Source: Lentisphaerota bacterium | Lineage (GTDB): Bacteria; Verrucomicrobiota; Lentisphaeria; Victivallales; Victivallaceae | NCBI GenBank assembly: GCA_015061865.1 | Contig: SUVU01000011.1 | Location: 1 to 34,940 of the forward strand | Reading direction: 5' to 3' | Length of the DNA stretch: 34,940 nucleotides | Part shown: positions 1 through 34,940 of the stretch, one piece after another | Layout: each line of letters starts with the position of its first letter | How positions within the stretch are numbered: position 1 is the first letter of the stretch | Notes under the pieces: generated by a model | The model's input: only the letters and a program-made list of their open reading frames with translations | What the model was told of the DNA's origin: nothing | Databases searched by the model: none | Program-made: the position numbers and the translations under genes

Positions 1-32
1 TAAAAGATCGCGTCATTCAACCATGAGGGCAT
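1..32 (-). CDS. 5' end of a probable GH13 alpha-amylase/alpha-glucosidase family gene (partial)
   Basis: Reading on the minus strand from an ATG at 32-30, the frame stays open to the window edge and encodes MPSWLNDAIF. This resembles the usual start of cytoplasmic GH13 enzymes, where a W-x-(K/N)-D-A-(I/V)-F-Y motif opens the first barrel strand. A ribosome binding site (AAGGA, 45-41) lies 8 bases upstream and overlaps the stop codon of the GH38 gene, so the two genes are probably translationally coupled. A GH13 gene after an alpha-mannosidase makes sense as a sugar-catabolic operon. Only ten residues are visible, so the family call rests on a short motif plus context; the open frame with a placed Shine-Dalgarno is the firmer part. 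Confidence 0.42.
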   Translation of the reverse strand, partial: MPSWLNDAIF

Positions 33-43
33 TTCTTATTTCC

Positions 44-3000
44 TTATTTTGCCAATTTTACTGCAAAAGTGGCGATCTCAAACGGTTTCAGCGTGATTGC
101 AGTTTCTGCACCATTTATTGTCACCGGCACCGGATTTTTCTCCATCAGATCGCAGGCGGCAAGAGCAGTTACCGGCACGTTGAAACGGAGTTTCCCGGTC
201 GCAGTCGTCCCGGCAGTCTCGTAACAGCGCAGGATCAATTCATCACTGCGTTCGGCTTTTTTCATCACTTCCAGGATCATATTGTCGCCATCCAGCACCG
301 CCGGTGCGAGTGACCGGGCGGCACTTTTGCCGATGAAGCACTGCACTTCGCGGTTCAGACAATACGCTTCACGCACCATTTCGTCGTGACCGGCACCGAT
401 GATGAATGAGTAGGTGAAGTCGTGTTCACCGGCATCGGCGTTGGGATCGGGGAAATTGGGCGCACGCAGCAATGCCAGCGCGAGTGAACCGTCCAGCGCA
501 GAACTGCCGTATTTGCAGTCATTGAGCAATGCGGCGTGAAAGCCGGGGGCATTCAGCGACAAATAGCGGTGACAGCAGATCTCAAAGTGACCTTTTTCCT
601 GTAATGTGCTGTTATGCTGGGAGTGCCGTTCCCAGCCGTACATGGTTTCGTAGCGGGCTTCGGCGGTGAGCATCCCGGTATGGAAATTGACCCGCAGCAT
701 CTGGCGGCGTTCGTTCCAGTCGGCATGGCAGACGAAATCCAGCCTCCGGGAGTTGACGCCGAGGGTGATCCGCATTTTGACCGTGGAGGCAAGAACTTTG
801 AATTCAGCATCCATGCTCATTCCCGCTGCTCCGGCAGAAACCGGGGAAATGGCGGTACATTCGGCTTCTTTGGTCACCGCAGTCCAGTATTCCGTGGCAA
901 GATCCCACGCATCGTTGCGTACCGGACGGTCGGTAGTGACAGTCAGGACGTTGCCGAAATTTCCGGCAGGGAGATATTCGCGGTTGGCAGTTTTGTCAAA
1001 CGCTCCGGTCAGGCGGCCTTTATCATCAAACGTGTAGCGCACCAGATCGTTTTCCAACACTCTGGCGGTATTGATGGCGATTTGCGGTGCCGGGACAGCG
1101 GCTTTTTTCAGCGTGGTGAAACTGTGTTTTTTCATTTCCAGAGCCACCGAGATTCTGCCGTCGGCATCCTGCTGACAGGGCAGCGGTTTGCCGTCCGCAT
1201 CGGTCACTGCGGCATTGCCCCACGCCGCCGGCAGCTGTACCAAACCGGTGTAATCGACACCGAGCGTATTGGCGACGGCGCAGCTGTCCGGATCGTCGGT
1301 AAAGATCGCGGCGGCTTTTTCCGCGATGATCTGCTGACATTTATCCAGCACTTCCTGTGAAGTGCGCTCACTGTCCACATAAACTTCACCGATACCGGAA
1401 CCGGGCAGGATGTCGTGGAACTGATTGGTCAGAGCGATTTTCCAGATCCGGTCGAATTCCGCTTGCGGATAAGTGTCAAACCCGGCGCAGACGGCGAAAA
1501 ATTCTGCTGTATTCAACGCCTGTTCCATTTTGCGGTTGTACCGTTTGGTGCGGGCCTGCGAAGTGAAACAACCCCGCAAACGTTCCAGATACAAATTACC
1601 GTTCCAGACCGGCAGTTCCGGAGCGGCCGCACGCAATTTGGCAAAGAAATCTTCGGCAAAACCGAATTTGATTTTGGGCAGACCTTCAAAATCATGTGCC
1701 AGCATGGCGCGCCTGATATGCTGGGGAGCCGCACCGCCGCCGCCGTCACCGATACCGAAAAGTGCCAGATACTCCGGCAGAACATCTGTTTCGCGGCAAT
1801 TATTCTGGGCGGCGGCCAGATTTGCCGGACGCATCAGGCAGTTATAACCGCCCTGCGGCAGGTCATGGGCAACAACTTCCGTACCGTCAATACCGCGCCA
1901 GCGGAAACTGGTATAGGGGAAAGGATTCGTATCCATACGGTGCAAAGTACAAGTGGCCAAAACATCACAGCCGGACTTTTTCATGATCTGCGGCAAACTG
2001 CCGGCATAACCGAATGAATCCGGGATCCAGGCGTTTTTCACGTCGATACCGAATTCATCTTCAAAAAACTTTTTGCCGTGCAGGAACTGGCGCACCATCG
2101 CTTCACCGGAAACCATCATGCAGTCAGGTTCCACCCACAATCCGCCCTGAACTTCCCAGCGGCCGGCGGCGATGAATTTTTTGATCTCCTCGTAAAGTCC
2201 GGGGTAGTTTTCTTTGACAAAAGCGTAATTCTGCGCCTGCGACGCCCCGAAACGGTATTCCGGGAAGCGCTTCAGATTCAAAATCTGCGATGAGAATGTC
2301 CGGGCGCATTTGCGGATCGTTTCCCGGATCGGCCAGAGCCATGCCACGTCGATATGAGCGTGACCGACGGCGGTCGCCGTCAATGCCGAGGCTGCGGCAG
2401 GCAGTTCAAACTGGCTCTGCAAAACTTCCAATGCCTGCGGCGCATTGGCGGGATTGCCGTCAAAAACATCCACCGCCCGGCTGAGGGTCGAGAGCAGCTG
2501 CGCCCGGCGGTAGGGGGGCAGATCGGTCTCATCCAGCGACAGCAGGAAGCCGAGTTTGACTTTGAGTTCCTGCATGGGGGCATCGGTTTTTGCCAGTTTG
2601 AGGATTTTGAGTTTCCCCTCGTTTTCGATGTATTTTTCAATGGTGTCCGGGGGATCGTGCGAGATGTATTCCTGACCGAAAAGTCCGCTGGAAGTCACCT
2701 CCACATAAGCCTCAAATTTTTCCGGATGCGGCGCCGGGATATCCAGACGGTCTTTGCGGTAACGGTTGCCGAAACAGCTGGAAATACAGAAGTTCCACAG
2801 CGGATCGCCGTTGTCGTCAAACAAAAGTGCTTCGCCCTGCGCGTCAAAGATCAACGTCAGCGGCAGCTCGCGCCACTCTGCCGGGATCGTACCGTGGATG
2901 TGCAGCCATGCACTCTGCCAGCGGCGGCCCCAGATCTCCCCGATCTGCAGCGGTTTGTAAGTGCCTTTCAGCCGGTCGCACCACGGTACCGGATCGTCAG

Positions 3001-3115
3001 TGACCCAGGCTTCGCACTGCAAATCAATGGCTTCTTCCGGGTAGAAACCGTGCTGGATGTGTTCCAGCAGTCTGGTGGCTTTCAGCCGGTAATAAGAGAT
3101 CAGATCTTCACGCAT
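44..3115 (-). CDS. Alpha-mannosidase, glycoside hydrolase family 38
   Basis: 1023 residues, full length for bacterial GH38. It hydrolyses alpha-linked mannose with a zinc-dependent retaining mechanism. The zinc-site motif HAHIDVAWLW is at 252-261 (His252, Asp256 by family analogy His-x-x-x-Asp), the catalytic nucleophile Asp366 sits in IPDSFGY, and the further zinc ligand His567 is in the conserved FHDILPGS stretch. The N-terminal 240 residues are the usual beta-rich accessory domain, and the C-terminal 400 residues form the beta-sandwich half. There is no signal peptide or membrane segment, so it is probably cytoplasmic and acts on imported manno-oligosaccharides. It has its own promoter at 3190-3218 and a 68-base leader, and its stop codon abuts the ribosome binding site of a probable GH13 gene that runs off the window. 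Exact linkage specificity cannot be read from sequence. Confidence 0.95.
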   Translation of the reverse strand: MREDLISYYRLKATRLLEHIQHGFYPEEAIDLQCEAWVTDDPVPWCDRLKGTYKPLQIGEIWGRRWQSAWLHIHGTIPAEWRELPLTLIFDAQGEALLFDDNGDPLWNFCISSCFGNRYRKDRLDIPAPHPEKFEAYVEVTSSGLFGQEYISHDPPDTIEKYIENEGKLKILKLAKTDAPMQELKVKLGFLLSLDETDLPPYRRAQLLSTLSRAVDVFDGNPANAPQALEVLQSQFELPAAASALTATAVGHAHIDVAWLWPIRETIRKCARTFSSQILNLKRFPEYRFGASQAQNYAFVKENYPGLYEEIKKFIAAGRWEVQGGLWVEPDCMMVSGEAMVRQFLHGKKFFEDEFGIDVKNAWIPDSFGYAGSLPQIMKKSGCDVLATCTLHRMDTNPFPYTSFRWRGIDGTEVVAHDLPQGGYNCLMRPANLAAAQNNCRETDVLPEYLALFGIGDGGGGAAPQHIRRAMLAHDFEGLPKIKFGFAEDFFAKLRAAAPELPVWNGNLYLERLRGCFTSQARTKRYNRKMEQALNTAEFFAVCAGFDTYPQAEFDRIWKIALTNQFHDILPGSGIGEVYVDSERTSQEVLDKCQQIIAEKAAAIFTDDPDSCAVANTLGVDYTGLVQLPAAWGNAAVTDADGKPLPCQQDADGRISVALEMKKHSFTTLKKAAVPAPQIAINTARVLENDLVRYTFDDKGRLTGAFDKTANREYLPAGNFGNVLTVTTDRPVRNDAWDLATEYWTAVTKEAECTAISPVSAGAAGMSMDAEFKVLASTVKMRITLGVNSRRLDFVCHADWNERRQMLRVNFHTGMLTAEARYETMYGWERHSQHNSTLQEKGHFEICCHRYLSLNAPGFHAALLNDCKYGSSALDGSLALALLRAPNFPDPNADAGEHDFTYSFIIGAGHDEMVREAYCLNREVQCFIGKSAARSLAPAVLDGDNMILEVMKKAERSDELILRCYETAGTTATGKLRFNVPVTALAACDLMEKNPVPVTINGAETAITLKPFEIATFAVKLAK

Positions 3116-3189
3116 AAAACTCTTCCTTTTATTTAAATGGTTTTTGCTTCGGTTTATTTTCAGCAGAAAAAATTTTTTATACCATCTTA

Positions 3190-3218
3190 AATATATTGTA
3201 AAAAGTTCTCATTGGCAA
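3190..3218 (-). promoter_or_regulatory. Promoter of the GH38 gene
   Basis: On the minus strand TTGCCA (3218-3213) is followed by a 17-base spacer and TATATT (3195-3190). The predicted transcript starts near 3183, about 68 bases before the ATG. The pattern matches other promoters in this window (TTGnnn-N17-TATATT). The 228-base gap between this gene and rmuC holds nothing else recognisable. Confidence 0.65.
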
Positions 3219-3343
3219 GCCGGACTGCGGAAAAATATATGCGTTTTTCTATCGCCGTTATATAATTTATTATTGCCGGTAAATGAAGCACTCCTCAAAA
3301 GCGGTAACCGTTTGGGAGGGCGGGCAGACCGCGAAAAAGCAGA

Positions 3344-4684
3344 TCAGGGCAGCAGGGAATCGTCAGAAACGGAATCGGGAAGCTCCTGAACGTCCCGGAG
3401 TTTGCGTTCCAGGGCGCGGGAACGGGTGCCGATTTTTTCCATGTGGTTGACGACGGATTCCAGACTTTTTCTGGTGGCGTCCATTTCGTTGCCGAATTTA
3501 TTGAATTCACTTTTGACGGCACCGAGGATCTGCCAGACTTCGTTGGAGCGTTTTTCGATGGCGAGGGTTTTGAAGCCCATTTGCAGCGAGTTGAGAAACG
3601 CCACGAGGTTGGAGGGCCCGGTGACGGAAATCTGCAATTCGCTCTGCAATTTTTCAAACAATCCCGGTATCCGCAGGATCTCGGCGTAAATGCCTTCGCT
3701 GGGGACAAACATCAGTGCAAACGCCGTGGTGTGCGGCGGATAAACGTATTTGTTCCGGATATCAGCGGCGGCTTTGCGGACGGTGCGGGCGAAGTTTTCC
3801 TGGGCTTTTTTTACTTCCGGCGACATCCGGGGAAACTCCTCGTAGCACTCCAGCAGGCGCTGGTAATCCTCGACCGGGAATTTGCTGTCCACAGGCAGAT
3901 AGACCGGAGTATCATCTTTACTGCCGGGCAGCCGGATGGCGAATTCGACCAGTTCGGTGCTGTTGGGGATGGTGCTGACGTTGGTGGCGTACTGCTCCGG
4001 AGCAAGGTATTGCTCCAGCAGGGCAGAGAGCTGGATCTCACCGATATTGCCCCGGGTTTTGACGTTGGTGAGGACTTTTTTCAAATCTCCCACGCCGACG
4101 GCAAGCGAGTGCATTTCGCCCAGACCTTTATGGACGGCATCGAGTCTTTCGCTGATGAGTTTAAAAGAGTCGTTGAAGTGTTTTTCCATGGACTGCTGAA
4201 GTTTCTCGTCCACGGTTTGTTTCATCTCGTCCAGTTTTTTGGTGTTTTCGTTGCGGATGTCCCGCAGCTGTTCGTCGATCAATTCCCGGTTGCGGGCGAG
4301 CTGACCGGAGGTTTCCTCCTGAAACAGCCGGATTTTCTCATCCAGCATTTTCGTCAGTTCGGCAGTTTTTTTCTCGCCCCGGTCAGCGTAATTGAGCAAC
4401 GTTTCGGCGAGTTTGCCGGCGGTGTTTTCGTCAGCCTGCCGCACCGCATCCCGGAAATCCTGCAGAAATTTCATGAAATCAGTGAAACTCTGCGCCGTTT
4501 CCAGACGGGAACGGGAGAAGTTGTCATTCAACTCCCGCCGTTCCTCCTGAAAACCGGTTTGACAGTTCCGGGCGATTTTGTCCAATTCCGGGCGCACGTC
4601 GGCTGCATCATTTTTTTTCAACAGCAGCGCCGCCAGCACGGCAATATTCAGCACGATCAGCGCACCCAGCAATACCGTTTCCAT
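3344..4684 (-). CDS. rmuC: DNA recombination protein RmuC
   Basis: 446 residues. RmuC proteins are inner-membrane-anchored, coiled-coil proteins with a C-terminal nuclease-like domain; in E. coli loss of RmuC raises inversion rates at short inverted repeats. Here a single membrane segment lies at about residues 4-23, followed by a long charged coiled-coil region (about 35-190) and the conserved RmuC domain (about 200-400) with RGNIGE, the EFAIRLPG strand, DSKFPVEDY and LMFVPSEGIYAE. The last stretch (about 410-446) is low in conservation. It starts 11 bases after the citrate synthase stop codon, so both are probably on one mRNA. The pairing with a central metabolic gene looks incidental. Confidence 0.93.
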   Translation of the reverse strand: METVLLGALIVLNIAVLAALLLKKNDAADVRPELDKIARNCQTGFQEERRELNDNFSRSRLETAQSFTDFMKFLQDFRDAVRQADENTAGKLAETLLNYADRGEKKTAELTKMLDEKIRLFQEETSGQLARNRELIDEQLRDIRNENTKKLDEMKQTVDEKLQQSMEKHFNDSFKLISERLDAVHKGLGEMHSLAVGVGDLKKVLTNVKTRGNIGEIQLSALLEQYLAPEQYATNVSTIPNSTELVEFAIRLPGSKDDTPVYLPVDSKFPVEDYQRLLECYEEFPRMSPEVKKAQENFARTVRKAAADIRNKYVYPPHTTAFALMFVPSEGIYAEILRIPGLFEKLQSELQISVTGPSNLVAFLNSLQMGFKTLAIEKRSNEVWQILGAVKSEFNKFGNEMDATRKSLESVVNHMEKIGTRSRALERKLRDVQELPDSVSDDSLLP

Positions 4685-4695
4685 TGCCGCACCTG

Positions 4696-6006
4696 TCAGA
4701 TCAGATGCAGTTTGGCGCAGTGTTCCAGATCGTCGGAAACTTCCTGCTGGGTCCTGCCGACATAAATCTGCCGGGGCCGGACGATTTTAGTATTGTCACT
4801 GATCATTTCACGCCAGTGCGCCACCCATCCGGGCAGCCGTGCCAGGGCGAACATCACCGTAAACATATTTTCCGGGATCCCCATCGCCCGGTAGAGAATA
4901 CCGGTGTAAAAGTCCACGTTGGGATAGAGATGGCGGTCGATGAAGTAACTGTCTTTGCGGACGGTGTCTTCGATGCGGTGCGCCAGATCCAGCAGCGGGT
5001 CGTGGATGCCGGTGGCGGCGAGGTATTTTTCACACTCGTTGCGGACGATCTCGGCACGGGGGTCGTAGGCTTTGTAGACCCGGTGACCGAAGCCCAGCAG
5101 CCGGAAAGGATCGTTTTTATCTTTGGCTTTGCGGATGAATTTATCCAGATCGCCGTCGGCGTGGATCATCTGCAGCTGTTCGATGACCGCCTGATTGGCG
5201 CCGCCGTGCAGCGGGCCGGAGAGGGCGGAGATACCGGCGGCGATCGTCGCATACAAGTTCACTTGAGCGCTGCCGATGGCACGCACCGCCGTGGTGGAGC
5301 AGTTCTGCTCGTGGTCGGCGTGGATGATAAACAGCACGTTCAAAAGCCGCACCGCTTCGGGGCTGATGTGGTAGGGCCGCACCGGGGAATCGAACATCAT
5401 ATTGAGGAAGTTGGCGCAATATGAGAGGTCGTGCCGGGGGTAGACGATCGGCTCACCGATGGATTTTTTGTAGGCAAATGCCGCAATGGTACGGACGATG
5501 GAAATGACCCGCGCGCAGGAGTGTTCGATGTTGCGGGCAGTGGTATTGACGTCCACATTGGGGTAAAATGCCGCCATTGCATTGACCATGGTCGCCAGAA
5601 TGTGCATCGGGTGCGCCCCTTTGGGGAAGCTGTCAAAAAAGTGGCGCATATCCTCGTGCAGCAGACTGTTGCGGTTGAGCAGCATGGAAAAGTCCATCCG
5701 TTCTTTTTCGGACGGCAATGCTCCATGCACCAGCAGATAAGCGACATCGACAAAGGTCGCTTTTTCCGCCAGATCAGCGATCGGGATGCCCCGGTAACGC
5801 AGAATACCTTTTTCACCGTCGATATAGGTGATCTGGCTGAAACAGCTGGCGGTATTGACGAAACCGGGGTCAATGGTCACCAGTCCGGTCTCTTTGCGCA
5901 AACCGGAAATATCCAGACCTTTGTCGCCTTCGGTGCCGATAACGACCGGCAGAGATACCTCTTTGTCTTCAAATTTCAGAGTAGCTTCAGATTTTTTGGT
6001 CATCAT
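4696..6006 (-). CDS. gltA: Citrate synthase, hexameric GltA type
   Basis: 436 residues, close to the 427 of E. coli GltA. It condenses acetyl-CoA with oxaloacetate to give citrate, entering the TCA cycle. The N-terminal beta domain typical of Gram-negative type II enzymes is present (residues 8-60, including TIDPGFVNTASC). The active-site residues are all visible: IIHADHEQN around 228-235, His267 in GPLHGGAN, His308 in GFGHRVYK and Asp365 in VDFYTG. Two ATG codons stand in tandem at the start; the AAGGAA ribosome binding site lies 12 and 15 bases upstream, so the first ATG is favoured. Only 36 bases separate it from the esterase gene upstream and no good promoter is visible there, so it is probably read from the esterase promoter. 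Confidence 0.96.
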   Translation of the reverse strand: MMTKKSEATLKFEDKEVSLPVVIGTEGDKGLDISGLRKETGLVTIDPGFVNTASCFSQITYIDGEKGILRYRGIPIADLAEKATFVDVAYLLVHGALPSEKERMDFSMLLNRNSLLHEDMRHFFDSFPKGAHPMHILATMVNAMAAFYPNVDVNTTARNIEHSCARVISIVRTIAAFAYKKSIGEPIVYPRHDLSYCANFLNMMFDSPVRPYHISPEAVRLLNVLFIIHADHEQNCSTTAVRAIGSAQVNLYATIAAGISALSGPLHGGANQAVIEQLQMIHADGDLDKFIRKAKDKNDPFRLLGFGHRVYKAYDPRAEIVRNECEKYLAATGIHDPLLDLAHRIEDTVRKDSYFIDRHLYPNVDFYTGILYRAMGIPENMFTVMFALARLPGWVAHWREMISDNTKIVRPRQIYVGRTQQEVSDDLEHCAKLHLI

Positions 6007-6042
6007 GATTGTGTATGGTTCCTTACAACTTCAGTGAATAAT

Positions 6043-6837
6043 TCAAGCCCGGGTGAATCCGGCAGTGTGTTCCAGAAAGTTTGCCGCCAGTTCCGCCCAT
6101 TGCCGGAGATCTTTATGACCGGCGCCCAAGCCCCGTCCGTGCGGGCCGTGGGGGAAAACGTGCAGTTCGCAGGTGTTGCCGCACTGCCACATGGTTTCGG
6201 CGTAGACCATGGAATTTTTCACCGCCACGGCAGCATCATCGGCGGTGTGCCAGATGAATGTCGGCGGGGTGTTTTCGTCGATCATCCGGTGGACATCGTA
6301 ACGGCGCATGGCATCCAGATCACTGCCGCCGGTCAATGCCGTACCGCTGCCGCGGTGGGCGTAGGCTTCCGTAAGAGCGACTACCGGATAGCAGAGGAGC
6401 AGGGCATTGGCTTTGCCGGAAACATGGTTTTCTTTATCGGCAAGCTCATCCGCCAGCAGCGCTCCGGAAGCTGCCAGATGCGCTCCGGCAGAGAAGCCCA
6501 GCACGGCGATCTGATCGGGGATCAGCCGGAATTCAGCGGCCCGGGAACGGATGATCTGCACCGCCCGGATGAGATCCTGCTGCGGCGCCGGTGCCGTGTA
6601 CGGTGCGACCCGGTATTGCAGGACGAAAGCATGATAGCCCAGAGCGTTGAAACGTCTGGCGACCGGATCGCCCTCATGGTATGCCCGGTGGGTGTAACCG
6701 CCGCCGGGGAGGATCAGCACCGCCCCCAGCGGAGTGCCCGCACCGTCATAAAGAAAGGTGTCCAGATACGGCATGAAATCCTCGTGGTGGTTGCCGGACG
6801 GGGATTTGACCAGTTCCCGGTAAAGTTCGATTCTCAT
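6043..6837 (-). CDS. Alpha/beta-hydrolase esterase, BD-FAE/acetyl-xylan esterase-like (paralogue 2)
   Basis: 264 residues without a signal peptide. Alpha/beta-hydrolase features: an oxyanion-hole strand LPGGGYTHR (44-52), the nucleophile Ser116 in GFSAGAH, the acid Asp201 in WHTADD and the base His233 in HGPHGRGLG. The family hydrolyses acetyl, feruloyl or other short esters on sugars and polysaccharides. It is closely similar along its length to the gene directly upstream, from which it is separated by 11 bases, so the two arose by tandem duplication. The ribosome binding site AAAGGTGA overlaps the intergenic gap. Substrate is not predictable; with a cytoplasmic location, deacetylation of imported oligosaccharides is a reasonable inference. 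Confidence 0.85.
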   Translation of the reverse strand: MRIELYRELVKSPSGNHHEDFMPYLDTFLYDGAGTPLGAVLILPGGGYTHRAYHEGDPVARRFNALGYHAFVLQYRVAPYTAPAPQQDLIRAVQIIRSRAAEFRLIPDQIAVLGFSAGAHLAASGALLADELADKENHVSGKANALLLCYPVVALTEAYAHRGSGTALTGGSDLDAMRRYDVHRMIDENTPPTFIWHTADDAAVAVKNSMVYAETMWQCGNTCELHVFPHGPHGRGLGAGHKDLRQWAELAANFLEHTAGFTRA

Positions 6838-6848
6838 ATTGTCACCTT

Positions 6849-7652
6849 TCAGAAAATACCGTTGTCAAATGCCGCCGTGAATCCGGCACGGTTGCGCAGA
6901 AACACCGCCGCTTCCCGGCTCCAGGAGCAGATGCTCTGATCGCCGAAGCCCAGCCCCCGTCCATGCGGGCCGTGGGGCATGATGTGCAGTTCGCAAGTGT
7001 TGCCGCACTGCCACATCTGCCGGGCAAATTCCACGCTGCCGTTGACCGGGACGACCTGATCGGTGGCGGTGTGCCAGATGTAGGCAGGCGGAGTGCCGGC
7101 AGTGACCATTTTGCAGGGGTCGATCGGGGAGCCGTCGGCACGGCAGTACGGGGTGTTTTCACCCATGGGGCGTTTGAGTTCCAGATAAGTTTCCGTCACT
7201 GAAGCCACCGGATAGCAGAGAATTAGCGCATCGGGGCGGGCGGAAACATTGTCCGCTTCGTCGCCGCATTTTTCGTCGAATTCGTTGTGCATCAAGCCGG
7301 CACACGCCGCCAGATGGCCGCCGGCGGAAAAGCCCAGCACGGCGATCTGATCCGGATTCAGCCGGAACTCTTCAGCCCGGGAACGGATGATCTTTATCGC
7401 CCGCAGCACATCCAGCTGGGCACCGGGGAAAGGATCCGGCAGTGTCCGGTATTGGAGGACAAACGCATGATAGCCCAGTGCATTGAAGCGTTTGGCGATC
7501 GGGTCGCCCTCGTGTTTGGCACGGTGGGTGTAGCCGCCGCCGGGCAGCACCAGCACCGCCCCGACCGGGGTGCAGACGCCCTCCAGCGGGAAAAAGTCCA
7601 GATACGGCTGAAACGAACCGGTGGTATCATTATCGCGCAAAAAAATCCGCAT
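6849..7652 (-). CDS. Alpha/beta-hydrolase esterase, BD-FAE/acetyl-xylan esterase-like (paralogue 1)
   Basis: 267 residues, first gene of the minus-strand unit esterase-esterase-gltA-rmuC. The catalytic triad can be read as Ser109 (GFSAGGH), Asp198 (WHTATDQ) and His230 (HGPHGRGLG), with the oxyanion strand LPGGGYTHR at 37-45. No signal peptide is seen. It shares long identical stretches with the next gene, for example around LPGGGYTHR, FNALGYHAFVLQYR, WQCGNTCELH and PHGPHGRGLG, and differs by an insertion around 155-180 (a GENTPYCRADG-type loop). A good ribosome binding site (AAGGA, 8 bases from ATG) and a candidate promoter at 7696-7724 precede it. The direct repeats at 7671-7690 lie in its leader. 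Confidence 0.86.
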   Translation of the reverse strand: MRIFLRDNDTTGSFQPYLDFFPLEGVCTPVGAVLVLPGGGYTHRAKHEGDPIAKRFNALGYHAFVLQYRTLPDPFPGAQLDVLRAIKIIRSRAEEFRLNPDQIAVLGFSAGGHLAACAGLMHNEFDEKCGDEADNVSARPDALILCYPVASVTETYLELKRPMGENTPYCRADGSPIDPCKMVTAGTPPAYIWHTATDQVVPVNGSVEFARQMWQCGNTCELHIMPHGPHGRGLGFGDQSICSWSREAAVFLRNRAGFTAAFDNGIF

Positions 7653-7670
7653 TTTGAAAATCCTTTCTTA

Positions 7671-7702
7671 TAATTGTTCAGTAATTGTTCTATATAATAT
7701 AG
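7671..7702. promoter_or_regulatory. Operator-like direct repeat plus AT palindrome in the esterase/exporter divergent region
   Basis: TAATTGTTC occurs twice, at 7671-7679 and 7682-7690, so the copies are offset by 11 bases (one helical turn). They are followed at once by the 13-base perfect palindrome CTATAT-A-ATATAG (7690-7702). The palindrome supplies the -10 of the esterase promoter, and the repeats occupy roughly +1 to +20 of that transcript. This is how a repressor site would be laid out, but no regulator gene is adjacent. Confidence 0.4.
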
Positions 7703-7724
7703 CGCGCGAAAAACATTTTTTCCA
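7696..7724 (-). promoter_or_regulatory. Promoter of the esterase-gltA-rmuC unit
   Basis: On the minus strand TGGAAA (7724-7719), 17-base spacer, TATATT (7701-7696). The -10 is perfect for the pattern seen in this window; the -35 is weaker. Predicted start near 7689 gives a leader of about 37 bases. Confidence 0.45.
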
Positions 7725-7734
7725 CAATGATAAG

Positions 7735-7763
7735 TTGCAAGATGGCAAAATTGGTGCTATTTT
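7735..7763 (+). promoter_or_regulatory. Promoter of the type I secretion operon
   Basis: TTGCAA (7735-7740), 17-base spacer and TATTTT (7758-7763), with a TGn extended -10 (TGC at 7755-7757). The predicted start near 7770 leaves a leader of about 95 bases before the ATG at 7865. It also places the in-frame ATG at 7769 at or before the transcript start, which argues for the later start codon. Confidence 0.5.
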
Positions 7764-7864
7764 AATAGATGGTCAAGTATTTACGTCCATTTTCCGTGAT
7801 CCCGGACGTGTGCTTGAGTTGTAATGTGCAGACGAATTGTATAATTTTTGGAGATCAAATCATC

Positions 7865-10423
7865 ATGGAACCAAACACCGCAGTCAGCGGGTTGCTCTGT
7901 ATGAAAGTCCTGCTGGGACAGTGCCGGGGCAATACCAACTTAAATGCAGTGCTTTCCAAAGAAACGGTCGAGAAATATGTCAAAGATCCCGGTCAGACTC
8001 TTTTTGCTCTGGCGGAAAATTTTGACCTCGGTCCGGAAATGGTCGACCCCCGCGATGCGGAAGGTTGCCGGGAACGCACCGGAGCAGCTCTGCTCAAAAT
8101 GAAAAATAACAACTGGGTTCTCGTCCTCCGGACGGATCACTTCGCCCAGGAAGCTGTCGCCTGTCTGGACCCCTCGGTCAACAACGGCGGCAAACCGATC
8201 GCTTATAAAACCAAAGAACTGCTGGAGCGCACCGACGGCAATATCATCTATTTCGTCCGGCTGCGTGAAGTCGATTCCGAGGCGCAAAGCGGCGTTTTCT
8301 GTCTGACCACCATCGCCCGCCACCATCAGGTGCGGATGGATATGCGTCAGGTGATGCACGACTACGCCATCGGTGCCGATGAGCCGAATCTGCCGACATT
8401 GATCGACATCGCCCAATCCTACGGCTTCAAAACCGGCCGCAAAAAACTCAATTGGGAAAAAATGCTCAATATGGGGCAGGCGTTCCCTTTCATCGGGGTC
8501 AAGAAAAACAACAAATATCTCGTCGTCGCCGGAGTCAAACGGATGTCACAGGAAGAGCCGCCCACGCTGGCGGTCATCGACCCCGCCCATCCCGGCGATC
8601 ACGGTTCGCCGTTCTCATTCATGACCGAGGCGCAGTTCAATGAGACGATGAGCGACCAGTTTGTGCTGTTGAAACGTACTTACCGGCTTTCAGACGAGGC
8701 CCAGCCGTTCGGTCTGCGCTGGTTCATCCCCGAATTTCTGAAACTCAAAAATATTTTCATCCAGATCGCTCTGACCGTCTGTATGATCACGGCGCTGTCG
8801 CTGGTCGTGCCGCTGTTTTTCCAGATCGTCGTGGATAAAGTGCTGGTGAATCAGGCGTACAACACGCTGAACGTCATCGGTATCGGTATATTTTTCGCCA
8901 TTCTTTTCAACGGATTTTTAGAGTATGTGCGAAATTATTTCCTGCTCTTTGCCACCAACAAGATCGACATTGCCACGGCGATGAAAACTTTCCGCCACAT
9001 GATGCGGCTGCCGATCGACTTTTTTGAGAAGATCCCCGCCGGGGTGCTGCTCAAACACATGCAGCAGACCGAAAAGATCCGGGGCTTCCTTTCCGGCAAT
9101 CTGTTTTTCACGCTGCTGGATATTTTTGCCCTCTGCATCTTTATCCCGTTCCTGCTCTTTTACAGCGTGTCTCTGACATTGATCGTGCTGGGATTCAGCG
9201 CATTGATGGCACTGGTGATCGCTACATTGATCAAACCTTTCCAGACCCGCCTCAACGAATTGTATCAGGCCGAGGGTAAACGTCAGAGTATGCTCGTGGA
9301 GTCGATCCACGGTATCCGTACCGTCAAATCTCTGGCGCTGGAGCCGGTGGAGGAGAAACATTGGGACGATACCACCGCCTATGCGATCAAATCCTACTTC
9401 CGGGTCGGCAAAATTTCCATGACCGCCAAAAGCATCAGTCAGGTGTTGGAAATGCTGATGACCGTGGCGATCATCTGGGCGGGGGCGCTGATGGTCTTTG
9501 AGGGCAACCTCACCGTCGGTGCATTGATCGCATTCCAGATGCTTGCCGGCAGAGTCACCGGGCCGCTGGTGCGGATGGTCGGACTTATCCACGAATACCA
9601 GCAGATCGCCCTTTCGGTCAAAATGCTCGGTGTGGTCATGAATACCCCCGAAGAACCCGCCGGCGGCGGCATCCGCAACCGCTTCAAAGGCGAAGTTTCC
9701 TTTGAGGGCATCGGCTTCCAGTACCGTCCCGACCTGCCGCAGGTCATTAAAAACTTCTCGCTGAAAATCCCCGCCGGCAGCACCATCGGTATCGTCGGCC
9801 GTTCCGGTTCAGGTAAATCCACATTGACCAAACTGCTGCAGGGCATGTACAACGTCCAGCAGGGCGTGGTCAAAATCGACGGCGTGGACATTCGTGAGAT
9901 CGACAAATCCCACCTGCGTTCCAGTATCGGTGTGGTGCTGCAGGACAACTACTTTTTCAGCGGCTCCATCCGTGACAATATCTCCATGACCAAACGCAAT
10001 GCGGCGCTGGAGGAGATCATTTATGCGGCGAAACTCGCCGGCGCGGATGAATTCATCCAGAAAACCACCCGCGGTTACGATACCATGCTGGAGGAAAACG
10101 CCGTCAACCTCTCCGGCGGTCAGCGGCAGCGTCTGGCGATCGCCCGGGCATTGCTGACCAATCCGCCGATTTTGATCTTTGACGAAGCCACCAGTGCGCT
10201 TGACCCGGAAAGCGAACAGCTGATCCGTGACAACCTCAAAGCGATCGCCAAAGACCGTACCGTCATTATCGTGTCCCACCGCTTGAGCATCATCAGCGGC
10301 GCCGATCAGATCCTGACACTTGAAAACGGCGAAATGACTTCGCTGGGTACTCACAAAGAACTTCTGGCGCAGCCGGGCGTGTACCGGAACTTCTGGCGTC
10401 AGCAAATGGAAGTGGAGGATTGA
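7865..10423 (+). CDS. Type I secretion ABC exporter with two tandem degenerate C39-like domains
   Basis: 852 residues from the ATG at 7865, which has GGAG 11 bases upstream; an in-frame ATG at 7769 is rejected. Inner-membrane ATPase of a type I secretion system. Order: C39-like domain 1 (about 5-133), C39-like domain 2 (about 139-271), a six-helix exporter membrane domain (about 290-570), and a nucleotide-binding domain with Walker A GRSGSGKST (about 645), LSGGQRQR (about 748), Walker B ILIFDEATSALD (about 769) and SHR (about 804). The two N-terminal domains resemble one another: SGLLCM/SGVFCL, a QTLFALAENF/PTLIDIAQSY helix, MKNNNWVLV/VKKNNKYLV and LDPS/IDPAH. Both have Ser (8 and 142) where C39 peptidases have the nucleophile Cys and lack the catalytic His, so neither should cleave. 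They more likely bind substrate, as in HlyB. It is operonic with the HlyD adaptor 5 bases downstream. No substrate or TolC gene is in view. Confidence 0.93.
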   Translation: MEPNTAVSGLLCMKVLLGQCRGNTNLNAVLSKETVEKYVKDPGQTLFALAENFDLGPEMVDPRDAEGCRERTGAALLKMKNNNWVLVLRTDHFAQEAVACLDPSVNNGGKPIAYKTKELLERTDGNIIYFVRLREVDSEAQSGVFCLTTIARHHQVRMDMRQVMHDYAIGADEPNLPTLIDIAQSYGFKTGRKKLNWEKMLNMGQAFPFIGVKKNNKYLVVAGVKRMSQEEPPTLAVIDPAHPGDHGSPFSFMTEAQFNETMSDQFVLLKRTYRLSDEAQPFGLRWFIPEFLKLKNIFIQIALTVCMITALSLVVPLFFQIVVDKVLVNQAYNTLNVIGIGIFFAILFNGFLEYVRNYFLLFATNKIDIATAMKTFRHMMRLPIDFFEKIPAGVLLKHMQQTEKIRGFLSGNLFFTLLDIFALCIFIPFLLFYSVSLTLIVLGFSALMALVIATLIKPFQTRLNELYQAEGKRQSMLVESIHGIRTVKSLALEPVEEKHWDDTTAYAIKSYFRVGKISMTAKSISQVLEMLMTVAIIWAGALMVFEGNLTVGALIAFQMLAGRVTGPLVRMVGLIHEYQQIALSVKMLGVVMNTPEEPAGGGIRNRFKGEVSFEGIGFQYRPDLPQVIKNFSLKIPAGSTIGIVGRSGSGKSTLTKLLQGMYNVQQGVVKIDGVDIREIDKSHLRSSIGVVLQDNYFFSGSIRDNISMTKRNAALEEIIYAAKLAGADEFIQKTTRGYDTMLEENAVNLSGGQRQRLAIARALLTNPPILIFDEATSALDPESEQLIRDNLKAIAKDRTVIIVSHRLSIISGADQILTLENGEMTSLGTHKELLAQPGVYRNFWRQQMEVED

Positions 10424-10428
10424 GCAAT

Positions 10429-11787
10429 ATGAAAACTCCTGAACGCAAAATCACCGCAGAAGCAGTGGAATTTCTGCCGGATGCCATTGAGATCAAAAAC
10501 GAAAAACTGCCGTTGTGGGCGCGTTACAGCGTGATTTTTTCGCTGATATTTTTCCTCGGCGCGATCCTCTGGGCCTCGCTGGGCAAAGTTGACGTCGTGG
10601 TCAAAGCCAACGGCAAAATCACCTCTGACAAGCAGAATATCGTGATGAAACCGCGCGAATCGTCGATCGTTAAAAAGATCCACGTCCGGGTCGGTGACAT
10701 CGTGGAAAAAGATGATCTGCTCATCACCTTTGACCCGACCATCAACGGCGCCGAAGTCGATCGCATCAAGCAGGAGATCCGGGTGCTGGAAGCTAAATTC
10801 AACCGTTTCATGGCGGAAAACGGCGGCAAAATCTATCAGCCGGCGGAGTTGACACTTGAAACCGTTGAAGAGCTGAATATTTTCAAACAGCGCCGCAATT
10901 ACTTCGAATCCCGGATGAAGTATTTTGAAGAGGCGATCAAGCAGCTCGACGCTTCGCTGGTCACGAAAAAAGACAGCATCGCCACCATTGAGGAACAGCT
11001 CAAAACAGTGCGCAAAATGGAAAAAATGTACGAGGGACTTGCCAGCAAAAAAGCCGTGCCGGTCAAAGATTTGTGGAATGTTCAGGTGCAGCGTATCGAG
11101 CTGGAGGGCAACCGTGACACCTACAAAAACAATCTGGATGAACTTTCACACCAGAGACAGAGCATCATCTCCCAGAAAGACAGTTTCATCCACGAGTGGC
11201 ACAACTCCATTTCTGAAAACATGATCGCTACCGGCCGGGAACTTGACCGCAACCGCAAACAGCTGGCGCAGGCAAAAACCCAGTTGAGCTTTGTGGAACT
11301 GCGGGCGCCGAGCAAAGCGGTCGTCCATGAGATCGCACCTTTCCCCGAAGGTTCCGCCGTCGGTGAAGCCGAAGCGATCATCACCCTCGTCCCGCTGGAC
11401 GGCAATATGGAAGTCGAAGCCATGGTCGAACCGCGCAACCGCGGCAAAGTCACCGTCGGCGCCGAATCCCGGGTCAAACTTTCCGCTTATCCGTTCCAGA
11501 AATACGGCACTTTGAACGGCACCGTGCGGCAGATTTCCGAAGATACCGTCGTCAGCTCCACCGGAGCCGGTGTCGATCCGGAAACCGGCGCCCCGCGCAG
11601 CGGATCATTTTACCGTACCCGGGTCACGCTCGGCGGCACGGAAACGCTCCGCAATCTGCCGGATAATTTCCGGTTGATCCCCGGCATGGAAGTCGAGGTC
11701 GAGATCAAAACCGGCAGACGCCGGATCATCGAATACATCATCTATCCGCTGATCAAAGCGCTGGATGAAACTGCCCGCGAACCGTAA
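10429..11787 (+). CDS. HlyD-family periplasmic adaptor (membrane fusion protein) of type I secretion
   Basis: 452 residues from ATG 10429. GGAGG at 10414-10418 lies 10 bases upstream; a TTG at 10420 is in frame but only 1 base from that site, so it is rejected. The protein links the ABC exporter in the inner membrane to a TolC-type outer-membrane channel. A short cytoplasmic tail (1-29) precedes one membrane helix (about 31-51), then VVVKANGKI opens the beta-barrel/lipoyl part. A long alpha-helical hairpin runs about 105-285, followed by the second lipoyl half-motif (VELRAPSKAVVHEI) and the beta-barrel domain. The C-terminus ends shortly after a hydrophobic IIEYIIYPL segment. It follows the exporter stop codon by 5 bases, so the two form one operon. 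Confidence 0.93.
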   Translation: MKTPERKITAEAVEFLPDAIEIKNEKLPLWARYSVIFSLIFFLGAILWASLGKVDVVVKANGKITSDKQNIVMKPRESSIVKKIHVRVGDIVEKDDLLITFDPTINGAEVDRIKQEIRVLEAKFNRFMAENGGKIYQPAELTLETVEELNIFKQRRNYFESRMKYFEEAIKQLDASLVTKKDSIATIEEQLKTVRKMEKMYEGLASKKAVPVKDLWNVQVQRIELEGNRDTYKNNLDELSHQRQSIISQKDSFIHEWHNSISENMIATGRELDRNRKQLAQAKTQLSFVELRAPSKAVVHEIAPFPEGSAVGEAEAIITLVPLDGNMEVEAMVEPRNRGKVTVGAESRVKLSAYPFQKYGTLNGTVRQISEDTVVSSTGAGVDPETGAPRSGSFYRTRVTLGGTETLRNLPDNFRLIPGMEVEVEIKTGRRRIIEYIIYPLIKALDETAREP

Positions 11788-11798
11788 TCTGCGGGAAC

Positions 11799-11833
11799 GT
11801 GCCGGGAAAATCAATTGCATTTCTCCCGGCACG
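11799..11833 (+). terminator. Ten-base-pair hairpin after the secretion operon, possible terminator
   Basis: CGTGCCGGGA (11799-11808) and TCCCGGCACG (11824-11833) form a perfect 10-bp stem with a 15-base loop, starting 12 bases after the hlyD stop codon. No U-tract follows, so it is not a classic intrinsic terminator. The loop contains the -35 element of the hisE promoter. Confidence 0.4.
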
Positions 11834-11843
11834 GGGCTATATT
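11815..11843 (+). promoter_or_regulatory. Promoter of the hisE-hisG-kdsD unit
   Basis: TTGCAT (11815-11820), 17-base spacer, TATATT (11838-11843). Predicted start near 11850, about 46 bases before the hisE ATG. It overlaps the hairpin at 11799-11833. Confidence 0.6.
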
Positions 11844-11895
11844 ATGGTCAGAGCCCGGCAGAGTGCCGGAAATATATTGTCAGGTAGAGAGAAAA

Positions 11896-12159
11896 ATGAA
11901 AACGTTTGAAGAGTTGTTTGCCGAACTGAAAGCCAAAGCCGCCGCCAGCGATCCCGATTCCGGGACGGTCAAAGAATTGGCACGCGGTACCCATTTCATC
12001 GGCAAAAAGATCGTGGAGGAGGCCGGCGAAGTCTGGATCGCCTCGGAGTATGAGGGCAAAGAACGCACCGCAGAGGAGATCAGTCAGCTGATCTATCATT
12101 TGCAGGTGATGATGATTGACCGTAAAATCGAACTTGAGGATATTTACAAAGTCTTATGA
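11896..12159 (+). CDS. hisE: Phosphoribosyl-ATP pyrophosphatase
   Basis: 87 residues from ATG 11896. An in-frame ATG at 11815 would lie upstream of the predicted transcript start and adds 27 residues that match nothing in the family, so it is rejected. HisE removes pyrophosphate from phosphoribosyl-ATP, the second step of histidine synthesis, in the cytoplasm. The all-alpha MazG-like fold is visible: [19 protein letters not shown] carries the metal-binding EEAGE residues, followed by [14 protein letters not shown]. The length is normal for stand-alone HisE. Its stop codon overlaps the hisG start (ATGA), so translation is coupled. HisI is not fused and is not in the window. Confidence 0.92.
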
Positions 12160-13022
12160 ACGATTTCAGCGGAAATTTGAAAATTGCGATCCCCAATAAA
12201 GGGTCGCTTTCTGAAGGTGCGGTCGATCTGCTCCGCAAAGCCGGATACCGCTGCACCCGTTCCGGCAGGGAACTGGTGGTCAAAGATGCGGAAAACAAAA
12301 TCGATTTCGTCTTTCTGCGTCCGCGTGACATCGCCCTTTATGTCGGCAGCGGCATCGTCGATGTCGGTATCACCGGTATTGATCTGGCGCTGGACAGCGG
12401 GGCAGATGTGGCAACGCTGTTCAAACTCGGTTTCGGCGGCTCCAGATTCTGTTTTGCGGCGCCGAAAGAGCAGAAACTTTCCCAGGAAAAACTTGACGGT
12501 TTGCGCATTGCCACCAGTTATCCGGCGCTGCTCAAACAGGAATTGGACAAACGGAATTTGAATTGCCGGATCGTCAAACTTGACGGTGCGGTGGAAATTT
12601 CCATTGCGCTGGGCGTGGCGGATGCGATCGCCGATGTGGTCTCTTCCGGTGCGACACTGCGTGAAGCCGGTCTGGAGATCCTCGGTGAACCGATGCTGAA
12701 CAGCGAAGCTGTGGTCATCGGCAGAAGCGAAAAGAGCGCCGAACTGCCTGAAGTTATTCAGCTGATCGCCCGGTTGCGCGGTATCATGCGTGCCGCCGAA
12801 TATGTGATGGTCGAGTACGATATTCCCCGTGACCGTCTGGATGAAGCCTGCCGGATCACGCCGGGGATCGAGGCGCCCACGATCGCTCCGCTTGCCAATG
12901 ACGGCTGGGTCGCCGTCAAATCCATGGTCAAACGCAAAGAGTGCAATGCGGTCATGGATGAGCTGTACCGGATCGGCGGCAGAGGTATTATTACCATGGA
13001 GATCAGTGCGTGCCGCTTGTGA
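12156..13022 (+). CDS. hisG: ATP phosphoribosyltransferase, long form
   Basis: 288 residues. Catalyses the first and committed step of histidine synthesis, joining ATP and PRPP. The N-terminal two-lobed catalytic region opens with [17 protein letters not shown], and the PRPP-binding loop is [21 protein letters not shown] (about residues 151-171). The length and the C-terminal 70 residues ([27 protein letters not shown]) correspond to the long HisG with an ACT-like histidine-binding domain. It should therefore be feedback-inhibited and not need HisZ. The start overlaps the hisE stop by 4 bases, and 25 bases separate it from kdsD. Confidence 0.95.
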
Positions 13023-13047
13023 GATGCGGTGCGCCGGGAGATGATAA

Positions 13048-14031
13048 ATGAGTGAAAAACGTGATGCGTTGACGCTGGCAAAAGAGGTCTTTGATATTGA
13101 ACTTGAAGGCATTGCGGCGTTGCGGGATGAATTGGACGAGAGCTTTGTCGGTCTGGTCGACCGGTGTGCGGCGGCAGTGGATGCCGGCGGCAAGATCGTG
13201 CTGACCGGCGTCGGTAAATCCGGCTATATCGGCAAAAAGATCGCCGCTACACTTTCCAGTGTCGGCAATCCGGCGGTATTCATGCACCCGGTGGAGGCGC
13301 GTCACGGTGATCTCGGCTTGTTGCAGAAAAATGACTTGCTCATCGCTTTGAGTTACAGCGGTGAAACGGAGGAATTGCTGGTGGTTTTGACCCCTGCCAA
13401 ACGGTTGGGCGTGGAACTGGCGGCGATCACCGGCAACCGGGAATCTTCGCTCGGTCAGATGAGCGATTTCGTACTGGAAATGCCGGTGCCGCGCGAAGCG
13501 TGTCCTTTCAATCTGGCGCCGACGACCACTACTTCGGCACTGCTGGTGCTGGGTGATGCGTTGGCGATGGTGCTGCTTGACCGGCATGGATTCACCAAGT
13601 CCGATTACGGCCGCCGTCACCCCGGCGGGGCGATCGGGCGCATGGTGACGATGAAAGCCTGTGATGTCATGCGCAAAGCCGCCGATGCCGCAGTGGTTTC
13701 TCCGGATGCCACGGTGCGGGAGACGCTTTACGCTATGAGCCATGCCCGCAGCGGGGCGGCGGTGATCGCAGATGCTGACATGAAATTGCTGGGTATATTC
13801 ACGGACGGCGATTTCCGGCGCAGTGCCGCCAAAGACGATCTGGTGCTGACCAAGCCGGTAAGTTTGTTCATGACCCCGGATCCGGTCAATGTCCGTGCCG
13901 AAGCGCAGGTCGTGGAGGTCATTAAACTGGTGGAAAAACGGCGTATTGACGATCTGGTCGTCGTCGATGAGACGGGCAAAGTCGCCGGGATCATCGACAT
14001 TCAGGATCTGCCGGGATTGAAATTGATGTGA
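13048..14031 (+). CDS. kdsD: Arabinose-5-phosphate isomerase, KdsD/KpsF family
   Basis: 327 residues. Interconverts ribulose 5-phosphate and arabinose 5-phosphate, the first step towards Kdo in LPS. The SIS domain spans about 35-175, with GVGKSGYIGKKIAATL (54-69), HPVEARHGDLG (80-90) and the phosphate-binding SYSGETEEL (102-110). HPGGAIGR (191-198) closes the domain. Two CBS repeats follow at about 205-260 and 268-325 and are probably regulatory. GGGAG about 8 bases upstream gives a good ribosome binding site. It lies between histidine genes and the TPR/lptE pair, and its stop codon overlaps the next gene's GTG. A link to outer-membrane biogenesis fits the lptE gene two genes on. Confidence 0.95.
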   Translation: MSEKRDALTLAKEVFDIELEGIAALRDELDESFVGLVDRCAAAVDAGGKIVLTGVGKSGYIGKKIAATLSSVGNPAVFMHPVEARHGDLGLLQKNDLLIALSYSGETEELLVVLTPAKRLGVELAAITGNRESSLGQMSDFVLEMPVPREACPFNLAPTTTTSALLVLGDALAMVLLDRHGFTKSDYGRRHPGGAIGRMVTMKACDVMRKAADAAVVSPDATVRETLYAMSHARSGAAVIADADMKLLGIFTDGDFRRSAAKDDLVLTKPVSLFMTPDPVNVRAEAQVVEVIKLVEKRRIDDLVVVDETGKVAGIIDIQDLPGLKLM

Positions 14032-15116
14032 GAAATATGATCAAAGCCGCAAAAATTCTCTTGTTGACTGCGTTATTGAGCTGTTCTCTGGCAGTGTTTG
14101 CCGACGGCGAAGCTGAACAGGCGTACAGTGCCGGACGCAAATTGTATCTTGACGGGCAGTATTACGATGCCGCAGAGAAGTTTCAGGAAAGTTTTTTTCT
14201 GGCGAAAACTCCGGTCGTGCGGGCGAACAGTCTGCTTGCCCAGATCGGGGCGTACCGGATGTGCGAGCTTTATTACCGGGAATTTCTGGCGATCGAGAAA
14301 TTGCTGGAGCGCTATCCGGAATACGCTGACTGCAATGCGCTGATCCGGCGGGAATTTGAGATCGGCGAGCTGTTCCGCACCGGCACGCGCGAACCGTCAT
14401 TCTGGTCGCTGCGGTGGATCCCGTGGCTGAAAGACGCCGACCGCACCGTGGAAGTTTACAGTGCGGCATTGAAACGGGCGCCGTTTGCGCCGGAAGCATC
14501 ACGGGCGCACATGAATCTGGCGCTGTATTATGAATTTGACGGCAGAACCGCCCAGTCGCTGGTCGAATTGCGTAAAATTCTGCAGAATCATCCCAAGTCA
14601 CCGGAGAGCAAATACGCCCGGCTGGCACTGGCAAACGGGCTGTTTGAGTTGTCCAAACGCGGCGACGGCGACAGCCGGCTGGTCAATGAAGCCGTGGCGG
14701 AGTTCCGGGAATTCTGCCGCTTGTATCCGGATGCGTCGCCGGATGAGCAGGCATTTGCCAAAAATAAAATCGCCCAGGCCAGGGATATTCAGGCGGTGCG
14801 TTTGTGCGAAATCGCCGAATATTACCGCAAAAACGGCCGCAGTGAGGCGTCTGAACGTTATCTGGCACGGGTGATGAGCAAATTCCCGGACAGTGCCAGC
14901 GCACCGGAAGCGGAGAAAAAATTGACGGAGCTGTCTGAAAATTATCTGCCCGGCAACTTCCCCGCCCGCCCGGAACCGCGGATGCCGGAATTGCGCAGTT
15001 ATTCCATCCCGCAGGAGGCGGAACTGGTGTTGATCTCCCCGCAGGATGAGCGCAACCATTACCTGCTGCCGGTGCCGGATTTGAAAGGTGAATTGCTTCA
15101 GGAGAAGTCAAAATGA
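14028..15116 (+). CDS. Exported tetratricopeptide-repeat protein, BamD/CpoB-like
   Basis: 362 residues from a GTG that overlaps the kdsD stop codon; an ATG three codons later (14037) is an equally possible start. An N-terminal signal peptide is clear (KAAKILLLTALLSCSLAVFA), with either signal peptidase I cleavage after AVFA or lipidation at the Cys in LLSC (imperfect lipobox). The mature part is made of helical repeats typical of TPR proteins: YSAGRKLYLDGQYYDAAEKFQES, AHMNLALYYEFDGRTAQSL, ICEIAEYYRKNGRSEASERYL-type units. Each repeat ends in a xxPxSxxxxxA-like turn, as in BamD. It lies next to lptE and kdsD, so a role at the outer membrane or in peptidoglycan is plausible. It is longer than BamD (about 245), with an extra middle segment and a C-terminal tail, so it may not be the true BamD. 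Confidence 0.75.
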   Translation: MRNMIKAAKILLLTALLSCSLAVFADGEAEQAYSAGRKLYLDGQYYDAAEKFQESFFLAKTPVVRANSLLAQIGAYRMCELYYREFLAIEKLLERYPEYADCNALIRREFEIGELFRTGTREPSFWSLRWIPWLKDADRTVEVYSAALKRAPFAPEASRAHMNLALYYEFDGRTAQSLVELRKILQNHPKSPESKYARLALANGLFELSKRGDGDSRLVNEAVAEFREFCRLYPDASPDEQAFAKNKIAQARDIQAVRLCEIAEYYRKNGRSEASERYLARVMSKFPDSASAPEAEKKLTELSENYLPGNFPARPEPRMPELRSYSIPQEAELVLISPQDERNHYLLPVPDLKGELLQEKSK

Positions 15117-15625
15117 GAGCAGTTATCAGCAGTGTGGCAGCTTTGATCGCCGCCGTGGTATTGGGCGGCTGCGGATATTCCGTCGGTCCCATCGGTCATC
15201 CCCAGTTGAAAACAGTGGCGGTGGCTCCGGTCGCCAATGAAACGCTCAGTTACAATGCCGCCGCCCAGATGCGGAACTTGTTGAGCGAGTGTTTTACCAC
15301 TGACGGGACGATGAAACTGGTTTCCGCAACTCAGGCGGACTGCATCGTTTACGCCAGTGTCAAAGAGGTCACCATCAGCGAAGTCAGCTGGAGCAGCAAC
15401 GACGATGACGATTATCAGCCCAATGAGTGGCGCTGCCGGGTAAAAGTGAATTATTCCGTGATCATCCCGGGCCGGGGCAAACCGCTGATCAAAGAGCGTT
15501 CAGTGACCGGTTCGGCAGAGTTTGTCACCGGGCCGGATCTGGAAAGTTCCCGGTTGAACGGGATGCGTCAGGCGATGTTTGACGCTTCTAAAACCATTGT
15601 TTCCAATATTACCGAAGCCTGGTGA
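15113..15625 (+). CDS. lptE: LPS-assembly lipoprotein LptE-like
   Basis: 170 residues. A lipoprotein signal ends in VLGGC with the lipidated Cys at position 20, followed by GYSVGP, the GCGY start characteristic of LptE. LptE sits inside the LptD barrel in the outer membrane and helps place LPS on the surface. The body begins with a KTVAVAPVANETLS strand, then an amphipathic helix (AAAQMRNLLSECF) and strands including VSATQADCIVYASVKEV, as in the LptE alpha/beta fold. The start codon overlaps the previous gene's stop by 4 bases and 12 bases separate it from trkH. LptD is not in the window. A DUF4136-type lipoprotein is an alternative but fits less well. Confidence 0.82.
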   Translation: MRAVISSVAALIAAVVLGGCGYSVGPIGHPQLKTVAVAPVANETLSYNAAAQMRNLLSECFTTDGTMKLVSATQADCIVYASVKEVTISEVSWSSNDDDDYQPNEWRCRVKVNYSVIIPGRGKPLIKERSVTGSAEFVTGPDLESSRLNGMRQAMFDASKTIVSNITEAW

Positions 15626-15637
15626 GGTCAACCATAT

Positions 15638-16945
15638 ATGCGGCTGAATCTGTTGAAAAAAGGTCAACTGCCGTTATCGTTTGCCGGACTGATTCTGGGC
15701 GGCACTTTATTATTGCTGCTGCCCGGATTGCTGCGTAATGGCGGCAGATTATCGGTGCTGGATGCGGCTTTTACCGCCTGCAGTGCCGTGTGTCTGAATG
15801 GTCTGGCAGTCGTGCCGCTGCATGAATTCAATTTTTTCGGGCAATTGATAATTCTGGTGCTGATCCAGCTGGGGTGTTTCGGTATTCTGGCGTTGAGTGC
15901 GATCATATTGCTGATGCTGGGGCGGGGATTGTCTTTCAGCGACACGCTGGTGATGTATAATCTGAACGACCGGTTTTCGCTGGGCTGTACGGAATCTCTG
16001 CTGCGCACGATCGCCACCTATACGCTGATTTCTGAGGCGGCAGGATTTGTGCTGATGCTGCCCGGTTTTATCTGGGGCGGATTCGGTTTGGCAGAGTCGC
16101 TGTGGTATGCGCTGTTTTATTCCGTGGGCAGTTTCTGCAACTCCGGCATGGGGCCGCTGGCAGGTGATATTGCCGATACGGGCCGTTATGTGCAGGCGGT
16201 GTCGATCGGGCTGATCGAATTGGGCGGCATCGGGGTCTATGTGATTTACGATCTGCTCCAGAAATTCAATAAAAAAGAACACCGCATCCGGCTGCACTCC
16301 CGGATCGTATTGACCACGAGCGCAGTGCTGCTGATTTCCGGTATGGTGATACTTTATCTGCTCAGTTTGGCTCCGGGGGCGGAAACGATGGAATTTTTTG
16401 ATGCGCTGTATATGTCGGCAACGGCACGGACGACCGGATATGCTTCAGTGCCGGTGGGTTCGATGCCTCCGGCGGCGGTGACGGTCATTATGATATTGAT
16501 GTTGATCGGCGGTTCTCCGGGATCGGCGGCAGGCGGGATCAAAACCAGTACCGTGGCGGTGGCGTTTGCGGCATTGATAAGTTCATTCAAAGGCGATGCC
16601 GAAGTCATCATGTTTAAACGCAGTGTGGCATGGCGCTGTGTATTGCGCAGTTTCACGATCATCGTGATATTTCTGCTGATTTCGGTATTGGGGGCGCTGT
16701 TGTTGAATGTATTTGCCCCGCAATTGGACGAACAGCAGTGTATTTTTGAAGCGGTATCGGCGTTAAGCGGTACAGGCTTGACGTTGAACAGTGCCACTTC
16801 GCTGCTCTCATCCGGCGGCAAAGTCATCATCGGACTGCTGATGTTTGCCGGCAGGGTGGGCCCGCTGTCGATCATACTGTTTTTTGTCGGCAGAGAAAAA
16901 CCCGGCGCACTGCGCTATCCGGAGGAACGGGTCATCGTCGGCTGA
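15638..16945 (+). CDS. trkH: TrkH/KtrB-type potassium uptake channel subunit
   Basis: 435 residues of integral membrane protein, the K+-conducting subunit of a Trk/Ktr system. The four P-loop selectivity motifs are recognisable: FTACSAVCLNGL (about 45-56), SVGSFCNSGMGPL, SATARTTGYASV and SALSGTGLTLNSAT. The GGSPGSAAGGIKTST stretch is the conserved membrane loop of domain D in this superfamily. Length is nearer KtrB (about 440) than E. coli TrkH (483). The cytoplasmic RCK partner (TrkA/KtrA) is not next to it: the next gene, recR, is convergent after only 8 bases. No terminator is visible between them. Confidence 0.93.
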   Translation: MRLNLLKKGQLPLSFAGLILGGTLLLLLPGLLRNGGRLSVLDAAFTACSAVCLNGLAVVPLHEFNFFGQLIILVLIQLGCFGILALSAIILLMLGRGLSFSDTLVMYNLNDRFSLGCTESLLRTIATYTLISEAAGFVLMLPGFIWGGFGLAESLWYALFYSVGSFCNSGMGPLAGDIADTGRYVQAVSIGLIELGGIGVYVIYDLLQKFNKKEHRIRLHSRIVLTTSAVLLISGMVILYLLSLAPGAETMEFFDALYMSATARTTGYASVPVGSMPPAAVTVIMILMLIGGSPGSAAGGIKTSTVAVAFAALISSFKGDAEVIMFKRSVAWRCVLRSFTIIVIFLLISVLGALLLNVFAPQLDEQQCIFEAVSALSGTGLTLNSATSLLSSGGKVIIGLLMFAGRVGPLSIILFFVGREKPGALRYPEERVIVG

Positions 16946-16953
16946 CGCCGTAT

Positions 16954-17556
16954 TTATTTCAAATCAGTTCTGCCGGAAAATGCCGCTGAGATCGTGGCGC
17001 TGTCGGCAAATGAAAGATTGCTGCCGGCGGGCAGTCCCAGGGCAGGGCGGGTCAATTTGACCGGCGCATCGGCGAGTAATTCTGCCAGATATGCGGCGGT
17101 GGCTCTGCCCTCGACATCGGGACTTAAAGCGAGGATGATCTCTTTGACTTCGCCGCCGGAAGCCCGTTTGCGGAGCAGTTCCAGATTGAGTGACGAGCCG
17201 TCTTCGCCGTCCAGCGGGGACAATCTGCCGCCCAGCACGAGGTATTTGCCCCGGTAGGAGTTGCCTTTTTCCACGGCGAAAAGCTGCGGCATATTTTCCA
17301 CTACGCACAAAAGGGTCCCGTCCCGGCGGCTGTCGGAGCAAATCGCACACACTTCACCTGCCGGAGCGATGGCGCCGCATTCCGGACAATTGCCGATGCG
17401 CTCCGGTAATTTCGCCACTGCCAGACCGAACAGGCGCTGTTTATCCGCTTCCCAATCCAGCAGTGCCAGCGCCAAACGCTCCGCCCCGCGTCTGCCGACA
17501 CCGGGCAGCTGACGGAAATACTCGATCAATTCTTCTACGGCTTCAGGATATTGCAT
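16954..17556 (-). CDS. recR: Recombination protein RecR
   Basis: 200 residues, full length. RecR works with RecO (and RecF) to load RecA on gapped DNA. A helix-hairpin-helix segment LPGVGRRGAERLA (17-29) leads, followed by a four-Cys zinc finger with Cys57, Cys60, Cys70 and Cys73. The Toprim domain (about 80-170) includes LCVVENMPQL, YLVLGGRLSPLDG and LSPDVEGRATAAYL. The tail LTRPALGLPAGSNLSFAD is typical of the family. It is transcribed from a promoter at 17588-17615, with GAGGGAG just before the ATG. It is usually linked to dnaX/ybaB, but neither is nearby. Confidence 0.96.
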   Translation of the reverse strand: MQYPEAVEELIEYFRQLPGVGRRGAERLALALLDWEADKQRLFGLAVAKLPERIGNCPECGAIAPAGEVCAICSDSRRDGTLLCVVENMPQLFAVEKGNSYRGKYLVLGGRLSPLDGEDGSSLNLELLRKRASGGEVKEIILALSPDVEGRATAAYLAELLADAPVKLTRPALGLPAGSNLSFADSATISAAFSGRTDLK

Positions 17557-17587
17557 TTTTCTCCCTCAATAATCTGTCTGCTGCTGT

Positions 17588-17615
17588 AATATACCATGCC
17601 GGAGCAGGAAATCAA
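17588..17615 (-). promoter_or_regulatory. Promoter of recR
   Basis: On the minus strand TTGATT (17615-17610), 16-base spacer, TATATT (17593-17588). It is divergent from the carboxypeptidase promoter; the two -35 elements are about 20 bases apart. Confidence 0.55.
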
Positions 17616-17619
17616 GGTT

Positions 17620-17664
17620 TTTCCCCGGCGCAGACTTGTATTTCCCCGGCAAAAGTGATATATT
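17620..17664 (+). promoter_or_regulatory. Promoter of the carboxypeptidase-glycosyltransferase operon, with a 10-base direct repeat
   Basis: TTGTAT (17636-17641), 17-base spacer, TATATT (17659-17664); predicted start near 17671. TTTCCCCGGC occurs at 17620-17629 and again at 17641-17650, exactly 21 bases apart (two helical turns), flanking the -35. The repeat may be an operator. Confidence 0.55.
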
Positions 17665-17709
17665 CCCCATACGATATCATCCAATACGAAAAAGTGCGGT
17701 AAACAGGTC

Positions 17710-18747
17710 ATGGAACAGAAAAATGAATTCAATTTCAAAAAAATAACCCGGAAACAAATCATCATCTGGGCGGGAATGGTCGTGGCGATCATCCTCATCC
17801 ACTGTCTGCTGCTGTCAGGTTCATGCAGCACGCCTGAAACAAAAGTTGATACTCCGCCGCCGGAAAATGTCACCCCGCCCCCGCCGCCTCCGCCGCCGGT
17901 GGAGCCGCCCCCGCAACCGGTCAAACCCGCCACCGTCGAACCGTGGATTTATGACCGGCAGCAGAATCTGCCGCAGGCTCTGGAAAAACGCTTCAAACAG
18001 GGCAAAGGGCGCAGCGGTATCCTTATTGATCTGAACTCCCGCCGGGTGCTGTGGTCGAAATACCCGAACCGTGCCGTCCCGGTGGCTTCGCTGACCAAGC
18101 TGATGACCGCATTGCTGGTCATGGAACAGCTGGATAAAGACCCGAATTTCAAATGGTCAACGATGCTGACCGCATATCCGTCTGCGATCAAAGTCCCCGG
18201 CCGGGACAGTGTGAAAATCCCCGTGGGCGGTCTGATGCAGGCGATGCTGATCGCCAGCAATAACGGTGCGGCGGTCGTCCTCGCCGAGGCTCTGGCAAAC
18301 GGCGATCCCGTCAGATTTGCCGCCCGGATGAATACCCGGGCCAGAGAATTGGGTATGGACAGCACTAACTTTAACAGCCCCAACGGTTTGCCGCAAGGTA
18401 AAAAACGGGTGAATTCCCGGGCTTCAGCGGCGGACATCTGCCATATATGCGAATTGCTGATGGGTTACAGCAAAGTTATCAAAATTTGCAGTTCGCCGGT
18501 GGCGCATGTGCAGTATATCGGCAGAGTTTCTGCCACCAACCGCCTGATCAACCCCAAAAAAGGGGACGTGCCGGTGGACGGGGTATTCGGATTCAAAACC
18601 GGCTACACCAAAGCCGCCGGGTTCTGTCTGGCATTTGGCGTGGAGCGCGGCGACCGGACGGTCATCGGGTGTGTGACCGGTTTTCAGAGCAGCAGAGAAC
18701 GGGATATTTTCTGCCGGGAACTTATTGAATGGGCATATCGCCGGTAA
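17710..18747 (+). CDS. D-alanyl-D-alanine carboxypeptidase (serine-type, S11 family) with N-terminal anchor
   Basis: 345 residues. Trims the terminal D-Ala of peptidoglycan stem peptides. All three penicillin-binding motifs are intact: Ser126-Leu-Thr-Lys129, Ser182-Asn-Asn and Lys295-Thr-Gly. The layout is unusual for the family. The N-terminus has no typical cleavable signal but a membrane segment (about 17-37) followed by Cys39 (SGSC, a poor lipobox). A Pro-rich linker (48-72, with an eight-Pro run) then leads to the catalytic domain. The C-terminal beta-domain and amphipathic anchor of PBP5 are absent, since the protein ends soon after the KTG region. The catalytic domain is therefore held on a stalk from the inner membrane, or by a lipid. 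It is followed 24 bases later by a glycosyltransferase gene. Confidence 0.92.
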   Translation: MEQKNEFNFKKITRKQIIIWAGMVVAIILIHCLLLSGSCSTPETKVDTPPPENVTPPPPPPPPVEPPPQPVKPATVEPWIYDRQQNLPQALEKRFKQGKGRSGILIDLNSRRVLWSKYPNRAVPVASLTKLMTALLVMEQLDKDPNFKWSTMLTAYPSAIKVPGRDSVKIPVGGLMQAMLIASNNGAAVVLAEALANGDPVRFAARMNTRARELGMDSTNFNSPNGLPQGKKRVNSRASAADICHICELLMGYSKVIKICSSPVAHVQYIGRVSATNRLINPKKGDVPVDGVFGFKTGYTKAAGFCLAFGVERGDRTVIGCVTGFQSSRERDIFCRELIEWAYRR

Positions 18748-18771
18748 GCGGCAAAAAAACAGGATAAAATT

Positions 18772-19929
18772 ATGAAAATCTGTCATGTTATCACCCGGCT
18801 GATCGTCGGCGGAGCGCAGGAAAATACCATGCTGACCATCCGGGGGCATCTGGAAAAAGGTCATGACGTCACCCTTGCCACCGGATATTCCCCCGGCAGG
18901 GAGGGCAAATTGCTGGAAAACGCCGAGTACGGCACCTTTCCGGTGGTGGAATTCCCCGATCTGGTGCGGGAAATTTCGCCGTGGCACGACCTGATGGCGT
19001 ATATCAGATTGAAAAAATTCTTTCAGGAAAACAAATTTGACGTAGTGCATACCCACAGTTCCAAAGCCGGGATCATCGGCCGTTACGCCGCCCGTGCCGC
19101 CGGAGTGCCGGTGGTGGTGCATACCGTTCACGGTCAGGCATTTCATCCGTATCAGGGCAAACTTAAAAACCGTCTTTTTATCCTGCTGGAAACGCTCGCC
19201 GCCGGGAAATGTGACCGGATCTACGCCGTGGCGCAGGCGATGATCGACCAGTGCGTTGCCGCCAACGTCGCTCCGGCGGAGAAATATGCGGTCGTTTACA
19301 GCGGCATGGAAACGGCGGATTTTGCCAATTCAGTGCGGGATCACGAATTGCGGAACCGGCTCGGCATCCCTGAAAATGCCAGAGTCATTGCCACCGTGGC
19401 ACGGTTGTTTCAGCAAAAAGGCTATGAATATGTGATCCCGGCGGCGGAAAAAGTGTTGCAGTCGTATCCGGCAGCGCATTTTCTGTTTATCGGTGACGGT
19501 CCGATGTACGATCAGCTGCAGGCGGATCTGCGTGCCAAAGGGATCGCAGACCATTTTCATTTTGCCGGTCTGATCCCGCCCGGTGAAGTCTGCCGCTATC
19601 TGGCGCAGGCGGATATGCTCTGGCATCTGTCACTGCATGAAGGTCTGCCGCGGGCGGTGGTGCAGGCGCTTGCCAGCGGGATCCCGGCGATCGGGTTTGC
19701 GCTGGACGGCACGCCGGAAGTGATTTTTGAGGGCGAAACCGGCTGTCTCACCGCCGCCGAAGATGTCGATGCCGTGGCGGAAAAAGCGTTGCAGTTGCTC
19801 AACGACCCGGAACGTGCCGCCGCCATGGGGGCAGCCGGTAAAAAAATGGTGCTGGAAAAATTCGATTGGCGCAAAATGAGCGATATCCTCGAACAGGAAT
19901 ACCTGCGGCTGCTCGCCGCCGCCAAATGA
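18772..19929 (+). CDS. GT4-family glycosyltransferase
   Basis: 385 residues, cytoplasmic GT-B fold. It transfers a sugar from an activated nucleotide donor, probably to a cell-surface glycan or lipid. The N-terminal acceptor domain begins with MKICHVITRLIVGGAQENT, including the glycine-rich GGAQ loop, and has DVVHTHSSKAGIIGRYAAR. The C-terminal donor domain carries VIATVARLFQQKGYEYVIPA, FLFIGDGPMYDQL and the EX7E-type stretch LHEGLPRAVVQALASGIPAIG (first Glu binds the donor). AGGA 7 bases before the ATG, and a 24-base gap after the carboxypeptidase, indicate an operon. Donor and acceptor cannot be told from sequence. Confidence 0.9.
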   Translation: MKICHVITRLIVGGAQENTMLTIRGHLEKGHDVTLATGYSPGREGKLLENAEYGTFPVVEFPDLVREISPWHDLMAYIRLKKFFQENKFDVVHTHSSKAGIIGRYAARAAGVPVVVHTVHGQAFHPYQGKLKNRLFILLETLAAGKCDRIYAVAQAMIDQCVAANVAPAEKYAVVYSGMETADFANSVRDHELRNRLGIPENARVIATVARLFQQKGYEYVIPAAEKVLQSYPAAHFLFIGDGPMYDQLQADLRAKGIADHFHFAGLIPPGEVCRYLAQADMLWHLSLHEGLPRAVVQALASGIPAIGFALDGTPEVIFEGETGCLTAAEDVDAVAEKALQLLNDPERAAAMGAAGKKMVLEKFDWRKMSDILEQEYLRLLAAAK

Positions 19930-19935
19930 TTTCCG

Positions 19936-19973
19936 GCAGGAAACGCACTGTTTCTGAACGCTTGGTTTCCTGC
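19936..19973. terminator. Possible bidirectional terminator between the glycosyltransferase and KamA genes
   Basis: GCAGGAAAC (19936-19944) and GTTTCCTGC (19965-19973) form a perfect 9-bp stem with a 20-base loop, exactly in the 59-base gap between two convergent genes. Neither side has a strong T-tract, so efficiency is uncertain. Confidence 0.45.
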
Positions 19974-19988
19974 GCCTGAATATTTGCT

Positions 19989-21068
19989 TTACCGGGGGTG
20001 TTGCGGCGGCAGTTCCGCAGGATCGTCCGGCACGTCGCAATAGTGATACGTTTCGCCGCAGTAGTTGCGGTAAGTCAGGCAATCGCCAGTGCGGTCAAGC
20101 AGATATTCCGGAGTGACCGGCACTTTGCCGCCGCCGCCGGGCAGGTCGATGACAAAATGCGGATTTGCCATCCCGGAACACCAGCCGCGCAGGGATTCCA
20201 TGATTTTCACCCCCTGCGCCAGCGGGGTGCGGAAGTGTTCTGCGCCGTAAATCAGGTCGCATTGGAAAATATAATAGGGACGCACCCGGTTTTCCAGCAG
20301 TTTCCACATCAATTTTTTCATCACTTCCGGCGAGTCATTGACCCCTTTGAGCAGCACGGTTTGACTGCCCAGCACGATCCCGGCATCTGCCAGACGTTTC
20401 AGCGCCCGGCAAGTGATTTCATCCAGTTCGTCCGGGTGGTTAAAGTGGATATTCAAATAAAGCGGCTGATATTTTTTCAACATATTGACCAGCTTGACGG
20501 TGATCCTTTCCGGCAACACCCCCGGAGTACGGGTGCCGATCCGGATGATTTTGACATGAGACGCCTGCCGGACGCCGCGCAGGATGTATTCGATCTGGTC
20601 ATCATCCAGCAAAAACGGATCGCCGCCGGAAATCAGCACATCCCGCAGTCCGGTATGAGTTTGAATATACTCAAGTCCCGCATCTATGTCGGAGCGTTTG
20701 ATGATAAACGGCTGGCGGAACTTCCTTTTGCGGGTGCAGAAACGGCAGTACATGGCACACTCGCCGGAGACCAGAAACAGGCACCGGTCAGGGTATTTTT
20801 GGACGATGAGTTCACTTTTTTTGAAGCGGACTTCGCCCAGCGGATCATCCAGCAAGTCCCTGCCGCCGGCAGCTTCTGCCGGATCCGGGACACATTGCCG
20901 GAACAGCGGATCGCCGGGGGCGGTGATTTTTTGCAGCCAGCGGCGGGGGATCCGGCAGGGAAAAATCTCATTGACCTGCTGCAAAGATCCCGGCGGCAAG
21001 CCGAAACGTGTGGCTATTTCAGCAACATCACTTACCGATGCCGCCAGAATTTTTTTCCATTTTTCCAT
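19989..21068 (-). CDS. kamA: KamA-family lysine 2,3-aminomutase (EpmB-like), radical SAM
   Basis: 359 residues. Radical SAM/PLP enzyme that moves the alpha-amino group of lysine to the beta position. The iron-sulfur motif is Cys104-x3-Cys108-x2-Cys111 (ECAMYCRFC). The PLP lysine is Lys315 in DLPGGGGK, and the two lysine-binding aspartates of the family are present as Asp271 (FQCDLIYGAEHFRTP) and Asp308 (VIDLP). At 359 residues it is near the short EpmB form, which supplies beta-lysine for modifying elongation factor P, rather than the 416-residue catabolic form. Neither efp nor epmA is in the window, so the role is inferred from length. AAGGA 8 bases upstream sets the start. The promoter is at 21103-21130. 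Confidence 0.9.
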   Translation of the reverse strand: MEKWKKILAASVSDVAEIATRFGLPPGSLQQVNEIFPCRIPRRWLQKITAPGDPLFRQCVPDPAEAAGGRDLLDDPLGEVRFKKSELIVQKYPDRCLFLVSGECAMYCRFCTRKRKFRQPFIIKRSDIDAGLEYIQTHTGLRDVLISGGDPFLLDDDQIEYILRGVRQASHVKIIRIGTRTPGVLPERITVKLVNMLKKYQPLYLNIHFNHPDELDEITCRALKRLADAGIVLGSQTVLLKGVNDSPEVMKKLMWKLLENRVRPYYIFQCDLIYGAEHFRTPLAQGVKIMESLRGWCSGMANPHFVIDLPGGGGKVPVTPEYLLDRTGDCLTYRNYCGETYHYCDVPDDPAELPPQHPR

Positions 21069-21102
21069 CGCTGCCGTCCTTTTCCCTGAAATGCGAAAAG
21101 AA

Positions 21103-21130
21103 AATATAGCACTTCAAGCAGAAAAATCAA
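21103..21130 (-). promoter_or_regulatory. Promoter of the KamA gene
   Basis: On the minus strand TTGATT (21130-21125), 16-base spacer, TATATT (21108-21103); the same hexamers and spacing as the recR promoter. Predicted start near 21096, giving a leader of about 28 bases. Confidence 0.6.
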
Positions 21131-21284
21131 CCTCTTTCCGGCTGAAAACTTCCGCACTCTGCGGGGCGCCGGCTGAAATTTTTTTACCACAAGCCGGAGC
21201 AAAAACGATATGTTTTTACCGGTCAATTGCAACTTTTTACTGTATTTTTGCCAAGAATACACATATTTTTATGGTAAAAAAATC

Positions 21285-21313
21285 TTGAAAAAGTTCTTTT
21301 TCTTAAGTATAGT
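21285..21313 (+). promoter_or_regulatory. Promoter of the 1392-residue secreted protein gene
   Basis: TTGAAA (21285-21290), 17-base spacer, TATAGT (21308-21313). Predicted start near 21320, about 46 bases before the ATG; AAGGAG at 21351-21356 is the ribosome binding site. The rest of the 297-base divergent region (21131-21284) is A/T-rich with no further feature that I can support. Confidence 0.65.
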
Positions 21314-21365
21314 ATGCCCGGAAACGTGAAATGTTTTAATTTGGCAACACAAGGAGTTACAGCGT

Positions 21366-24300
21366 ATGAAAAAGTTATTTGCAGCATTGGCGGTGGTGAC
21401 CGCTTCACTGTTGACAGCGGCAGATTTGACTGTCGAAAACAAATTTACTGCCTTTGTTTTTGACCCGGATAATGGCTGTTCACTGCGGGAGATCCGCAAT
21501 AAAGAGACCGGCAAAAGCATTGTTTTCGCCGCTTCGGCCCCGTTGTGGCAGGCGGAACTGCTGACCGGGGAAAACACAGTTGCCATTGCAGCTCCGGCGG
21601 CGGTGAAAACCCGCTTGTCACGGGTTTCCGGCGGTCAACTGCTCACTGCCAACTGGAAACTGAAGGGCAAAAATCCGGTCACTGCAGAAATGAAATTCTT
21701 TCTCCCCGATTCCGGAGCGCTGGCAGAGGCGGATTTTGCCATCACCACTGCCGGCAGGAAGGCACCGTGGGTGGATAATGTCGTCTTCCCCGTCTGCGGC
21801 GGCATCAGATCTTTTCAGGACGATTACCTGATCGTCCCCTATTATTACGGTCAGCTCATCCGGAATCCCGGCAAGGGCCGCCAGCGCAGTTCGTATCTGC
21901 ACCATCCCGGTTCGTGGTCGATGCAGATGGTCGCATTTTTCGGCAGTGACACTGCCGTTGCCCCCACGGCGGCGGACGGCACTGAAATCACCGGTTATCT
22001 GCGGGGGACTGCCGCTGACGAAACCGGTTTCATTCTGGCGTGCGATGATGAAAAAAACTTCTACAAAGAGCTGCGGATCGACAAAAATCCTCAACTTCCC
22101 GGCACGTTTGACATCCGCACTTCCCACTATCCGGCACTGCCCGGCTGGCCGGCGGTCAAAGCGAAAATGAACGGCAGATTCAGCTATAAAATGCCTTATA
22201 AAGTGAAAATCGGCACTTTCTCCGGCGGCGTGGGAAAAGCCGCCGCCGTCTACCGCGATATCGTCAAAGATCACCATGCCCTGCGGCTGGGAAAACTTGA
22301 TGACCCTGCCAACCCCATTTCGTCCAAAATCAAAAACCTTGCCTACTGGGGCAAACATTACCACGGCGCCAACCGGGTACTGCCTGATACGCTCCGGATG
22401 TGGAAATTTTTCCGGGCTCCGACGGCGATCCACTGGCCGCGTTATACTTCGGTCAAATTTGACCACAACAATCTGGATTACCACCCGCTGCTGGCAGAGT
22501 TTGAGACCGGTGTGCGGACACTGCGCCAGCTCGGGATCGTGACCGCCCCCTACGTCTGCGCCTGCATGTGGGATCAGGATATTCCCAGTTACAAGCGCAA
22601 AAATATGGCTGCCGCCGCCACCCGTGACCGCCACGGTGCGCCTTACCTCTGGCCCATCGCCGAAGCCAACAATGCCTGGATGAATCCGGCTTCGCCGCTG
22701 TGGCGCAAAGAATACGCCGACCTGACCATCAAACTTCAGGGGCAGTGGCAGACCGACAGTCAGTACATGGACGTCCTCGCCTGCGGCGGCAAACTCTGTT
22801 ACGACCCGGTGCTTAAAACCATCGGCGGCGGCAATTACTGGGCCGCCGGCAACCGCAAAATGCTGCAGGATATCCGCAAACGGCAGAGTAAACTGGAAAA
22901 ACACCTCTCTCTGACCACCGAAGGATTTACCGAGGGCTACATCGACCTGATCGACGCATATTTGATCCTTGACATCACCCGTTATGCGTGGACGGGGGAC
23001 ATCGGCAAGGAATTTTTCCCGTTTTTCGCCTATGTTTACCACGATTACGCCATTGCTTACGGCAGTGACGTCCGCAGCACTATGCCTGCTGACATGATCC
23101 GCTGGCAGATGGGTTTGAGCTGGCAGGCGGGGATCCAGCCCTGCATGATGGGCAGTTACTTCCGTGAAAGCAGGGTGACTGACCGGTTCAACCGGGAAAT
23201 CATCCATGCCCGCCACCGTGCCGCCGCCAAGTTTCTCAACCGGGGCCGCGGTCTGGAAGTGGCGCAGGTGCCGGATCTGAAATTCGCCGGAAAATCCGCC
23301 ATCGCCGCCGCCGCATCTTCCCATCAGGTCGCTGAACCGGCGGAAAAATGTATTTCCCAATTCAGTTTGTGGAAAGGTCCTGCCGTGTTGACCAGTGCGT
23401 GGCAGGCATCAGATAACAGCATCGGAGTCACGATGGTCAATATTTCCGGTAAAGCACAGCAGCTCAAACTGCAGTTTGCTCCGGACAGACTCCCCGCCAA
23501 TGCCGGAAATATTTTGTGGCGCAGCTGGCCGCTGCCGGTGAAAAAACTGGGCAATATCAGCGATAATAAAGTGCTGGATCTGGCGTTCAACGCCGATCAG
23601 GCCATGGTCATTGAACTGCGGGATGATACGCCGCCTGAAATCACCCCGCTGCTGCCGGTATCCGCCAGTTTCGCCGTGCCGGACAAAGACGGCAACTTCC
23701 CGGCAGTGGTCAACGATACCGGCTCCATGCTCGGCGGCGAAGAGGTACTCGCTGAACAAAGTGGAAACGGCAAAGTCCGGATCATCTCCCCGCTGACATT
23801 CAAGCCGGTCACCTGCATCCGCCGGGATTGGGTCAATTACGGTGTCGGCGGCCCGCGGCATGAAAAATACCGTACTTTTTATCTGCTCAATCCGACCGGC
23901 TGGAATTTTTCCGGCAAAAATTATAAAGCGCAGGTGCGTGCGGTTCACGGCATTGTTTCGATGATTTTGAATGTGAAATCCGCCGGGACGCTGACTGCGC
24001 CGGACGGAACTGTCATTTATGCGGTCAGTAAAGGCAACATCCGCACCGGAAAGGGCAAACTGGAACTTGCGCCGGGCGAATACTTCGTTTTCGGCTATAT
24101 CCCGCCTGCCGGTACTGCCCCGGTCGCCGGAACATACAAAGCTCTTGCGGAACTTTCCCGGCAGGCGGCGGCAAACGGCACGGCACTGCTTGCCGGCGGC
24201 GATGAATTGCCCCGGGAACAGCGTTTGCAGGGCGAATACGCTCTGGAACTGGGCAATGCCGCCGCATTTGTCCTGACCGGAATGTTTATCGTCCCGCAAA

Positions 24301-25544
24301 TGGAGAGCGATCTGCTTGTGCCGGGCGTGCCGCAATTGGTCAAATTTGCCGGTGCGGTCAAAGGTTCGGTCTCACTGCTCAATACACACCGCCGTAAACA
24401 GCTGGATATCGCTGAACGTGACGGCGGCTTTTATCTAACGGTCAACACCAGAGAGTGTACCCCCCATCTGCTCCGGGTGCTTTACACCGAAACCCTGGGA
24501 TTCCGCGGCGAAAAAGTGACCCGGACGGCGTTGGAATATCTGGAAGCCGGCGAGGGACTGCGGGTCGATGTGATGCTCCGGGATGCGATCGTGCGGAAAT
24601 TTTCCGGTGTCAACGGCTTCACCCAGAATATCACGCTGACCAACTGCTCTGCCCAGGCGCAGAAAATCCGTATTTCAGCAGAACTGCCGGAGGGCGTGGA
24701 ACTGCTGCCGGTCAAAGAATTCACTTTGAAACCCAATGAACCGCAGGTCGTCAAACTTCAATTCAAAGCGGTACTGCCGCCGGTTGATAAAGTTTATCCC
24801 TGCCGGATCCTCACTCACTACTCCGACGTTGCCGATGCCGCCGTGCCGGTGGAATTCAAACTGCGCAATTATGTTGCAGATTTGAAACCGGTCGTCAATG
24901 GCGGCAAAGTTTCCGGCAGATCCAACCGGATGCGGGACGACGGCGGCATGGTCTGTTATGTCGGCAGTGACCGCAAAATTTCGTTCCGGATCATCGGCGT
25001 GAATACTCCGGTATTCAAAACCAAAACCTACGAATGGACGCTGTTTGACCGCAATATGCAGGAACTCAACCGGGGCAAAGGCAATTTTGATTCCGGTGAA
25101 AAACAGACCGTGACGATAAATGTTCCGGAACCGGGAGTTTACTTCGTGCGGCTCAAATCCAGTTTCTTCTTTGTCCAAATGCTCACCCCGCAAAGCTACG
25201 GCTTTATGGCTACGGAAAACGAACCTTTCCATGCCTCCGGCACCAACCGGAACGTCGATTGCTACTTCCATGTCAGCAACGGGGAGTCATTCTACTTCTG
25301 CGCCCAGGACGGCGGCAAAACCGAACCCGCACAAGTCATTATTACCGATCCGTCCGGCAAAGTCGTTTTTGAACGCAACGGCAACTTCTCCAAATCAGAG
25401 AAAATCAATATCCCCGTCGCTCCGCAATTCCGGGATAAAGTCTGGAAACTGTACGTCGCACCCGTCGATGACTTCGCATTCCATCTGGGCGGCAGCGCCG
25501 CCGAATATATCGCCACTGAACCGGAGTGTACTCTGAAAAAGTGA
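21366..25544 (+). CDS. Large secreted glycoside-hydrolase-like protein (DUF6259-like barrel)
   Basis: 1392 residues with a signal peptide (MKKLFAALAVVTASLLTAA, cleavage about 19). Residues 20-290 look like a beta-sandwich of the kind that precedes GH barrels (FVFDPDNGCSLREIRNKETGK). About 320-640 reads as a (beta/alpha)8 barrel: AIHWPRYTSVKFDHN, YVCACMWDQDIPSYK, WMNPASPLWRKEYADL, SQYMDVLACGG (about 465) and TTEGFTEGYIDL (about 517). Acidic residues at the ends of these strands (Asp in QYMDV, Glu in TTEGF) are candidates for catalysis. About 660-1392 is a chain of beta-rich, Ig-like segments, with a final GVYFVRLKSSFFFVQ-type domain. The barrel recalls DUF6259-type proteins, whose substrates are not known to me. 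It has its own promoter and no operon partner; the hairpin mosaic follows it. Function as a polysaccharide-active enzyme is inference. Confidence 0.72.
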   Translation: MKKLFAALAVVTASLLTAADLTVENKFTAFVFDPDNGCSLREIRNKETGKSIVFAASAPLWQAELLTGENTVAIAAPAAVKTRLSRVSGGQLLTANWKLKGKNPVTAEMKFFLPDSGALAEADFAITTAGRKAPWVDNVVFPVCGGIRSFQDDYLIVPYYYGQLIRNPGKGRQRSSYLHHPGSWSMQMVAFFGSDTAVAPTAADGTEITGYLRGTAADETGFILACDDEKNFYKELRIDKNPQLPGTFDIRTSHYPALPGWPAVKAKMNGRFSYKMPYKVKIGTFSGGVGKAAAVYRDIVKDHHALRLGKLDDPANPISSKIKNLAYWGKHYHGANRVLPDTLRMWKFFRAPTAIHWPRYTSVKFDHNNLDYHPLLAEFETGVRTLRQLGIVTAPYVCACMWDQDIPSYKRKNMAAAATRDRHGAPYLWPIAEANNAWMNPASPLWRKEYADLTIKLQGQWQTDSQYMDVLACGGKLCYDPVLKTIGGGNYWAAGNRKMLQDIRKRQSKLEKHLSLTTEGFTEGYIDLIDAYLILDITRYAWTGDIGKEFFPFFAYVYHDYAIAYGSDVRSTMPADMIRWQMGLSWQAGIQPCMMGSYFRESRVTDRFNREIIHARHRAAAKFLNRGRGLEVAQVPDLKFAGKSAIAAAASSHQVAEPAEKCISQFSLWKGPAVLTSAWQASDNSIGVTMVNISGKAQQLKLQFAPDRLPANAGNILWRSWPLPVKKLGNISDNKVLDLAFNADQAMVIELRDDTPPEITPLLPVSASFAVPDKDGNFPAVVNDTGSMLGGEEVLAEQSGNGKVRIISPLTFKPVTCIRRDWVNYGVGGPRHEKYRTFYLLNPTGWNFSGKNYKAQVRAVHGIVSMILNVKSAGTLTAPDGTVIYAVSKGNIRTGKGKLELAPGEYFVFGYIPPAGTAPVAGTYKALAELSRQAAANGTALLAGGDELPREQRLQGEYALELGNAAAFVLTGMFIVPQMESDLLVPGVPQLVKFAGAVKGSVSLLNTHRRKQLDIAERDGGFYLTVNTRECTPHLLRVLYTETLGFRGEKVTRTALEYLEAGEGLRVDVMLRDAIVRKFSGVNGFTQNITLTNCSAQAQKIRISAELPEGVELLPVKEFTLKPNEPQVVKLQFKAVLPPVDKVYPCRILTHYSDVADAAVPVEFKLRNYVADLKPVVNGGKVSGRSNRMRDDGGMVCYVGSDRKISFRIIGVNTPVFKTKTYEWTLFDRNMQELNRGKGNFDSGEKQTVTINVPEPGVYFVRLKSSFFFVQMLTPQSYGFMATENEPFHASGTNRNVDCYFHVSNGESFYFCAQDGGKTEPAQVIITDPSGKVVFERNGNFSKSEKINIPVAPQFRDKVWKLYVAPVDDFAFHLGGSAAEYIATEPECTLKK

Positions 25545-25556
25545 TCCGCTGTTGCT

Positions 25557-25824
25557 CCACCATTTTTGCCGAAAGGCAAAAATGGTGAACGAAGCCGCAA
25601 GGCTTCTCTTCACGCCTTTTGCGTCTTGCCGCATCAGCGGCAATCGCAAAAGCTCTTCACTCAAAAACGAAGTTTTTCTTCACATCTTCACCGATTCCAG
25701 GAAGCCTTGCTTGTGAAGTCGTTTCATTACGCTGTCGCTTCATTGCACTTGTGAAGCCGCTCCGCTTGTGAAGTTGCCGCCTTTCGGCGGGAGGATGTGT
25801 TACCTTACAGCGCGGCTTTGCCGC
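25557..25824. repeat. Mosaic of small perfect hairpins and CTTCAC/GTGAAG repeats
   Basis: The first half of the 488-base non-coding gap 25545-26032. Hairpins in order: 25558-25587 (13-bp stem, GAAA loop); 25591-25606 (GAAGCC/GGCTTC, GCAA loop); 25616-25652 (8-bp outer stem CTTTTGCG/CGCAAAAG and 7-bp inner stem TTGCCGC/GCGGCAA, ATCA loop); 25663-25677 (AAAAAC/GTTTTT, GAA loop); 25777-25790 (CCGCC/GGCGG); 25812-25824 (GCGGC/GCCGC). CTTCAC occurs at 25608, 25655, 25678 and 25686. Its complement GTGAAG, each time inside CTTGTGAAG, begins at 25713, 25751 and 25768. No coding frame, transposase or regular spacer is seen. It resembles REP/mosaic intergenic elements. Confidence 0.7.
25558..25587 (+). 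repeat. Perfect 13-bp hairpin with GNRA loop, shared with the tRNA-Val flank
   Basis: CACCATTTTTGCC (25558-25570), GAAA, GGCAAAAATGGTG (25575-25587). It begins 13 bases after the stop codon of the large secreted protein and could end its transcript, though no U-tract follows the stem. The left arm, with one more C at 25557, recurs exactly at 34915-34928. Confidence 0.75.
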
Positions 25825-25965
25825 TTAATTTCTTTTATCTCAAAACTCATTGCGGCAGAGCATTCATCAAGCGGCATTTTTAGCCCAAAATCATCTGATA
25901 TTTTGATTCAACCTGAAATTTCCATAATCCACGCCTGTTTAACGCAAAAAATTTTCCTTTCGCAG

Positions 25966-25994
25966 TTGTAAACGCCTGAGGGAGATGGTATATT
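25966..25994 (+). promoter_or_regulatory. Promoter of the lipoprotein phosphatase operon
   Basis: TTGTAA (25966-25971), 17-base spacer, TATATT (25989-25994). Predicted start near 26001, about 32 bases before the ATG at 26033. Confidence 0.65.
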
Positions 25995-26032
25995 GCCTGT
26001 GAGATGGTTGATTTGAGGTTGGAGGAATGAAT

Positions 26033-26947
26033 ATGAAAAAAATCCAGATTTGCAGTATTCTGTGCAGTTTGATGATCGTTTTCCTCGTTGGGTGCGGTGG
26101 AATTCCTGAATATAATTATATTGGCATGACCAAAGCTGAAGTTGCGGCACATCTGGAAAAACATGCCTTCCGCAGCCGCTGGAGCAGAAACCGGTTTGAC
26201 ATTGCAGTGCCGCGAAGCAAAAATTTTTCTCATTCTTTCCGTAATGCTCAGGAAGTAGCGAAAAATCAATCCGTAATGTCTGCGGATCAATGGAATTGTG
26301 ATTTCTTTCCGCAAAGACATTGGCTTCTGGGATGGGACGGAATTTTTTCTCGCTGGCACAGTTATACCTTGGATTTCAAGAATGGCCGAGTTGCCAGGCA
26401 GCAGAAAAATACCGGATTGCCGTATTGGGTCAGAGGAAATGCCGGACAATCACCCTATCCGAATTATCCGAAAAACTTTCATAAGGTCAATGAAAATCTT
26501 TACCGTTCCGGTCAGCCGGATAAAGATGAATTCTTTTCTCTCTATACATTTAACGGCATTCGCAGCGTGCTGAATTTACGGGAAAACAACAGCGACAAAG
26601 ACGAAATCAATGCAATCAACCGCAATTGGAACAATGCCGTTACTCTGTACGAAATTCCCCTTGATACCGGAAAAATTACCGAAGGTGATCTCTATAAAAT
26701 TTTGACCGTCATCCGGGATGCTCCCAAGCCGCTTCTGATCCACTGCTGGCACGGCAGCGACCGCACCGGATGTGCCGTTGCCGCAAGCCGTATCATCTTT
26801 GAAAATTGGAGCGTGGAAGATGCTGTTTCCGAGTTGATGAAGCCTGAATACGGACATCACAAATACATCTATACCAACATTCCGGAGCTTCTCCGCAAAT
26901 CCGATTGGAAGAAAATCAGGGCAGCCATTTTAAGGAAGGAAAAATAA
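26033..26947 (+). CDS. Lipid-anchored dual-specificity/tyrosine-phosphatase-like protein
   Basis: 304 residues from ATG 26033, which sits 7 bases after GGAGG; an ATG two codons earlier (26027) is only 1 base from that site. A lipoprotein signal ends in FLVGC (lipid Cys21). Residues 26-120 contain YIGMTKAEVAAHLEKH and a later YTLDFKNGRVARQQ strand. These resemble the GMTxxEV and FxxGxV elements of SmpA/BamE lipoproteins. The C-terminal half (about 148-290) is a phosphatase domain: NLYRSGQPDKDEF, GIRSVLNLRE and the P-loop HCWHGSDRTG with Cys238 and Arg244; Asp211 (PLDTGK) may be the general acid. It should act in the periplasm or at the outer membrane. The gene is visibly more A/T-rich than its neighbours and is followed after 2 bases by a secreted protein gene, which suggests an acquired operon. 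Substrate is unknown. Confidence 0.82.
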   Translation: MKKIQICSILCSLMIVFLVGCGGIPEYNYIGMTKAEVAAHLEKHAFRSRWSRNRFDIAVPRSKNFSHSFRNAQEVAKNQSVMSADQWNCDFFPQRHWLLGWDGIFSRWHSYTLDFKNGRVARQQKNTGLPYWVRGNAGQSPYPNYPKNFHKVNENLYRSGQPDKDEFFSLYTFNGIRSVLNLRENNSDKDEINAINRNWNNAVTLYEIPLDTGKITEGDLYKILTVIRDAPKPLLIHCWHGSDRTGCAVAASRIIFENWSVEDAVSELMKPEYGHHKYIYTNIPELLRKSDWKKIRAAILRKEK

Positions 26948-26949
26948 TC

Positions 26950-27477
26950 ATGTGGAAAAAGTTTGTATTACTGACGGCATTGACACTTTTTTCCTTCAAT
27001 TTATTTGCCCATGGCAACGAATGGATCGCTGCCGCAGTTTTATTTAAAGATGCCAAATGGACTCCGGTACAAATTTCTTTTTGGCCGGTACATCTTTGTT
27101 CGCCAAGAACTGATGTATACGGACTTGCTATTTCACCTGGATTTATCGGATTTGCCAACAAGGTATGTGGAATAAGCAGCGGAATAATTTTTCTGCAAAA
27201 TGAAAATTTCGGGGTAACAGCCAGTATTTATTCTGTCGGAGTAAAAAATAATGTTTTATCGTTAGGGCTTGTTAATTCATGGGAAAGCAATAATGGGATA
27301 TCTTTAGGAGCTGTAAATTGTATTTATAACAATTCCGGCAGAAATATGCTGCAAATCGGCATTTTTAATTATGCAAAAAACGGTTTGCAAATCGGTTTGC
27401 TGAATTATAATCCCAACGCATTCATCACGTGGATGCCACTGTTTAATTTTTCTTTTTCAGACAAGGCTGATAAATAA
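26950..27477 (+). CDS. Secreted protein with short glycine-asparagine repeats, LA_2272-like surface family
   Basis: 175 residues from ATG 26950; AAGGAAGGA ends 9 bases upstream, and an in-frame ATG at 26905 lies inside the previous gene and is rejected. A signal peptide is clear (MWKKFVLLTALTLFSFNLFA). The second half contains four short repeats of the form [LI]-G-[LAI]-[VFL]-N: LGLVN, LGAVN, IGIFN and IGLLN, the last followed by YNPNAFITWMPLFNFSF. This resembles small beta-repeat proteins annotated as LA_2272 surface repeat-containing, whose function is not known. It follows the phosphatase by 2 bases and shares its A/T-rich composition, so the two are co-expressed and possibly functionally linked at the envelope. 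Confidence 0.75.
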   Translation: MWKKFVLLTALTLFSFNLFAHGNEWIAAAVLFKDAKWTPVQISFWPVHLCSPRTDVYGLAISPGFIGFANKVCGISSGIIFLQNENFGVTASIYSVGVKNNVLSLGLVNSWESNNGISLGAVNCIYNNSGRNMLQIGIFNYAKNGLQIGLLNYNPNAFITWMPLFNFSFSDKADK

Positions 27478-27663
27478 ATGTCTGCGGTGCGACTGTTTTT
27501 CGGGGCGGTTTTTATTCCAACAGACATTTCGTTTGAGGTGAAAGTCATTCTCTGTTTTGATTTTTATGCGTTAAGAGATGTTTTCCGGAGAAACGGCATA
27601 GTTCAGCAAATTTGCATTGTCAACAACCATTTTGAGTTTGAGAGAACTATTTCGGAGAATTAA
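27478..27663 (+). CDS. Possible small ORF at the end of the phosphatase operon
   Basis: 61 codons. The ATG directly follows the previous stop codon, and the stop lies 12 bases before a strong terminator, so its placement fits the operon exactly. Against it, there is no clear ribosome binding site, no family resemblance, and 27477-27484 and 27521-27528 (AATGTCTG/CAGACATT) form an inverted repeat across its start. It may be only the 3' untranslated region. Confidence 0.22.
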   Translation: MSAVRLFFGAVFIPTDISFEVKVILCFDFYALRDVFRRNGIVQQICIVNNHFEFERTISEN

Positions 27664-27675
27664 AACACGCTCCAC

Positions 27676-27711
27676 CGGGACTGTCGCTCTCATGACAGTC
27701 CCGTTTTTTTT
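27676..27711 (+). terminator. Strong intrinsic terminator of the phosphatase operon
   Basis: CGGGACTGTC (27676-27685), 8-base loop, GACAGTCCCG (27694-27703), then eight T (27704-27711): a perfect 10-bp stem with U-tract. It is the only textbook terminator in the window. Confidence 0.93.
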
Positions 27712-27783
27712 ATGTCCGGCAGAGATGCGGATGCGGGATTTTGCTCCGGGGGTAACATTTTCAGTAATTGATGCGGTAACGGC

Positions 27784-27812
27784 TTGACTAAACGCTGCGG
27801 ATGATGTATATT
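27784..27812 (+). promoter_or_regulatory. Promoter of carB
   Basis: TTGACT (27784-27789), 17-base spacer, TATATT (27807-27812). Predicted start near 27819, leaving a leader of about 167 bases. Confidence 0.65.
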
Positions 27813-27818
27813 ACATTC

Positions 27819-27985
27819 CGGTCTCTTGCGGAGGATTTTTCCGGATAAAGTGTTGTTTTCTGCGGAAAACGCAGTGACCGTGCGGAATACTGCGGCAGGG
27901 CAAACCGCCGTACCGCAGGCTGAAACAGAGAATTTTGATTATTTTTTATATTTTACTAACCATATTTTGAGAAAAGAGGCTTCTT
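27819..27985 (+). other. Structured 5' leader of carB
   Basis: Two mutually exclusive hairpins can form: GTTTTC-TGCG-GAAAAC (27855-27870) or CTGCG-GAAAA-CGCAG (27860-27874). A second stem, CTGCGG (27890-27895) with CCGCAG (27913-27918), can also compete with the CTGCG/CGCAG partners. A U-rich stretch (27933-27955) follows, but not directly after a stem, so it is not a clean attenuator. No PyrR-box, leader peptide or known riboswitch is recognised. Confidence 0.35.
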
Positions 27986-30900
27986 ATGGCACAGGGAACA
28001 GAGATCAAAAAAGTTCTCATCATCGGTTCGGGCCCGATCATCATCGGTCAGGCTTGTGAATTTGACTATTCCGGTACGCAGGCTTGCAAAGCCCTCCGGG
28101 AACGCGGTTATGAAGTGGTATTGACCAACTCCAACCCCGCAACCATCATGACCGACCCCGGCATGGCGGATCATACTTATATCGAACCGCTGACCGTCAA
28201 CAGTCTGGAAAATATCATCGCCAAAGAGCGCCCCGATGCCCTGCTCCCCAACCTCGGCGGTCAGACCGCCCTCAACCTCGCCATCGAACTGCACGATGCC
28301 GGTATTCTGGAAAAATACGGCGTGAAAGTCATCGGCGTTGACCTCGAAGCCATCAAACGCGGCGAAGACCGGATCGAATTCAAAAACACCATGAACCGTC
28401 TCGGTATCCCGATGGCAAAATCCGAACCGAGCTACTCCGTCGAAGAAGCCGAAAAGATCGCTTCTGAACTCGGCTACCCCGTCGTCCTCCGCCCCGCTTA
28501 CACCATGGGCGGTACCGGCGGCGGTATCGTTTACAACGTCGAGGAGTTGCGTGAAGTCGTCTCCAGAGGTCTGGCCGCCAGTCTGATCGGACAGGTGCTG
28601 GTCGAGGAGTGCGTCCTCGGCTGGGAAGAGCTGGAACTGGAGGTCGTCCGGGATGCCAAAGGTCAGAAAATCACCGTCTGCTACATCGAAAACGTTGACC
28701 CCATCGGCGTCCATACCGGCGACAGTTTCTGCGTCGCCCCGATGATGACCATTGCCAAAGATGTGCAGGCTCAGCTGCAGGATTACAGCTACCGGATCAT
28801 TGATGCCATCGGCGTTACCGGCGGCTGCAACGTCCAGTTCGCCCGCAACCGCGCGGACGGCAGGATCATCGTGATCGAGATCAACCCCCGTACCAGCCGT
28901 TCCAGTGCGCTGGCTTCCAAAGCCACCGGCTTCCCGATTGCCCGGGTCTCCACGGTGCTTGCCACCGGTGTCACCCTGGACGAAATGCCCTACTGGCGTG
29001 ACGGCAGTCTGGACAAATACACTCCGGACGGCGATTACATCGTCGCCAAATTCGCCCGCTGGGCGTTTGAGAAGTTCCCGCAGGCCAAAGATGCCCTCGG
29101 CACCCAGATGAAAGCCGTCGGCGAAGTCATGAGCATCGGTAAAAACTTCAAAGAGGCTTTCCAGAAAGCGATCCGTTCGCTGGAAATCGGCAAATCCGGC
29201 CCCGGTCTGGACAAAAAGATCGAAGCGCTGACTCTGGATGAGCTGCGTCCGCTGTCGGCGGCTCCGTCCAGCAAACGTTTCTTCTACCTCTACGAAGCAT
29301 TCAAAAAAGGTCTGACCGTCGAAGAAGCGTTCAAAATGACCAGCATCGCCAAATTTTTCCTCGCAGAAATTCAGGAATTGGCACTCTTTGAGCTGGAACT
29401 CGCCCGCTATACCTGGATGGGATTGCCCGATGAGATGCTGAAAAAAGCCAAAGAACTGGCGTTCTCGGACAAATATCTCGCCAAATTTTTCAATATTTCC
29501 GAAAAACAGGTGCGCACCCGCCGCATGGAACTCGGCTGTATCGCCAAATTCTGCCGCGTACCGGTTTCCGGTGTCGCCAATGGTGAAGATTACTACTACT
29601 CCACTTACAGCGATGCCAAAGATGAGGTCCCCGTTTCCGATAAACGCAAAATCATGGTTCTCGGCGGCGGCCCCAACCGTATCGGTCAGGGTATCGAGTT
29701 CGACTACACCTGCGTCCATGCCGCATTCGCACTGCGTGATGCCGGTTATGAATCCGTGCTGGTCAACTGCAACCCCGAAACCGTTTCCACCGACTACGAT
29801 ACCAGCGATAAACTCTACTTTGAGCCGCTGACCACCGAAGATGTGCTCGCCATCTACGAAAAAGAGAAACCCGAAGGCGTCATCGTCCAGTTCGGCGGTC
29901 AGACTCCGCTTAATATCGCCCAGGAACTCAAAGATGCCGGCGTGACCATCGTCGGTACCCAGCCCGAAGGCATCCGTCTGGCTGAAGACCGTGAGTACTT
30001 CCGTGAACGGATGCTCGCACTGCAGGTCAACCAGCCGGAAAGCGGCATCGCCCGTTCGCTGGAGGAGGCCGTCAATCTCGGCAGAAAAATCGGCTACCCC
30101 GTCATGGTGCGCCCCTCATTCGTGCTGGGCGGCCGCGGTATGGCAGTGCTTTACGATGAAGCCATGCTGAAACGCTACGCCGTCGAAGCCATTCAGGTCA
30201 GCCCGGAATACCCGATGCTGATCGACCGTTTCCTCGATCATGCGGTCGAGTGCGAAGTCGATGCGATCTGCGACGGTGAAGAAGTTTACATCCCGGCGGT
30301 CATGGAACACGTCGAATTGGCGGGTATTCACTCCGGCGACTCCGCCTGCAGCATCCCGCCGGTGACGCTGGCGAAAAAACATCTGGACACCATCGCTGAA
30401 AAAGCCGCCGCCATTGCCCGTGACTTCCGGGTGGTCGGTATTCTCAACGTCCAGTTCGCCGTCTGCGAGGACAAAGTCTGGATCATCGAAGCCAACCCGC
30501 GCGCTTCCCGTACCGTGCCGATCGTTTCCAAAGTCACCGGTGCGCCGATCGCCCGGATCGCCACCAATTTGATGCTTGGCTCCAAACTCTCGGAATTCAA
30601 ATCCCTGCTCCGCAATCCGCCGACCAAATACTTCGGCGTGAAAGAGGCGGTCTTCCCCTTCAACATGTTCCCGGAAGTTGACCCCGTCCTCGGCCCGGAA
30701 ATGCGTGCCACCGGCGAAGTTATGGGACTTGCCCCGACATTCGGTATGGCTTATTACAAAGCCCAGCAGGCCGCCGGCAGCGAATTGCCGCTGAAAGGCA
30801 AAGTCCTCGTCACCGTCCGTGAGCGTGACCGTGCCGAAATGCTGCCGATCGTCAAAGGTCTGGCGGAGATGGGTTTCGAACTCATCGCCACCGAAGGTAC

Positions 30901-31192
30901 CGGATTTTTCCTCGATGAAAACGGCATCAAACACGGCTCTGTCCACAAACTCAATGAGGGCAGACCCAATGTCGCCGACCTCATCCGCAACCGTGAAGTC
31001 GCCCTTATCATCAATACCCCGATGGGCAGATTGAGCAAAATCGACGACAGCTGCATCCGGATGCTGGCGATCCAGTACAAAATCCCGTATATGACCACTA
31101 TGGCGGCGGCGCGTGCCACCGAAACCGGTATCCGCGAGGCCCGTCAGGGCAAGCCGGTGCTGAAGTCATTGCAGGAATATCTGGCGGATTGA
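27986..31192 (+). CDS. carB: Carbamoyl-phosphate synthase large subunit
   Basis: 1068 residues, full length (E. coli 1073). Makes carbamoyl phosphate from bicarbonate, ammonia (delivered by CarA) and two ATP, for arginine and pyrimidine synthesis. Two ATP-grasp halves are visible: the first opens with KKVLIIGSGPIIIGQACEFDYSG-type sequence and contains RPAYTMGGTGGGIVYN (about 165-180). The second opens with MVLGGGPNRIGQGIEFDYTC (about 557) and contains RPSFVLGGRGMAVLYD. The C-terminal MGS-like allosteric domain follows (about 935-1068). AGAGG 6-7 bases upstream sets the start. carA is not adjacent; instead a SpoIIE-type phosphatase gene begins 29 bases downstream. Confidence 0.97.
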   Translation: MAQGTEIKKVLIIGSGPIIIGQACEFDYSGTQACKALRERGYEVVLTNSNPATIMTDPGMADHTYIEPLTVNSLENIIAKERPDALLPNLGGQTALNLAIELHDAGILEKYGVKVIGVDLEAIKRGEDRIEFKNTMNRLGIPMAKSEPSYSVEEAEKIASELGYPVVLRPAYTMGGTGGGIVYNVEELREVVSRGLAASLIGQVLVEECVLGWEELELEVVRDAKGQKITVCYIENVDPIGVHTGDSFCVAPMMTIAKDVQAQLQDYSYRIIDAIGVTGGCNVQFARNRADGRIIVIEINPRTSRSSALASKATGFPIARVSTVLATGVTLDEMPYWRDGSLDKYTPDGDYIVAKFARWAFEKFPQAKDALGTQMKAVGEVMSIGKNFKEAFQKAIRSLEIGKSGPGLDKKIEALTLDELRPLSAAPSSKRFFYLYEAFKKGLTVEEAFKMTSIAKFFLAEIQELALFELELARYTWMGLPDEMLKKAKELAFSDKYLAKFFNISEKQVRTRRMELGCIAKFCRVPVSGVANGEDYYYSTYSDAKDEVPVSDKRKIMVLGGGPNRIGQGIEFDYTCVHAAFALRDAGYESVLVNCNPETVSTDYDTSDKLYFEPLTTEDVLAIYEKEKPEGVIVQFGGQTPLNIAQELKDAGVTIVGTQPEGIRLAEDREYFRERMLALQVNQPESGIARSLEEAVNLGRKIGYPVMVRPSFVLGGRGMAVLYDEAMLKRYAVEAIQVSPEYPMLIDRFLDHAVECEVDAICDGEEVYIPAVMEHVELAGIHSGDSACSIPPVTLAKKHLDTIAEKAAAIARDFRVVGILNVQFAVCEDKVWIIEANPRASRTVPIVSKVTGAPIARIATNLMLGSKLSEFKSLLRNPPTKYFGVKEAVFPFNMFPEVDPVLGPEMRATGEVMGLAPTFGMAYYKAQQAAGSELPLKGKVLVTVRERDRAEMLPIVKGLAEMGFELIATEGTGFFLDENGIKHGSVHKLNEGRPNVADLIRNREVALIINTPMGRLSKIDDSCIRMLAIQYKIPYMTTMAAARATETGIREARQGKPVLKSLQEYLAD

Positions 31193-31221
31193 GCCATTAA
31201 CAGCCGGAGGGAGAAACAGAA

Positions 31222-32619
31222 GTGTTGGCCACGCTGATAATCTTGCTGGTACTGCTGACCGTTGCGGCCGTCGCAGCGGTATCGTTCTACCGCAAGACGC
31301 TGGAATTGCGCATGGATCTTACCGGCGCAATGATGGGGCGTGCCGAAATTTCAAACTTCCTCTCCCGCTTTGCTTCCGGGATCAACTGTGAAGACGGTCT
31401 GGATGGCGCTATGCACTCCACCGCCTGTTACATCCGGGAGCAGATCAATGCCGCCAGCGTGGCGATTTACGGTGTTTCAGGTGAAAATCTGACTCCGCTC
31501 GGCGTCAGCGGCGATTTCCCGCTGCTTGATGCCCATGCCGCCCCTGTCGGCACCCGGCAGGTGTTGGAGGAGCTGCGCCGCCACCCGTTGAAAGTCGGCA
31601 GCGGCTTCCTCGGCAAAGTCGTGGAATCCAAACACAGCGAAGTCGTCCCGCTGGCAAGTGTGGACAGCCGTTTTGAGCATTTGGAGGACAGCGACGAGTG
31701 GGGCAGTGTCATGGCGACACCGATGATCAAAGACGGTGTGGTTTTCGGCGTGATTTGTGCCGTCGGCAATCAGATGCTGGCGGGATCACCGTTTTCCGAT
31801 ACTCAATACAACCGGTTCCGTTCTCTGGCGCCGCAGGTGCTGATGGTGCATCAGCTGGTGCAGGTTTACGGCGAAATCAACCGCCGGGAACGGATCGATC
31901 AGGAGCTGGCGTTTGTCCGGCAGTTCCAGAATTCACTGCTGCCCCCGGCGGCGGTGACATTGGGAGATTTTTCCGTCTGCGCCCGCACTACCAGTGCCAA
32001 AGAGGTCAACGGCGACTTTTTTGATATGGTGCAGATCGACGAAAACCGGATGCTGGTCATGGTCGGTGATGCCTGCGGTAAAGGTATGCCGGCGTGTATT
32101 CTGGCATCCATGACCCGCAGTTTCGCCCGGGCGCTGGCATCAGATTTTACCACATTGACCAAGTTTCTCCGTGATGTCAACCACAACCTCAACCGGGATT
32201 CCGATGATGACCGCTTTATCACCATGGGCTGCTGTCTGATCGACAAACGCGGCGGGCTGGTCGAATTCGGCAGAGCCGGTCATACTGATATGATCATGCA
32301 CGTCCACGGCCATTTGCGCCGGCTGGCGCCGCGCGGGACGGCATTGGGGATGCTGCCGGACGAGGATGCGGAGTTTGATACCATCTGTCTGGCAGTCGAT
32401 CACGGTTCCAGTTTGATGCTGTTTTCCGACGGTTTGAGCGAAGCGCTCAACCACGACCGGGAGGAGTTCGGCTCTGACCGGCTGGTAAATGCGTTCCATG
32501 TTGCCTGCGAACACCGGGATACCCCGTCCGGAGTTATCGACGAAGTCATGGCGGCGGTGCATGAATTTGAGTATGAACAAAACGACGACCAGACGATCGT
32601 GATGATCCGGCGTGACTGA
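31222..32619 (+). CDS. Membrane-anchored GAF-SpoIIE (PP2C-type) serine/threonine phosphatase
   Basis: 465 residues from a GTG with a strong ribosome binding site (GGAGGGAG, 8 bases upstream). One membrane helix (about 2-21) is followed by a GAF-type sensor domain (about 45-200) with SVAIYGVSGENLTPLG, VGSGFLGKVVESK and ATPMIKDGVVFGVICAVG. A coiled linker (about 205-240) then leads to the SpoIIE/RsbU phosphatase domain (245-465). Its metal-binding aspartates appear in EVNGDFFDM (about 261), VGDACGKGMPA (about 280), LFSDGLSEA and NDDQTIVMI. Such proteins usually dephosphorylate anti-sigma-factor antagonists in partner-switching cascades. No STAS-domain or anti-sigma gene is in the window, so the partner is unknown. 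It is 15 bases from the ABC exporter gene, suggesting co-transcription. Confidence 0.9.
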   Translation: MLATLIILLVLLTVAAVAAVSFYRKTLELRMDLTGAMMGRAEISNFLSRFASGINCEDGLDGAMHSTACYIREQINAASVAIYGVSGENLTPLGVSGDFPLLDAHAAPVGTRQVLEELRRHPLKVGSGFLGKVVESKHSEVVPLASVDSRFEHLEDSDEWGSVMATPMIKDGVVFGVICAVGNQMLAGSPFSDTQYNRFRSLAPQVLMVHQLVQVYGEINRRERIDQELAFVRQFQNSLLPPAAVTLGDFSVCARTTSAKEVNGDFFDMVQIDENRMLVMVGDACGKGMPACILASMTRSFARALASDFTTLTKFLRDVNHNLNRDSDDDRFITMGCCLIDKRGGLVEFGRAGHTDMIMHVHGHLRRLAPRGTALGMLPDEDAEFDTICLAVDHGSSLMLFSDGLSEALNHDREEFGSDRLVNAFHVACEHRDTPSGVIDEVMAAVHEFEYEQNDDQTIVMIRRD

Positions 32620-32634
32620 AATACTGGAACTTAA

Positions 32635-34320
32635 ATGAAATACCGCAAAAACTCCGGCATGCGCATCGTGACCCCGACTTTGAAAGAGCAGTGGGGTTTT
32701 TTCAAATTTGCGCTGGCTCCATTCAAATACAAATTTGCGCTGGTGATGCTGATGCTGATATTGGTGCTGGCAGCCAGTTGTGCCAGTCCGGTAGTGCAGA
32801 AATATCTGGTCGATGCGTTTGGCAGCAAAAACCGCCACGGGGTGATTTTTTTCGGTGTGATTGCCGCAGCGGCGCTGGTGATTTGGCGCGGCGGTGAAGC
32901 GTTGTGGAGCCTGATGGCATCCATGCTGAAAATAAATTGCGAAGCACACTTGAAACGGAAATTTTTCCGCCACTTGCTCCGGCTGCCGCTGGGGGTGGTG
33001 GAGGCCGGCGGTTCCGGTTATCTCGGTCAACGGCTGCATTGGGATATTGAACTGGTCACGCTGTTTTTCTGTCATGGAATTTTCGGTTTGGCACTGAATT
33101 TTCTGAAATTATGCAGTGCGGTGGTGCTGTTGAGTATTTGCGCCCCGGACATGATGCTGGCAAGCGGGCCGGTGCTGCTGCTGTTTTTTGTATTGACGTG
33201 GGTTTTCCGCCGCCGCCAGTACGAATTGAGTTCCCGGATCAATGAAGCCGCTGCCGAATACCGGCGCAATATGCAGAATTCACTTGACCGGCTGACGCTG
33301 TTCAAAAGCCGTTCCGGCGAACGGCTGGTCGATCGCCGGGTCGGGCGCAATCTGGATAAAGTGACGATTTTGCGGATGTCCAGAGTCCGCTGGGAGCGTT
33401 TTTATACCATATTGCTCCAATTGCTCCCGGCGCTGTGGTGCGGGGCGGTGTGGTATTACGGCGCCTGCCGGGTGCTGGACGGCAGCTGGACATTGGGAAA
33501 TCTGTGGGCGGTCAGCGGTTATATGCTGCTGATCTTTACCCCCGGCAAAGCGTTTTTTACCGGATTGCTGACCAAACGCAATTCGGATGCGGCATTGCAC
33601 AGATTGCTGGAATTGCAGCGGATGCTGCCGGAGAAACATCCCAATACTCCGGAAAGCCGTATCAAAGCCGCTTCCGGGGCGGTGACATTTGACGGGATCT
33701 CATTTGCGTACCCGGGCGGCAGGGAGGTTTTCAAAGATTATTCGCTGACGATCGCCGATGGCGAACATCTGGGCATTTACGGTCCGTCCGGCGGCGGCAA
33801 AAGCACTCTGGGGGCATTGCTGCTGCGGTTGTATGATGTTTCATCCGGAGAGATCCGGCTGGACGGCAGAAATGTGAAAGATTATTCGCTGAAAGCGCTG
33901 CGCCAGTCGATCGGTTACATCAGCCAGTCGGCAGAGTTGTTCTACGGCACCGTCCGGGAAAACCTCGCACACGGCGGCGGTTATCAGGATGCGAAAATAA
34001 TTGCGGCATTGCGCCGTTCCGGTATGGGGGGACGGCTGGACGAAAATCCTGATCTGCTGGAGTTGAAAATCCGTGAAGACGGCAGTAACTTCTCCGCCGG
34101 TGAGAGATTGAAACTGGCGTTGGCGCGGGAATTGCTCCGTGATACCAGAGTGCTGGTGTTGGACGAAACGACAGCCGCATTGGATCACGACAGCGAAAAA
34201 GCTGTGTTTGAGTTGCTGCGCTGCGAATGGCGCGACCGGACGGTGATATTTATTTCCCACCGTGATTTCACCCCCGGTGTGATGGACAGGATCGTAAAAA
34301 TCACCCCGCCGCAGTATTGA
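32635..34320 (+). CDS. ABC transporter, fused membrane and ATPase domains (exporter type)
   Basis: 561 residues. Half-transporter that works as a dimer. A membrane domain with about six helices (about 35-320) precedes the nucleotide-binding domain: Walker A GPSGGGKST (about 383), Q-loop GYISQSAE, a divergent signature FSAGERLKLAL (instead of LSGGQ), Walker B VLVLDETTAALD (about 505) and switch His in ISHRD (about 541). The signature keeps Ser and Gly but has Ala and Glu for the usual Gly and Gln. The N-terminus begins with a basic cytoplasmic stretch, and Met9 is an alternative start. The cargo is unknown; lipid-, drug- and peptide-exporter relatives share this layout. It follows the SpoIIE-type gene by 15 bases. 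The ribosome binding site is weak (GGAA). Confidence 0.9.
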   Translation: MKYRKNSGMRIVTPTLKEQWGFFKFALAPFKYKFALVMLMLILVLAASCASPVVQKYLVDAFGSKNRHGVIFFGVIAAAALVIWRGGEALWSLMASMLKINCEAHLKRKFFRHLLRLPLGVVEAGGSGYLGQRLHWDIELVTLFFCHGIFGLALNFLKLCSAVVLLSICAPDMMLASGPVLLLFFVLTWVFRRRQYELSSRINEAAAEYRRNMQNSLDRLTLFKSRSGERLVDRRVGRNLDKVTILRMSRVRWERFYTILLQLLPALWCGAVWYYGACRVLDGSWTLGNLWAVSGYMLLIFTPGKAFFTGLLTKRNSDAALHRLLELQRMLPEKHPNTPESRIKAASGAVTFDGISFAYPGGREVFKDYSLTIADGEHLGIYGPSGGGKSTLGALLLRLYDVSSGEIRLDGRNVKDYSLKALRQSIGYISQSAELFYGTVRENLAHGGGYQDAKIIAALRRSGMGGRLDENPDLLELKIREDGSNFSAGERLKLALARELLRDTRVLVLDETTAALDHDSEKAVFELLRCEWRDRTVIFISHRDFTPGVMDRIVKITPPQY

Positions 34321-34333
34321 CCATCTCCGGTAA

Positions 34334-34349
34334 TGGTGGATAACCACCA
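34334..34349 (+). promoter_or_regulatory. Small hairpin before the ribosome binding site of the 144-residue gene
   Basis: TGGTGG-ATAA-CCACCA, 6-bp perfect stem with 4-base loop, ending 2 bases before AGGAGAT. It may stabilise the 5' end or affect access to the ribosome; there is no U-tract, so it is not a terminator. Confidence 0.35.
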
Positions 34350-34363
34350 ACACAGGAGATATT

Positions 34364-34798
34364 ATGAACAGTATAAATGATGTAACGACGTTGCAGCGCG
34401 GCAGATACCGGGCGGATTTCAATGGTCAGGATTTGGGAATTTTGCTTGCTCCGCCTGAAATCAGTGCCGATTATGAAACCGTTTCGCTGGCGGTGTGTGA
34501 TGAAACGCTGCCGTCCGGATACGGTGAGATCGGAAACAAGCCCCAGCTTTTCGGGATGGTCAAGTTAAGTTCCGGTGCGGTCAGTGAAGTGCTGCGGCTG
34601 TTGGCAGATTCGGCATGGCAGAGTGGCAAATTGAGATTACAGCCGGAATTTCCCGGAACGGGTGCGGCATTGGATTTTCCGGCGGCGCAATTATTGCCGA
34701 AGTGGGAATTTGAACCGGAGCGCAACGGCAATCACATGGTGCGGATATATTTGCGTTTGCAGGCTGATTCTGCGGGTAAATTATTTTATATAGCTTGA
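34364..34798 (+). CDS. Hypothetical protein, 144 residues
   Basis: I do not recognise a family. There is no signal peptide, membrane segment or Cys cluster; one Cys only. The sequence is predicted to be mostly beta-strand with short loops (YRADFNGQDLGILLAPPEIS, GKLRLQPEFPGTGAALDF, HMVRIYLRLQADSAGKLFYIA), and begins by describing a small barrel-like fold. AGGAGAT 6 bases before the ATG is a strong ribosome binding site. The gene lies 43 bases after the ABC transporter and its 3' end overlaps the -35 of the tRNA-Val promoter. No phage or mobile genes are next to it. A structural beta-sandwich domain is the most that can be inferred. Confidence 0.6.
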   Translation: MNSINDVTTLQRGRYRADFNGQDLGILLAPPEISADYETVSLAVCDETLPSGYGEIGNKPQLFGMVKLSSGAVSEVLRLLADSAWQSGKLRLQPEFPGTGAALDFPAAQLLPKWEFEPERNGNHMVRIYLRLQADSAGKLFYIA

Positions 34799-34823
34799 AA
34801 AATATTCATTCAGCGGCTATATT
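34795..34823 (+). promoter_or_regulatory. Promoter of tRNA-Val
   Basis: TTGAAA (34795-34800), 17-base spacer, TATATT (34818-34823). The -35 overlaps the stop codon of the preceding gene; predicted start is near 34830, 14 bases before the tRNA. Confidence 0.7.
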
Positions 34824-34843
34824 ATTTACATGCAATATATTCA

Positions 34844-34940
<97 letters not shown>

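Follow-up and report, generated by a model that had tools for sequence, protein, structure and literature searches.

The nearest described counterpart of the exporter reported here is HlyB, the hemolysin exporter of E. coli, likewise an ABC exporter with an HlyD partner, whose C39-like domain has been solved (PDB 3ZUA, 7SGR and 8DCK) and serves as a chaperone-like tether for unfolded cargo (review PMC8277102). PCAT1, ComA and LahT carry domains of the same papain-like C39 fold, which use a Cys-His-Asp triad to cleave double-glycine leaders. In the literature that we searched, exporters have one C39 or C39-like domain per chain, and no tandem or double C39 arrangement was found there, most subscription papers having been out of reach. 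The recognition of giant cargo by type I exporters is only partly understood, as is the reason why some of them carry a dead peptidase domain.

The window (the whole stretch of 34 940 nucleotides that was analysed) belongs to a genome of 2.35 Mb in 165 contigs that is 76% complete, and the close relatives of this genome are metagenome-assembled genomes of Lentisphaeria. The window encodes an exporter that departs from the usual HlyB-type arrangement of a single N-terminal C39-like domain by having two such domains in series, hereafter D1 and D2 (Table 1). A GGAG motif lies 5' of the exporter start codon (ATG 7865), and the start of the adjoining HlyD gene is preceded by GGAGGA at 10414–10419. 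Two abhydrolase genes and a citrate synthase gene lie upstream of the exporter on the opposite strand; on the 3' side the exporter/HlyD pair is followed by a HisE-like frame and then hisG. Elsewhere in the window, the G+C content falls to 0.40–0.49 within 25500–28000, around a tyrosine-phosphatase-like frame (26027–26947), and a GAF + SpoIIE phosphatase gene (31222–34320) adjoins a second ABC exporter that has no C39 domain.

Table 1. Position of the exporter, its domains and its adaptor in the window
Feature	Position	Strand	Size or residues	Evidence
Type I secretion ABC exporter, HlyB-like, two N-terminal C39-like domains	7865..10423	+	852 aa	
C39-like domain 1 (D1; predicted fold)	7865..8263	+	residues 1–133	AF2 fold, Foldseek, hhalign to D2
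C39-like domain 2 (D2)	8276..8686	+	residues 138–274	Pfam Peptidase_C39 4.5e-10, profile match 3zua
Exporter transmembrane domain	8771..9568	+	residues 303–568	Pfam ABC_membrane 1.3e-49
Exporter nucleotide-binding domain	9749..10195	+	residues 629–777	Pfam ABC_tran 1.7e-33
HlyD-type periplasmic adaptor (start ATG 10429)	10429..11787	+	452 aa	TIGR01843

The best-scoring family for the exporter is TIGR01846 (type_I_sec_HlyB), at 636.8 bits, which is below the cut-off of 725.55; single-domain relatives from loci L059 and L060 score above it (923.5, 808.8 and 776.4). Both the membrane domain and the nucleotide-binding domain are present, and so are intact ATPase motifs (Walker A at residue 645, LSGGQ at 749, Walker B at 769 and the H-loop at 802). 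The adaptor exceeds the cut-off of its own family, TIGR01843 type_I_hlyD (286.7 bits against 208.65), and the exporter gene adjoins the HlyD gene in all 42 loci compared (42/42). Matches to OEP/TolC elsewhere in the genome indicate that a TolC-like channel is available. Together, the exporter and HlyD would be the part of a type I system that drives export at the inner membrane, with the TolC-like outer channel encoded elsewhere.

An earlier note on this DNA had described two consecutive segments with the same order of motifs at the N-terminus of the exporter, and the repeat is indeed there: SGLLC starts at Ser8 and SGVFC at Ser142, KNN is found at 80 and 214, and the DP turn at 102–103 and 239–240. 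Pfam Peptidase_C39 matches residues 138–226 of this protein, i.e. only D2, and gives no match to its D1, whereas 21 of the 44 D1 domains from the family match the same model unaided (best 1.5e-5). Profiles were built from relatives gathered from whole genomes, one for residues 1–137 (44 sequences) and the other for residues 138–276 (37 sequences), and aligned to each other by hhalign with E 2.4e-15. After single-domain proteins were taken out of the D2 set (33 sequences left), the alignment covered 124 columns with a probability of 97.8 and E 8.3e-13, whereas the controls, namely three unrelated alignments, D2 in reverse and five column-shuffled versions of D2 (0.1–0.4 for the shuffled ones), gave E 0.06–0.5, so that the similarity between D1 and D2 is not due to chance. 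When run over whole genomes, the D1 profile picked up not only D1 but also the D2 of these frames, with E-values as low as 2e-11.

The D2 profile matches the C39-like domain of HlyB (3zua) with E 1.4e-14 and, at the sequence level, D2 is clearly related to that domain. When PDB chains were searched in the same way with the D1 profile, no C39 structure was matched, and folds therefore had to be compared. The AlphaFold2 model of D1 (pLDDT 89.6, pTM 0.85) was compared with the PDB by Foldseek, and C39 exporter domains accounted for 16 of the top 17 matches (TM 0.45–0.72). These belong to PCAT1, LahT, ComA and a Vibrio exporter; the first-ranked match was a papain-like protease toxin. A model of both domains together (residues 1–276) had a pLDDT of 92.8, and its structural matches include HlyB 3ZUA. 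D1 is thus predicted with high confidence to have the C39 fold, as the earlier note had supposed, rather than some other fold or family, and the suggestion of tandem inactive C39-like domains on a type I exporter is supported by profiles, predicted fold and conservation alike. The idea that D1 is a recent copy of D2 found no support, as single-domain CLDs (39 and 35 bits) match the D1 profile no worse than most D2 domains do.

Two further features of these domains were observed among the relatives. In one clade (L057, L070, L071, L072 and L075) D2 has an acidic, Pro-rich insertion of 50–90 residues before the DP turn. Two short frames in one genome (G035:C10:17882-18004 and G035:C119:24785-24907) match D1 residues 5–45 with the same E-value and possibly represent an assembly overlap at contig ends.

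Serine had been proposed to replace the catalytic cysteine in both domains, and this agrees with the family as a whole. The nucleophile column, occupied by Ser8 and Ser142 in the exporter of the window, has 26 Ser and 14 Thr in the 44 D1 homologues and 18 Ser and 14 Thr in the 33 D2 homologues, with Cys in none of either set. A different Cys, four residues past this column, is kept in 43 of the 44 D1 domains. The proposed loss of the His and retention of the Asp hold as well: the His column has Asn83 in D1 and Lys217 in D2 (with the alignment uncertain by one residue) and is mostly non-His across the family, His being kept in 5 of the 44 D1 homologues, and the Asp column corresponds to Asp102 and Asp239 and is conserved in 40/44 D1 and 31/33 D2 domains. 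Of the Cys-His-Asp triad of active C39 peptidases, only the Asp therefore remains in either domain. With the catalytic Cys gone and the His mostly gone, D1 and D2 appear to be docking domains and, by their residues, neither is a double-glycine peptidase. HlyB shares with this exporter the dead nucleophile position, the large cargo and the profile match to D2, but its single C39-like domain has Tyr9 and retains His83, in contrast to the two domains with Ser/Thr and no His described here. PCAT1, ComA and LahT, whose domains rank high in the structural comparison with D1, differ in being active on double-glycine leaders, whereas the exporter described here has two such domains, both without Cys and His.

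Exporters of about this length with two such domains were to be sought in related genomes, and they proved to be common. Matches to the exporter were found in 91 of the 149 related genomes, of which about 88 have the two-domain form, mostly in one copy each; the 88 include one genome (G052) in which D1 is broken by stop codons. The two-domain form is also present in three relatives from the same class (G260, G405 and G320) and in one from another class (G239). In a tree of the shared part, all two-domain exporters cluster together (branch support 100/100), and this cluster includes the single-domain exporter of G139, a sister of the two-domain exporter of G405 (99/93). The G139 exporter (L058) is a 760-aa frame that is 64% identical over D2 and the membrane and ATPase domains and lacks D1. 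No D1 was found upstream of it, where the DNA encodes an unrelated gene. The simplest history suggested by these sequences would be a single gain of D1 in the ancestor of the exporter clade and a single loss in G139, whose lineage has probably lost D1 secondarily.

Beyond the phylum, distribution was surveyed in plasmid records alone: 123 records match, mostly alphaproteobacterial, all of them with less than 80% of the two-domain query covered, and in the ten matches listed the similarity is confined to D2. Exporters with an extra N-terminal module before the C39 domain do exist in the same phylum, in other families of the class (L151:4148-7249 and L152:1126-3801, both on the minus strand), but there the module is cyclic-nucleotide-binding-like, the C39 Cys is kept and the proteins fall on a separate branch of the tree. 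Long C39 exporters of other families had been considered as possible double-C39 proteins, and the two that were inspected have cNMP-binding-like domains instead. An apparent 830-aa fusion to the exporter of G007 (L061) was likewise discarded; its 1719-residue frame is an antisense open-frame artefact and the true start is MENTTMP.

Giant proteins encoded next to the exporter are candidates for its cargo. Those with C-terminal WVGxGD repeats, called PPC by Pfam in one case, are found within 0.6 kb of the exporter at eight loci (L045, L144, L055, L066, L080, L145, L146 and L150). At L055 the giant gene ends 19 bp before the exporter on the same strand, and at L066 there are two such genes in a row, the nearer one 83 bp away. 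All three WVGxGD matches in the 3.7 Mb of G078 lie within the single gene that adjoins the exporter. Giants with an RTX module are found ∼ 3.1 kb upstream of the exporter at L051 and L079, and this module is common to large proteins of the nearest relatives (G010 and G017). The candidate cargo frames reach 5031 residues. Inspected by eye, several giants appear to lack a signal peptide at the N-terminus; neither a Gly-Gly leader at the N-termini of exporter-adjacent giants nor a Gly-Gly-leader substrate beside the exporters was noticed. One RTX-module protein of 2850 residues (L154:1078-9627) has an HExxH metalloprotease-like motif near its N-terminus.

Searches of the genome to which the window belongs found neither WVGxGD nor RTX cargo. 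This negative result is weak evidence, because contig ends often lack giant repetitive genes, as in G017. Two local candidates were rejected: PPC matches on contig C54, in a protein that has a Sec-like signal sequence and unrelated gene neighbours, and the large DUF6259 protein of the window (21366–25544), which has a signal-like N-terminus.

Co-occurrence was assessed in 70 high-quality genomes. Of the 43 with a two-domain exporter, 28 encode WVGxGD proteins, and none of the 27 without it does (p 6e-9), i.e. all 28 WVGxGD-bearing genomes carry the exporter. This association is a lead and not proof, since the WVGxGD profile was drawn from neighbours of the exporter, which makes the co-occurrence partly circular, and kinship was ignored, so that ancestry confounds it. 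In the same genomes, RTX-module proteins are found in 17/43 with and 10/27 without the two-domain exporter (p 1). In G139, which has D2 only, the RTX module is matched at least 14 times and WVGxGD not at all; this contrast on loss of D1 comes from one genome. Many exporter genomes have both kinds of cargo, and the split between RTX and WVGxGD is not clean, as RTX giants also occur near two-domain exporters and in genomes that encode them. Neither type was found in 21 of the 88 exporter-bearing genomes.

From these observations we infer that the giants are probably cargo, that D1 may bind them and that labour may be divided between RTX and WVGxGD proteins. D2, which adjoins the membrane domain, would be the counterpart of the single HlyB domain and grip unfolded RTX cargo. 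D1, added once in the ancestor of the clade and presumably kept by selection in nearly all descendants, would be a further receptor and holdase that takes hold of cargo by its C-terminal signal region before threading, in particular of non-RTX cargo ending in WVGxGD (PPC-like) repeats. Giant, repeat-rich extracellular proteins without signal peptides would thus be exported in one step. A role of D1 as an added non-RTX receptor is favoured because WVGxGD proteins track the two-domain exporter and RTX proteins do not, and because G139 keeps RTX. We give a probability of about 55% to the reading in which two dead C39-like domains are present, D1 is an extra cargo receptor favoured for WVGxGD cargo and the giants are exported. 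A stricter version, in which D1 reads a non-RTX C-terminal signal of the WVGxGD/PPC-like kind, one exporter serves two cargo families and loss of D1 leaves RTX export only, is tentative and on the doubtful side.

Rather doubtful, too, though the chief alternative, is the possibility that D1 and D2 simply hold the same huge unfolded cargo at two sites or in relay, with no division between cargo classes, which would raise avidity and prevent slippage or aggregation. The size of the candidate frames (up to 5031 residues), the tether and holdase role of the HlyB domain (PMC8277102) and the presence of both cargo kinds in many exporter-bearing genomes all agree with such a double grip. Yet a single domain would suffice in G139 for the export of frames of up to 3710 residues, and WVGxGD cargo tracks D1 whereas RTX cargo does not; on balance, the genomes speak rather for two kinds of cargo. 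D1 might instead make no contact with cargo and cap or space the assembly or couple an accessory protein, and some members of the family do encode a small conserved protein immediately upstream of the exporter. The sequence of D1 has also drifted, leaving few invariant columns. We consider such a structural or regulatory role improbable, as the small protein occurs in exporter-less genomes too and in D1 both the complete C39 fold and the DP turn (Asp in 40/44) have been kept, which fits a docking function. That either domain is an active peptidase trimming a leader with a Ser nucleophile seems very remote: the nucleophile column does have Ser or Thr, and five D1 homologues combine Ser with His, four of them also with Asp, but the His column has Asn83 and Lys217 here and is mostly non-His in the family, no homologue has the Cys, and the modules of the adjacent giants are C-terminal, with no Gly-Gly leader noticed at their N-termini.

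On the preferred reading, the WVGxGD (PPC-like) repeats would likely be a second class of type I secretion signal, which points to an extensive set of secreted proteins in Lentisphaeria that is independent of RTX repeats, and the doubled docking domain in these gut-type Lentisphaeria would possibly let one pump serve two cargo classes. The doubled domain, fixed across the lineage, together with G139, where D1 was probably lost and RTX kept, offers a ready comparison of the contribution of each domain.

The small conserved protein mentioned above is about 80–105 aa long, has a DG...MTPQGFL..F..M motif and no Pfam match, and is encoded in 115 of the 149 relatives (e.g. L080:7528-7818, L072:8073-8354 and L049:6669-6926, among others) as well as in the window's own genome (G000:C19:19343-19579). 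It was considered as cargo or a dedicated chaperone and rejected, because it occurs widely and independently of the exporter. A paralogue with SPNF at its end is encoded immediately upstream of the exporter in some ten relatives. A cassette that lies upstream of the exporter at L044 and L047 and recurs near it at L050, L051 and L079 encodes a signal-peptidase-like protein and proteins of about 86 aa and about 295 aa; at L044 and L047 a second ABC exporter is also found at this cassette.

Follow-up and report, generated by a model that had tools for sequence, protein, structure and literature searches.

What is the cluster of small, perfect hairpins that lies between a gene encoding a 1392-aa protein and a lipoprotein gene, and not in a 23S rRNA gene, in the window analyzed here (the whole stretch of 34,940 nucleotides from a Lentisphaerota bacterium), and how did it come to be there? 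A preliminary description, made from the letters alone, had proposed a non-autonomous mobile repeat family, an RNA with repeated stem-loops, or a nucleoid or mRNA-end element. Our analysis leads us to favor, with some confidence, a solo copy of an intricately folding, non-autonomous mobile DNA element that has a larger family behind it.

The hairpin block and its copies in the genus

The six hairpins of the block, including those with GAAA and GCAA loops and the compound third one, were all re-found in the window sequence, as were the polarised words, with CTTCAC four times in the left half and GTGAAG three times, always as CTTGTGAAG, in the right half. The absence of a coding frame that would explain the block was also verified, since no gene-sized reading frame accounting for it was found in the window. 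The element is larger than the block first described, as it includes TGCTCCACCA on the left, begins 8 bases past the stop codon of the 1392-aa gene, and has a right part that extends to about position 25881. Its features, and two others of the window that are discussed below, are as follows.

25553–25562, + strand: tRNA 3′-end remnant TGCTCCACCA, 10 nt identical to a tRNA-Ala tail of the genus, in a solo copy away from any tRNA gene
25558–25587, + strand: hairpin 1, the junction hairpin, with a 13-bp stem and a GAAA loop
25591–25606, + strand: hairpin 2, GAAGCC-GCAA-GGCTTC, whose loop and right arm can alternatively pair with 25701–25710
25608–25691, + strand: left half, with CTTCAC at 25608, 25655, 25678, and 25686 and two hairpins in between
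25614–25653, + strand: compound hairpin, between CTTCAC words of the left half
25663–25677, + strand: small hairpin AAAAAC/GTTTTT, between CTTCAC words of the left half
25701–25710, + strand: middle segment GAAGCCTTGC, complementary to 25597–25606, with covariation in 22 aligned copies
25711–25773, + strand: right half, with three CTTGTGAAG words (GTGAAG at 25713, 25751, and 25768) and variable spacers
25777–25799, + strand: terminal hairpin CCGCC-TTTC-GGCGG (25777–25790), then the conserved right-end word AGGATGTG
25812–25881, + strand: right extension, a GCGGC-TTT-GCCGC hairpin (25812–25824) and an AT-rich tract to AAGCGGCATTTTT, common, by eye, to loci L009 and L033
26905–27477, + strand: 190-aa ORF, akin to the protein behind the IVP gene (see below) in array unit L194 (BLASTP, 30% identity, E 1e-13)
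34914–34940, + strand: second junction-hairpin start, CACCATTTTTGCC-TGC-GGCAAAAAT, directly behind tRNA-Val (34844–34920)

The word CTTGTGAAG occurs three times in the window, each time in the block, against 0.17 occurrences expected, and none of 100 shuffles reached three. The fold of the block had a z of −6.8 as RNA and −6.4 as DNA, with no equally good fold among 200 shuffles. No tRNA was found at the position of the block, and no Rfam covariance model matched positions 25000–26500 of the window at E 1 or better. The longest match of TGCTCCACCA to 54 distinct tRNA tails was 10 nt, compared with 4–8 nt for 20 other CCATTTT sites. The window copy has no IVP gene; the 190-aa ORF, which had no match in Pfam, is possibly its former cargo, judging from its similarity to the array protein. 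The window contig ends inside the tRNA-Val junction hairpin, and the contigs of several relatives start or end in such repeats.

Copies of the block were found at eight places in its own genome, and matches were detected in 18 of 40 genomes, namely its own, 16 of 23 additional members of the genus, and one, from another family, of the 16 remaining genomes. The block is therefore not a single-copy sequence. The named relatives with copies are Lentisphaeria MAGs, mostly from ruminant gut. The copies are mosaics in which the hairpin modules between the words are swapped from copy to copy, and the element also occurs solo at about 300 bp.

Target sites in tRNA, tmRNA, and prepilin genes

Analysis of the loci with ARAGORN showed where copies are placed relative to gene ends: most immediately follow the CCA end of a tRNA or tmRNA gene. 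By a strict script, 20 of the 36 fetched loci were recognized as having the block behind a tRNA or tmRNA, which is a tmRNA in L016. In tRNA-borne copies, the left arm of hairpin 1 is formed by the last bases of the tRNA itself and the right arm by TGGNN and AACGAAG. This right arm varies with the tRNA, as a match of at least 5 nt was found in 62% of 21 tRNA-arm pairs versus 4% of 330 swapped pairs, a count in which two upstream tRNA-Glu are included as pairs and the Ser loci L007, L021, and L024, in which the script placed the block start at an inserted AATGAAG, are scored as misses. Copies behind tRNA-His have no target-matched arm. In the own genome, several such insert families were present right after CCA in the 3′ flanks of tRNA genes. 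Further insert families there immediately follow the CCA of Val, Asn, Gln, Glu, and Leu tRNAs (L039, L044, L045, L059, L062, and L064), and for some of these the tRNA tail recurs about 200 bp downstream.

At tRNA-Pro(TGG), the site is empty in genome G022 (L289) and occupied in G001, G008, and G021 (L287, L288, and L290), where the inserts precede the same native flank. The far end of the insert carries a second copy of the 22-nt tRNA-Pro segment TCGACTCCCNCCACCCCGACCA in L288 and in L290, whose contig covers this far end only, and about 12 nt of the repeat are left in L287. Insertion is thus shown by the empty site and by the 22 bp of tRNA 3′ end that recur as direct repeats. Tails starting at the T-loop were also found in Tyr, Gln, and Ser arrays, with a shorter one in Asn. 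Among loci of Clostridia (see below), tRNA tails were found at L272 and L280, and most had no tRNA-tail repeat within the sequence available around them. The 22-bp direct repeat characterizes the best cases and is not claimed to be universal. Copy number, insertion at different tRNAs, tandem arrays, the empty site, and the direct repeats all support the earlier proposal of a non-autonomous mobile repeat family, and we found no support for a nucleoid or mRNA-end element.

A sister form of the element is found mainly in prepilin genes. Of 34 genomes of the genus, 20 contain its junction CTTCACTCAATCAGC when one mismatch is allowed, with a maximum of 42 occurrences in G013, and the reversed pattern gave no match. 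Twenty-three of the 28 distinct junctions examined are in prepilin-like genes, four of these junctions being no more than 110 nt from the end of a contig, and the other five are elsewhere. At 18 prepilin junctions, an upstream copy of the FTLIELLV motif was found, with 17–23 of its 24 bases identical; L316 has enough upstream sequence and no motif duplicate. All 18 testable prepilin inserts (147–279 nt) are in frame, with no stop codon. As in the tRNA-borne copies, the first hairpin of the sister form repeats the end of its target in inverted orientation, and the junction copy of the motif is constant, with a variable upstream copy. In-frame hairpin inserts duplicating the FTLIELLV leader motif were seen in the prepilin genes of L008 and L291–L320, with two inserts in tandem in L299 and L314.

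The IVP gene and the word-hairpin ladder

Full units consist, in this order, of the tRNA 3′ end, the hairpin block, a promoter-like stretch, an IVP gene (PF05635), and often cargo. Behind complete blocks, the promoter-like stretch is followed by a 117-aa frame matching PF05635 (23S_rRNA_IVP, E 7.7e-28); this stretch, with a ribosome-binding site, was recognized by eye at the far end of the block. The protein has a solved relative, 2rld (E 5e-31), with five chains. A five-membered ring of four-helix bundles is reported for the Xanthomonas homologue (PMC4990558, PMC10053308), and the role and spread of IVP/S23 are described as unclear since its discovery in 23S rRNA intervening sequences (IVS) (PMC4990558). 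In 15 IVP loci, tRNA was the only Rfam match. No IVP relatives were found in viral contigs, and a search of open-licence PMC papers returned none in which tRNA genes are linked to IVP or to four-helix bundle proteins.

Tandem units of the form tRNA-HEAD-IVP-cargo-RE-HEAD (HEAD, block; RE, right-end motif) were found at tRNA-Ser in G011, G016, G017, and other genomes, the sequence examined for G016 and G017 excluding the tRNA end. The cargo behind IVP is diverse; 9 of 36 downstream proteins were compared with Pfam. An ATGA overlap of the IVP stop codon with the next gene was present in 17 of 63 loci, with unrelated cargo genes, which suggests precise capture or translational coupling. In L035, L098, and L108, cargo is fused to the first IVP codons (MAESRL or MKKSKLRT, then an unrelated protein).

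Among 493 related loci in named genomes, the top 80 included many from Clostridia and Oscillospiraceae. Seventy-three IVP genes preceded by 350 nt or more of sequence were selected from the top hits of a query that itself came from a tRNA locus, and the following figures are therefore not family-wide rates: a same-strand tRNA ended within 1000 nt upstream of 59 of them and within 450 nt of 53, an upstream tRNA on the opposite strand was found for one, and a tRNA within 1000 nt downstream for none. When all PF05635 matches in five of those Clostridia genomes were considered, 12 of 19 genes had an upstream tRNA; a further gene of this set, L280, has a 21-nt tRNA-Cys tail. In a control sample of 30 PF05635 genes over the phylum, an upstream tRNA was found for only two, both in the genus of the window. 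A general link between PF05635 and tRNA was therefore rejected, and the tRNA link belongs to one IVP subfamily. A same-genus comparison for one Clostridia genome returned that genome as the sole match. PF05635 genes of other lineages with no tRNA link (L348, L350, and L344) are preceded by short repeated words, such as TTAATCGTTATTCGTT, as in the Coxiella IVS.

One could also regard the units as CIME-type cis-mobilizable islands moved in trans by tRNA-targeting tyrosine integrases, in which case the block would be an attP arm and terminator, and IVP would be cargo. Direct repeats from T-loop to CCA are typical of integrase att cores, and those described above resemble them; tandem accretion of the units also fits, as do integrase-like frames, recognized by eye, behind tRNA-Ser in G002, G044, and G005 (L157, L158, and L165). 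However, block and IVP stay associated in two phyla whose blocks have diverged, unlike random cargo, and the sister form aims at a prepilin motif and not at a tRNA, so we consider this explanation possible but rather unlikely. The tRNA-Ser of L157, L158, and L165 is the same tRNA that carries units in other genomes.

The structure of the block was analyzed in a set of 52 blocks. A polarised pair of complementary left and right words was found in 48 of them, a result that no more than 5 of 100 shuffles equalled. The left words were ATGATG (14 blocks), GTGATG (11), CTTCAC (9), CTTCAT (6), ATGAAG (2), GTGAAG (2), and others (8). RTGAWG and its complement CWTCAY cover most of them, and left and right words change together between families. 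Module spread by duplication, rather than pairing, could account for the uniformity of the words. RTGATG also recalls a Box C/D-like motif, a candidate that was rejected as the opposite word is its Watson–Crick complement.

Twenty-five Clostridia blocks of similar length were chosen from this set and aligned. A ladder of word helices with side hairpins paired 82.4% of cells in this alignment, a figure biased toward the ladder over its slid versions since the ladder was drawn on L224, one of the 25 sequences. Two-sided changes were observed in 35 of the 73 ladder pairs, and the covariation score was 0.276, versus 0.109 for shuffled and at most 0.087 for slid versions. RNAalifold alone also paired the words of this alignment. 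In the Lentisphaeria, 22 of 35 matched blocks were aligned, the rest being omitted mainly for length or extra inserts. Pair 8–15 of the local hairpin is C-G in 10 blocks and A-T in 12. A loop base left unpaired by this hairpin covaries with the middle segment (C-G in 16 and T-A in 3 of the 22), which supports the long-range helix; pair 15–128 of this helix is broken in 5 of the 22, all these covariation counts referring to related sequences and not to independent events. Compensatory changes are thus present in the stems, and the ladder may exist as a three-dimensional object. The repeated stem-loops suggested by the preliminary description are supported by the covariation, and their working form may be RNA or single-stranded DNA.

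If the block acted as RNA, it would be a leader or processing element transcribed from the tRNA or IVP promoter, perhaps autoregulating IVP, and would have spread by homologous recombination between tRNA loci. The strong RNA fold and its covariation, the GNRA loops, the promoter-like stretch and ribosome-binding site seen by eye at the block end, and the 17 ATGA overlaps among 63 loci are consistent with such a role. However, the DNA fold is as unusual as the RNA fold, the promoter is at the far end of the block, and the first hairpin of the Clostridia blocks looks like a tRNA terminator, so that little readthrough is expected. An RNA element of this kind is thus unlikely.

Proposed mode of movement and related systems

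At the level of sequence comparison, the mobility of the units, their targets, their structure, and their link with IVP are established. The reading that we prefer on balance is that of a non-autonomous integrative element whose folded block serves as a recognition site for IVP. Units insert behind the CCA of tRNA or tmRNA genes, and the best cases show a direct repeat of about 22 bp from T-loop to CCA. At most of the tRNA loci examined, the second arm of the junction hairpin is the end of the unit's own target, copied in inverted orientation. Alternating words and hairpins come next, the left words complementing the right ones and the stems being held by compensatory changes, as a ladder of short helices with hairpins on both sides. 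Full units add the promoter-like stretch, the PF05635 gene, and often cargo, and accumulate in tandem. The block would act as both recognition and folding site; it is probably bound, as a folded strand, by IVP, and integration may proceed Campbell-style via the one target copy that is carried. Candidates for the joining activity are a tyrosine integrase acting in trans, XerCD, or another enzyme. A recombinase dedicated to the units was rejected, as only two conserved tyrosine recombinases are common to ten genomes and both are XerC/XerD-like by eye.

A broader reading, which we put forward tentatively, is that of a cross-phylum class of mobile elements in which the word-hairpin ladder forms a chain of four-way junctions read by the IVP ring. 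IVP would then direct insertion without a classical transposase, via short homology to a tailored target, either the T-loop-to-CCA segment of tRNAs or the prepilin FTLIELLV motif, and cargo would accrete in arrays behind tRNAs.

According to PMC10053308, PF05635 is homologous to Avd, a four-helix protein of diversity-generating retroelements (DGR). The units might be retro-mobile, with an RNA copy that is reverse-transcribed, IVP acting as Avd, and homing by short homology to the target motif. The 22–24 nt target segments resemble short-homology homing, and the constant junction copy versus the variable upstream copy in prepilin genes agrees with it. However, no reverse transcriptase was found in the own genome (76% complete) nor in six of the nine others searched and, in contrast to DGR, no template/variable repeat pair was seen; reverse transcriptase, present in only 3 of 10 genomes, was rejected as a partner, and we regard retro-mobility as improbable. 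A chance cluster of hairpins is virtually ruled out by the copies, the excess of CTTGTGAAG, the covariation, and the fold.

One IVP subfamily is tied to a covarying nucleic-acid structure and to a defined target in two phyla, and binding and movement are therefore directly testable. Under the broader reading, the IVP/S23 family, long an orphan, would gain a role. The integrative element that we favor, if real, would account for the gene cassettes that follow tRNAs in gut Clostridia and Lentisphaeria, for dozens of in-frame prepilin inserts, and for assembly breaks, since contigs start or end in these repeats. The element hints at a little-known way of moving genes in gut bacteria of two phyla, behind tRNAs and usually with a four-helix IVP.

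Mosaics of small hairpin repeats are also formed by the small dispersed repeats of cyanobacteria, for which we know of no tRNA-end targeting with a protein gene. The nearest kinds are Rickettsia palindromic elements, CIME-type elements, and the 23S IVS, and none of them fits fully. Rickettsia palindromic elements are likewise short palindromes in RNA, in intergenic regions, and in frame in protein genes; by description, the duplicated target motif, the polarised words, and the IVP-bearing relatives set the present elements apart from them. CIME and other tRNA-targeted integrative elements share with our units the insertion at tRNA 3′ ends, the lack of a recombinase of their own, tandem accretion, and flanking direct repeats, found here as the 22-nt repeats of L288 and L290 with the empty site of L289, whereas our units carry a conserved folded block and IVP by the tRNA end and also occur solo at about 300 bp. 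Finally, the 23S rRNA IVS with an S23/IVP gene of Coxiella and Leptospira likewise combine a PF05635 protein, a site in a structural RNA gene, and inverted repeats, but the elements described here target the 3′ ends of tRNA and tmRNA genes, as well as prepilin genes, and are built of a long word-hairpin block and of tandem units with cargo.
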